Positions 1 to 48,629 of a DNA stretch of 48,629 nucleotides are shown in pieces. Origin of the DNA: Thermoplasmatales archaeon E-plasma. Its GTDB lineage: Archaea > Thermoplasmatota > Thermoplasmata > Thermoplasmatales > Thermoplasmataceae. The notes beneath the pieces are model-generated. The model was not told the DNA's origin. It saw nothing but the letters and a program-made list of their open reading frames with translations, and ran no database searches. The stretch is from assembly GCA_000496135.1 (NCBI GenBank), contig KI542677.1, positions 1 through 48,629 on the forward strand. The letters run 5' to 3'. Position 1 is the first letter of the stretch, and every line of letters starts with the position of its first letter. The position numbers and the translations under genes are program-made.

Positions 1-2550
1 GTTGCAGTAGACCCGCAGATGATCGGTTACGTTTACGAGTCCTTAGCCAATGTTGCAGAAGAGATATATGATAGGAATGACCTTGGAATCTTCTATACTC
101 CTAGAGTCGAAGTAGATTTCATGTGCAGAAGAAGTCTGGTTGAATACCTATCAAAGAACCTATCTGAAATCCCAAAGGAGAAATTTTACCATTTAATCTT
201 TGACCCAATAGAAGAGAGAGACAAAGTGGAAAGTTGGTTTTCCAAAGGTGATTTGTGGAGGAAAGTAGAGGATACTCTAGACAACTTATCTGTGGTTGAC
301 CCCGCCTGTGGTTCGGGTGCATTCCTTGTAGGGATGCTGAACGTTGTAACGGAACTTTACAAGATGGTTTACAAACATATAGGAGGAAGTCTGGACGACT
401 TTAAAATAAAGAACAGAGTCATACAATACTCTCTCTATGGTGTAGATGTGATGCCCTGGGCAATACACGCTGCTGAATTGAGACTTTGGCTGCAACTTAC
501 CGTGGAGACAGATTTCAAAAAGGATGAATTAAGACAGCATCCTCTCCTCCCAAACCTAAATCTTAACCTCAGAGTTGGAGATTCCCTTGTTCAGGAAATC
601 GGTGGAGTAAGTTTCAATCTAAGGACGAATAATTTGAAGCCTCACCTGAAAAGAAAACTCGAAGACCTAAAGCAGGAAAAGAGAAAATATTTCGAAAACT
701 CTTCAACTGCGAAGTTCAAAACGCCCGAAGAGGTCAACGAGGAAGAAATTAGACTTTTTGAAAAGATTATAGATGAAAGAGTTGAAAGCCTTGAAGCGGA
801 GATCCAAGTTTTGGAAAAGAACGTAAAAATGGCTAAATCTCAGGTCACATTAGCCGGAGAAAATATAACAGATGAAAAGAGGGTCGAGGAAAACGAGGAA
901 AAAATCGAAATTAACAATAAAGAAATTGAGAAATTGAAGAGCGTAAAAGAGCGCCTAAAAGACCCGGAAAAGAAGCCTTTTGTTTGGGACATTGATTTTG
1001 CAGAAATATTTGCTGAAACGAAAGGCTTTGATATAGTGATCGGAAATCCACCTTATGTTAATTACAAGAAAATATCCCCTCCAAACAAAGAAAAGGAAGA
1101 AATAACAGAAGAGGATAAGACTGAATATAAAGATAAATTAATCCAAGTACTCAAAACAAGATTTAATCTAATAGGAAATTTGGATAGAACTAACGATTAT
1201 TATATATATTTTTACTTCCACGGATTGAGTCTTCTAAACAAAAACGGCACCTTCTGTTTTATAACCTCAAATGCTTGGCTAGATGTTGATTATGGCAAAA
1301 ACCTCCAGGAATTTTTGGTCAAATATGTTCCTATCATTGCAATATACGACAATCCAATAAAGGCTTTTACCCACGCCGATGTAAATACTATCATAGCTTT
1401 ATTTGGGTCTCCTGAAGTTAAGCAGAGAAGTCTAAATGATTGGACTTCTGGGATGAATGGAGGTAATGAGATAATATGGCCTCGGATCAAGAATTTAGCT
1501 AAGTTCGTTATGTTCAAAAAACCATTTGAAGAAGCCATATCTACTCAAAATCTCATTGCTCTTGAAAATATAAAACAAAAAACCGAAGGGAAGAATATTA
1601 CTGAGTTAGTTAACAATGTAGTTAATGAAAATGATTATAGAGTATTTCCAATAGTACAAGAAGATTTGCTTGAAGATGGCTGGGAATACCCGGATAGATA
1701 CAGTGGGAAAAGATTCGGTACTGGTACCTATGGAGGTAATAAATGGGGCGGTAGATTTTTACGGGCACCAGATATTTATTACGCTTTAATAACCAAAGGT
1801 CAACACACATTTGTGAAATTGGGAAGTATGGCCTTTATAAGAACTGGTGTCAAGGAAGGTGGCTATAGTGATTATATCCGCCCAAAGTCAAAAATTAAAG
1901 AAGAAGACGTTGACAAGTACCTTCCGATCCTAAAAAATGTGAAAGAGCATAATCATATATTGATAACTACAAGTGACTCTTTCATAGTAAAAGATATAAA
2001 TAAATTCAAAAAAGTGATTGAAAACAGAAGATCTCCAATATTATGGCTTGCGGGTCGTGGTTCTACTCATAAATGCTATTTCAATCCTAATAAATTTTCG
2101 TTTAGTGGAAACTTTATCGGAATAGAACCAAACATCCGTGAAATCACGGAATCTTTAACCGGATATTTAAATTCAACTATTTGCATTCTAATTTCAGAAG
2201 TTGAGGGGCGAAGTAAGGGCATCGGTGGTTCTGCTGCCGTGTTTAGTAAAACTGATTTGAAAAGCCTTGAAGTGTTTGAGGAGAAAAAATTGACAAAAGA
2301 ATTCTCTAGTTGCTTCGATAAGATTAAAATAAGAGAGATGAAAACAATTTTCGAGGAGTGTGGTATGGATCCGAACAAGCCAATTCGGGAGCAAGAACCA
2401 AAACCTCTTCCTGATAGAGCAGAACTTGACAATATCATCTTCAATGAACTTGGTTTAACTCAGGATGAGAGGAAAGAGGTATACTGGTCAGTTTGTGAGC
2501 TCGTTAAACAGAGGATCGACAAGGCGAAAAGCTTGAAAGGTGAAAAATAA
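1..2550 (+). CDS. Eco57I-like N6-adenine DNA methyltransferase with specificity region (5' end missing)
   Basis: This gene modifies DNA by adenine-N6 methylation, as expected for a restriction-modification or related defence system. The reading frame is open from base 1, before the first ATG at 19, so the N-terminus lies outside the window. Motif I (DPACGSGAFL, about residue 95 counted from the ATG at 19) and catalytic motif IV (NPPY, about residue 342) are present. A charged, coiled-coil-like insert (about 205-325) separates them. The C-terminal half (about 560-790) resembles a target-recognition domain. The stop overlaps the next start (TAATG), so the gene is translationally coupled to the metallopeptidase gene downstream. 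Neighbours suggest a DISARM-like or type I/IIG-like locus. The methylase assignment is firm; the system type is inference. Confidence 0.9.
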   Translation, partial: VAVDPQMIGYVYESLANVAEEIYDRNDLGIFYTPRVEVDFMCRRSLVEYLSKNLSEIPKEKFYHLIFDPIEERDKVESWFSKGDLWRKVEDTLDNLSVVDPACGSGAFLVGMLNVVTELYKMVYKHIGGSLDDFKIKNRVIQYSLYGVDVMPWAIHAAELRLWLQLTVETDFKKDELRQHPLLPNLNLNLRVGDSLVQEIGGVSFNLRTNNLKPHLKRKLEDLKQEKRKYFENSSTAKFKTPEEVNEEEIRLFEKIIDERVESLEAEIQVLEKNVKMAKSQVTLAGENITDEKRVEENEEKIEINNKEIEKLKSVKERLKDPEKKPFVWDIDFAEIFAETKGFDIVIGNPPYVNYKKISPPNKEKEEITEEDKTEYKDKLIQVLKTRFNLIGNLDRTNDYYIYFYFHGLSLLNKNGTFCFITSNAWLDVDYGKNLQEFLVKYVPIIAIYDNPIKAFTHADVNTIIALFGSPEVKQRSLNDWTSGMNGGNEIIWPRIKNLAKFVMFKKPFEEAISTQNLIALENIKQKTEGKNITELVNNVVNENDYRVFPIVQEDLLEDGWEYPDRYSGKRFGTGTYGGNKWGGRFLRAPDIYYALITKGQHTFVKLGSMAFIRTGVKEGGYSDYIRPKSKIKEEDVDKYLPILKNVKEHNHILITTSDSFIVKDINKFKKVIENRRSPILWLAGRGSTHKCYFNPNKFSFSGNFIGIEPNIREITESLTGYLNSTICILISEVEGRSKGIGGSAAVFSKTDLKSLEVFEEKKLTKEFSSCFDKIKIREMKTIFEECGMDPNKPIREQEPKPLPDRAELDNIIFNELGLTQDERKEVYWSVCELVKQRIDKAKSLKGEK

Positions 2551-3698
2551 TGAAATCCATGACCGTGGAAGTAAACCCGGAAGTTATTAAGTGGCTCAGG
2601 GAAAGCTCTGGTTGGAGGATAGAGGAAGTAAGCAAGAGATTAGGAACTAGTTCTGAGACAGTATTAGATTTTGAAGCAGGAAAAAGGTCACCCACCTTAA
2701 CGCAACTAAGTGAAATGTCTAAATCATTTAAACGACCCATAGCCTCATTCTTTTTGCCCAAGCCTAAACAAGATAAACCTTTACCAAAGGATTACAGATT
2801 TATCCCGAATAAAACAGGTATTTTCGATAAAAAAACCATTCTGGCAATAAGAAGGTCGCGAAGCCTTCAGAGTATAAGCAGAGATCTTTCCGTCAACATA
2901 AGATACGAAACAGAAACAAAGGCTGAAAAGGCTAAATTATCGGAAGATCCCGATTCGATCGCAAGAAAATATAGAGAATTGTTCAGCCTGAGCTCTGAAA
3001 AACAGAGGAAATTCAAAGATGCTTACAAATTGTTTGGTTATTTGAGAGATGTCCTTGAAGATTCAAACGTTCTGGTCTTCCAGTTCTCCATGCCTATCGA
3101 AGATGCAAGGGGCTTTGCATTAGCAGACGAATCCCCATCCATTGTTGTAATTAATTCAAAAGACAGTATAGAAGCAAGGCTGTTTACCCTAATGCATGAA
3201 TTCGGGCACATTCTTCTTGGTGAAACAGTAATAGATATTCCTGACGAATCTCTGGTAAATAGGGACAGCATAGAAAGGTGGTGTAATACATTTTCGGCAT
3301 CGTTTTTACTGCCGAAGCAATCAGCTGAGGAGTTATTTAAAGAATATCAAGGCAGATTAGTGGAAACTGAAACTCTAAACTCTTTGTCCAGAAAATATAA
3401 AGTCAGCAAGGCTGTGCTTTTGGTTAAGATGCTGGAACTGAATTATATTTCAAGGCAGGAATTCGATAATGTACTGGCGAGATATGTGCCAAAGGAGGGT
3501 GAGAAGAAGACCAAGGAGAAAAAGAAGAAGATAGGGGTAACCTCAGATCAGAGATGCCTCTCGGAGATGGGCAACAAGTTCGTCTCTTTGGTAGCTAACA
3601 ATTTCGATAAAGATTTCATAACATACAGTGATGCCCTGAGTTATTTGTCAATCAAATCAAAGAACTTTGATAAGGTTCTGGTGAAAGCGAGAAAATGA
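2550..3698 (+). CDS. XRE-family HTH protein with ImmA/IrrE-type metallopeptidase domain
   Basis: The protein is predicted to be a DNA-binding regulator or antitoxin with a zinc-peptidase-like domain, of the COG2856-Xre type. An N-terminal helix-turn-helix (about residues 8-65) is followed by the metallopeptidase motif HEFGH at about residue 216. The C-terminal 100 residues are basic and carry a Lys-rich linker near residue 320. Such proteins act as phage-type regulators or as antitoxins of PIN-like toxins in other systems. Here the stop overlaps the start of the DUF4411 gene by 4 nt (ATGA), which fits a toxin-antitoxin pair embedded in a defence operon. The ATG start overlaps the methylase stop by one base. 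Peptidase activity is inferred only from the motif. Confidence 0.85.
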   Translation: MKSMTVEVNPEVIKWLRESSGWRIEEVSKRLGTSSETVLDFEAGKRSPTLTQLSEMSKSFKRPIASFFLPKPKQDKPLPKDYRFIPNKTGIFDKKTILAIRRSRSLQSISRDLSVNIRYETETKAEKAKLSEDPDSIARKYRELFSLSSEKQRKFKDAYKLFGYLRDVLEDSNVLVFQFSMPIEDARGFALADESPSIVVINSKDSIEARLFTLMHEFGHILLGETVIDIPDESLVNRDSIERWCNTFSASFLLPKQSAEELFKEYQGRLVETETLNSLSRKYKVSKAVLLVKMLELNYISRQEFDNVLARYVPKEGEKKTKEKKKKIGVTSDQRCLSEMGNKFVSLVANNFDKDFITYSDALSYLSIKSKNFDKVLVKARK

Positions 3699-4186
3699 CC
3701 TCAAATATCTATATTATGGATTCTTCTTCGCTGATTGAGCTGAACAGGCACAATCCGATTGATGTATTTCCCAGTGTATGGAAGAATATGGAATCCTTGA
3801 TCAGTAAAGGTCTTCTGGTAGCCCCTACAGAGGTACTTTACGAAATAACGGAAAGAGATGATCAGCTGGCAAAATGGGCCAAAACACAAACCAGCTTTTT
3901 TCGTGCACCCACACAGAAACAGATTGAAATTCTGAAGGGCATATTAAAAGCATATCCATCAATGGTAAGGGAAGACAGGAAATTTGATGCGGATCCATGG
4001 GTTATTGCTTTAGCCATAGAGATGACAACGAATTCCCAGCAAACACTGACTCCAATAAAGAGGATAGTGGTTACAGAAGAAAAACTGAGAGGGGAAAAAA
4101 TCAGAATCCCTTACGTTTGCCAGAAATACAACATAGATTCAATCGACATTATAGAAATGTTCAGGATAGAGGGATGGAAATTTTAG
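3695..4186 (+). CDS. DUF4411-type PIN-like protein, probable toxin
   Basis: This 163-aa protein starts with an IYIMDSSSLIEL segment, the first acidic strand typical of PIN-like nucleases. A second acidic cluster occurs at FDADPWVIALA (about residue 95), and ITERDD and VVTEEK segments supply further acidic residues. The pattern matches the DUF4411 family, which commonly sits next to XRE/ImmA proteins. The likely role is an RNase toxin neutralised by the preceding protein. It overlaps that gene by 4 nt and lies 9 nt before the helicase start. Ribonuclease activity is inferred from the family, not shown. Confidence 0.8.
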   Translation: MTSNIYIMDSSSLIELNRHNPIDVFPSVWKNMESLISKGLLVAPTEVLYEITERDDQLAKWAKTQTSFFRAPTQKQIEILKGILKAYPSMVREDRKFDADPWVIALAIEMTTNSQQTLTPIKRIVVTEEKLRGEKIRIPYVCQKYNIDSIDIIEMFRIEGWKF

Positions 4187-4195
4187 GGTGATAAT

Positions 4196-7100
4196 GTGCC
4201 ACTACAAAAAGAGATAATTGATAATAGCGAAGGAAACAAGTTGGTCAGCTTTCTAAACAGCACTTTGAAAGAGAATGCCAATACGAATCTCGATATAGCA
4301 ACTGCATTCTTCAATATAGAAGCTTTTGCAATGATTAAGGACAACCTGCACGGGTTTACGAGATTCAGGCTTCTGCTCGGCAAGACTCCGGAAATCCAGA
4401 ATGAAAAAACCCTTGGTGATGTTCTTTTAGAAGAGATCCGGAAAGAAGTTGAAGGGTTTGACTTAACCAGGGAAGCAGATTCCACCGTGAGACTGTTCAT
4501 CAAGTTCCTGGGAAGAGAAAACGTCGAAGTAAGGCTGTTCGAGAAATTCCTTCATGGAAAAGCGTACATCTTTGATGACAGAATCGTAATAGGGTCATCG
4601 AACTTTACCGCAGCGGGATTGACAAGATATGGTGAGCTGAACACGTGGCAGCAGCAGTCCCAGGCAGTCTACACAAGAAAGGAATGGTTTGAGAAGTTCT
4701 GGTCAGAATCGGTGGATTTCAAGGATGACTTAATCAGACTTCTGGAAGATTCAAGGTTTGGTAGCAAAGAATACTCTCCTTATGAGATCTATATCAAATC
4801 GTTGTATGAGCTCCAAAAGGATGATATCAAAGAAGAACAGAAAGGAGAAAAGGATAAGCCAAGAGGATTGCCGGAAACCAAGGTTAACCTTGCCCAATTC
4901 CAGGAGGATGCAATTGCCAGAATATGGACAAGAATGAAGAAATATGGTGGCTGTATAGTTGCAGATTCAGTGGGATTGGGAAAGACATGGATTGCAAAAA
5001 AGATTCTTGAACAGATAGGATACTATGAGAGAAAGAATATTCTGGTCGTCTGCCCCGCTCAATTAAGAGAAATGTGGCGATCCGAATTAAAAAAGATTGA
5101 CACCAAGGAAAACATTCTTTCACAGGAAGACCTCGCTTCTGAATCTTATCTGCGAAAAGGCGAAGAGAACTCTGGGTGGAAGGATGGATAACGTTGAACT
5201 GATTGTTGTGGATGAAAGCCACAATTTCAGGAATCCATTGTCGAATAGGTGGGAAAATTTCTTTTCTTTGGTTCACGACAACATTTCAGAAACGGGAAAG
5301 AAACCTTACATCCTGTTCCTGACCGCAACGCCCATAAACAACACCCCATGGGACCTGTACTGGCAGATCATGCTCCTTGTTTTGATGGATAGATCAGCAT
5401 TTATCAAGGAAAACATACCCGCATCTGTTTAAATTCTTCAAGGAAGCAAAAGGGACCCCTTCAATGCTGAACGATTTGCTGAACGAGATTTCCATAAGGA
5501 GAACAAGAGATTACATCATTGAGAATTACCCTGAACCGTTCATCATTCGGGAGCTGCCGAACGGAGAGATAGAGGAGCAAAAAGTAACATTTCCAAAGAG
5601 AATTCTGGAGAATGTCAACTACAAGCTAGACAGCGCCTACAAGGGAATGTACAAGGAGATTTCAGACACGATTACAGAGAAACTGAAGATGGCATACTAT
5701 AAGATTCTGGAATACAGGAGGGAACCCCTCAAAACAGAGGAGGAAAAACTCACTCTGGGTAGAATGGTTGCCATAGGCGGTATATTCAGGACCATACTTC
5801 TCAAAAGGTTAGAGAGCAGCGTTGATTCCTTCAGGAAGAGTATCTCAAATCATATAAGATTCCTGGAGAAATTGAAGGTCTATCTAAAATCAGGAAAGCT
5901 CTTAACGAAGAAGAGTTATTTGAAGTACCTCCTCAATGTTTACGATGAGCTGGAAGATGGAGATCTTAGAGATGTCTTGGACGACTTCAGAATTGATGAA
6001 TACAGGACTGATGATCTGTTTAAGGACATCGATATAGACATCTCCCTACTCAGTGGTATTTTGGAAAAAGTGAACAGGATCAAACCGGAAGACGATTCTA
6101 AACTAAACGTTCTCAAGGAGAAACTCCTGGATCTCTCAAAGGGCGGTCAAATCGTTCTATTCACATATTACGCGGACACACTGAACTATATCTACAGCGA
6201 GATAATGAAAGATGGGCGATTTTCGAAACTTAAGATAGAAGCAATATCAAGTTCCGGCATGACAAGTAAGAGTCCACAGGAAAGAGAGACTATCATTAAA
6301 CGATTCTTCGAGAAAGGAGTCGATATCATTCTCAGCACAGACGTACTGTCAGAAGGGCAGAACCTACAAACAGCTAAATTCCTTATCAATTATGACCTGC
6401 ACTGGAACCCCACCAGGATGATCCAGAGAGCAGGGAGGATAGACAGAATTGGATCTCCATATAAAGAAATATACGTCTATAATTTTTTCCCGGAAGATGA
6501 GCTTGAAGAACTCCTAAAGCTCGTAGAAATACTGCAAAATAAGATAATTGGTATTGACGAAGCCGTAGGCCTAGACCAGACCATACTTGGCGAGGAAATA
6601 CATCCCAAGGTATTTGGAATTATCAGAAGAATCAAGGGAAAGGATGAGAAGGTATTTACAGAATTAGAGAAGGATATATTTGGTGGGGGAGAGGTATTCT
6701 ACCAACCTCTGAAAGATTTCCTCAAGAATAAGGGAGTTGAGGAACTCGAAAAAATACCGAATGGCGTATTCAGCGGATTGAAAAAAGACAAGCCATCAGG
6801 AATATTCTTCTACTACAAATTCGGAGACGATTTCCACTTTTGGTATCTATACGATCTGAAATCTGGTACAATGCTTACAAGAAAGACCGAGATTCTAGAC
6901 TTTATAAAATGCAAACCAGACGAAATACGGATAATTCCGGACTTTTTCGAGCGGGTTTATGATGCCAACAAATATGTTCTGGAGGACATAGAGAGAATGT
7001 ATAAGGAAATCGAGTTGAGTCACACCCAGGATTCGCAATTGAAAGAACTTAACAGGTCAAAAAGCACTAAATTTATCAAGAAGATGATTGATGAAATTGA

Positions 7101-7380
7101 GTTACAAATAACTGATTATCTGAATGAATACCCCAATGATACTTCGGCGGAGCAGGTGTGGGAACCCATCAAGACAAAGCTCCTTTCCCTGCCGCCAACC
7201 AAGAAAAGACTTCAGGAACTTAGAAAAATATGGAGAGAGTATAAAAAGAACAACGATTGGAAAAGAATGACCACGGAACTCGGAGGATTCTTGACCGAAA
7301 AGGGAATATTTAAGAAGGCGGTAGTGGAGCCCTTTGACTTGTCAAAGCTGAAGTTGATTGCGATGGACTTCATTTCATAA
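4196..7380 (+). pseudogene. PLD nuclease-SNF2 helicase fusion, interrupted by two frameshifts
   Basis: Read across three frames, this is one protein of about 1,060 residues. An N-terminal phospholipase-D-like domain has an HKD motif (HGKAYIFDD with GSSNF, near base 4555-4600). A SNF2-type helicase follows: motif I (DSVGLGKTW, about 4965), DESH (about 5212), LTATP (about 5320) and QRAGRIDRIG (about 6425). The frame moves by +1 near 5150-5160 and by +1 again near 5405-5430, both beside short A or C runs. Single extra bases would explain both, so sequencing error, recent inactivation or phase variation are all possible. The start is a GTG at 4196 behind a GGTGA ribosome site. It is probably the restriction arm partnering the upstream methylase. 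Confidence 0.85.
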
Positions 7381-7394
7381 TTATGCAAACCCGG

Positions 7395-7415
7395 TGCAAC
7401 ACATCCGGTGTTGCA
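7395..7415. terminator. Hairpin between convergent genes
   Basis: A perfect 8-bp inverted repeat (TGCAACAC at 7395-7402, GTGTTGCA at 7408-7415) encloses a 5-nt loop. It sits between the end of the helicase gene and the end of the minus-strand zinc-ribbon gene, so it could serve as a bidirectional 3'-end structure. Archaeal terminators mostly depend on T-runs, and no long T-run follows, so the function is uncertain. Confidence 0.4.
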
Positions 7416-7423
7416 TAGGATTT

Positions 7424-7591
7424 CTACGAACTACGAGGGATAGTGTAACTATTCTTCTCGCCAACATATGTGTTGAAACGATCGCCACATTCGGAGCACT
7501 TGTATCTTGAGACTTGGAAAACATTAAACGTCCATTCTTTGATTGGTTGACTTTTATTTTCTTTTCCACAAATTGGACACTTCATAGCCAT
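7424..7591 (-). CDS. Small zinc-ribbon protein
   Basis: This is a 55-residue product reading MAMKCPICGKENKS and then YKCSECGDRF further on. The CxxC...CxxC pairs, about 25 residues apart, form a classical zinc ribbon. Small stand-alone ribbons of this form are common in archaea and have no settled function; nucleic-acid binding is a reasonable guess. Starts are possible at 7603, 7591 or 7585; I chose 7591, but 7585 (directly MKCP) is equally likely. No strong ribosome site is visible. It lies 51 bases downstream of the orphan antitoxin gene on the same strand and could be co-transcribed with it. Confidence 0.65.
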   Translation of the reverse strand: MAMKCPICGKENKSQPIKEWTFNVFQVSRYKCSECGDRFNTYVGEKNSYTIPRSS

Positions 7592-7642
7592 GTTAGAGAC
7601 CATACTTACTTTAATTTTTCTTGATCCTTCATCCGGCGGCTG

Positions 7643-7816
7643 TTAGAGTTCCTTGAGAAAGTCCCTTACATTCCTTACTCTACCATTCTGAATGTCCTGC
7701 TCGCTTCTTTCCAGCTGATCCATAACATACTCATTCTCAAGAGTTTCAATGGTAGCCTCCAAGCTATCAAGATCGGATTTTGGTATGCTTACAAGTCTAG
7801 ATTTAGCTGTAGTCAT
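7643..7816 (-). CDS. RelB/Phd-like antitoxin without an evident toxin
   Basis: The 57-residue product begins MTTAKSRLVSIPKSDLDSLE and ends RNVRDFLKEL. The central acidic helix (ETLENEYVMDQLERSEQDI) and the terminal FLKEL-like segment are typical of small type II antitoxins of the RelB group. No toxin reading frame lies directly downstream; the next gene encodes a zinc ribbon. It may be the remnant of a lost pair or may act on a toxin elsewhere in the island, for example the RelE-like protein at 8983. The assignment rests on pattern only. Confidence 0.6.
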   Translation of the reverse strand: MTTAKSRLVSIPKSDLDSLEATIETLENEYVMDQLERSEQDIQNGRVRNVRDFLKEL

Positions 7817-7858
7817 TATGCATACTCATATACTTTCAGATTTTAATACCTTTTGGTA

Positions 7859-8300
7859 GGCTTCGGCTCAAATTCACCCCGACTTTCAGCCACCCCTCTT
7901 TGAGCCTTCGCCAATTACTATGTGCCCTCAGCTCGCCTGCACGCCGAGCACAGGACCCCATGCTTCGACTCCAATCAAAATTCACCCCGTCTTGCTCACG
8001 CAATCCACCTCTCTTTTGATTTTCGTCTTGCACTCTTCTTCGAAGAGCCCTTCTTTCGCTTTGCTCTTTCAGGGTGGTGTCCTGTGCTCGCCGCTCGTGG
8101 TGTATGTGTGGTGTTTCACACCACCCACCGCTAACGCTTACACCACTCGGTCTTGCTACGCAAGACTTCCGGCTCGCTTCGGGCACATTATTCTCTCCTG
8201 CGGAGTGCAATTAGAGGGGATAGGGGAGGGGAATTTTGATCGCACAATGCCGCTTCGCTCAGTGCGGAATTACAGCAATATGAGGGGTTCTCGTATGATT
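7859..8300. other. GC-rich, hairpin-rich non-coding block
   Basis: This block is clearly richer in GC than its surroundings and shows no convincing gene on either strand. It contains several very regular hairpins: imperfect 14-nt arms at 7859-7872/7899-7912, CTCTTC-TTC-GAAGAG at 8033-8047, GTGGTGT-TTC-ACACCAC at 8108-8124 and GTCTTGC-TAC-GCAAGAC at 8150-8166. Three of these have 3-nt loops. The string AAATTCACCCCG occurs near 7870 and 7979. It could be a structured RNA, a degraded foreign element or a folded recombination substrate. I cannot choose between these. Confidence 0.5.
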
Positions 8301-8392
8301 CATGCGCTACAAATATACCAAAATGGTTAAATGCATTATACAATACTCTTACTGTTTACGTTTGAAAAACTATCTTTGTGAGGGAAGGTAAA

Positions 8393-8659
8393 ATGACTAT
8401 CTATGAAAGTGAGGTGGAAGTGGTTAACGTCGGTAGAGTGACTAGTGCTATCGATGGATCTTTAATATATCAAGTGGCTTTTGGAAAAATTAGCAAACCC
8501 GCGGATGGTGTGCCGATACCTGCAGGCAGTAAGGAAATTGCTGCTAGTACCCTCATAATGTACTTTAAGAGTGAAAAAGATGCTCCTTATAAGGTTGGAA
8601 CCAAGTGGAACTTAAGTGTTTCCGAGAGCGGTAGTATATCCCTAACACGAAAGAGATAA
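8393..8659 (+). CDS. Hypothetical small protein upstream of RelBE-like module
   Basis: I do not recognise this 88-residue protein. It starts MTIYESEVEVVNVGRVTS and looks rich in beta strands, with a basic C-terminus (SLTRKR). The ATG at 8393 is preferred over the in-frame GTG at 8378 because a GGGAAGGT ribosome site precedes it. The stop lies 2 nt before the next gene, so it is probably the first gene of a three-gene toxin-antitoxin operon. A TATA-like stretch lies near 8328-8342. It may be an accessory component of the module, but no function can be assigned. Confidence 0.7.
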   Translation: MTIYESEVEVVNVGRVTSAIDGSLIYQVAFGKISKPADGVPIPAGSKEIAASTLIMYFKSEKDAPYKVGTKWNLSVSESGSISLTRKR

Positions 8660-8661
8660 AA

Positions 8662-8967
8662 ATGGAGCCAAATATAGAACCATTTGTTATTGAGCATAAC
8701 GATCGGAGTTTTCGATCTCAACCGTTTCACTCTGAAATGAATGTAATGGTAGAGAAGTTTCTTGACACCCTCCTTTATTCACCGGGCATACAACCTTCTA
8801 TTGGTAGAGAAAATAATCTGTTTATGTCTGAGATGGAAGATCCTGACGACCCAGATTTCTTGAGTGGTGTGGAACTGGCTGAGATAGAAGAAAGCTTAAA
8901 GGATTATTCTGAAGGAAGATTTAAGCGTGGTTCTATAGATGACCTTCTTAAAGACCTAAGAGATTAA
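8662..8967 (+). CDS. RelB-like antitoxin
   Basis: A 101-residue acidic protein whose C-terminal part, EESLKDYSEGRFKRGSIDDL, matches the common toxin-binding helix pattern of RelB-type antitoxins. The N-terminal 70 residues are not a recognisable DNA-binding fold. It precedes a RelE-like toxin by 15 nt and follows the hypothetical protein by 2 nt, which supports co-transcription. The role as neutralising partner is inferred from the C-terminus and the neighbour. Confidence 0.7.
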   Translation: MEPNIEPFVIEHNDRSFRSQPFHSEMNVMVEKFLDTLLYSPGIQPSIGRENNLFMSEMEDPDDPDFLSGVELAEIEESLKDYSEGRFKRGSIDDLLKDLRD

Positions 8968-8982
8968 ACTTGGGGCGTTTTT

Positions 8983-9267
8983 GTGGAGAATTGGACATTC
9001 GATTGGAGTAATACGTTTAAGAAACTATATAAAAACAAAGATAATTCAGTCAAACCAAAAGTCGATGAGAAGTTGAAGGAATTAGCCACAAGTGACCCCT
9101 TCAAATTCGGTAAAAGAAAAAAAGGTCTTAAGTACTCTAATAATGCCTACGCCGTCAAAGTAGACAAATCCAATAGAATTGTTTATGAGCCCTTGATACA
9201 GGATGGTCAGAAAATAATTAGGCTACTAAAGGTATGCGACCATAAAACTGTGTATGGTCGTGATTGA
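8983..9267 (+). CDS. RelE/ParE-superfamily toxin
   Basis: The 94-residue basic protein shows the RelE-like layout: an N-terminal helix (FKKLYKNKDNSVKPKVDEKL), a KFGKRKKGLKYS turn, then strands ending RIVYEPL and IIRLLKVCDHKTVY. RelE-type toxins cleave mRNA on the ribosome, while ParE-type toxins act on gyrase; the sequence alone does not decide between them. The best start is the GTG at 8983 (GTGGAGAATTGG). The preceding gene encodes an antitoxin-like protein. The family call is solid and the target is unknown. Confidence 0.8.
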   Translation: MENWTFDWSNTFKKLYKNKDNSVKPKVDEKLKELATSDPFKFGKRKKGLKYSNNAYAVKVDKSNRIVYEPLIQDGQKIIRLLKVCDHKTVYGRD

Positions 9268-9275
9268 GTTTTAGT

Positions 9276-9315
9276 ATTCCCTTAAAACATTAAGCAAATC
9301 CCGACCGATCCACTC
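9276..9315 (+). repeat. Intergenic direct repeat copy A
   Basis: A 40-bp unit starting ATTCCCTTAAAACA and ending CGATCCACTC. It matches the copy at 10230-10269 in 36 of 40 positions and in the same orientation. Together the two copies bracket the VapBC module at 9481-10171. Related but more diverged units occur at 13231 and 14195. Confidence 0.85.
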
Positions 9316-9480
9316 TTAATTTTCCTGATTCCGCAATCAAAAATAACGATGAATTCTTGCTTCAAATTTTCAGGAGGAATTTCTTGCATTCTAATTGCTG
9401 GCACACTGAGCCTGCATTCAATGCTCGAGGTGATGGCTTGCAGGTAAATAATCATATACCAAAATACCATTCTTATTAAC

Positions 9481-9741
9481 ATGAACATGAAAACTAGTAT
9501 ATCTATAGATAAGCAGATTTGGATGGAACTCAAGAATCTTGCCTTAGAACGGGGTAAAGACATAAGCTCCATACTAAAAGATGCTATTGAAAATGAACTG
9601 AATTCAAATCTTGACAAATCTTTAATGAAATATTCAATTCAGGGCACATCTGATTTAGATTTTGAGCCAGTTAAACCCAATGGCAAAATATCTGATCTTA
9701 TAAGGAGCATGAGGGATGACAGAGAAAGTCGTATATCTTGA
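9481..9741 (+). CDS. vapB: VapB-type antitoxin (RHH/CopG-like N-terminus)
   Basis: An 86-residue protein beginning MNMKTSISIDKQIWMELKNL, typical of ribbon-helix-helix antitoxins, followed by a disordered, charged tail (DLIRSMRDDRESRIS) that should bind the toxin. The start may be 9481 or the ATG at 9487. A TATA-like ATCATATACCAAAA lies about 25 bases upstream, so the transcript may be leaderless. It overlaps the PIN toxin gene by 26 nt. The pair is bracketed by repeats A and B. Confidence 0.8.
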   Translation: MNMKTSISIDKQIWMELKNLALERGKDISSILKDAIENELNSNLDKSLMKYSIQGTSDLDFEPVKPNGKISDLIRSMRDDRESRIS

Positions 9742-10171
9742 CAGCAGTGCCATAATAAAAAGATATGTGTATGAAAACGGCTCGGAAATTATTCGTGCAC
9801 AATATCATGAAGCATATATGGGAAATGTTCTGCTTTCATTTAATATATGGAATATTGGGGAAGTAATTGGGATATTTGACAAGGCACATAGACAAAAGAG
9901 AATAACAAAAGAACAGCTAAATGCTGTTATGAGCAGATTCTCAGATGAGACTAGAAGGCTTAGAAAGATAGGCATGGTTAGGATAATCCCACTGTCAGAA
10001 AGGATAATAGAAGATAGCTGGGATTTTGTAATTAAGTATCATATCTATGCAGCAGATGCTCTACAGATTACAAGTGCTCTTGAAGTTAGATGTAACGAGT
10101 TTTACACTGGAGATGAAAGACTTCACACGGTTACTCTTTCATCTGGTCTGAAGTCTGTTTATCTGGGATAA
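9716..10171 (+). CDS. vapC: VapC-type PIN-domain RNase toxin
   Basis: The 151-residue protein has the PIN-domain acidic residues in order: VVYLDSSAIIK at the N-terminus, a Glu in IWNIGEVIG, the Asp in YAADALQITSA and a late acidic TGDERL segment. VapC proteins cleave structured RNAs such as tRNA or rRNA, using divalent metal. It overlaps its antitoxin gene by 26 nt. The family call is secure; the RNA target is not predictable. Confidence 0.88.
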   Translation: MTEKVVYLDSSAIIKRYVYENGSEIIRAQYHEAYMGNVLLSFNIWNIGEVIGIFDKAHRQKRITKEQLNAVMSRFSDETRRLRKIGMVRIIPLSERIIEDSWDFVIKYHIYAADALQITSALEVRCNEFYTGDERLHTVTLSSGLKSVYLG

Positions 10172-10229
10172 TAGTTAATGCTTCAATAAATAACACAACA
10201 GCAACTGGAATTAAGTGTTTTAAATTAGG

Positions 10230-10269
10230 ATTCGCTTAAAACAATAAGCAAATCCCGACCGGTCCATTC
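10230..10269 (+). repeat. Intergenic direct repeat copy B
   Basis: This 40-bp unit begins ATTCGCTTAAAACA and shares AAGCAAATCCCGACCG with copy A. It lies 58 bases after the VapC stop at 10171 and 6 bases before the end of the convergent VapC gene at 10276. It therefore separates two neighbouring toxin-antitoxin modules. Confidence 0.85.
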
Positions 10270-10275
10270 ATCAAA

Positions 10276-10683
10276 CTATATCTCAATAACTCGAATACCA
10301 AGTTTTTTACACTTCCTCTGCAGGACCCTATCAAAAGTGACTAAAGGAATATTTCTAGAATTTGCATCATGTGCTATTATCCAGTCATTGAACTCTCTAA
10401 AACTCAGCTTGTTTTCAACCATGAATGCAGAAACTTGCTCAATCATCTTTCCAGAAATCCATGAGACTGTGAAATAATCACTATGCAATAATTCCTCTAT
10501 CTTCATTCGAACACTTTCATTATCGATTCCATACCTTGGAAGCACAAAACCAAGTTCAACAATTGACAGCGAATTTATTATGGGGTCTTCCAACTCATCG
10601 ATAAGTTCACTTGCACTATCATGATGCGGGGAATTCTCTATGGTGTCATACACCAGAACATTGGCGTCGATCAGCACACTCAT
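10276..10683 (-). CDS. vapC: VapC-type PIN-domain RNase toxin
   Basis: A 135-residue PIN protein starting MSVLIDANVLVYD. The acidic residues of the fold are visible at LIDANVL, SIVELGF, FNDWIIAHDA and VTFDRVL. Its start overlaps the upstream antitoxin stop by 4 nt (ATGA), as is normal for VapBC. It converges on the VapBC module at 9481-10171 across repeat B. Activity is expected to be metal-dependent RNA cleavage. Confidence 0.9.
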   Translation of the reverse strand: MSVLIDANVLVYDTIENSPHHDSASELIDELEDPIINSLSIVELGFVLPRYGIDNESVRMKIEELLHSDYFTVSWISGKMIEQVSAFMVENKLSFREFNDWIIAHDANSRNIPLVTFDRVLQRKCKKLGIRVIEI

Positions 10684-10916
10684 TTATTGCTTTCCTCCCA
10701 TCCTCCTCTTATCTCGCTGTCTGCAACCAGAGATGAATGAGCCTCTTTTGCCTTGAAGGTAATTCGCACTTTACGGTTCCCAGTAGTGTTCATCCTGCTC
10801 CTGAGTCGCTGGTTAATAATCTTCGACATATTCTTGGTGCTGCCATACTTTTCTATAGATTCCTTGATGATTTCAGCGTAGATTTCATCATCCAGATTAA
10901 TCGTGGTTTTGACCAT
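10680..10916 (-). CDS. vapB: VapB-type antitoxin
   Basis: A 78-residue protein beginning MVKTTINLDDEIYAEIIKES, the usual ribbon-helix-helix opening, with a C-terminal tail (AHSSLVADSEIRGGWEESNK) expected to block the toxin active site. A TATA-like TTTATATGG lies about 20-25 bases upstream of the ATG, so the message is probably leaderless. An imperfect palindrome at 10947-10962 just beyond the TATA box could be the autoregulatory operator. Confidence 0.85.
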   Translation of the reverse strand: MVKTTINLDDEIYAEIIKESIEKYGSTKNMSKIINQRLRSRMNTTGNRKVRITFKAKEAHSSLVADSEIRGGWEESNK

Positions 10917-10946
10917 GAAATTTAATTATAATACCATATAAACATT

Positions 10947-10962
10947 TAACGGTAAACTGTTA
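10947..10962. promoter_or_regulatory. Possible VapB operator (imperfect palindrome)
   Basis: TAACGGTAAACTGTTA matches its reverse complement in 12 of 16 positions. It lies directly upstream of the TATA-like element of the minus-strand vapB. Antitoxins of this family bind such sites to repress their own operon. Assignment is by position and symmetry only. Confidence 0.4.
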
Positions 10963-11800
10963 TGGTAAGATTTCAAACTCTCCATTTCACAAACATATTA
11001 TTTTTTCGTCTGGAAATCATATTTCAGAATGTTCGCTTAGGACTTTAACTTGCGACTTACTCATGTGAAGCATATTGTAGGCATGCGTTTTTATTCATTC
11101 CAACTTGAGTTTGGTAGTGCAACCAACCAGTATACGATCAGGTGGCGTTATTCCCATCTCATTGAGTAATTTGACCGCCTCATCCGATTTGGATCCATAC
11201 ATAGACTTTCCTCATGGATGTTTTCACAGGTATGGCCTTGATTCCCCACGATATTTCTGCAGCTGTTTCCACAGTGAGATGTGACACTGTTAGTCTCTTC
11301 TCCTTTCACGGATCTTGGAAAAACTTACGTGAACAACAATAGAGAGCATGCGAAAATCTTTGAACAGTATGGATATTGTTCCGGTTAATGTGGATACGAG
11401 AAACATATACATTTCATCGGAGAGCCAGGAAGTTTAGCAAATTTTGAAAACACTAGGTCTGCAATATCCCAGAATACGTGAATGTGCACAAACATAAATT
11501 CTGATGATTTCCAAAAAACATTGTCAACAACAGATTCCGCATGAAACTATGCTAACATTTGTCATGCGGAAGTCAAGTTCAAACCAGAATTAGATCGAGG
11601 GTCAACCCCGGTGATATATGCGGAAAGATGATCAAAACCCTGTTTCAGGATCCTTTATTTCATTGATTCCTTTTCCAATTCCTCCCGTAAATCCAGGGAA
11701 AGGATTGCAATAGTTTCATTCGGCAAATATCTATTGGCTTTTTCATGGGATTACGAAATAATCAGCATTTCTTGAATCAAGATCCAGAAGAGGGTTTATA
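10963..11800. other. Gene-poor stretch with probable decayed coding remnants
   Basis: No intact gene is visible over about 840 bases. On the minus strand near 11110-11290, short protein-like segments occur in different frames: TVETAAEISWGIKAIPVKTS, then SKSDEAVKLLNEMGITPPDR with a stop shortly after. This suggests an old frameshifted gene. A perfect 10-bp inverted repeat lies at 11535-11571. The remainder shows only scattered stops. Placement between toxin-antitoxin modules fits a site of repeated insertion and decay. Confidence 0.4.
11535..11571. repeat. Perfect 10-bp inverted repeat
   Basis: TTCCGCATGA (11535-11544) and TCATGCGGAA (11562-11571) are exact reverse complements separated by 17 bases. 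No gene is adjacent. It could be a leftover element end, a protein-binding site or a transcript hairpin. Confidence 0.5.
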
Positions 11801-11838
11801 TATTTTACACACATATATGTGTGTGCATGGAGGTGTGA
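11795..11838 (+). promoter_or_regulatory. vapBC promoter, palindromic operator and ribosome binding site
   Basis: TTTATATA at 11795-11802 is a TATA box. It is followed at 11807-11824 by ACACACATATATGTGTGT, a perfect 18-bp palindrome, and then by GGAGGTGTGA (11829-11838), a strong Shine-Dalgarno sequence four bases before the ATG at 11842. The palindrome sits where the transcription start should lie, as expected for autorepression by the antitoxin. Confidence 0.7.
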
Positions 11839-11841
11839 TAG

Positions 11842-12078
11842 ATGGGAAGCAAAAACATATCTATTTCAGATGAAGCCTACCTAAGGTTATCAGAGCTCAA
11901 GTTAAAAAAAGAAAGTTTTACGGAACTCATTTATAGATTGACAAATAAAACAAATGTGCTTGATTTAAAAGGCATCATAAGTGAGAATGAAGGTAACTCT
12001 TTAGAGAAAAATATTAGAGATTCGAGGAAACTAAGCAAGGAAAGAATAGATAGAATAACTAAGGAGTTAAATAGATAA
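11842..12078 (+). CDS. vapB: VapB-type antitoxin (DUF217-like)
   Basis: A 78-residue protein beginning MGSKNISISDEAYLRLSELK, the pattern of archaeal VapB proteins of the DUF217 group. An N-terminal DNA-binding part is followed by a highly charged tail (SRKLSKERIDRITKELNR). The strong GGAGGTG ribosome site fixes the start. It overlaps the PIN toxin start by one base (TAATG). Regulation is probably through the 18-bp palindrome immediately upstream. Confidence 0.85.
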   Translation: MGSKNISISDEAYLRLSELKLKKESFTELIYRLTNKTNVLDLKGIISENEGNSLEKNIRDSRKLSKERIDRITKELNR

Positions 12079-12470
12079 TGATAGCTGATACTTCATTTCT
12101 TATAGACATAATGAAATACGATAAAGATGCAATAAAGAAAGCAGAGGAAATTGAAAAGAAAGGAAACACCATAGCAGTTACCTCAATTACAATTTTTGAA
12201 TTATTCATTGGTGTTTCCCTTAGCATTAAACAGGATCAGGAGAGAAATAAGATAAATCGAATACTCAATGGGCTATCGATAATAAGTTTTGATGAAGATT
12301 CTGCAAGAGAGGCTGGAAAGATTTATGCACAAAAAAGAAAGAATGGATCAGCAATAGAACCAGAAGATTCCATGATTGCCGGTATCTGCTCGAGAAGAAA
12401 TGAGATTCTAATCACGCGAAATATTAAGCATTTTAGTGATATAGAAGGGTTGAGGATAGAGAGTTATTAA
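12078..12470 (+). CDS. vapC: VapC-type PIN-domain RNase toxin
   Basis: A 130-residue PIN protein with the acidic residues of the active site at MIADTSFLID, TIFELFIG and EPEDSMIAG, and the characteristic ILITRNIKHF strand near the C-terminus. This last motif is typical of archaeal VapC proteins partnered by DUF217-type antitoxins. Translation is coupled to the antitoxin by a one-base overlap. The cellular RNA target is not known. Confidence 0.92.
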   Translation: MIADTSFLIDIMKYDKDAIKKAEEIEKKGNTIAVTSITIFELFIGVSLSIKQDQERNKINRILNGLSIISFDEDSAREAGKIYAQKRKNGSAIEPEDSMIAGICSRRNEILITRNIKHFSDIEGLRIESY

Positions 12471-12720
12471 AGATATGAGAACCTAATAATATCTTCTTGT
12501 AACTATATTTAAATTCAGACAAGCCTATTCAAATTTTTAATGATTCCGAATATAAGAGAAATAATTGTCTTAAAGACAGCCCTTCTATGCATTAACCTCT
12601 CATATAAAGGGTTAGCTCAGTAAGTTCTGCCGCGTTTATCGTTCTACGCCAATAAATGACCTTCCACATTTCTTGTATGTAGATATTTCCTCAAAGCGTT
12701 CCTGAAATACACTGCACTTA

Positions 12721-13161
12721 TCACTGAACCTGGCTCATTATATAGGTTCTTCCGGAAGATCTGGAAACAAATCCAAGATAAATCATATAGACTACATAGA
12801 CAATGAGAGAAATCACGAAACCGTAAATGAAAACTACAGAACTTTCGTTTCCGGATGTCCCAAAATAAAGTGCGATCATTACAATAAAAAACGTAATAGT
12901 ACCGAACAGTGTTCCTAGGAGGAAGGGCGACAAGGACTGGTCTATAATCAACGGCAAACCATCTTCTTCCCCCTTTTTTATGAGAAAACTCTGCTTTATC
13001 CTGCAATGTGGACAGATGAAAGTCCAATTCGGTCCAACCCTTACGGCACTCGCGGAACCCCACTTTGAATGTCTAAAATTGAACTTATAGTGGCAGTTGG
13101 GGCATTCCGTGTGTGAAGTTACCCATGACCTGTGATCTCGAATTTTGTTGGCCATAATCAT
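12721..13161 (-). CDS. Zinc-ribbon membrane protein, function unknown
   Basis: A 146-residue protein with a cytosolic-type zinc ribbon (CPNC at about 19-22 and CPHC at about 50-53). Two hydrophobic segments follow (about 81-101 and 108-130: LLGTLFGTITFFIVMIALYF and the segment VVFIYGFVISLIVYVVYMIY). The ribbon plus two-helix layout is common among archaeal membrane-anchored small proteins without assigned role. Start is 13161 or the ATG two codons later (MANKIRD). It stands alone between toxin-antitoxin modules, so no partner can be suggested. Confidence 0.75.
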   Translation of the reverse strand: MIMANKIRDHRSWVTSHTECPNCHYKFNFRHSKWGSASAVRVGPNWTFICPHCRIKQSFLIKKGEEDGLPLIIDQSLSPFLLGTLFGTITFFIVMIALYFGTSGNESSVVFIYGFVISLIVYVVYMIYLGFVSRSSGRTYIMSQVQ

Positions 13162-13230
13162 CCCTTAATCTCAACAATCTATTACGCGATAATTATAATA
13201 ATTTTGCTCGCAAAGACCTGAAATTAACGT

Positions 13231-13268
13231 ATTCCCTTAAAACTTTAATCAGAACTAAATTGATCAAT
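13231..13268 (+). repeat. Diverged intergenic repeat copy C
   Basis: It starts with ATTCCCTTAAAAC, identical to copy A over 13 bases, and keeps GATC at the same distance (31 bases) without gaps, although the middle has diverged. It precedes the AbrB/PIN module in the same orientation as copies A, B and D. Confidence 0.55.
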
Positions 13269-13404
13269 TTTGTGTTCAATTAATATTAGCAGCTTCATGC
13301 TTTGGATTTTCTTATTATCATGGTGGGATATTCTAATCACTATTGCCTCAAATATAAAATAATTCCCACAAACTTAATTAAATTGAACTCTATATTTATA
13401 CTAA

Positions 13405-13674
13405 ATGATTGAAGAAGCAAGAATAGATGAAAAAGGACGAATTAACATAGGGCAAGAGACAAGAAGAAAATATGGAAGTACATTTTTTGTTGTAAAATTA
13501 TCAGATGAGATATTGCTAATTCCGAAGCCAAAGGATCCTGTTGCAGAGCTTAGAAAATGGGGAAAGGAACTTGAAACGGACAAATTGACGCCGGGAGATA
13601 TAGAGGTGCTTGCTGAAGAGGAAGCATATAAGCAAATCGAAGAAAGGAACAGCAGAAGAAATAAGGGAAGATGA
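13405..13674 (+). CDS. AbrB/MazE-like antitoxin
   Basis: This 89-residue protein begins MIEEARIDEKGRINIGQETR, the swapped-hairpin AbrB/SpoVT signature, continuing into VVKLSDEILLIPKPKD. The remaining half is charged and helical and would wrap the toxin. It ends 3 nt before the PIN toxin start. AT-rich TATA-like elements lie at about 13373-13399, and the ATG at 13405 appears nearly leaderless. Self-repression is expected for this family. Confidence 0.85.
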   Translation: MIEEARIDEKGRINIGQETRRKYGSTFFVVKLSDEILLIPKPKDPVAELRKWGKELETDKLTPGDIEVLAEEEAYKQIEERNSRRNKGR

Positions 13675-13677
13675 AAA

Positions 13678-14043
13678 ATGCCTTACGCAGATACAGATTT
13701 CTTCTTGGCAATTGCGAACTCTGATGACAGGTTGAATTTGTGGGCAATTAAAGTGTTGAAAGATTATGAAGGTGAAATATACACCTCGGTCATGACCTTG
13801 GTGGAACTTTCTCTGGTAAGTGTCAGGAAAGGGATTCCTGTTGAAGGGATGATTGCTAGTGTTCTATCAATTGCTGAGTTGAAAGGTGCGAGCAGGGAAA
13901 GCGTCTTGGCAGCCGCACACTACATAGATCACGAAAAAACTGGAGTGTTCGATTCTTTCCATGCTTCATTGTGTGGTGGTGAAATAATCAGTTCTGATCA
14001 TATTTACGAGAAGCTAGGTATTAAGCGAATTGGAACTAATTAA
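13678..14043 (+). CDS. vapC: VapC-type PIN-domain RNase toxin
   Basis: A 121-residue PIN protein. Acidic residues are seen at YADTDFFLA, MTLVELSL, VFDSFHASL and IISSDHIYEKL, which matches the complete PIN order. It follows an AbrB-type antitoxin by 3 nt. The module is bracketed by diverged repeats C and D, mirroring the arrangement at 9276-10269. Confidence 0.88.
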   Translation: MPYADTDFFLAIANSDDRLNLWAIKVLKDYEGEIYTSVMTLVELSLVSVRKGIPVEGMIASVLSIAELKGASRESVLAAAHYIDHEKTGVFDSFHASLCGGEIISSDHIYEKLGIKRIGTN

Positions 14044-14194
14044 CTGCAGGATCGTCCCGAAAAGAACTAAGGACAATACAAGAAAAGAAATTCTAAGTAT
14101 ATTGGATCAAAGATATGAGTCCATGCTGCATTGGATCCTTAATTCCCGTTGTAAGTATTATGAATTGCTGCTGCAAAGTATCCTGGCGAAATGT

Positions 14195-14233
14195 ATTTCC
14201 TTAAAATTAAAACAAGACCCGCTTGATCCACTT
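14195..14233 (+). repeat. Diverged intergenic repeat copy D
   Basis: The unit reads ATTTCCTTAAAATTAA at its start and ends TTGATCCACTT. With one gap it aligns along its whole length with copy A, including CAAGACCCG versus CAAATCCCG. It follows the AbrB/PIN module as copy B follows the first VapBC module. Confidence 0.6.
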
Positions 14234-14273
14234 ATTTGATACATACTTTCCTGCAAGAATTCACTTCTCTCCC

Positions 14274-15251
14274 TTAAAGACTACCCAGCTTATTCTTAAA
14301 CCAATCAACAGTTCTCCTGATTCCAATGTTGTATGGAGTATGTGAAAAATTGGGGAATGTCTTCAATAATTTTGTATCGTCCAAGACATATGGTTCTTCA
14401 TATTCGTAAAGAAGTTCAATGAGTCCCCGGGCATTTGAATTAAAAATTCCCAGTGCTCTTATAAATGTTTTAGAAATCACCTTAATTACTGGTTTGGTAC
14501 CTGAAACATAATAGATTTCTTCTATGAATTTTCTTGCTGTTGTGATCGATCCTGAGACATGAAATACTTTTCCATATTCATTTGGGTTTTGTACCATTAG
14601 CAGGGTTGCTTGAGCCGCATCATCAATATATGTGAAATTGTGTTCTACATCAGCATTGACTGGCCAGATTACCGGTTTATCATGTATAGCATTGCGAAAC
14701 ATAGGACCATATAGCTCATTGACTACGTTTGGACCATAGAAACTTGCAAATCTTGGGATGATCAGGTTAATCCTTCCTTTGAGATGATAATCCCATAGCA
14801 TTGACTCTATCTGGTTCCTTAACATGCCTTTTTCCGATCTCGCATTTAGCGGGTGAGATTCATCTACAGGTAAATGCTGGAATTTGCCATAACCATATAC
14901 ATTTCCTGGAAACACTACCAGAGGCCTCGATCCTTTGCAACTCTTTAGAATGTTGAGAATTGATTTCATGTAATAGTTCTTCCACTGACCGTAGGGAAAA
15001 TTGTGCCCTAAGTATAAGACCGCCGCATCCTTACACACTCTGGACATCTCTTCCTCTTTCGTAACATCTGCAACGGCTATCTCCACCTTCCCCTGAAAGA
15101 GGTCTGCAGCTTTTCTCTCGTCTCTGACTACAGCTCTGACTTTATACCCGTTTTCTAGAAGTTTCCTGGTCACCGAATACCCATAAGCTCCTGTGGCTCC
15201 AAAGACTGTGTGAATTCCATTTACACCAACTTCTTCTTTAATTGTCATCAT
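14274..15251 (-). CDS. Extended SDR, NAD(P)-dependent epimerase/dehydratase-like protein
   Basis: A 325-residue Rossmann protein. The nucleotide site GATGAYGYSVTRKLL lies near residue 18, and an FYGPN segment near residue 170 is typical of the extended or atypical SDR family. A clear YxxxK pair is not obvious (YYMKS at about 92 is one candidate), so catalysis may be atypical. The substrate is unknown; nucleotide-sugar or NmrA-like roles are possible. It is transcribed divergently from a TetR regulator across a short region with an 18-bp palindrome, so it is probably the regulator's target. Confidence 0.75.
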   Translation of the reverse strand: MMTIKEEVGVNGIHTVFGATGAYGYSVTRKLLENGYKVRAVVRDERKAADLFQGKVEIAVADVTKEEEMSRVCKDAAVLYLGHNFPYGQWKNYYMKSILNILKSCKGSRPLVVFPGNVYGYGKFQHLPVDESHPLNARSEKGMLRNQIESMLWDYHLKGRINLIIPRFASFYGPNVVNELYGPMFRNAIHDKPVIWPVNADVEHNFTYIDDAAQATLLMVQNPNEYGKVFHVSGSITTARKFIEEIYYVSGTKPVIKVISKTFIRALGIFNSNARGLIELLYEYEEPYVLDDTKLLKTFPNFSHTPYNIGIRRTVDWFKNKLGSL

Positions 15252-15260
15252 AGTTAGATA

Positions 15261-15278
15261 ACTGAATGACTATTCAGT
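15261..15278. promoter_or_regulatory. TetR-type operator in divergent promoter region
   Basis: ACTGAAT-GACT-ATTCAGT is a palindrome with perfect 7-bp arms around a 4-bp spacer. It lies between the SDR start (15251) and a minus-strand TATA-like GATTTAATA at about 15279-15290, where it would cover the SDR transcription start. This is a standard place for repression by the TetR protein encoded at 15329. Confidence 0.65.
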
Positions 15279-15328
15279 ATTAAATCTTTCTTTTATGAAT
15301 TCTTTAATATTCCAATGTAATTACAATT

Positions 15329-15925
15329 ATGCCCAAAGTAGTTAAAGGATATAGAAAGCAGGCCATGGATACCATCATGGAATCAGCTTCAAGGCTCTTT
15401 TTTGAATCAGGATACCAGGAGTCCAGTATGGATGATATCGCCAGAGAAATAGGGGTAACAAAGGGCACGCTTTACCTGTATTTCAAAAACAAAGAAGAAC
15501 TGCTTTACGAGGTATGCAGGAGGAATACGAATCTGCTGGAAGATAACCTTGACAAACTGGTGACTGAGGATATTCTTGAGAGCGCTAAATCTTTCTTCAA
15601 AGCCGAATTGGAGCTACCTGAACACTTAAGATTTCACTGGATTTTTGCACTTGGAGAAATCAATAAAAATCAAAGGGTGAGAAAAATATTATTGGAGAGC
15701 TATGAAAATTACGTGAAGATAATTTCCAGCAGACTCGAGGTACTCAAAGAGAGGGGCTTGATTTCAGGTGACGCTGACACAAGAAAGCTATCCCTTACCA
15801 TGATCGCACTGCACAATGGCATAATGATGAGCATGATGCAGGGCTTGAGCGAAGCTGATGCGTCAGAGATTTTTGAAGCCGGCATCAGAAACATTCTGAA
15901 AAATTCTTCATTATACAAAAATTAA
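15329..15925 (+). CDS. TetR/AcrR-family transcriptional regulator
   Basis: A 198-residue repressor-type protein. The N-terminal helix-turn-helix (about residues 10-56) contains YQESSMDDIAREIGVTKGTL and YLYFKNKEELLYEV, the hallmark of the family. The C-terminal 140 residues would form the ligand-binding, dimerising helical domain. The ligand is unknown. The likely operator is the palindrome at 15261-15278, shared with the divergent SDR gene. A TATA-like TTTAATATT lies about 20-28 bases upstream of the ATG, suggesting a leaderless message. Confidence 0.9.
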   Translation: MPKVVKGYRKQAMDTIMESASRLFFESGYQESSMDDIAREIGVTKGTLYLYFKNKEELLYEVCRRNTNLLEDNLDKLVTEDILESAKSFFKAELELPEHLRFHWIFALGEINKNQRVRKILLESYENYVKIISSRLEVLKERGLISGDADTRKLSLTMIALHNGIMMSMMQGLSEADASEIFEAGIRNILKNSSLYKN

Positions 15926-16228
15926 TTGATTTACTCGTAATTTCTGAGATCCAAACACATTATGAATTTTTATGGTTTCTTTCCTTTACAGTCTTTCAGG
16001 ATAGAAACTTCAAAGATGATATGAATTGCAAAGCTAAAATCCAAAGAAAAAGCATTAAGATTCTGTAACAAAAAGATCCTTTGAAAGCTAAAAGAAAAAT
16101 GGAATAAAATCCCGGGCATCAGTTTAACCCAAATTTAGTCTGCGTTTAAGTCATTGAAATGAACCGGTTGGCATTTCAGGTTAAATGTGAATATTGCAAT
16201 TGAGTGGTACCATTCCTACTTTTAGTAA
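15926..16228. other. Intergenic region without visible gene
   Basis: About 300 AT-rich bases with stops in all frames, no tRNA-like fold, no C/D box pattern and no repeat shared with the island to the left. I see nothing to annotate here. Confidence 0.5.
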
Positions 16229-16257
16229 AAGTATTAATATATGAAATCTATATGTAA
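16229..16257 (+). promoter_or_regulatory. TATA-like promoter of the RHH protein gene
   Basis: AAGTATTAATATATG centred about 22 bases before the ATG at 16258 looks like an archaeal TATA box for a leaderless transcript. This favours 16258 over the internal ATG at 16270 as the start. Confidence 0.5.
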
Positions 16258-16791
16258 ATGGGGAAAACCATGACGCAGAAAATAAGCATTTCCCTAGATG
16301 AAAATATAGTAAAACTCATAGATATGGATAGAGGGGATATCCCAAGGAGCAGGTATATAGAGAATGTCATTAAATCCACGGGATTTCTACTGGAAGCACT
16401 GTGGTTATTTTCAGATGAGTTCGACAATATTAGTGGATTTGACAGGTGGGTTTCTGCCCATACATCCCAACCGGTAGGGAAACCTCTTCATAAACATGAG
16501 GGTTACCTGTCTATAACTGGAAATTCTATGCATTTCTACAATAAAAACATGGAACCTCTTTATATAGTAAAGAAAGAGACCATAGTTGGTTTAACAGTTG
16601 GCTATGACGAATTTTTCAGAAGATTTAGAGATTCTCGAGGCTTTATTCCTCCAATGAAAGTGACCCTTCAAAACAAAAGCATCTATATGTATACCAAGAC
16701 CCTAGAAAGGAGGGGTATCAGAAAGGGAAATGTATTCCGGGGTGAAAATGAAGCAATTTTAACGTGGTTCCAGAATCCACTGGAATCTTAG
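16258..16791 (+). CDS. RHH-domain protein with unknown C-terminal domain
   Basis: A 177-residue protein. Residues 5-45 (TQKISISLDENIVKLIDMDR and then RSRYIENVIKS) form a ribbon-helix-helix DNA-binding unit. The C-terminal part (about 75-170) looks like a beta-rich, possibly PH-like domain (YLSITGNSMHFYNKNMEPLY, then LTVGYDEFFRRF). I do not recognise the combination. It is not followed by a toxin, so a plain regulator that senses or binds something through the C-terminal domain is more likely than an antitoxin. It converges with katG. Confidence 0.75.
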   Translation: MGKTMTQKISISLDENIVKLIDMDRGDIPRSRYIENVIKSTGFLLEALWLFSDEFDNISGFDRWVSAHTSQPVGKPLHKHEGYLSITGNSMHFYNKNMEPLYIVKKETIVGLTVGYDEFFRRFRDSRGFIPPMKVTLQNKSIYMYTKTLERRGIRKGNVFRGENEAILTWFQNPLES

Positions 16792-16974
16792 CACCATATT
16801 TTTCAGGTCTATATCACCAGGATCATAAATGATCTGCACACCTCACAGTCAGTTCTTCTATTCCCAATTTATCAGATAAAATAAATCCACAGAAAATAAT
16901 TTATATTTCAGCCACACTAATTATGTGTATATTTAGACTTAACACAGGCAACTATGTGATAAAAATGGTTTTGA

Positions 16975-19159
<2,185 letters not shown>

Positions 19160-19267
19160 TTAAACACCTTTTTCTCTTCATTCAGGAATTAAGACATTAA
19201 TTCACCGGTTAATCCAATGAGAATGGATAGATCAGTGAAGCTTCTGTTTTAATTCTAATTATTATTA

Positions 19268-19280
19268 AATGATAATCATT
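19268..19280. promoter_or_regulatory. Fur/PerR-like box upstream of katG
   Basis: AATGATAATCATT is a 6-1-6 inverted repeat that matches the core of known Fur/PerR boxes. It lies 109 bases upstream of the katG start, in an AT-rich stretch. Control of a peroxide-detoxifying enzyme by a metal- or peroxide-sensing repressor is common in bacteria. No regulator gene is present nearby, so this is inference from the site alone. Confidence 0.55.
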
Positions 19281-19350
19281 ACAATGTATTAAAGCTATCG
19301 TTTATATTTCCATTACGCCCCATGCATTTTTTATATTCAAAATGAGCAGG

Positions 19351-21042
19351 TCAGGTTCCGCGTATATAATTTCCCATGCTGTTAATAAGAGAATAAAGAA
19401 AAAGGAGGATAGACACTCCAGTTATTCCATGCTTCCTTGACCATTCAATTTCCTTTACCATGTATGTAAGGTGCTGGCTCATATCCTCATGGGCATCGTA
19501 GTCATCACCGTTAATATAGGACATAATATTGTGTACGATCCTTTGCTTTTCCTCGAATTCAATATATCCCATTTTTGAGCCTATTTCAACCATTCTAATG
19601 CCTGAGAGATAGGTTGCCTCTGCCATTTCCTTTCTAGACATCCATCTGGTTTCATAGTTTAGATAATCATCCCACTTTTTTCCTCTATCCAGAAGATTAT
19701 AGAAGTCCATTACCCCTTTTGTAAATATTTTAAATCCATACCTTTCCGGCATTTCATAAAATAGAGAACCGGGATCGATAAAGGGAGCAAGCGGGGATAT
19801 AAAACCGTACAATGGCATCTGCTCTGAGTTGTATCTCTCCATGAGTTTTCCCATATAATTAGCATCCTCCATAACAGACTCTTTTGTCTGGTAGGGCAGA
19901 CCTATGGAGAAATATATATCAAATTTTCTTGCCCCAAATTCTTTTGCCAGTTCCATAGATTTTTCGAGCTGCGCATTGGAATAAAATCTGCCGGTTTCCT
20001 TTCTGATATTATCTATTGATGAATCCGGGGAGATCTCACATGCATAACTGTTTATGTTTTTGGAAAGTTCAACAAAATATTCCCTTCCGGGAGGAACGAA
20101 GTATTCCGTAAGTAAAGGCAGATCAATGCCCCTTTCTCTGATCTCCCTGAATAAACGTAAATAATAGTCTGAACCGGTCTGGTTAATATCACCTGCAATA
20201 AACACGGGAGAATTTATGGTATCCTGAATTATTCTAATTTCTTCAGCCACCCTCCCCGGGTCCCTTCTAACAGGAGAGATTTCATAGTATCTATTCTTAT
20301 ACGCATAATTGGAACCTCCACAGAAACCGCAGTTGAACTGACAGCCTCTCTGTATTATGGTCATTCCTGTTGGGTTCCTGATCCATGAATAATATGGCAG
20401 GTGTCCCTTAACATCGTGATATTTCACAGAATTTCTAACCAGAATGGAATAATCCAGAAATACAGCATCTGCAGGATTTTCATCCTTCAAGGGAGGATTG
20501 TGCAGTATCTTTCCTTCCTTTCTATACCAGAGATTCGGTACATTCTCAAGATTCCTGTTCCCCTCAACCGCTGACATAAGGGTAACAAGCTGTTTTTCAA
20601 CGAAATCACCAGCCAGAATAAAGTCAACTTCTCTGACCTTATCCATTATTTCCTCAGCAAAGTATGATGATGAAAAACCTCCCAGAAGTATTTTCCTGTC
20701 CGGATGGATTGTCTTTATCATTTTCACTATATTAAAAACACCATGAACATGGGGCATCCAGTGCAAATCAATTCCAAATATGTCGGCATCAAGATTTTTA
20801 ATATATTTCTCTGCATCAAATTTATCACTGGATAGCATTAGAACTGCAATGTTTGAAATTCTCCCTGAAAAACCATTCTGGATTGCATGGTTTAACATGC
20901 TCACAAAACCCACAGGGTACATTTCAAAGAGAGGTGTTGACGGGACCACATCTCCAATGGGTCCTTCCTTTATTTCCCTCTTTCTGAAATCATAAATGCT
21001 TGGAGCGTGGACGAAAGCGATTTCTGATTTCATGTCTTTCAT
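19351..21042 (-). CDS. B12-binding/radical SAM protein of the Ta0216 type
   Basis: A 563-residue protein with an N-terminal cobalamin-binding-like domain (about 90-165, DIFGIDLHWMPHVHGVF, then ILLGGFSSSYFAEEIM). A radical SAM domain follows, with CxxxCxxC in QRGCQFNCGFCGGSNY (cysteines about 233, 237 and 240). A C-terminal helical region follows. Layout and organism match the family described from Thermoplasma acidophilum Ta0216; its reaction is not known to me. Cobalamin radical SAM enzymes often methylate or join unreactive carbons, for instance in lipids. The gene lies 65 nt downstream of coaA on the same strand and may share its transcript. Confidence 0.88.
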   Translation of the reverse strand: MKDMKSEIAFVHAPSIYDFRKREIKEGPIGDVVPSTPLFEMYPVGFVSMLNHAIQNGFSGRISNIAVLMLSSDKFDAEKYIKNLDADIFGIDLHWMPHVHGVFNIVKMIKTIHPDRKILLGGFSSSYFAEEIMDKVREVDFILAGDFVEKQLVTLMSAVEGNRNLENVPNLWYRKEGKILHNPPLKDENPADAVFLDYSILVRNSVKYHDVKGHLPYYSWIRNPTGMTIIQRGCQFNCGFCGGSNYAYKNRYYEISPVRRDPGRVAEEIRIIQDTINSPVFIAGDINQTGSDYYLRLFREIRERGIDLPLLTEYFVPPGREYFVELSKNINSYACEISPDSSIDNIRKETGRFYSNAQLEKSMELAKEFGARKFDIYFSIGLPYQTKESVMEDANYMGKLMERYNSEQMPLYGFISPLAPFIDPGSLFYEMPERYGFKIFTKGVMDFYNLLDRGKKWDDYLNYETRWMSRKEMAEATYLSGIRMVEIGSKMGYIEFEEKQRIVHNIMSYINGDDYDAHEDMSQHLTYMVKEIEWSRKHGITGVSILLFLYSLINSMGNYIRGT

Positions 21043-21107
21043 TTAGTTAATGAATGCCGTAATATAATATCCTTGCCTGAATTTGGTATAATTATTCTAT
21101 TTCAAAT

Positions 21108-22055
21108 CTAAATTTTCCTGATCATTACCTGACTCACCGAATGATCTTCCTCCTTCTTGAGAATCAAATGCGCATGATATTTTGTATTCTCAATGTTTTC
21201 CCTGAGGTTTTTTCCGTTGATTCTGTCCCATATGTCTGAGGCTATTCTGACTGCTTCGTCCTCCGGTATTTTATAATAACCCCTGAAATATGATTCCGGA
21301 TTCTTAAATCTGGTTTCCCTCAAAATTTTGAATCGCTCCAGAAACCATTTCTTAATATGAACTTCTTCAGCATCAACATATATTGAAAAATCAAAAAAGT
21401 CTGAGACCAGAAGCTCAGGTTCCTTGGCGAGTATTGCCCTGGTATTGGTCTGAAGCACGTTGAGACCCTCAAATATGATTATATCCGGTTCCTTAATTTC
21501 AAGAAATTGATCCTCCACTATATCATAAAGAAGGTGTGAGTATATGGGAGCCTTTAAATTACGTACCCCTGACTTTAGATCGTACAGAAACTTAATCATT
21601 TTTCTAAGGTCGTAACTCTCAGGAAAACCTTTTCTTTCCATTAATTTCCTCTTTTCAAGCTCACTGTTGCTGAAGAGGAAACCGTCGGTAGTTACTATAT
21701 ATACATTGGGCTTAGAGGGCCATCCGGAAATTAGGGCTCTGAGAATTCTTGCCGTTGTACTCTTCCCAACGGCCACACTTCCTGCGATACCTATGATATA
21801 GGGAATCTTTTCATGTTCTTTTCTAAAAAAATCTGCACGCCGGGTAATGAGTTTTTCATAATTTTCATAATACATTCTCAATAACTTTGAAATAGGTGCA
21901 TAAATCTCATCTACCTCATTGATTGAGAGGTTTTCATTTATCCCCCTTATTTCAAGGAGCTCCTCTTCAGTTATGTTAATTTTCTCTCTTTCCCTGAGTG
22001 TCTTCCACTCATTCCTCTCCACTTTCATAAATGGAGAGGGAAGGTTTTCGGTCAT
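21108..22055 (-). CDS. coaA: Type I (bacterial-like) pantothenate kinase
   Basis: A 315-residue P-loop kinase closely resembling bacterial CoaA. The P-loop GIAGSVAVGKST occupies about residues 89-100. YIVTTDGFLFSN and RKGFPESYD follow, and FEGLNVLQT lies near the middle; all are CoaA hallmarks. It phosphorylates pantothenate with ATP in the first step of coenzyme A synthesis. Most archaea use pantoate kinase and phosphopantothenate synthetase instead, so a type I enzyme points to transfer, as also proposed for Picrophilus. The start overlaps the stop of the upstream MFS gene by 4 nt. Confidence 0.92.
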   Translation of the reverse strand: MTENLPSPFMKVERNEWKTLREREKINITEEELLEIRGINENLSINEVDEIYAPISKLLRMYYENYEKLITRRADFFRKEHEKIPYIIGIAGSVAVGKSTTARILRALISGWPSKPNVYIVTTDGFLFSNSELEKRKLMERKGFPESYDLRKMIKFLYDLKSGVRNLKAPIYSHLLYDIVEDQFLEIKEPDIIIFEGLNVLQTNTRAILAKEPELLVSDFFDFSIYVDAEEVHIKKWFLERFKILRETRFKNPESYFRGYYKIPEDEAVRIASDIWDRINGKNLRENIENTKYHAHLILKKEEDHSVSQVMIRKI

Positions 22056-23413
22056 TGTGTGATCGGATCGATTATGTTTTTCTTATCTAAATCTATTTCT
22101 GTTAACGTCTCTCTTGTCATTGCTGTTCCAATCAACAATACAATTGCACCAATTACCGTAACAATGAGCCATGATCCAACGAAATTTTTGAAAAATACAT
22201 CTGCTATGGCGATATATGTCAGACCAAGTGCTCCAATGGTGCTTCCAACATTATATATGATCCCAATACCGGTGGTTCTGAATTTTTTGGAGAATTTTTC
22301 AGCTAGAAATATTGGAATGACAGAGAATATTGCAGCCTCAAAGAAAGCCTGAATTGAAAGGGCTGTTACCGTTAAATATGGATTGGAGCTTATTGCAAAA
22401 ATTTCTACCGGTACTGTAATTATGAGGAAAACTAGGGATAGAATAAATATCGATCTCTTTCTGAGAACCAGAACACTCGATATGAACGCACCGAAGAAAA
22501 CGCCAACGATAGATATTGCATTAATTATCATAATATATATGAATATATATTTGGCGAATCCTGCTGCGAAATTATCGTGAATAAGAACATTAGCATAAAA
22601 AGAAAATGTGGCTGTATTAACTGTCAATAATCCACCGATTATAATAATAAGAATTAAAAATTGTTTAAACGAGTCGCTACCCTTTGAAAATATCATGGAA
22701 AGTAGGGGAACTTTCACGGTACCTTTCTTCTTAACCATATCTGAGAATACCTCTGTCTCTGTGGAATTATACCTTAAAAACAATGAGATAACCCCTGGGA
22801 TTATGGATAGTAGGAATAGATATCTGAATCCATAGCTAACATAATAGCCTGGATTCATGCTATTTGACAAAAAGAATGATACCAAGGCGATCAGTACAAA
22901 GCCCATCCCAAAACCGCTCTGGACGAATGCACCAACCCATAACCTTTTCTTGGCAGGCACAGATTCTAAAGATAATGCCGTTCCTCCACCATACTCAGCT
23001 CCAGCGAAGAATCCAACAATAAAAGCAATCACATAGATTATAATTGGTGATAGATAGCCTATTAAAGAGAATCCAGGAACGAAGAATATGAGAAAATTTG
23101 CAAATGAAAATATTGGCACGGAGATTATGAGCATTGTTCTCCTGCCAATTTTATCCCCAATAAAATTTCCCATAATGGCAGATCCTACAAATCTTGCAAT
23201 ACCACCAGAGAGCGCAAATCCTAAAGTTGAAAATAAAAATCCAAGACCAAGAAAAGCACTGTTAGGGAAGAAAATACTTAATATAGCTGGATTGGAAACG
23301 ATAGTAAGAACATAAGTAAGAGATACAAAACCATCGATTAGCCATCCGGACCACGCCGATAATATGTTGATCCATGGTATTTTTTCATTGTTAATTTCTT
23401 CCATTAAATTCAA
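22052..23413 (-). CDS. MFS transporter, possibly for pantothenate or another organic acid
   Basis: A 453-residue membrane protein with about 12 hydrophobic segments and the MFS loop motif GDKIGRRTML (about residue 85-95). The organisation resembles the metabolite-proton symporter branch. Its stop overlaps the coaA start by 4 nt (ATGA), so the two are translationally coupled. This makes pantothenate or a precursor an attractive substrate, since the kinase would trap the imported compound. Substrate is inference from linkage only; other organic acids or sugars are possible. Confidence 0.88.
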   Translation of the reverse strand: MNLMEEINNEKIPWINILSAWSGWLIDGFVSLTYVLTIVSNPAILSIFFPNSAFLGLGFLFSTLGFALSGGIARFVGSAIMGNFIGDKIGRRTMLIISVPIFSFANFLIFFVPGFSLIGYLSPIIIYVIAFIVGFFAGAEYGGGTALSLESVPAKKRLWVGAFVQSGFGMGFVLIALVSFFLSNSMNPGYYVSYGFRYLFLLSIIPGVISLFLRYNSTETEVFSDMVKKKGTVKVPLLSMIFSKGSDSFKQFLILIIIIGGLLTVNTATFSFYANVLIHDNFAAGFAKYIFIYIMIINAISIVGVFFGAFISSVLVLRKRSIFILSLVFLIITVPVEIFAISSNPYLTVTALSIQAFFEAAIFSVIPIFLAEKFSKKFRTTGIGIIYNVGSTIGALGLTYIAIADVFFKNFVGSWLIVTVIGAIVLLIGTAMTRETLTEIDLDKKNIIDPITQ

Positions 23414-23744
23414 GGTTGATTTTAATTTAGTATTAAAACATTATATGCATTCATGACGAGGATGTTCAGATCTGCATTCTCCATTGTCACAAAGGTGTAT
23501 AGTGCAAGGGTAAAAACATATGTTATCTTTATGAAGAATAACCTTCTCAGAACTAGATTTCTTGATAGGGCTGCATAAGATATGAAAATTTCCAAACAAA
23601 TCGGAGATAACAGTTCAGTGATGAATAGAGTATTTCACTGAGATTTCATCACTCATCATAAATTTTCTCGTGAAAGACCGGATTGGTATTAAAAATAGAG
23701 GGTACCTCAAAACCCTCAAATTTCATTACAGAGCTAACAGGATA
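23414..23744. other. Intergenic region with a 9-bp inverted repeat
   Basis: About 330 bases between the MFS promoter side and the end of the ATPase operon. AGTGATGAA (23617-23625) and TTCATCACT (23645-23653) are perfect reverse complements with a 19-base loop, about 90-130 bases beyond the last stop of the operon, and may end its transcript. A short open frame of 41 codons (23454-23579) lacks a ribosome site. I consider it non-coding. The MFS promoter should lie at the left edge (TTTAATTTAGTATTAAAAC). Confidence 0.45.
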
Positions 23745-24608
23745 TCATCTTTCGTTTTCCCTTTCAGCTGTCCTCTCCCTAATCCTCTCGGCCAGATGAT
23801 CTACCATCTCTGAAAATTCCTTAGTCAAGTTTGTCTTAGTATCTTCGTCCGGATCAGGGATTGTTTCAAATATGCTTTTTGACTGAAAATCCATGCCTAT
23901 TAGTTGAGAAAATGCCTTTGTTTGACTTTTATAGGTGAGGCCTTTCATCGCCCTTAAGATCTCTTCTGTAGTTAGATGATGACTATCTGTCTTTGAGTCC
24001 ATGGCTCTCTCAACAGCAGCAGCTATCAGTCTTATGGGAAAAAATCCTTTCCGGGGAAAATTCTTTTCATCACCATTTATCCATGAGGTGACATCGTCTC
24101 TTACCAATATCAACATGGAGAATAACAACAAAGAATTGAAATAATTGGAAAAGCCATTTCCCTCTAATCCGAAATTGGTTAAGACGTGCGTGGAAATTGA
24201 CACTTTATTCATAGGCACTATCAGAAAGTCATCGTGAGAAGAGTCATATTCCATGGAGATCAAATCGTTTTGTGCTAACGTCTTTTCTATCTTCTCTATT
24301 TTTAATGGTTCTGCATTCTCTAGGTCCTGTCTGAATATTTTTTCGTCTGAACCGATGGATAGGTATACCATAGTTACCTCCTGCAGCAAGTTTTTCACGC
24401 TTACATAACGATTGTAGACTGACAAGTTAGAAACAAAATATGGTAGATTGTTGGAGTAGTAATCTGGCAGTCTCTCTGAATCTGCGGAGGAAAGATATCT
24501 CCAAAGGTCTTCGATGAACAACTCCATAGCTTCAATGCCTATCGAGCAGTGGGGACAAATTGACCCTGAAACATCAAAGTTTGTAAGTCGGCATATCTTA
24601 CAAATCAT
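23745..24608 (-). CDS. Zinc-ribbon protein, last gene of the two-ATPase operon
   Basis: A 287-residue protein. It opens MICKICRLTNF and then has ICPHC at about residue 18-22, an N-terminal zinc ribbon or treble-clef knuckle. The remainder is helical, with a hydrophobic patch (SLLLFSMLILVRDD, about 152-165). A possible winged-helix part (HHLTTEEILRAMKGLTYKSQ) and a charged C-terminal helix follow. It matches the first gene of the operon in size, N-terminal knuckle and general layout, so the two may be distant paralogues. The start overlaps the SMC-like ATPase stop by 4 nt, suggesting that they form a complex. I do not recognise a named family. Confidence 0.8.
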   Translation of the reverse strand: MICKICRLTNFDVSGSICPHCSIGIEAMELFIEDLWRYLSSADSERLPDYYSNNLPYFVSNLSVYNRYVSVKNLLQEVTMVYLSIGSDEKIFRQDLENAEPLKIEKIEKTLAQNDLISMEYDSSHDDFLIVPMNKVSISTHVLTNFGLEGNGFSNYFNSLLLFSMLILVRDDVTSWINGDEKNFPRKGFFPIRLIAAAVERAMDSKTDSHHLTTEEILRAMKGLTYKSQTKAFSQLIGMDFQSKSIFETIPDPDEDTKTNLTKEFSEMVDHLAERIRERTAERENER

Positions 24609-26512
24609 ATCAGCCCCACCGTAGGGTGATTGACCCCCTCTTTCACCACAGTCATTATAATTACTTTGTTGTTTCTCTTTCCAAATTCATCAGCGTATGA
24701 AAGTATTCTTTTTCGTCTTTCTTCATCGAAGAACTCATAAATTCCATCGCAGAGTATTATAGGTATTTCTGGAGAATAACCTTGTGCAAGGGCTAACTGC
24801 AAGGTTAGAGCAATAGTCGCTTGTTCTGACCTGCTAAGGTTTTGTGTCTCAAGTATTTCAAAACCCTCTGCGGTTTTCTTCCTAGCAAGAATGTTGAAAT
24901 TATTGTCCACATAAATATCAAGGTCGAAAGACATTTCTTTCAATATTTTCTTTATATTCTTGTTAAACTCTTCCTTAAGCTTTGTTTGTTCCGATTCCCG
25001 CAGTTTTTGAAAATGGTCATCTATGTCTGACAATGAGTTCATTACACCTTTGTCAAAAATATCAATAGTTTTTGTCTCTACAGGATAATTTGTTCCGAAG
25101 ATGTTTATCTGTGAATATTTTTTGCCCATTTCCAAATCTTTTATTTCGGTCTCAAAAGTTTTTATCTGGCTCTGGAGTGATTTGAGTCTGTCTGAATAGT
25201 CTCTGTTGCCAGCAGAAATGGCTAGCTGGAGGTTGTCCCTCTGCTTACTCAATTCGGATTTTTTGATTTCTTCTGAATGTAGCTGGGCCAACGTGAAATC
25301 CAGGTCCCGTTGGTAGTTTGTTAAGTCGTCTTTATTCCTGAGGATATTTTGTTCTAACCCAGAAATACTCTGAGATAGCTCTTTCTTCCTCTTCGATACT
25401 TCATTCAAGTCACCTGCCTTTCTTGAAAGCACTGAGATCTGAGAGTCGAATCCCCTAATTGCCTCATCTTTCTCATTAGTTATTCTCTCAACTTCGGCTG
25501 GGTTTATTTTATTGGAACCGCAGAGAGGACAAACTACTTCGCCAGAATGCTCATTTTCAAGCATTGAATGAGTACGCTTAAGAATATCGTAAAGAATTTG
25601 CTCCTTAGACCTCTTATCCTTTAGAGAGTTGATCTTTGCCTCGATCTCTGGAATCAAATCTATGTCCGCCTTTTCATACTCTTCAACGGTTTCCCTGGAT
25701 TCTCTAAGCTTCTGCTCCAATTGCTTAATTTGCTCGTTTGTCTGTTCAATTCTACCATTATAGTTCCTAATCTGTTTTTCGTATTCTGCTATTATATTGT
25801 TTGATTTATTAATTAATTTCTCCTTTTCTCTTATTTGACTGTTTATCTCTAATACCCGCTCCTCCCTATTAGGGTCATTTTTTGCCTCCTTACTGATTTT
25901 CTCTTGTATGGCCTTTAGTTCTTGTTTAACTTCTTCTAGTACTTTTCGTTTTTCTTTAATCTTTTTTTGAGAATCTGCGGATTCCTTAATCATTCTGTTG
26001 AGTTCCTGAATTTTCTGAAACAAATCTTTTTTGGTTTCTGCGACGCCGTCTATAACGTCCTCGTATCTTTTGATCATATCATTGAAATCTTTAAGGTAAT
26101 CACTTACCTTCACGGATGTCGTATGAGTTAAAATACGCATTATCCAACTTAAATCACTCACTACATTCGTTATTACAAACCTAGGATTAGAGCCCTTGAA
26201 CCTTCCATTTCTGGAAATGAGCGCTGCTTCATTGATCAGGTCGCCACTTATGTTTATTCGAGCTTCATCGAGACCTACACTGATCAACCCGAAGTTGCCT
26301 CTACTGCCGTCCTGAAGTATGCCAAGCAGCTTCTGTTCTTCTGAGATTCTGGTATCCCTGTTGGAAGCATCATATGAGATTGCTGCAGCAATTGCTCTAA
26401 TTAAAGAGGATTTCCCCACTGCGTTATCCCCGTATATCAAAGCAAGCCCAGTATCTGGAAATTCAAAATATGAATCACTAATTGCTTGGACTCCTTCTAT
26501 ATACAATTTCAC
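24605..26512 (-). CDS. Rad50/SMC-like ATPase with zinc hook
   Basis: A 635-residue ABC-type ATPase of the SMC/Rad50 class. Walker A GDNAVGKSS is at about 28-36. Long coiled coils (about 160-310 and 335-480) flank a zinc-hook CPLC at about 325. A signature-like segment NLSRSEQATIALTLQLALA lies near 555, and a Walker B-like strand IPIILCDGIYEFFDEERR near 583-600. The usual DE after the Walker B strand reads DG here, with acidic residues a few positions on. It is shorter than genomic Rad50 and lacks an Mre11 partner nearby. It is closer in size to DndD or Lamassu LmuB-type ATPases. The start is GTG at 26512 behind AGGGGGCG. Confidence 0.88.
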   Translation of the reverse strand: MKLYIEGVQAISDSYFEFPDTGLALIYGDNAVGKSSLIRAIAAAISYDASNRDTRISEEQKLLGILQDGSRGNFGLISVGLDEARINISGDLINEAALISRNGRFKGSNPRFVITNVVSDLSWIMRILTHTTSVKVSDYLKDFNDMIKRYEDVIDGVAETKKDLFQKIQELNRMIKESADSQKKIKEKRKVLEEVKQELKAIQEKISKEAKNDPNREERVLEINSQIREKEKLINKSNNIIAEYEKQIRNYNGRIEQTNEQIKQLEQKLRESRETVEEYEKADIDLIPEIEAKINSLKDKRSKEQILYDILKRTHSMLENEHSGEVVCPLCGSNKINPAEVERITNEKDEAIRGFDSQISVLSRKAGDLNEVSKRKKELSQSISGLEQNILRNKDDLTNYQRDLDFTLAQLHSEEIKKSELSKQRDNLQLAISAGNRDYSDRLKSLQSQIKTFETEIKDLEMGKKYSQINIFGTNYPVETKTIDIFDKGVMNSLSDIDDHFQKLRESEQTKLKEEFNKNIKKILKEMSFDLDIYVDNNFNILARKKTAEGFEILETQNLSRSEQATIALTLQLALAQGYSPEIPIILCDGIYEFFDEERRKRILSYADEFGKRNNKVIIMTVVKEGVNHPTVGLI

Positions 26513-26527
26513 TAAAATCGCCCCCTA

Positions 26528-26674
26528 TTACTCAACCCTTACCACCTTGGCTACTTCAGAAACAATGATGTTTTTAATATCATCCTGACTAATTCTGCTT
26601 TTATTTATCCTCTTCTCCAATGAACTTATGCAGTTCTGAGAAATATTTTTCCTTATAACTTGGGTATCTGTCAT
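26528..26674 (-). CDS. 48-residue micro-protein in the two-ATPase operon
   Basis: A short open frame encoding MTDTQVIRKNISQNCISS and ending EVAKVVRVE. It has a very strong ribosome site (GAGGAGGG, 7 nt before the ATG), its start overlaps the stop of the 149-aa gene by 4 nt, and it ends 15 nt before the SMC-like gene. These three facts together argue that it is real. It is mostly helical and charged, with one Cys. No family is recognisable. It may be a small subunit or clamp of the complex. Confidence 0.7.
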   Translation of the reverse strand: MTDTQVIRKNISQNCISSLEKRINKSRISQDDIKNIIVSEVAKVVRVE

Positions 26675-27120
26675 AGTATTTCCCTCCTCAGATAAATCCT
26701 GTAATAGCTAAACCAAGGACGTTTTTCTTCCTTCGACTTTTCTTTCTCGTTTTCCAAGACCTGCTTGAGTTTCGTAATGACATTTTCATCAAGACCCGAT
26801 ACATCATATATTTCGAGCCCACCTCTGGCTTTGCCTGCTCCAGATCTCCTGCTGCCTGCATCAAGTTCGACTTCTATACTAATTGGAACGTGCCTAAGTA
26901 GCGCATAATCTTTGGGAAATATTGTTAGTGCATCAGCATTCTCTTCAAGATTCTTTTTTAATTTATCAATTAGAGGCGGGACGTCACCCCTTCCTATGTG
27001 TAAAAATCTCCTACAGTCATTCGCACAGCTATCTTTGTATTCCCTAAAGTAAATCTCAATTTCCAATTGCCCCGAATAGGGAAATCTTATTCCTTCTGAG
27101 GTCCCAGTATTAGTTTCCAT
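26671..27120 (-). CDS. Unknown 149-residue protein in the two-ATPase operon
   Basis: A soluble protein starting METNTGTSEGIRFPYSGQLE, with a Cys pair in KDSCANDCRRFLHIGRGDVP, then mixed alpha/beta sequence (ISIEVELDAGSRRSGAGKAR) and a charged helix. The C-terminus (PWFSYYRIYLRREIL) is aromatic and basic. I do not recognise it. Its ATG overlaps the AAA+ stop by one base (TGATG), so the AAA+ protein and this one are made together and probably interact. The ATGA at its end couples it to the 48-residue protein. Confidence 0.75.
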   Translation of the reverse strand: METNTGTSEGIRFPYSGQLEIEIYFREYKDSCANDCRRFLHIGRGDVPPLIDKLKKNLEENADALTIFPKDYALLRHVPISIEVELDAGSRRSGAGKARGGLEIYDVSGLDENVITKLKQVLENEKEKSKEEKRPWFSYYRIYLRREIL

Positions 27121-27830
27121 CAGTTCTCACCTACCATTTCTACCACTTCCAGCAATGTCTCATGCTCAATGTCTCTCAACGACTTAATTTTTCCTTGGTC
27201 GATCTTTGATTCTAAAGACTTTAATACTTGCTCTGTGTTCACCTCAAAAGTCCCCCCTCCCAGTGATTTCTCTGCGAACTCTTTCAGTTGCTCCTTGCTC
27301 AAGGCAGGGATTGAAAGGGGGTACAATCTTGAAACCAATGCAGGGTCCACCATTTCTGGCTTATTCGTCGTTGCTATCACAAGAGTGTTAGAATGATCAA
27401 TATCATCTAGCAAGTGAAAAGCAACCGAGTTAATTGAAAAGTGCCACTCCTTTGCAATGTCAATATCTCTGCTCATTAGGGTGCTTTCGATATCATCAAA
27501 AATTATTATTCTCTTCTCCATTTGTTTGCTGTCGGAGTTCGCAATAAAAGCTTTCTTCAACTTTTCTTCTGCTTCTCCCCATTTTGGTGAAGCAATGTCT
27601 GATCCATCAAGCAGGAAGATCTTTACTGGTGTGCCCTTACCTATTAAAAGTGCAGCCTGTTTTGCAATTTCTGTCTTTCCGTTTCCTGGGGGACCTGAAA
27701 GCAAAAATCCTGAAAACTTCAAGCTAACATCATTTTTGAATACGTAGTCTGCAATTTTATAAATTTTCTTTGCGATTTCGTTCTGATACTCAAGCAATTT
27801 CGTTGCCTTTATTCTTTTACTTATTTCCAT
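27120..27830 (-). CDS. AAA+ ATPase
   Basis: A compact 236-residue AAA+ module. Walker A GPPGNGKT is at 46-53, Walker B IIIFDDIES at about 107-115, sensor 1 IATTNKPE at about 154, and an arginine-finger type SRLYPLSIP at about 168-176. A short helical lid follows. No additional catalytic or DNA-binding domain is present, so it should act as a motor or switch for partners, in the manner of clamp-loader-like or McrB-like helpers. The ribosome site AAAGGAGGATAAGG before the ATG is strong. It lies 19 nt after the first zinc-ribbon gene. Confidence 0.9.
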   Translation of the reverse strand: MEISKRIKATKLLEYQNEIAKKIYKIADYVFKNDVSLKFSGFLLSGPPGNGKTEIAKQAALLIGKGTPVKIFLLDGSDIASPKWGEAEEKLKKAFIANSDSKQMEKRIIIFDDIESTLMSRDIDIAKEWHFSINSVAFHLLDDIDHSNTLVIATTNKPEMVDPALVSRLYPLSIPALSKEQLKEFAEKSLGGGTFEVNTEQVLKSLESKIDQGKIKSLRDIEHETLLEVVEMVGEN

Positions 27831-27849
27831 TAACCTTATCCTCCTTTAT

Positions 27850-28707
27850 CTATCTCGTCCTAACATTCTCCCTTAATCTTTGGAGATATAGAACTATGTC
27901 TGGAGATATAACGTAAACCTTATCGTTGTTGCCATTATCCTCAACATTGATTGTGGCCTTTTGTGCATAGTCTGTACTAAGGGAACTGAGATTGGTTATT
28001 ATCGTCCCATAGACATTACCTGTCCCCCTCCTCTTCTTCAGAAATTTGTTTGTTCTTTCAAGAGAAATCTTACCATCGCTGTTCCCTACTATGATTGACA
28101 GCATGATGATCCATGGTTTTTTTGGAACAAGGTTCAATTTTTTGATATCCTCTCTTGTGTTACAATGGGAATAGTCTCGAATTAAAGGGAGTAGCGAATA
28201 AAATCCTATAATGTGACCATATCTCTGCTCCGCTCGATCTGTTACCGATGAGCGGTTGTAAGATTCTTTCAGGTTCTTGATCACATCGCCAGGATAAATT
28301 TTTGGCGAAGTACCGCTGCTAAGCGATGAAGATTCCCAATTTATAATGGAACCATCAGATAGTTCCTTTAAGATTTTCAATTGATTAAGTCTGGTCTGTA
28401 CCTTCTTCGTGAATAACTCCAGTGTCGTCTCATTGTTGCCTTTATCTATGAATTGATCTAGGAAGAACTTCATTGAGTTCTTATATGTCCGAAGCAACGA
28501 ATCTTCCTGCACAATGAATGCAAATTCCCTTAGCATCTTGAATACAGACTCCCTATCAACGGAGGGGTTGTATGATAACTCTTTCTTTGCGTCTTCAAAT
28601 AAAACGTCTATGAGGTCTTTCAATTCTTCACATTCAGTGCATTTCTGACCCCCGTCGGTAACTTTTCTCCCACAGAGAATACAGTTTATGTTCATTGGTA
28701 TCATCAT
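27850..28707 (-). CDS. Zinc-ribbon protein, first gene of the two-ATPase operon
   Basis: A 285-residue protein with an N-terminal zinc knuckle (CILCGRK then KCTEC, about 9-27) followed by helical regions. A segment KKPWIIMLSIIVGNSDGKIS (about 200-219) leads into a possible winged-helix stretch. The C-terminal VYVISPDIVLYLQRLRENVR could form an interaction helix. Overall length and order mirror the protein at 23745-24608. It starts at 28707, with in-frame alternatives at MIPM and MNIN. A TATA-like TTAATATGATAATATAATA precedes it in the 128-base divergent region shared with the PP-loop gene. Function is unknown. Confidence 0.8.
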   Translation of the reverse strand: MMIPMNINCILCGRKVTDGGQKCTECEELKDLIDVLFEDAKKELSYNPSVDRESVFKMLREFAFIVQEDSLLRTYKNSMKFFLDQFIDKGNNETTLELFTKKVQTRLNQLKILKELSDGSIINWESSSLSSGTSPKIYPGDVIKNLKESYNRSSVTDRAEQRYGHIIGFYSLLPLIRDYSHCNTREDIKKLNLVPKKPWIIMLSIIVGNSDGKISLERTNKFLKKRRGTGNVYGTIITNLSSLSTDYAQKATINVEDNGNNDKVYVISPDIVLYLQRLRENVRTR

Positions 28708-28835
28708 GGTATTATATTATCATATTAATACATTATGCAACGGAGTAACAATGCAATCATTAAACTACTTCACTTTTATCCTTGATTCAAGGAAATATAG
28801 ATATAACATTACAGATTGCAGGTGTGATTGTGATT
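28708..28835. promoter_or_regulatory. Divergent promoter region of the two-ATPase operon and PP-loop gene
   Basis: The 128-base region holds TATA-like sequences for the minus strand (ATATTATCATATTAATAC beginning near 28715) and for the plus strand (AATATAGATATAAC near 28794-28807). GGTGTGA at 28821-28827 is a good ribosome site for the ATG at 28836. Shared control of both transcripts is therefore possible. Confidence 0.5.
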
Positions 28836-29573
28836 ATGAATTTAGAAGAAGACAAGAAAGGGTGGGCGCTCCTTTCTGGCGGGAAAGATAGTACACTAGC
28901 TGCAGTTGAAATGAGTATAAAAAACAAGTTGGAAGGCGTGGTATACATTGATACTGGTATAGGGCTGAATGAGACAAAAGAGTATGTCGAAGAGATTTCC
29001 TCTAAGTTTGGCTGGGACCTGAAAGTTTTTAGAGGATACACTAGTTATGACTCTTATGTTTTAAAGCACGGGTTTCCCACTCCAAGTGGACATAGTCAGA
29101 TAATGCATATTCTGAAACTAGATGCAGTCAGGAGGTTCATATCTTGGCATAAAAGAGAGATTGGCGTTGCTCCTCTTCTCTTTTCTGGCGTAAGAAGATC
29201 TGAGAGCAGCAGACGGTCACAATGGGCAAGGAGATTTCAGTTTTATCAGGGAGCATACTGGGATTGCCCAATATTTCACTATGATGATGATAAAGTATGG
29301 AAATTTCATTATGAACATAAAATTCCTATAAATAGTGCGTACGGGACAATTGGAAAGAGTGGAGATTGCTTATGCGGTGCATTTGGTAATTTAACTGAAA
29401 AAAAAATAATTGAAAAGTATTATCCTTACCTATCAGATCATATAAGCCATTTGGAAGAGAATACTAAATCAGAGAAGTATGGTATATGGGGAAATACAGA
29501 TAAATCTATATGTGCACTCAAAGGAAAAGGCCAATCTGAGCATCTTCTTTGCAGCGAATGTTCCATGCAGTGA
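28836..29573 (+). CDS. PAPS-reductase/DndC-like PP-loop protein
   Basis: A 245-residue adenine-nucleotide alpha-hydrolase with the PP-loop SGGKDST at residues 14-20 and the family segment YIDTGIGLNET. GVRRSESSRRSQW follows in the middle. The C-terminal half has several Cys residues (DCPIF, DCLCG, SICAL, LLCSEC), enough to bind an iron-sulfur cluster or zinc. Relatives activate sulfate or carry out thiolation; DndC uses this fold in DNA phosphorothioation. The ATG at 28836, with GGTGTGA upstream, is preferred over an upstream TTG. It diverges from the two-ATPase operon. A link to that operon is inference. Confidence 0.85.
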   Translation: MNLEEDKKGWALLSGGKDSTLAAVEMSIKNKLEGVVYIDTGIGLNETKEYVEEISSKFGWDLKVFRGYTSYDSYVLKHGFPTPSGHSQIMHILKLDAVRRFISWHKREIGVAPLLFSGVRRSESSRRSQWARRFQFYQGAYWDCPIFHYDDDKVWKFHYEHKIPINSAYGTIGKSGDCLCGAFGNLTEKKIIEKYYPYLSDHISHLEENTKSEKYGIWGNTDKSICALKGKGQSEHLLCSECSMQ

Positions 29574-29579
29574 TAACTA

Positions 29580-29624
29580 AAATTGTATTTTAAGGCTTTG
29601 AATATAAAAGATTAAATACAATTT
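29580..29624 (+). terminator. 11-bp inverted repeat after the PP-loop gene
   Basis: AAATTGTATTT (29580-29590) and AAATACAATTT (29614-29624) are perfect reverse complements with a 23-base loop. The hairpin starts 7 bases after the stop of the PP-loop gene. It probably marks the transcript end, but its all-AT stem is weak. Confidence 0.4.
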
Positions 29625-29695
29625 ATATTATTATAATATATATCATATTTTAAAACAAATTGTAAAATTTAATTGTCCTGTTAAGATGTGGGTAC

Positions 29696-29860
29696 ATGTC
29701 GATTGATATTCAGATGAAGATGAAAAAGCAGGCTGAACTCGCATATATAAAGGAAAGAATAGAACAAATCAAGCAAAATATGAATGAGCAGGGCTATAAT
29801 AAATATGAATATGATAAATTAATTAAAAGAAAGGATGACATTTTAAAGACCATGAATTAG
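29696..29860 (+). CDS. Small coiled-coil protein
   Basis: A 54-residue frame starting MSIDIQMKMKKQAELAYIKE. It is entirely helical, with many Lys and Glu in a heptad-like spacing, and ends KRKDDILKTMN. A GTGGG motif precedes the ATG. It sits alone between the PP-loop gene and the convergent gcvT. No function can be assigned. Compositional bias of AT-rich DNA could also make such a frame by chance. Confidence 0.5.
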   Translation: MSIDIQMKMKKQAELAYIKERIEQIKQNMNEQGYNKYEYDKLIKRKDDILKTMN

Positions 29861-29879
29861 GGGGAGGGGGGTCATGTTC

Positions 29880-30929
29880 CTATGGAACTAATTTTGGCCT
29901 TGACACCGTTGCAGGAATATTCTTCTCCCTTATACTGATAAATACCTTTGATCCAGATTTACCATAGTTTTTGTTCAAAAATCCAAGTGCTATACCTTTA
30001 CCTAATGTGGGAGACATTGTTCCGCTTGTTATCAGGCCAATTTTGTTTCCATTCTGATCAAGAAGCAAATTTCCATGTCTTGGAATTCCCTTATCTTCCA
30101 CTATAAAACCCCTGAAAATTTCAGTATGGTTTCTTTTTTCAATACTCTCTTTTCCTATATAGTCTCCTTTGTTTGACATTATAAATGAAATTGAGCATTC
30201 AACAGGATCTCTGTTATTATCAAAATCCTGGCCGGAAAGAAGCATTCCTTTTTCCATCCTTAATGTATCTCGTGCTCCCAATCCGCATGGTCCTCCGTTT
30301 ATTTGCTTTAATTCATATAAAATTTTATTCCACAACGAAATTACTTCCTCATTTTTTATAATTATTTCAATTCCCTTTTCTCCAGTATAACCAGTTCCAG
30401 ATACTATCATAGTATCAAGTGAACCTGAAAAGGTGAATGATTTTTGAAACTTTATGTTTAATTTTTCAGATATACTTTCAGATAATGGACCCTGCAGTGC
30501 AAGACATGAATATTTATCAGATACATTATTAATTTTAACTTCATAATTCTTTGAATTTACCATCATCCATTCATATATCTTTCCAGTTGTAGAAGCATTA
30601 GGGACTGTGAGGAATTCGTTTGAATTAATTCTATATATTATAGTATCATCTATAATATTTCCATCGTGGTTAAGGAATGCTGTGTACATACATGTTCCAG
30701 TTTCCATTCCTGAAATATTTGACGGCAGAATATGTTCAAGGAAATCTATTGAGTCTTTTCCTGAAATAATAATATCTCCCATATGAGAGACATCAAAAAC
30801 TCCAGCTGCTTTTCTCACATAATTATGTTCAGTAATTATTGAGGTATAGTATAATGGCATATCCCAGCCATGAAAATCTACAATATGGGCATTCAATTTC
30901 TTATGTTCTTCAAAAAGTTCTGTTTTCAT
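29880..30929 (-). CDS. gcvT: Glycine cleavage system aminomethyltransferase (T protein)
   Basis: A 349-residue protein of normal length. It opens with KLNAHIVDFHGWDMPLYYTS and carries AAGVFDVSHMGDI, IIYRINSNEFL and GARDTLRMEKGMLL, all GcvT signatures, plus the C-terminal barrel (GLITSGTMSPTLGKGIALGF). It transfers the methylene group of glycine to tetrahydrofolate or an archaeal pterin. The H and P proteins are not in the window. Its start overlaps the pdxT stop by 4 nt, and glyA lies upstream, giving a one-carbon/PLP operon. Confidence 0.93.
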   Translation of the reverse strand: MKTELFEEHKKLNAHIVDFHGWDMPLYYTSIITEHNYVRKAAGVFDVSHMGDIIISGKDSIDFLEHILPSNISGMETGTCMYTAFLNHDGNIIDDTIIYRINSNEFLTVPNASTTGKIYEWMMVNSKNYEVKINNVSDKYSCLALQGPLSESISEKLNIKFQKSFTFSGSLDTMIVSGTGYTGEKGIEIIIKNEEVISLWNKILYELKQINGGPCGLGARDTLRMEKGMLLSGQDFDNNRDPVECSISFIMSNKGDYIGKESIEKRNHTEIFRGFIVEDKGIPRHGNLLLDQNGNKIGLITSGTMSPTLGKGIALGFLNKNYGKSGSKVFISIREKNIPATVSRPKLVP

Positions 30930-31546
30930 TTAGTCATCACTCCAATTCCTTCTCCAGTGGAAATATACCCCTCCCCCTCTACCATCTTCATGAACATTTC
31001 ATGAATTCTAGTGTCTTCTGTCAATTCAGGGTGGAAAGTCATACCAAGGGCATATCGTGAATATATCATAACTGGCTGATTCTTATAATAAGCCAGCACT
31101 TCTGTGGTTCCGGTATCTTTGATCACTGGAGCCCTTATAAAAACTCCAGGAACTTCTCCAATTCCCTTAATATTTATCAGATCTATGAATGATTCTCCCT
31201 GCCTTCCATAACCATTTCTCAATATTTCTGAATCAAGCATCCCCATTCCTTCGACCCTTGGATCATTTGTGTTTTTTGAAAGTAAAATTAATCCCGCGCA
31301 TGTGCCCATAATTGGGAAACCTTCGCTGAATTTTTCTTTTATTTTATCATATATATTATATTCTTTAATCAGTTTGTATATTGTAGTACTCTCTCCTCCA
31401 GGTATAACAAGGCCATCCACATTATCAAGTTCATTCTCTCTTCTGATAATAATGGCAGAAACATTCTTTCCCATATTGGCAATTCTTGTGAACATTTCAA
31501 AATGTTCCTGAACGTCCCCCTGGAATCCTACAATTCCTATTTTCAC
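30926..31546 (-). CDS. pdxT: Pyridoxal 5'-phosphate synthase glutaminase subunit PdxT
   Basis: A 206-residue class I glutamine amidotransferase with the PdxT opening KIGIVGFQGDVQEH and GGEST (about 51-54). The nucleophile Cys83 is in GTCAGLILL, and the catalytic His in TFHPELTED. It supplies ammonia to PdxS for pyridoxal phosphate synthesis; pdxS is not in the window. It lies between glyA (64 nt upstream) and gcvT. The arrangement is sensible because the glyA product needs pyridoxal phosphate. Confidence 0.95.
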   Translation of the reverse strand: MKIGIVGFQGDVQEHFEMFTRIANMGKNVSAIIIRRENELDNVDGLVIPGGESTTIYKLIKEYNIYDKIKEKFSEGFPIMGTCAGLILLSKNTNDPRVEGMGMLDSEILRNGYGRQGESFIDLINIKGIGEVPGVFIRAPVIKDTGTTEVLAYYKNQPVMIYSRYALGMTFHPELTEDTRIHEMFMKMVEGEGYISTGEGIGVMTK

Positions 31547-31610
31547 AATAGGGAATAATAAATAAAGATAAATTAGTTTGTTAAGTGCGAAATTATCAGG
31601 TTAATATAAA

Positions 31611-32906
31611 TCATTTATAAAGTTCAATATATTTATAAGCTTCCATATCTCCATAACAGTACATAACTTTCTTATGATTTTTCTTAAGTTCCTTAACTCC
31701 CAATATGATCTTTTCTGCCGGTTCTTGCTTAACCACTGCCCTAAATATAAGAGAAGCAAGCTCTTTCATATCAGATTTATCAAAACCTATCCTCGTGACT
31801 TCCTGAGTACCAATTCTTATACCACTGGGATCCTGTGACTTCTTATTATCGTCCCATGGTAAAAGGTTCTTATTCAGAACTATATGGCAATGTTCTAGTA
31901 ATTCTGAAACCAGCTTTCCCCCTCCATTTTGTCTCACATCAGCCACAAGGGTATGTGATTGAGTAAATCCCCTTTCTTCTCCTAAAACTTTGAATCCAAG
32001 TGAATGCAGCTCTTCAGCTAGGGATTTTGCATTATCTATTATTTTTCCAGCATAATCACTTCCAAAGTCAAGGGTTTCTGCAAGAGTAATTCCTAATGCA
32101 GCCATAGTATTCAGGTGATGATTACTCAACACCCCCGGGAAAACACCGCGTTGAACCTTTTTCCAGGTATCATCATCGGTATTTCCAAGAACTATTCCAT
32201 GCTGTGGTCCTGGTAAAGTTTTATGGGTACTCCCGGTAATTACATCGGCCCCTTCCCTAAGCGGGTCCTGAAACCTCCCTCCCGCTATTAGACCCAGCAC
32301 ATGAGCCGCATCATACCAGACCTTAGCTCCAATCTCCTGAAAGGTATCCTTGAGTTCCTTCAAGGGCGCAGGAAACAAAAATACGGATTGACCGACGAGG
32401 CACACCTTTGGTTTTTCCTGTTTGAGCATTTTTATGGATGCATCCACATCTATACTCATAGTATTTTCCTCAAAGGGATAATTAAGAATATCCAATCCTC
32501 TGAAACCCAGGGTCCCAAATTTGGCCGCGCTTATGTGTCCTCCTCCAGAAAGGTTTGGCGCCGCTATCCTGTCCCCGGTCTTTGTCAATGCAAATGTCAC
32601 AGCCTGATTTGCGTTTGTCCCAGAAACCGGTCTTGGATCTGCCTGAGGGGCTTTGAAGACCATCTTTGCAAGCTCAGTAACCTTTTCTTCCATGATATCC
32701 ACGAAAAAATTTCCCTGATAATATCTGTGATGTGGAAGGCCTTCTGCGTACCTGAAACCAAAATCCGTAAGCAGCATTTCCATTGCAAGGGGGCTCATCA
32801 GATTCTCTGAAGCAACGAGAGGAATGCTCTCCTCAAAGAACTTGTTGTGATCCATTGCTGTTTTCCTTATATCCAGAGCCTCTTTCATATTTGGGTTCAT
32901 GGACAA
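31611..32906 (-). CDS. glyA: Serine hydroxymethyltransferase
   Basis: A 431-residue PLP enzyme of usual length. The cofactor lysine lies in TGSTHKTLPGPQHG (about residue 229). Further SHMT segments are NLSGGGHISAAKFG and VWYDAAHVLGLIAGG. It interconverts serine and glycine and loads one-carbon units on the archaeal pterin. It is the first gene of a minus-strand unit with pdxT and gcvT. The ATG at 32906 gives a normal N-terminus; MNPNMKEA two codons later is possible. Confidence 0.95.
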   Translation of the reverse strand: MSMNPNMKEALDIRKTAMDHNKFFEESIPLVASENLMSPLAMEMLLTDFGFRYAEGLPHHRYYQGNFFVDIMEEKVTELAKMVFKAPQADPRPVSGTNANQAVTFALTKTGDRIAAPNLSGGGHISAAKFGTLGFRGLDILNYPFEENTMSIDVDASIKMLKQEKPKVCLVGQSVFLFPAPLKELKDTFQEIGAKVWYDAAHVLGLIAGGRFQDPLREGADVITGSTHKTLPGPQHGIVLGNTDDDTWKKVQRGVFPGVLSNHHLNTMAALGITLAETLDFGSDYAGKIIDNAKSLAEELHSLGFKVLGEERGFTQSHTLVADVRQNGGGKLVSELLEHCHIVLNKNLLPWDDNKKSQDPSGIRIGTQEVTRIGFDKSDMKELASLIFRAVVKQEPAEKIILGVKELKKNHKKVMYCYGDMEAYKYIELYK

Positions 32907-33010
32907 ACATAGTGAAAGAATATTTTTATGTTCTCATGGGGAGGAACCTTATTTTATAATCAAAAAAAGAATCTTCATAAGATTTATGTTCAATATCCAT
33001 ATGCAAACAG

Positions 33011-33069
33011 ACCGCTATGATGAATAACTCCTGGCTGATATATGATGTCTGACGGGCAATCTGAGCGGT
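33011..33069 (+). ncRNA. C/D box methylation guide sRNA
   Basis: All elements of an archaeal C/D box sRNA are present in 59 bases: C box ATGATGA (33017-33023), first guide of 11 nt, D' box CTGA (33035-33038), C' box ATGATGT (33042-33048), second guide of 12 nt and D box CTGA (33061-33064). A perfect terminal stem ACCGC (33011-33015)/GCGGT (33065-33069) closes it. A TATA-like ATTTATG at about 32982-32988 lies at the right distance upstream. It should direct 2'-O-methylation of rRNA or tRNA. I could not identify the target. Confidence 0.85.
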
Positions 33070-33167
33070 AAAAACATTCCTGATAAATTTGAATAAAAAA
33101 CGATATTTTTCAATATTATATATTTTAAAGTGAAAATTGTAAAATTGTTCAGTTAAAAAATGTCAAC

Positions 33168-33323
33168 TTACTGGCAGCCGCATCCACAACTGTCTTCTGA
33201 GGTTTGCATGTGTTGATGTCCGTGATTTGAACCACATCCGCATCCCTGCTGAGGTTCTGTTGAGGCATTTCTTCCACATCCGCATCCCTGATTCATATTT
33301 CCATGGTTATGTTTTACTTCCAT
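33168..33323 (-). CDS. Cys/His-rich metal-binding mini-protein
   Basis: A 51-residue frame. It contains three GCGC units (NQGCGCGRN, QQGCGCGSN and SCGCGCQ at the C-terminus) and His clusters KHNHGN and NHGHQHMQ, giving six Cys and five or more His. Such composition is expected of a metallothionein-like or metal-trafficking peptide. It lies 72 nt downstream of the CDGSH gene on the same strand, which hints at iron-sulfur or metal handling. No ribosome site stands out. It is not a family I can name. Confidence 0.7.
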   Translation of the reverse strand: MEVKHNHGNMNQGCGCGRNASTEPQQGCGCGSNHGHQHMQTSEDSCGCGCQ

Positions 33324-33395
33324 TTTATACCAAATCATTAATTTCTACTTGTATTTAAAGAATTAGAAGTAAAAAAAATTAAAAGGGAATGAAAA

Positions 33396-33602
33396 TCAGT
33401 TCTTTGGGTAAAACGAAGTAAGTTTTGTTCTGCCTTCCTTATCGTACATGAATGTCTGGTCCTTTTCGTCCAGAGTTTTCTTGTGTGTGCCATCACAATA
33501 TGGTTTATTGCCTGAGAGCCCACACGCACAGATGTGCACTTCCTGATCCCCTACTTTTATGGCGTATGGTACGTTTCTTTCATGTAATACTAATCTTGCC
33601 AT
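33396..33602 (-). CDS. CDGSH iron-sulfur domain protein
   Basis: A 68-residue protein consisting almost only of a CDGSH domain. The 2Fe-2S ligands Cys25, Cys27, Cys36 and His40 are in CACGLSGNKPYCDGTH. Related proteins (mitoNEET type) hold a labile redox cluster for transfer or electron flow. There is no membrane anchor. The single domain stands at the head of a probable two-gene unit with the Cys/His-rich peptide. Confidence 0.93.
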   Translation of the reverse strand: MARLVLHERNVPYAIKVGDQEVHICACGLSGNKPYCDGTHKKTLDEKDQTFMYDKEGRTKLTSFYPKN

Positions 33603-33669
33603 GTATACACTATTGAAAATACATTCTTAAACAATTCTAAAAAAGAATTATGAATGGAAAATTTGAATA

Positions 33670-34629
33670 TTACCTGACTCTTTCCAGAGAGAAAGAGCCA
33701 AGATCGAAGGTAGTTGGCCTTGGATATACCTCAATCCACTCCCTTGATTTCACATTTCCCAATCCAACTATACGAATATACTGTTTTGAATTTGCAAGTT
33801 TGAACTCAATTGCACCATCCATCATGTAGCTGATAGTTTCATAAACTTTCTGTTCAAACAGGCCGTATTCAAGGAGGTACATAGCCGTACCATTTTCAGC
33901 CTTCCTCTTCTGAACAAATTGCTGTATAAACCTCATTAACAGCTTTTCATCAAGTTGTGGTATATATGCGGTCAGTGATACAAACAGCATTCTATAATAG
34001 CCATATGATGCCTCCAGTTCTGTTGCAATGGAATCAAGCGATTTCATCAGGGAACTGACATTGGTTACATTATCTATAACCACTGCATATTTTGAAGGGG
34101 ACGACATCTGTATGGATTTAGAATAAAGATCCACGAAACGGAGGATTCTTTTTGCCTCCATCTTATCAACAAGTTCAAGATCATCACCAAGAATTCTTGC
34201 AATTTCTTTTTTAATTTGCCTGATATCTTTATCTGCAGCAATAATTACAATTGGTACCTCTTCCAGTATTGATTGAGCTGCAAAATTATATGCGAGAGTT
34301 TCTTTTCCTGAGAACGGAGGGCCAAACAGCACAAGGTTTGATGACACAGGAATTCCACCCAGCATTAACTCATCCACCTTCTTTATCCCGGATGAAAGAC
34401 GATCTTCAATTGTCTTCTTTTCTGCTGTATTACCAAGTGAAATCTCCTGCACAATGGCACTCTTTTTTCCTTCATCTTTTTCAGCGGTCAGGGACTTGAG
34501 TTTTACTATAATGTTATCCAGTTCTTTCTGCTTTTCCTGAGCCCTCTTTATCTCTTTTCCTATGGAATTTCTTACTTCTTCCAGTTCGATTATTTTCTTA
34601 TTGATCTCATCCAATTCAAGTTCGCTCAA
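33670..34629 (-). CDS. KaiC-like RecA-superfamily ATPase with N-terminal coiled coil
   Basis: A 319-residue protein. Residues 1-55 form a coiled coil. The ATPase core has Walker A GPPFSGKET (about residue 101), IVIIAADK and a Walker B-like YAVVIDNVTN (about 180). The family comprises archaeal KaiC/RadA-like regulators of unknown task, sometimes tied to motility or signalling. Here its start overlaps the sugar-acid dehydratase stop by 4 nt, so expression is linked to sugar catabolism, though this may be only operon economy. No KaiA/B-like genes are seen. Confidence 0.8.
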   Translation of the reverse strand: MSELELDEINKKIIELEEVRNSIGKEIKRAQEKQKELDNIIVKLKSLTAEKDEGKKSAIVQEISLGNTAEKKTIEDRLSSGIKKVDELMLGGIPVSSNLVLFGPPFSGKETLAYNFAAQSILEEVPIVIIAADKDIRQIKKEIARILGDDLELVDKMEAKRILRFVDLYSKSIQMSSPSKYAVVIDNVTNVSSLMKSLDSIATELEASYGYYRMLFVSLTAYIPQLDEKLLMRFIQQFVQKRKAENGTAMYLLEYGLFEQKVYETISYMMDGAIEFKLANSKQYIRIVGLGNVKSREWIEVYPRPTTFDLGSFSLERVR

Positions 34630-35825
34630 TTGTCTTCACCATTTTTCCATGTATCTGACACAACCCATGGCGGTTCGGAAGGGTTCAGCGGCTCCATTCC
34701 CTTGACAAGATGTTCATCAAGAATTTTTTCATCTATCTCTATTCCCAATCCTTCCTTCCCGGCCAATTTCAAATATCCATTCTCAATGCTGTATCCTGAT
34801 TTAACTATTTTCTTCTTCCATTCCGGCCAGTATTCCTCAAAACTTTCCTGTATAATGAAATTTTCCATGACAACATCCACATTTAGCGTTGCAGCAGTTT
34901 GTACCGGTCCAAATGCGTTATGCGGGGCAACCGGCATACCTCTTGAATCTGCAATGGCATAAATATTCCTCAATTCAGATATCCCCCGGCAATTGGTCAC
35001 ATCCGGTTGAATAATATCAACCTTTTCCCCATAAATATTTCTTGCGAAATCTCTGGCATTCAATATCCTTTCACCAAGCGCCACCGGAGTTGAAATTCTT
35101 GATCTGAGAACAGGTAGAAGATCCTCAAGTTCAGGATGAAGGGGTTCTTCAAAAAACATGCATGAATATGTGTCAAGCTCAGCGGTAGCTTTTACTGCAG
35201 CATCCATTGAAAACCTTCCGTGGAATTCTATTAACAGGTCCAGAGAAAAATCAAATTCATTCCTCAGTGCTTCAACAATAGATGATGCATTTTCAAGGGC
35301 ATTCCTGTCTATGTGATCATAGGCATTTCCAAAGGGATCAAATTTTATAGCTGTAATTCCCTTTTTTGCTACTGATTTTGCCCGGGTTACGAAATCATCA
35401 GGAGACTTGCAACCTGAATACCAGCCATTTGCATACATTCTGGTCTTGTCCCTTACAGCACCTCCAAGGAGCTTGAATACAGGTTCCCCGACATATTTTC
35501 CAATAAGATCCCAGGAAGCTATGTCAAAGGCGCTCAACGCAGAAGTTGCCTCCATGGATCTGCTGAGATAGAAGGAATTCTTATAGAAATCCATGATATT
35601 TTTACCCAGAGAGAAGATATCCTTACCCTGGAAAGAGCGTTTAACCTCATTGAGGCTCTCAAGAACCGGAAGAGTCATAAGTGTAGTTGGGGCCTGACCA
35701 TAGCCAACCTTTCCATCATCGGTAGTTAAGCGTAATATGAGCATGGTTGAACTCCATGGAGAAGATATTTCATTTGAGAGATCACCAATTTCAAAGATTT
35801 CAACATCCCTTATTTTCTGAGCCAT
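34626..35825 (-). CDS. Enolase-superfamily sugar-acid dehydratase (gluconate/galactonate dehydratase-like)
   Basis: A protein of 399 residues. The pattern AIKFDPFG, LLIEFHGRF, FEEPLHPE, LGERI and PHNAFGP matches the archaeal gluconate/galactonate dehydratases of the mandelate-racemase group. It probably removes water from gluconate or a related acid to give 2-keto-3-deoxygluconate in the non-phosphorylative Entner-Doudoroff route of Thermoplasmatales. I start it at the ATG at 35825 (MAQKIRD): a TATA-like TTAAACTTAAG lies about 27 bases upstream. A longer in-frame TTG start at 35876 is less likely. Substrate is inferred. Confidence 0.85.
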   Translation of the reverse strand: MAQKIRDVEIFEIGDLSNEISSPWSSTMLILRLTTDDGKVGYGQAPTTLMTLPVLESLNEVKRSFQGKDIFSLGKNIMDFYKNSFYLSRSMEATSALSAFDIASWDLIGKYVGEPVFKLLGGAVRDKTRMYANGWYSGCKSPDDFVTRAKSVAKKGITAIKFDPFGNAYDHIDRNALENASSIVEALRNEFDFSLDLLIEFHGRFSMDAAVKATAELDTYSCMFFEEPLHPELEDLLPVLRSRISTPVALGERILNARDFARNIYGEKVDIIQPDVTNCRGISELRNIYAIADSRGMPVAPHNAFGPVQTAATLNVDVVMENFIIQESFEEYWPEWKKKIVKSGYSIENGYLKLAGKEGLGIEIDEKILDEHLVKGMEPLNPSEPPWVVSDTWKNGEDN

Positions 35826-36019
35826 GGTATACCAATTCAAAATCATGCTTAAGTTTAACTGTTTTCTTTCCGCCAATAATCAATAAATTTAGAAAGGTGT
35901 CTATCCGGAGTCTGTAAAACCAAAGGTTTTCAACTGGCAAAACTGAAACGGCATATAATTATAAGACACAAACAAAGTAGATTTAAAAGATTATTTCTAC
36001 TCTAACAAAATAACCTTAT

Positions 36020-38710
36020 ATGTCAAAATATGCTATAATTAAGGAACTGGAGGCGAATGGCAAAAAATTCAAATATTTTTCATTACCTGATCTGCAATCT
36101 AAGGATCATAATATATCAAGGCTCCCCTTTTCACTGAGAATTGTTCTGGAATCTGTAATCAGGAATTCAACGAAAGGACTTGCCAGTGAAAAGGACATTG
36201 AAAATATCCTTGAATGGAATGCGAAGGAGCCGGCAGATACGGAAATACCCTTTACCGTATCAAGGGTTCTAATGCAGGATTTCACAGGAATCCCGGCAAT
36301 TGTTGATCTTGCTTCAATGAGGGATACAGTGGTTAGACTGGGCAAGGACCCAAATCTAATAGAACCGGAAGTTCCGGTGGATCTGGTAATAGATCATTCA
36401 GTTCAGGTTAATTACTTCGGAGATGAGAAATCGTTCCAGAAAAACGTTGAGGAAGAATTCCGAAAGAATGGGGAAAGGTATCAGTTCCTGAAGTGGGCGC
36501 AGGGAAGCATGAAGAATCTGAGGATAGTTCCACCATCAACAGGAATAGTGCATCAGGTCAATCTTGAATATCTTGCGAAACTCGTTTATACTAAAAAAGA
36601 GGGAAATGAAGAATTTGCATATTTTGATTCTCTGGTAGGAACAGATTCGCACACGACCATGGTAAATGGTCTGGGCGTTACCGGCTGGGGAGTTGGCGGA
36701 ATAGAGGCAGAGGCAGCCATGCTTGGGCAGCCTGTTACATTCCAGACACCAGGTGTTGTTGGAGTAAACATTCATGGGTCTCTTCGATCGGGTATAACCG
36801 CTACCGATCTGGTTCTTACTGTAACCGAAATTCTGAGAAAGGCAAATGTTGTGGGAAAATTCGTTGAATTCTTTGGCAATGGCATTAAGAATCTTTCCCT
36901 CCCTGACAGGGCAACAGTATCCAATATGTGTCCTGAATACGGTGCCACCATGGCTCTCTTTCCAATAGATGATGAAACGCTTTCCTATTTGAGAATAACA
37001 GGGAGATCAAAAGATCAAATTGTTCTGGTAAAGAAGTATTTTGAAGCACAGGGGCTCTTCGGGTATACAGGCGGAGCGGAATACAGCGAAATTATTGACA
37101 TAGATCTGGAAAGTATTGTTCCTGTGATCGCCGGACCAAAACTTCCCCAGCAGAAAGTTCAACTTAAGGATGCAGGGAGAAGCTTTCTGAAATTTATGGA
37201 GGAATCCGGATCCAGCCAGTCTGGAAAAGGTCAAACTGTTCAGGTAAGCCTGAAAACCGAAAAAATAAGGATATCAGGGAGAGAGGAAACACTCTCTGAA
37301 GGTGATGTTGTAATCGCTGCAATTACCAGCTGCACAAACACAAGCAACCCGAGAGTTATGGTAGGCGCCGGGCTTCTGGCTAAGAAGGCCGTTGAAAAAG
37401 GTTTAACGGTCTCTCCAAAGGTTAAAACAAGCCTTGCACCAGGGTCAAGGGTAGTTACATCCTATCTGGAACAGAGCGGTCTTCAAAAATATCTGGATGA
37501 ACTGGGATTCTATCTTGTTGGATATGGATGCACAACATGCATAGGAAATTCCGGGCCGCTCCCGGAAGTTATTGAGAAAGCAATCGATTCCGAGAATCTG
37601 TCAACTGTCGCAGTGCTGTCAGGGAACAGGAATTTTGAGGCAAGGATTCACAAAAGCGTAAAGGCAAACTACCTGATGTCACCGCCACTGGTGGTAGCAT
37701 TTGCACTTGCAGGAAAGATCATAATTGATATGGAAAAAGAGCCAATTGGCACTTCCAAGGACGGAAAACCTGTTTATCTCAGGGATATATGGCCCTCTGA
37801 AAACGAAATAACGGATATTATAAATAAAAAAATCACAGAATCAATGTATGAATCCAACTATAACAATCTTGGAAACTTCAGCGAAATGTGGAATAAGCTG
37901 AAAGCACCATCCGGAGACATATACAAATGGGATGAAAAGAGTACATATATTAGAAATCCTCCATTTTTCCAGAATTTCGCAAGGGAAGAGAAAACGGTTT
38001 CCGGACAATTCAGCAATCTCTCTGTGCTTGCTGTACTTGGAGATTCAGTTACCACAGATCACATTTCTCCAGCTGGAAACATCTCAAAGGATAGCCCTGC
38101 AGGAAAATATCTCATTGCTCATGGGGTAACCTATGAAGATTTCAATTCGTTCGGGTCAAGGCGTGGCAATCATGAAGTGATGATGAGAGGCACCTTTGGA
38201 AATAACAGGATCCAGAATCTGCTTGTGGACAAGCAGGGGCCCTATACTAAACTCTTCCCTTCGGGGGAAGTCACATGGCTGTTTGATGCCTCTGAACAAT
38301 ATTCTCAGAGGAATCTGGGAAGCATAGTATTTGCCGGGAAAGAATATGGAACCGGCTCATCCAGAGACTGGGCTGCAAAGGGACCATATCTGCTTGGCGT
38401 TAAGGCTGTTGTTGCAGAGAGCTATGAAAGAATCCACAGAAGCAATCTGGTGGGGATGGGAGTTCTTCCACTGCAATTTTTAAAAGGGAGAAATTTCAAA
38501 TCTCTGAATATTGATCCTTCGAAGCCCGTTAATATAATTGTGGATAATATTGCCAAACCCTCATCAAAGGTAAAATTAACCTTTACAGATAAAAACGGAA
38601 AGGAGAGTTCAGAAGAACTAATCTCAAGGCTTGATACGGAAATTGAATGCAAGTATTTTGGAAATGGTGGAATTCTGCAGTTTGTTATGAGGAGATTAAT
38701 CTCCAGATAA
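36020..38710 (+). CDS. acnA: Aconitate hydratase
   Basis: An 896-residue monomeric aconitase of the AcnA/IRP length. The 4Fe-4S cysteines are Cys438 (AITSCTNTS), Cys504 and Cys507 (GYGCTTCIGNSG). The swivel domain follows with GSSRDWAAKGPYLLGVKAV and VVAESYERIHRSNLVGMGV. It interconverts citrate and isocitrate in the citric acid cycle. A TATA-like GATTTAAAAG at about 35979-35989 precedes it. The stop touches the end of the convergent Ogg gene with no spacer. Confidence 0.97.
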   Translation: MSKYAIIKELEANGKKFKYFSLPDLQSKDHNISRLPFSLRIVLESVIRNSTKGLASEKDIENILEWNAKEPADTEIPFTVSRVLMQDFTGIPAIVDLASMRDTVVRLGKDPNLIEPEVPVDLVIDHSVQVNYFGDEKSFQKNVEEEFRKNGERYQFLKWAQGSMKNLRIVPPSTGIVHQVNLEYLAKLVYTKKEGNEEFAYFDSLVGTDSHTTMVNGLGVTGWGVGGIEAEAAMLGQPVTFQTPGVVGVNIHGSLRSGITATDLVLTVTEILRKANVVGKFVEFFGNGIKNLSLPDRATVSNMCPEYGATMALFPIDDETLSYLRITGRSKDQIVLVKKYFEAQGLFGYTGGAEYSEIIDIDLESIVPVIAGPKLPQQKVQLKDAGRSFLKFMEESGSSQSGKGQTVQVSLKTEKIRISGREETLSEGDVVIAAITSCTNTSNPRVMVGAGLLAKKAVEKGLTVSPKVKTSLAPGSRVVTSYLEQSGLQKYLDELGFYLVGYGCTTCIGNSGPLPEVIEKAIDSENLSTVAVLSGNRNFEARIHKSVKANYLMSPPLVVAFALAGKIIIDMEKEPIGTSKDGKPVYLRDIWPSENEITDIINKKITESMYESNYNNLGNFSEMWNKLKAPSGDIYKWDEKSTYIRNPPFFQNFAREEKTVSGQFSNLSVLAVLGDSVTTDHISPAGNISKDSPAGKYLIAHGVTYEDFNSFGSRRGNHEVMMRGTFGNNRIQNLLVDKQGPYTKLFPSGEVTWLFDASEQYSQRNLGSIVFAGKEYGTGSSRDWAAKGPYLLGVKAVVAESYERIHRSNLVGMGVLPLQFLKGRNFKSLNIDPSKPVNIIVDNIAKPSSKVKLTFTDKNGKESSEELISRLDTEIECKYFGNGGILQFVMRRLISR

Positions 38711-39355
38711 CTATTTTATAATTTTTCCGGTTGCGATGTACCATAAATAGAGATCAAGGATGCCTGGCTTAAGGGAAAATTCACTGCATTTTTCAATCAG
38801 TTCCCTTTCATATTCATAATATCTGGAAGGTGAAGTGATCTTCTTCGGTTCTGACTCTTCAGAGAGCATCCTCAAAATATGTTTGTCAAGTATGGCAAAA
38901 TCAAAGATTCCGACGTTCCTCATGAAGTGTGAAGCCTCCTTATAGCCTATTCCTTTGAGATTCTCCACAAGATATTCCCGGAGTTCCCATGGTTTTTCAT
39001 TCCGAACCAGCCATGGAAGTTTTTCCGCAATCCATCTGTTTTCATCTATAAATCTGCTCCTCACATTGTAAAACCGGTAATGAACTGACTTAAGGAGATT
39101 CCTTAACTCATCTCTTTCCATTGTCAAAAAATTTTTTGGGCCAACCATACTTTGCGTTTTCAGACCCAGTTCTGCTGAAGTATTTGCAGCCAGGATGCAA
39201 AAGCAGAGCTCAGAATAAAGAATTTCCTCTGATGAATTCTTCATGGATTCAAACTCCCTGACTCTTTGCTGAATGATCGCAGAAATGTCCGAGGACAAAT
39301 ACGATTTAACCAGGGGCAAAATTTCACTGATCCTGACATAATCTTTCTTTTGCAT
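38711..39355 (-). CDS. ogg: 8-oxoguanine DNA glycosylase/AP lyase, Ogg2 family
   Basis: A 214-residue helix-hairpin-helix DNA repair enzyme. The hairpin GIGYKEASHF contains the catalytic Lys139, and FAILDKHIL supplies Asp157, the standard HhH-GPD pair. Length and absence of an N-terminal extension fit archaeal Ogg2. It removes oxidised guanine and nicks the strand. The gene converges with aconitase with zero intergenic bases, so their 3' ends must overlap in RNA. Confidence 0.93.
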   Translation of the reverse strand: MQKKDYVRISEILPLVKSYLSSDISAIIQQRVREFESMKNSSEEILYSELCFCILAANTSAELGLKTQSMVGPKNFLTMERDELRNLLKSVHYRFYNVRSRFIDENRWIAEKLPWLVRNEKPWELREYLVENLKGIGYKEASHFMRNVGIFDFAILDKHILRMLSEESEPKKITSPSRYYEYERELIEKCSEFSLKPGILDLYLWYIATGKIIK

Positions 39356-39504
39356 AGCTAACCTTATTTTTTCAAATTATGCATTGCTTAATTAGCTTTT
39401 TGAGAGCAAAGAAACAACTGAACGAATGTTTACGGAACAAGCTTTTAGTAATGACAACTCCCGTTTATTCAGAAATTATTGTTGGGGAATACCCCCTAAA
39501 TAAA

Positions 39505-40119
39505 TTATTTGAATATTTCGTATGCTTTCTGGGCCTTCTGAAGCCTCTTCTCAACTTCTGACCAGTTTACATTCTTCATGAATGCATCAAGGTATGGGGC
39601 TCTCTTAGGTCCGTAGTCGGTATAGTATGCATGCTCATAGACATCCAGTGAAAGGATAACAATTGCATTCCATATTCCATTGGTGTTGTGAACATCTGCA
39701 CCGATGTTTCTCAGTTTACCTGTGTTCAGGTCAAAAACAAGCAGTGACCACCCTCTGAATGCTATTCCAGTAGCTTTGAAGTCTTCCAGCCATTTTTCAT
39801 AAGATCCGAAATCCTTTGCTACCTGACTTTTAAAGCTTTCAGGAGCGGAAGAACTTCCACTGTGAAGATTTTCGAAATAGAGTTCGTGAAGGAGCGATCC
39901 ATCATAATTAAAGGTCTCTTCCAGCTTCAACTCTCTGAATTCACTGTAATTCTGGTTTGCCTTTGACCTGTCAACTGTCTGCATCTTTTCCCAGATTTCA
40001 TTCAGTTTGGTTACATATCCATTGTAGTGGGTCTCAAAGTGATATTCTATCTGCTGGTCTGATATTCCGTCGAGCCCCTTTGGTTTCAGTGTTGTCTTTT
40101 TCTCCCATTTTTCTGTCAT
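39505..40119 (-). CDS. sod: Superoxide dismutase (Fe/Mn)
   Basis: A 204-residue enzyme of normal length. Metal ligands His27 (IEYHFETHYNGYV), His78 (GSLLHELYFENL) and the Asp/His pair in LSLDVYEHAYY are all present. It converts superoxide to peroxide, which fits with katG in the same segment. Whether Fe or Mn is used cannot be told with certainty; archaeal forms may be cambialistic. It starts at the ATG at 40119. Confidence 0.96.
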   Translation of the reverse strand: MTEKWEKKTTLKPKGLDGISDQQIEYHFETHYNGYVTKLNEIWEKMQTVDRSKANQNYSEFRELKLEETFNYDGSLLHELYFENLHSGSSSAPESFKSQVAKDFGSYEKWLEDFKATGIAFRGWSLLVFDLNTGKLRNIGADVHNTNGIWNAIVILSLDVYEHAYYTDYGPKRAPYLDAFMKNVNWSEVEKRLQKAQKAYEIFK

Positions 40120-40290
40120 TGTTTCACCAGACCTAGATCGGGCAATGGTTTAAAAATTATTTGATTTTATTAACAATAAAATAAATAAACTAATCTGGTG
40201 AACTTTTCAGAATGATGAAAAACTAATGACAGAGTCCGGAACACAGGTCAAGAAATTCTATGGAAAATCTAAGGTTTCATACGGACGAAT

Positions 40291-40506
40291 TTACGCAATC
40301 TGGAAAAAATCCTCTATTGTTGTGTCTATCTTATCTTCTGTGGAATTTCTCACCCTCTTTTGCTCCAGCCACTGTTCAAGGGGAGGTTCGTCTGCCGTTC
40401 TGGTTCTCCCAAGTTCATTCTGGCAGTCTGAGCAATAAAGACCTCTAAAAATTGGCATTCTACAAATGATGCATCTGGAAGTTGAAGGCATTAAACCTTC
40501 AAGCAT
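40291..40506 (-). CDS. Small zinc-ribbon protein
   Basis: A 71-residue protein with CIICRMPIFRGLYCSDCQNE, a compact CxxC...CxxC zinc site (about 12-28), then a charged tail (EQWLEQKRVRNSTEDK). The ribbon-like site and the conserved-looking spacing support a real gene. A second start at codon 6 (MPSTSR) is possible. It lies between sod and the GPN ATPase gene on the same strand. Function is unknown; zinc knuckles of this type often serve in transcription or RNA work. Confidence 0.65.
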   Translation of the reverse strand: MLEGLMPSTSRCIICRMPIFRGLYCSDCQNELGRTRTADEPPLEQWLEQKRVRNSTEDKIDTTIEDFFQIA

Positions 40507-40586
40507 TATGCGTTTTTAACCTTTTGTTAAAGATTATTTATTTAACAGGATTTCTAATAGACAAAAAGGTAGAGAATCAGAAGGTT

Positions 40587-41366
40587 TCAATCATCCTTAT
40601 ATAGGGTATCATAGTCCTCGCCGCCTGAGAAAAACAGGGACATATCAGCGTAAACATCTTCCAGACCTGACATTTCCCTGGACGAAACCTTATGAATTTT
40701 GGTCATCAGCCCGCTTTCCCGGAAAGCAGATATAATGGAGACAAAATATTGTTTGTTCGAATCCTCCCTCTCATTCATGAAATCCTCATTAAGGGCGTCC
40801 GTTGAAGATTCCCATGACTCTATTTTCTTAATATCTTCCTCTGATATCAGGTCACACTTATTCAGGACAAACATTGCAGGCTTGAGAAATCTTGACATTA
40901 TGGATCCATAAAGGAGTTTCTGGGAAATAAATCCGGACGGGGTAGAGCTTATTATGGAATCTGCCACAAAGGCAATCATGGCCTGATTACCTGAAAGGGC
41001 ATCAACCATTATGGACGAGGATGGTCTGAAACTGAATAATTCTATCTGCCCGGGAGTGTCAAAGATTACATAATAGTCCTCATAGGCTCCCAGAGCGTCT
41101 CGAAGTGCATCGAGATTTTCCAGTATCATATCAGAAGCAACAATCTGTGCTCCGTTTGGACCAAGATTGAATTCGCTCATTATCTGAGAGATGGATATCC
41201 ACTCCCGTATGTCTATATCTGCTTCATATGGGATGTATTCAGCACCAGGGTCCAGATTGACTATTATGGAATCAATCTCCTGTTTCTGCATCCACTCTTT
41301 CAATGATCCTGCAAGTGTTGATTTGCCTGTTCCTGCCGGACCTGTTATAAAAAGGGATCCCTTCAT
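40587..41366 (-). CDS. GPN-loop GTPase
   Basis: A 259-residue P-loop protein. The P-loop is GPAGTGKST (9-17), the Gly-Pro-Asn insert is at 69-71 (NLGPNGAQIV), and VIFDTPGQIELF is the switch II region. NKCDL gives the guanine specificity. Archaeal and eukaryotic GPN proteins dimerise through this loop; eukaryotic homologues help assemble RNA polymerase II. Its ATG overlaps the polC stop by 4 nt, so it is coupled to the replicative polymerase. Confidence 0.93.
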   Translation of the reverse strand: MKGSLFITGPAGTGKSTLAGSLKEWMQKQEIDSIIVNLDPGAEYIPYEADIDIREWISISQIMSEFNLGPNGAQIVASDMILENLDALRDALGAYEDYYVIFDTPGQIELFSFRPSSSIMVDALSGNQAMIAFVADSIISSTPSGFISQKLLYGSIMSRFLKPAMFVLNKCDLISEEDIKKIESWESSTDALNEDFMNEREDSNKQYFVSIISAFRESGLMTKIHKVSSREMSGLEDVYADMSLFFSGGEDYDTLYKDD

Positions 41367-44300
41367 GGAGTCACCGCCTGATATTCCTCAAGGGTATTGG
41401 TACTTTGCTCCTTTTCCCTGAATGAATTTTCAATGGTTCTGAACAGATTTTCTATTCTCATCCTGAGGTAGGGTTCAAGGTTAAAATTCTCACTTATCTT
41501 TCTGGTTACTTCCATATACTTTACCACTCCCCCTTTATGAACTGTAAGAACAAGACCATCCTTTCCGCAGTTCCTGCATTTTCCATTTAGAGGAACCCTT
41601 CTGTATTTCGCATTGCAGGAAGTGCACCTGAATTCCTGTGTGAAAAACCCGCGGAGATTACCGTACATATCGGGAAGAAAATGTGAATTTATAAGTCTGT
41701 TTGCAACATCATCAGCATTAACGGCCCTTATCTTTCTGGCCAGATCAAGCTGCTTATCTATCTTCTCCTCCATGGTACCAAGCGTCTTATACGCAGATTC
41801 CTCAACGCCGGCATTTATATTTCCCGTATCAAAGGTGAACGAAATCCCTCTCATTGTTCCATATTTCTGCACAAAATTTTTCATTGGCATCATAAGTTCT
41901 TCAAGCTTTACAGGACTCACCCTTTCTTCTGCTGCATTATAGAATTCAAGGGGATATTCGCTTAAAGTATCAAGATTCAGTGCCTCTTTGTCTACTTCGT
42001 CATACCTCAATTCCATTGTCATAACGAGAGGAGCATCCATTAAACCCCCTGTTGTGGACGGTAGAAATTCTCTGGAAAAATTAAGGAGACCGTCCATAAG
42101 AAGCATAACACTGTCTTCGTCTCCATCACAGTTTCTTCTTTTGGCTGCATGGAAGAACGGGTGCGCATAACATCCCCCTGCGCTTGTGAATCCTATAATT
42201 CTCCCCGCTATTCCGCCCGAGGTGTGGGGGGCAAGGCCAATAACAATCTGTCCAATAAGATCTTCAGGGTCATTGCAATTATAAAACGCCGGCATCCCAT
42301 AATATTTTATGAGAAGATCATCAACATATTTTGAAACTTTAAGGAGATATTCACCGCAATCCCATGGTATTATAACATCCTGGGGGAATATTTCATTCAT
42401 CTTTTCATCATAACCGAGCTCCTTTCCCTTATTCTCAGGAAGCTGAATTTCATCCATACGGAAATGTGTAAGTGGAATGTCAGTCATATCATATCTGCAT
42501 GTACCGTCCTTGTTTACCGACACATCGTGTATGGCTCTCAGGATACCCTTTTCCAGTGGTTCAGCAACTCTTCTTCTTGACATCAGCTTCTTGACACCCT
42601 TGACCTGCGGTAACTTTTCCTCATCAAGGGAAAGTCTCTTCATTGCTGAATTAAGAAGAATCTGTATGTCAACAGATCCCTTCTTCGTGATACTCTCCTC
42701 AGTATGTTTGCCGCATACCGGACACACCGGTACAGGGGATTCTGCTCCGCAGGCAGGGCATTTTCGAGCAAGAAATTCAGCTTCATACTGCCCCGAGCTG
42801 TTCTTGATCGCATTACTCAGAAGTCTTCTGGTATCGCCAAGGTTTTCCAGGGGGAACAGCATGTGAACCTTTGGCTTCATCTTCCTGTCTCCGGCCTTTT
42901 CAGGCCTTCCCATACGGGCTCCGATTCTTGTTGGAGCTCTCGCCTTAATCTCGACCCCTGAAATCATACTGATGAGTTTTAATGGGTCCTCTATTTCAGA
43001 AAAAGTTTCCGGCAAATCCTCATCAAGAGCAAATGTTTCAATGAGTATTCCATTATCATCAATCCTCATATTTTTGCCGGAATATGAAAATTCACATCCC
43101 AGCTTTACAAGGATTTCAAAAATATCGTTTCTCATTTCAACCACAGGGAAAGTTCCACTGGTTTTTGCCTGTTTGATTATCTCTCTGAGCATCAATATCT
43201 CAGCAGAGGTAAGATCATGCCAGAAGAGGTTGAAATTAGGATGAAGCGGAATACTGAATTCTCTGGATATTCGAAAAGCGGTGGCCACATCCGGGGGGTT
43301 CAGCAATTCTTCAGGCAAACCTTCCTTCTTTGCAATGTGGTTCCACCATTCGACAGAAAACGATGACGGTTCCAGATTCCTGTTGTTTTCCAGAAAGTCC
43401 CCGTAGGAGAAGAGAATCTCCCCCATGTCAGTTATTCTTTCAACATCATGAAGCAATTCTCTGGCCTGTTCCCTGGTTCTGAGCCTGAGGTGTCTTCCGG
43501 TTTTGGTAAGAATCATTGGCCCCTCAATTGTATCACATGGAGTTATTGCAGCAGCCTTTCCGGGAAGCTCAACCTTGAGCTGACAGCCGGTAGCTATGAA
43601 TTCCTCCACTATTTCCATAGATGCAGGGTGGATGGATGCAGCAGCAAGTCCCGATACCCTTGATCTCCCATATCTCAAACGAAAACCGCCTGGAGCTCCA
43701 GGGTGCGAGAAAACAGGTCTGCCAGCCACAATATCATGGAGAAATTTGCTTGATTTGGAATCTTCACTATCCACCTTTGTTTTTCCAATATCGTTTAGAA
43801 AACTCCATTCATCTATTTTGAGCTTATCCGTATGCTTCAGAATCTTCTTGGATTTCTGGATGATCCCTTCGCAGATAACCAGGCACATACCCCCTCTTAT
43901 ACGGTTTGTGGAGACTCTTTCCATGTCCCTGTGGCCGGAGACCTCTTCCTGTTCGCTTCCATCGCCGTCTATACACACAGGGCAATTTCTTACAACAGTT
44001 TTTATTTCATCTGGTGTTGGCAAATACTGCAGGTGTTTTACCCTGTTGTAACTCTGAATCTCCTCAATATACCTTTCAACTTCATCATCATAGGGGATGT
44101 ATTTTGAAATGCCAAGATCTCTCCTGACAATATCTGCTATGAGGACACTGAGAGCCTGAGCGGTTCCTCCTGCTCCTCTGATTGGTCCAGCATAAGTAAC
44201 CGAAACATACTCACTTCCATCCCTGTTACTCAGAATCTTAAGTCCGGTAATACCCTCCAGGGGTGCCACGAGAATACCCTCTGTGAGGATGGCAAGTCCA

Positions 44301-44605
44301 GTTCTTACAGCCTTTTCCAAAGCAATTTCCCTTCCGTCCTGAATATACCTTTTGACCACTCTTCTTGACATTTCAAGGGAAACCTCCTCCCTGCTCATCT
44401 GCCCTGACAGGTCCCTTATGTCCTGAGCTATTCCCTTAATGGACAGAAGTTCTTCCACTCTCTCAGCCATATCCGCAGCCAGAGGAATTTCAACAATGTC
44501 CTTTACGTCAAAACCTTTGCTTCTGCACTGCTCTGCCAGCGAATAACATTCCTCAACTTTTTCCTTCATTCTGGAGATATATTCACTGTATTCAATGGGC
44601 GTCAA
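41363..44605 (-). CDS. polC: DNA polymerase D large subunit DP2
   Basis: A 1,080-residue catalytic subunit of the replicative polymerase of euryarchaea. Zinc sites are visible in NCPVCIDGDG, CPACGAESPVPVCPVCG and CTSCNAKYRRVPLNGKCRNC. The catalytic NCDGDEDSVMLLMDG (about residue 825) is intact, and no intein interrupts the gene. The exonuclease subunit DP1 is not in the window. It lies 2 nt downstream of pyrG and overlaps the GPN ATPase gene by 4 nt. A DNA polymerase of this type rules out bacteria and crenarchaea. Confidence 0.97.
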   Translation of the reverse strand: MTPIEYSEYISRMKEKVEECYSLAEQCRSKGFDVKDIVEIPLAADMAERVEELLSIKGIAQDIRDLSGQMSREEVSLEMSRRVVKRYIQDGREIALEKAVRTGLAILTEGILVAPLEGITGLKILSNRDGSEYVSVTYAGPIRGAGGTAQALSVLIADIVRRDLGISKYIPYDDEVERYIEEIQSYNRVKHLQYLPTPDEIKTVVRNCPVCIDGDGSEQEEVSGHRDMERVSTNRIRGGMCLVICEGIIQKSKKILKHTDKLKIDEWSFLNDIGKTKVDSEDSKSSKFLHDIVAGRPVFSHPGAPGGFRLRYGRSRVSGLAAASIHPASMEIVEEFIATGCQLKVELPGKAAAITPCDTIEGPMILTKTGRHLRLRTREQARELLHDVERITDMGEILFSYGDFLENNRNLEPSSFSVEWWNHIAKKEGLPEELLNPPDVATAFRISREFSIPLHPNFNLFWHDLTSAEILMLREIIKQAKTSGTFPVVEMRNDIFEILVKLGCEFSYSGKNMRIDDNGILIETFALDEDLPETFSEIEDPLKLISMISGVEIKARAPTRIGARMGRPEKAGDRKMKPKVHMLFPLENLGDTRRLLSNAIKNSSGQYEAEFLARKCPACGAESPVPVCPVCGKHTEESITKKGSVDIQILLNSAMKRLSLDEEKLPQVKGVKKLMSRRRVAEPLEKGILRAIHDVSVNKDGTCRYDMTDIPLTHFRMDEIQLPENKGKELGYDEKMNEIFPQDVIIPWDCGEYLLKVSKYVDDLLIKYYGMPAFYNCNDPEDLIGQIVIGLAPHTSGGIAGRIIGFTSAGGCYAHPFFHAAKRRNCDGDEDSVMLLMDGLLNFSREFLPSTTGGLMDAPLVMTMELRYDEVDKEALNLDTLSEYPLEFYNAAEERVSPVKLEELMMPMKNFVQKYGTMRGISFTFDTGNINAGVEESAYKTLGTMEEKIDKQLDLARKIRAVNADDVANRLINSHFLPDMYGNLRGFFTQEFRCTSCNAKYRRVPLNGKCRNCGKDGLVLTVHKGGVVKYMEVTRKISENFNLEPYLRMRIENLFRTIENSFREKEQSTNTLEEYQAVTP

Positions 44606-44607
44606 TA

Positions 44608-46227
44608 TCAGCTCCCGGCTCTGATTAATTCTTCCTTCCTGCTTTCCTTATATTCCAGAGCTTTCTTTACGAGATGCATATGGAGCTTCGAAGGATTAAG
44701 GGGTCTGGATTTGAATTCACTGTGGTATTGAGAAGCAATGAAGTTATCCCTGTCTTTCAGTTCAGCTATTTCCATCCTTGTGCCCTCATCATCAACTCCT
44801 GAGAAAACCATGCCGGCTTCTTTGAGCCTTTCTATATAGAGCGGATTTACCTCATATCTGTGTCTGTGGCGCTCGTATATTTCCGGTGAGTTGTATAAAC
44901 TCATAGCCAGGGTATTATCCATTATCGTGACCCGCTTTGCTCCAAGTCTCATTGTTCCCCCCATATCTTTAACATCCTTCTGTTCTGGAAGAATGTCGAT
45001 AACCGGATCAGGCGTGGAGGAATCAAACTCCGAACTGTTTGCCTTAACAAGATTCAAAACATCTCTGGCATATTCAATTACAGAAATTTGAAATCCAAGG
45101 CAGATGCCCAGGAACGGGATCCTTTCTTCTCTGGCTTTCCTTGTGGCAATTATTTTACCTTCTACACCTCTGTAGCCAAAACCCCCGGGTATGAGAATAC
45201 CGTCAACACCCGCAAGCGGTGATCTGTCTGCAGAAAGGGTGTCTGAATCTATCCATCTGAGATTGGTTTTTATTCCGGTTTCCCCCGTAACGTGGGTAAA
45301 AGCCTCCTTGTGGGAGAAGTAGGCATCATGGAGCTCAGTATACTTGCCAACGACAGCAATCGTGACCTCTGCCTGAGGATATAATATATTTTTTCTGTAT
45401 CCTGACCAGATATCATTGAATGGCATGGAGGCAAGATCCAGGCTCTTCTTTATAATCTCAACAACCCCCTGCTTTTCCATTATTTCAGGTATTAAATATA
45501 CATTGGAAACATCATGCACGCTTATGACCGATTCCTCTGGAACATCTGTAAAAAGTGCTATCCTTCTTTTTGACTCAGGATCAAGCCTTTTGGAGGATCT
45601 TCCAAGAATCAGATCAGGTTGAATACCAATTTCTCTAAGACTCTTCACACTATGCTGAGTTGGCTTTGTTTTCAATTCTTCATTGGATCCAACCGATGGA
45701 ACAAGAGTAACGTGCCCAACAAGAACTTTACCCGGCTCTTCTCTCCTCAGCTGCCTTATGGCTTCAAGGAAAGGCATGGATTCAATATCTCCCACTGTCC
45801 CCCCAACCTCTATGATCATTACATCAAGAGGCTCGGAATTTGCCACTTTCTTTATTCTTCTCTTGATTTCGTTTGTAATATGAGGGATAATCTGAACGGT
45901 GCTTCCGAGGTATTCTCCCCTCCTTTCCCTCTCAATTACTTCTTTGTAAATCTTGCCTGTGGTTAGATTGTTATCTCCTGTGAGATTCTTATTAAGATAT
46001 CTTTCATAATTTCCAAGGTCCAGATCAACTTCACTGCCATCGTCCAGAACAAAAACCTCTCCGTGCTGGTACGGGTTCATTGTGCCGGCATCATAGTTAA
46101 GGTATGGATCAATCTTCAGGGCAGTCACCCTGAGCCCGCTATTCTTAAGCAGGTAACAAATACTTGAAGCGATGGTTCCTTTTCCAATTCCGGAAAGAAC
46201 TCCACCTGTAATTACAACATATCGCAT
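44608..46227 (-). CDS. pyrG: CTP synthase
   Basis: A 539-residue enzyme with the synthase domain ([40 protein letters not shown]) and the glutaminase domain (nucleophile Cys in GICLGFQ at about 380, catalytic [10 protein letters not shown] near the end). It amidates UTP to CTP with glutamine. The family usually reads GLCLGMQ; here GICLGFQ is a mild change. Immediately followed by polC, it forms a nucleotide-supply/replication cluster. Confidence 0.97.
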
Positions 46228-46299
46228 TGAGGTTTAACGAATGAAAAAATATTAAACTTGGCTATTGACAATGTATTATAATTTATGATATATTTGGAA

Positions 46300-46830
46300 T
46301 CAGGATCCGTACCTTCTGCTGATTCTTTCGTTTTCCCTTCTCTTTATCATATAATAAATGCCGATTAAACCGATTCCCACTACAAGAAGCGTGAATCCAT
46401 AAATTACAGCATCGCCTTCATATGATGGAAGGTTTCCAAAATATATGTCTAAAGTGAGATTGGAATTATTATTGCTTGTTACTGTCAGGGTCCAGTTTCC
46501 AGAGGTAGTAGCTATTATGGAACTGGAAGCGCTTGAACCTGTAAAATTAATGCTGTTTGATTTAACCCCGCTTGGTGTCAGGAGAAAGCTGGACACTGAA
46601 AAGTTGGTTCCATTGACAACTTTAATGGAATATTGAATTGTATTACCCTCATCTACGTAATATTTATACGATACGCTCTTTCCAGCCTGCTGAAAATTTA
46701 CATTATCATGGGTAGACACGCTACCATAAACAGCAAGGATGGATATGGAAAATAATACTACTGATATAATAATCAATAATGCCCCTATTTTCCAAAACTT
46801 TTCCCTGCCCATTAAACCTATGAATCTCAT
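46300..46830 (-). CDS. Membrane-anchored beta-domain protein, unknown
   Basis: A 176-residue protein with a first hydrophobic segment (about 17-38, IGALLIIISVVLFSISILAV), an extracellular Ser/Asn-rich beta-like domain with sequons (NGTN, NFTG, NNSN) and a C-terminal membrane helix (about 145-162) followed by a basic tail (KRRENERISRRYGS). The external domain resembles GOLD or emp24-like sandwiches in outline only. The start is probably MRF at 46830 or MGREK seven codons later (46812). It stands alone downstream of pyrG's start. Confidence 0.7.
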   Translation of the reverse strand: MRFIGLMGREKFWKIGALLIIISVVLFSISILAVYGSVSTHDNVNFQQAGKSVSYKYYVDEGNTIQYSIKVVNGTNFSVSSFLLTPSGVKSNSINFTGSSASSSIIATTSGNWTLTVTSNNNSNLTLDIYFGNLPSYEGDAVIYGFTLLVVGIGLIGIYYMIKRRENERISRRYGS

Positions 46831-46960
46831 TGCTAAATAGAAATAAGCTTCTTTGATATAATATTATAGACACCGCTCAAGATGTTGGCAAAAAACGGGA
46901 AAGTTCTATGATAAAATGTGGGTTTATAGCTATGGTATTGATCAATTGAATTAAAAGCTT

Positions 46961-47671
46961 TTAGCTCTTCTGATCATTATATGCCCACAGCTCCCACCAT
47001 GACTTGTGAATTGAATATTCCTGTGAAGTGAAATGCAATATTCCAAGAGATACGGTAATGGTGAATGTTATGTTTTCATAAAAAGTATAATTGCCCGGGA
47101 TAATCACTTTTGCCATTGAGATTGCCGGAGGGCAACGAAAAGGAAGTGGATTTTCCTCCAAACCATAGCGATAAAAATTACAATTGCCTTCAAAACCATA
47201 GTAAGGACAAAATTCTATATAACTGCCGAAAACATCCCCCTTGTTAGTGCTTACATTATAGAACATTGTCTTATTGAAGGCTATTGAGAAGTTTGTAACA
47301 GATATTACCAGGTGCCCGTAAAGAGGTGCACAGGATTCATTGTGTATAAATAGTGAGGTGTATACCATATCATATATGCCACGGTATGAAGTGTTCACGC
47401 ATTGTGACAGGTTGTATATGTACCCCCCCGGGCTAATTAAAAGCATTAGATCAGCGCTGTTTCCAAGATATGACACGTTGTCTGAATAGAGGCAAACTGT
47501 TTGTCCACTGCTTCTTTCCTCACTCACCGATGTGTAATTAAATCCATTACCATTGTAGCATGTTCCCTGCAATCCCTGTGGTTCAGTGGCATATCCATAG
47601 TATGTCAGTGATGATACTACGATTACCAGGAGAATTAAAATGGAAATTATTTTTTTTATTTTAGGATTCAT
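46961..47671 (-). CDS. Secreted or membrane-anchored cell-surface protein
   Basis: A 236-residue protein with a basic start (MNPKIKK) and hydrophobic signal segment (IISILILLVIVVSSLTYYGY). The external part has about seven Cys and many N-glycosylation sequons (NYTS, NVSY, NLSQ, NTSY, NESC, NFSI, NVST, NYTF). It ends with IHKSWWELWAY, a motif repeated in the truncated neighbour (DQSWWVVYQY). The role is unknown; it could be a surface-layer-associated protein. A recent duplication is likely. Confidence 0.75.
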   Translation of the reverse strand: MNPKIKKIISILILLVIVVSSLTYYGYATEPQGLQGTCYNGNGFNYTSVSEERSSGQTVCLYSDNVSYLGNSADLMLLISPGGYIYNLSQCVNTSYRGIYDMVYTSLFIHNESCAPLYGHLVISVTNFSIAFNKTMFYNVSTNKGDVFGSYIEFCPYYGFEGNCNFYRYGLEENPLPFRCPPAISMAKVIIPGNYTFYENITFTITVSLGILHFTSQEYSIHKSWWELWAYNDQKS

Positions 47672-47885
47672 TATTATTTATCTCCCTCTTCTAAGTAAAT
47701 TGTAAATTATGCAGTCTGTTATTATGTAAGAGACCACTATAATATTGGCGTCTATTTAACCATTCCTTGAAGGAAAAAGCAATTGAATTACAGAAACATA
47801 ACATTCTCATTTCACCTTCCCAATATTATAGTTAGAATCAAGCACAAAAGAGTAAAAAATTAATGTTTTATACCGTATTGTCTTT

Positions 47886-48200
47886 TCAGTACCTCTTCCC
47901 GGTATTCGTCATTTTATACTGGTACACTACCCACCATGATTGATCAAAATGAAATGGCTGTGATGTGAAATGCATGAATCCCATTGACAGGGATACAGTA
48001 TATGTTATATTCTCATAGAATGTGTAATTACCAGGATTTAATATTGATGATATGGGAAGTTTCCAGGCACTATTATTTGACTGATGATAATCTCCTACTT
48101 CATAGATTTGAAATCCAGAAGTACAATTATTGTTTATTTCTGAATAAGTCCAGTATGGCCCGAAATTGTCGTTTTTATCCGTACCGTTTTTGAAGGCTTT
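47886..48200 (-). pseudogene. 3' fragment of a paralogue of the upstream secreted protein, cut by an IS
   Basis: About 104 codons remain, reading KNGTDKNDNFGPYW near the left end of the fragment, then LNPGNYTFYENITYTVSLSM, FHFDQSWWVVYQY and a stop. The segment GNYTFYENIT is identical to that of the protein at 46961-47671, and the SWW motif is also shared. Upstream, homology ends at about 48198-48201, exactly where the transposase region starts. The 5' part and signal sequence are lost or lie beyond the IS. Confidence 0.75.
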
Positions 48201-48629
48201 GGGACAATATTATTTTGAGCAGAGTCCCCTGTAATCTTTTATCATCTCTGGATTGGTACGCTTCAGATAGCTGTACTGTCTCAGGTTGTGCATGTTGATC
48301 TTCAGAGTCTCCTCCGTCTGTTTTCTCTGAGGCAGTTTCTTCCTTATCTTTACAGGCATCTTCCTCTTTATCATGGAATTCACGGATTCTGATATGGATC
48401 GCATGTGGTACTGCTCCAGCCATGATTGAGTGTCATCAACGAAACTGTATAACATGGTTTTCCATGAAGCCACTCCTTTGGAACGGAATGTTGCATTTGT
48501 CTTCGGGAGGAAATATGGTGTGATTCCGTATTCTTCCACTATTGAGCAGATCTTCCTGTTGGAATACAGTGCATCTCCAAGCATTACCTCAATCTGCGGG
48601 CACAGATCCACAGTGTGTGCCATTATATC
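48201..48629 (-). mobile_element. Insertion sequence end (runs off the window)
   Basis: The element seems to start at about 48201 (GGGACAATATTATTTTGAGC), where homology to the disrupted gene stops and 9 bases before the transposase stop. The element continues past 48629. The distal inverted repeat and target duplication cannot be seen. Confidence 0.7.
48210..48629 (-). CDS. DDE transposase, IS4/IS5 type, C-terminal part
   Basis: The open frame runs to the window edge, so the N-terminal part is missing. The visible 139 residues contain the second catalytic Asp in MLGDALYSNRKIC and a probable catalytic Glu in SISESVNSMIKRKM. A basic C-terminus ends in LCSK. The GDALYxN...E pattern is that of IS4/IS5-like DDE transposases with an RNase H fold. 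It inserted into the paralogue gene at 47886-48200. The exact IS family cannot be set from this part. Confidence 0.85.
   Translation of the reverse strand, partial: DIMAHTVDLCPQIEVMLGDALYSNRKICSIVEEYGITPYFLPKTNATFRSKGVASWKTMLYSFVDDTQSWLEQYHMRSISESVNSMIKRKMPVKIRKKLPQRKQTEETLKINMHNLRQYSYLKRTNPEMIKDYRGLCSK

Follow-up and report, generated by a model that had tools for sequence, protein, structure and literature searches.

Archaea-specific SMC-related proteins (ASRPs) include the coalescin ClsN, which is linked to chromosome organisation, and a survey of the family found no consensus flanking genes (PMC9389158). LmuB of the Lamassu systems is about 650 aa long, carries a CPxCG motif and has its Walker B glutamate changed to glutamine (PMC10586767). 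A different type of enzyme is found in the type-4 BREX and Ssp systems, where the PP-loop proteins BrxP and SspD, respectively, are responsible for phosphorothioation (PMC12839542). The locus described here encodes both an ASRP and a PP-loop enzyme, and is a real, mobile and recurrent gene system lacking a model in the libraries searched. No description of the gene set was found in the literature searched, which takes in only a minor part of subscription-journal papers; conflict systems with ABC ATPases have reportedly been surveyed broadly before.

The window, i.e. the whole 48,629-nt stretch of Thermoplasmatales archaeon E-plasma DNA that was analysed, was found to encode all seven predicted ORFs of the cassette (Table 1), six on the minus strand and one, the PP-loop gene, divergent from them. 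The six minus-strand genes are spaced by +19, -1, -4, +15 and -4 nt, in agreement with the tightly joined, co-directional operon proposed in the initial annotation. The divergence of the PP-loop gene from a 128-base region was likewise seen, but with a shifted start: ATG at 28839 is likelier than TTG at 28782, and ~131 nt then separate it from ZR1. The ORFs are real genes: another genome of the family, G050 (L006/L011), encodes all seven in an unchanged order, with 53–76% protein identity, and for six of them homologues were also found in other phyla. The micro-protein mic48 was found in the window and G050 only.

Table 1. Features of the cassette, in window coordinates.
Feature	Position	Strand	Description
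ZR1	27850..28707	-	285 aa; N-terminal zinc ribbon and predicted tandem winged-helix domains; ORF; 68% identical in L011
AAA+ ATPase	27120..27830	-	236 aa; GPPGNGKT / FDDIES / TTN; KEWHxSIN motif; Pfam AAA 1.5e-18
P149	26671..27120	-	Predicted ferredoxin-like (beta-alpha-beta-beta-alpha-beta) protein; AF2 pLDDT 69
mic48 micro-protein	26528..26674	-	48 aa; 53% identical in G050
SMC-like ABC ATPase (ASRP family)	24605..26512	-	635 aa; NF045487 303 bits, 4e-90
ZR2	23745..24608	-	287 aa; zinc-ribbon protein, ZR1 paralogue
PP-loop (PAPS-reductase-like) enzyme	28839..29573	+	SGGKDS, SGDCLCG, LCSEC; PF01507 3.7e-17
Whole insert	23450..29602	.	Relative to empty site in same-genus genomes

The operon and the PP-loop gene had been suggested to be linked, and comparison to two genomes of the same genus bore this out, as both have an empty site in place of one transferred insert. 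In G071 (L077) the flanks are joined exactly, with window position 23450 directly followed by 29602, and in G072 (L076) position 23446 is joined to 29645; an MFS transporter gene and gcvT flank the site in the window, L076 and L077 alike. From these junctions, the insert comprises 6.15 kb holding the six operon genes and the PP-loop gene. No tRNA and no Rfam RNA lie at the insert, and it is not marked by any shift in GC composition. Both the SMC and P149 genes are present in only 2 of 117 genomes of the order (G000 and G050, the latter having the cassette and gcvT on different contigs), and whole-genome searches located the AAA+ gene in a few genomes of other phyla. The seven-gene set is mobile, with a patchy distribution across archaea and an occasional presence in bacteria. 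Elsewhere in the window, two ORFs at 16975–19159 (366 and 352 aa) seem to equal one ORF of 725–731 aa in L076/L077, and this gene may be broken in the window. Positions 1–7380 hold a second, restriction- or defence-like cluster, including a Type IIG restriction/methyltransferase-like protein truncated where the contig begins, an RmrA-like HTH protein, and an HKD+Snf2 helicase, with two separate ORFs matching one model (C3a139).

The 635-aa ATPase had been described as a Rad50-like protein with a zinc hook. The zinc hook (CPLCG) was confirmed, but Rad50 models scored far below their cut-offs and the protein was instead assigned to the ASRPs, passing the curated cut-off of NF045487 (300 bits) as a borderline case at 303.1 bits; the SMCs of related systems score 275–353 bits. 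The features that define ASRP membership, a zinc hook CxxC together with N- and C-terminal Walker motifs, were all found in the protein, and this is the only firm family membership in the cassette. A motif alignment further identified Walker A (GDNAVGKS), the signature (LSRSE) and Walker B (CDG), where Gly occupies the position of the expected catalytic Glu, a residue also missing in most type-A SMC homologues (defined below) and in several ASRPs. Another recurrent ASRP context is found in haloarchaea, where many ASRP genes adjoin an rdfA-like gene (L111-L140); these rdfA-linked proteins have a Walker A of NATNRTS (Lys to Arg) and have lost the Walker B Glu.

The presence of two zinc-ribbon proteins was upheld and could be refined, as ZR1 and ZR2 are paralogues, homologous over 263 columns (hhalign probability 99.1, E 6e-19). 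Neither ZR1 nor P149 belongs to any family in Pfam, PADLOC or NCBIfam, and neither P149 nor the ZR proteins are covered by a PADLOC model. In the AF2 model of ZR1 (pLDDT 82), the zinc ribbon precedes helices and wings that we read as two winged-helix domains, so the protein looks like a zinc ribbon with tandem winged helices. This predicted secondary structure might suit KITE proteins, the tandem winged-helix partners of SMC proteins; the Foldseek matches of ZR1 to winged-helix proteins (such as Cdt1, MAGE-A11 and SarS) are all weak (E 0.01–0.12), and for both ZR1 and P149 no Foldseek match went below E 1e-3. For P149, a ferredoxin-like fold was predicted with moderate confidence, and its homologues occur in type-A loci. 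Comparisons by hhalign led us to reject ZR as a homologue of RdfA (probability 0.9) or of DUF4007 (SspB; 0.3, and 0.2 for the type-B ZR), and P149 as a homologue of RdfA (0.1). Profile alignment suggests a probable relationship between ZR1 and the ZR-like family of type B (probability 61, E 8e-5).

The AAA+ protein shares 29–49% identity with system homologues in other phyla, and KEWHxSIN is a motif specific to the family found in the cassette. Close AAA+ homologues are also encoded beside molybdenum hydroxylase-like or hydrogenase maturation genes (L019-L024, L092), and these unrelated contexts suggest that the AAA+ family has further roles outside the cassette. AAA+ matches on Haladaptatus plasmids and in L019-L024, L092, L104 and L109 were rejected as representing AAA alone and not the system. 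On an uncultivated tailed virus contig with terminase- and portal-like genes (L081:7848-8825), a type-B-kind AAA+ without Walker A was found together with a middle-protein-like ORF; the viral AAA+ is possibly a decoy or a remnant.

Relatives of the cassette were collected using an AAA+ alignment scan of GTDB genomes as well as whole-genome searches. The core, i.e. an AAA+ gene adjoining the SMC gene, was found in Thermoplasmata, Archaeoglobaceae, Hydrothermarchaeum, Methanocellales, Nanoarchaeota and Heimdallarchaeota (Asgard) MAGs, in additional genomes from these phyla, and in a few bacterial MAGs labelled Actinomycetota and Dehalococcoidia, where the bacterial labels rest on binned contigs. 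Loci resembling that of the window (ZR1, AAA+, P149, SMC, ZR2) were designated type A, and those with a different ZR-like protein and a smaller middle protein type B; L022 and L025 show a third, more distant arrangement. In a tree of the SMC proteins, types A and B are separated by a weak branch (43/97) and are not resolved as a single clade. The proposed co-occurrence of operon and PP-loop gene was supported for type A, where 8 of 9 fully visible loci have the gene in three arrangements (it diverges from the operon in five loci, lies downstream in two and upstream in one), but not for type B (1 of 6). None of 35 AAA-hit loci without an SMC gene has it, a difference to type A that is significant also with related loci collapsed (Fisher 5e-8 and 8e-6, respectively); as the PP-loop model was built from system members, these counts constitute a linkage test and not a census. 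The link is thus strong for the subtype of the window only, and the five type-B loci lacking the gene imply that the core can work without it. A PP-like gene in L022 (type C) was left out of the count, as it had no Pfam match and matched only SspD (1.6e-5).

The PP-loop protein of the window belongs to the PAPS_reduct family, but proved not to be specifically DndC-like as had been suggested: it matched DndC at only 4e-4, compared to 1.8e-11 for BrxP and 2.5e-9 for SspD, and haloviral PAPS reductases are closer still, with HFTV1 gp58 sharing 33% identity over 96%. Most of the PAPS-reductase-like proteins from haloviruses, phages and plasmids with which it was compared share its SGGKDS, SGDCLCG and LCSEC motifs, and most of these relatives keep the cysteines of SG(D/E)CxCG...CxxC. 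Viral scans with the PP-loop and SMC proteins gave no relative. Outside the pair formed by the window and G050, the PP-loop proteins of the system contain a ferredoxin-type 4Fe-4S domain (Pfam, alignment) and match BrxP at E 3e-44 to 2e-81 (best 1.7e-81) and SspD at 6e-17 to 5e-21; BrxP itself has the same ferredoxin-type region (PMC12839542). The L028 PP-loop protein aligns at 31–32% with a true type-4 BREX BrxP (L152) and with a DUF4007/desulfurase-linked PP-loop protein (L151). The window protein is only 22–26% identical to its BrxP-like counterparts and looks like a diverged, haloviral-type enzyme that displaced a BrxP-like one. Two features of the BrxP-like relatives, their ferredoxin domain and their WCC/CxxC cysteines, are missing from it, and its chemistry may therefore differ. 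By analogy to these relatives, the cassette might carry out a sulfur-type modification, a suggestion we make tentatively; it encodes no cysteine desulfurase, and housekeeping aminotransferase-V genes of the host could supply the sulfur.

PP-loop enzymes commonly thiolate tRNA, and a ferredoxin-like fold, as modelled for P149, is common in RNA-binding proteins, both of which would suit a system for sulfuration or repair of RNA or tRNA instead of DNA defence. However, the presence of SMC-like ATPases and winged helices argues for DNA, and the patchy presence does not fit a role in tRNA maintenance, making this reading highly improbable.

The gene neighbourhoods of the relatives are indicative of defence. 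The L028 locus adjoins genes for HmaA and HmaB homologues and a DarG macrodomain, and its PP-loop gene overlaps at its end with a NucS/PD-(D/E)XK-like gene; a SIR2 gene is found near L030 and a CD-NTase gene near L007. Together with the patchy presence and the exact gain or loss, these neighbours indicate that the cassette is probably a defence system, although no nuclease or other killing effector was identified in it. The initial proposal of a new nucleic-acid-handling or defence system thus holds insofar as no known system fits and relatives lie in defence islands, while the defence role itself is a prediction. The SMC/AAA+ module might instead serve the maintenance, partition or repair of an integrated element, with the PP-loop gene as virus-derived cargo, considering that the window locus is an insertion, that its PP-loop protein resembles haloviral and plasmid genes and that ASRPs include ClsN (PMC9389158). 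This appears improbable, as the insert has no integrase, replication or partition gene and no terminal repeats of at least 9 nt, relatives adjoin defence genes, and type A keeps the PP-loop gene across rearrangements.

Our best reading, in which we place evenly balanced confidence, is a horizontally moving, uncatalogued archaeal defence against foreign DNA that is centred on an ABC ATPase and uses PP-loop modification, probably as self-marking. The ASRP would dimerise via its zinc hook and form a clamp that binds ATP but hydrolyses little of it, a state also proposed for LmuB; together with the tandem winged-helix proteins ZR1 and ZR2, this clamp would sense DNA structure. An AAA+ ring and P149 could load, remodel or release the complex, and the PP-loop enzyme would adenylate and sulfurate, or otherwise modify, nucleic acid at the site of capture, with housekeeping desulfurases as the source of sulfur. 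The modification would most likely be self-marking, as for SspD, BrxP and DndC. It is doubtful, yet conceivable, that the cassette represents a class of its own, found mainly in archaea and devoted to sulfur-based nucleic-acid modification and defence, in which the ASRP clamp, the small AAA+ ring and the zinc-ribbon winged-helix proteins direct the PP-loop enzyme and replace Dnd/Ssp parts.

The same components could alternatively act in a Lamassu-like abortive system without self-marking, where detection of invader DNA by the ASRP and ZR proteins would set free the PP-loop enzyme as an exchangeable effector attacking nucleotides, tRNA or DNA, with other enzymes taking its place in other loci. 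A zinc-hook SMC of 635 aa that has lost the Walker B Glu, as described for LmuB (PMC10586767), would agree with such a mechanism, as would the use of two distant PP-loop lineages, the scarcity of PP-loop genes in type B and the nuclease-like gene overlapping the PP-loop gene in L028. We nevertheless regard it as unlikely, since defence PP-loop families have so far been tied to modification, the AAA+ and P149 have no Lamassu counterpart, and the SMC fits ASRP (4e-90) far better than LmuB (1.3e-12). With self-marking defence as the preferred reading, the cassette, as one recurrent ASRP gene context, offers a predicted function for part of a family without a previously reported consensus neighbourhood (PMC9389158). 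If this is correct, the few systems in which a PP-loop enzyme and a coiled-coil ABC ATPase work as a pair would be joined by an archaeal one. The small size and clean empty site of the cassette make it directly testable.

Profile comparisons substantiated that the locus contains no standard Dnd, Lamassu, Mre11-Rad50 or BREX gene set. Like ClsN and Sph1/2, the cassette SMC is an ASRP with a zinc hook and coiled coil, but other ASRPs are encoded alone or beside rdfA, whereas this one is part of a fixed operon with AAA+, P149 and ZR genes, and ZR is unrelated to RdfA by hhalign. Mre11-Rad50 differs in that the Pfam, PADLOC and NCBIfam models revealed no nuclease in the operon. Lamassu or ABC-3C systems (LmuABC) likewise have a small SMC-like ATPase with a zinc hook and an altered Walker B Glu, as well as partner proteins and a patchy distribution; the cassette, however, has no LmuA effector or LmuC match, adds the AAA+, P149 and PP-loop proteins, and has an ASRP as its SMC. 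In Dnd (DndABCDE), too, a zinc-hook coiled-coil ABC ATPase accompanies a PP-loop enzyme, but the cassette lacks DndA, DndB and DndE and matches DndC (4e-4) and DndD (1e-4) only weakly. Ssp and type-4 BREX (SspBCD; BrxP, DUF4007, BrxC, PglZ, BrxL) resemble the system in the BrxP/SspD-like, ferredoxin-domain PP-loop proteins of its relatives and in having DNA-binding winged-helix partners; in contrast to these, the cassette has an SMC and a small AAA+, its ZR proteins are not homologous to DUF4007 by sequence profile, and none of its proteins matched BrxC/SspC, PglZ or BrxL. By analogy, the cassette would work most like a mix of Lamassu, with its zinc-hook SMC sensor, and Dnd/Ssp, in which a PP-loop enzyme is accompanied by an ABC ATPase or winged-helix partners.
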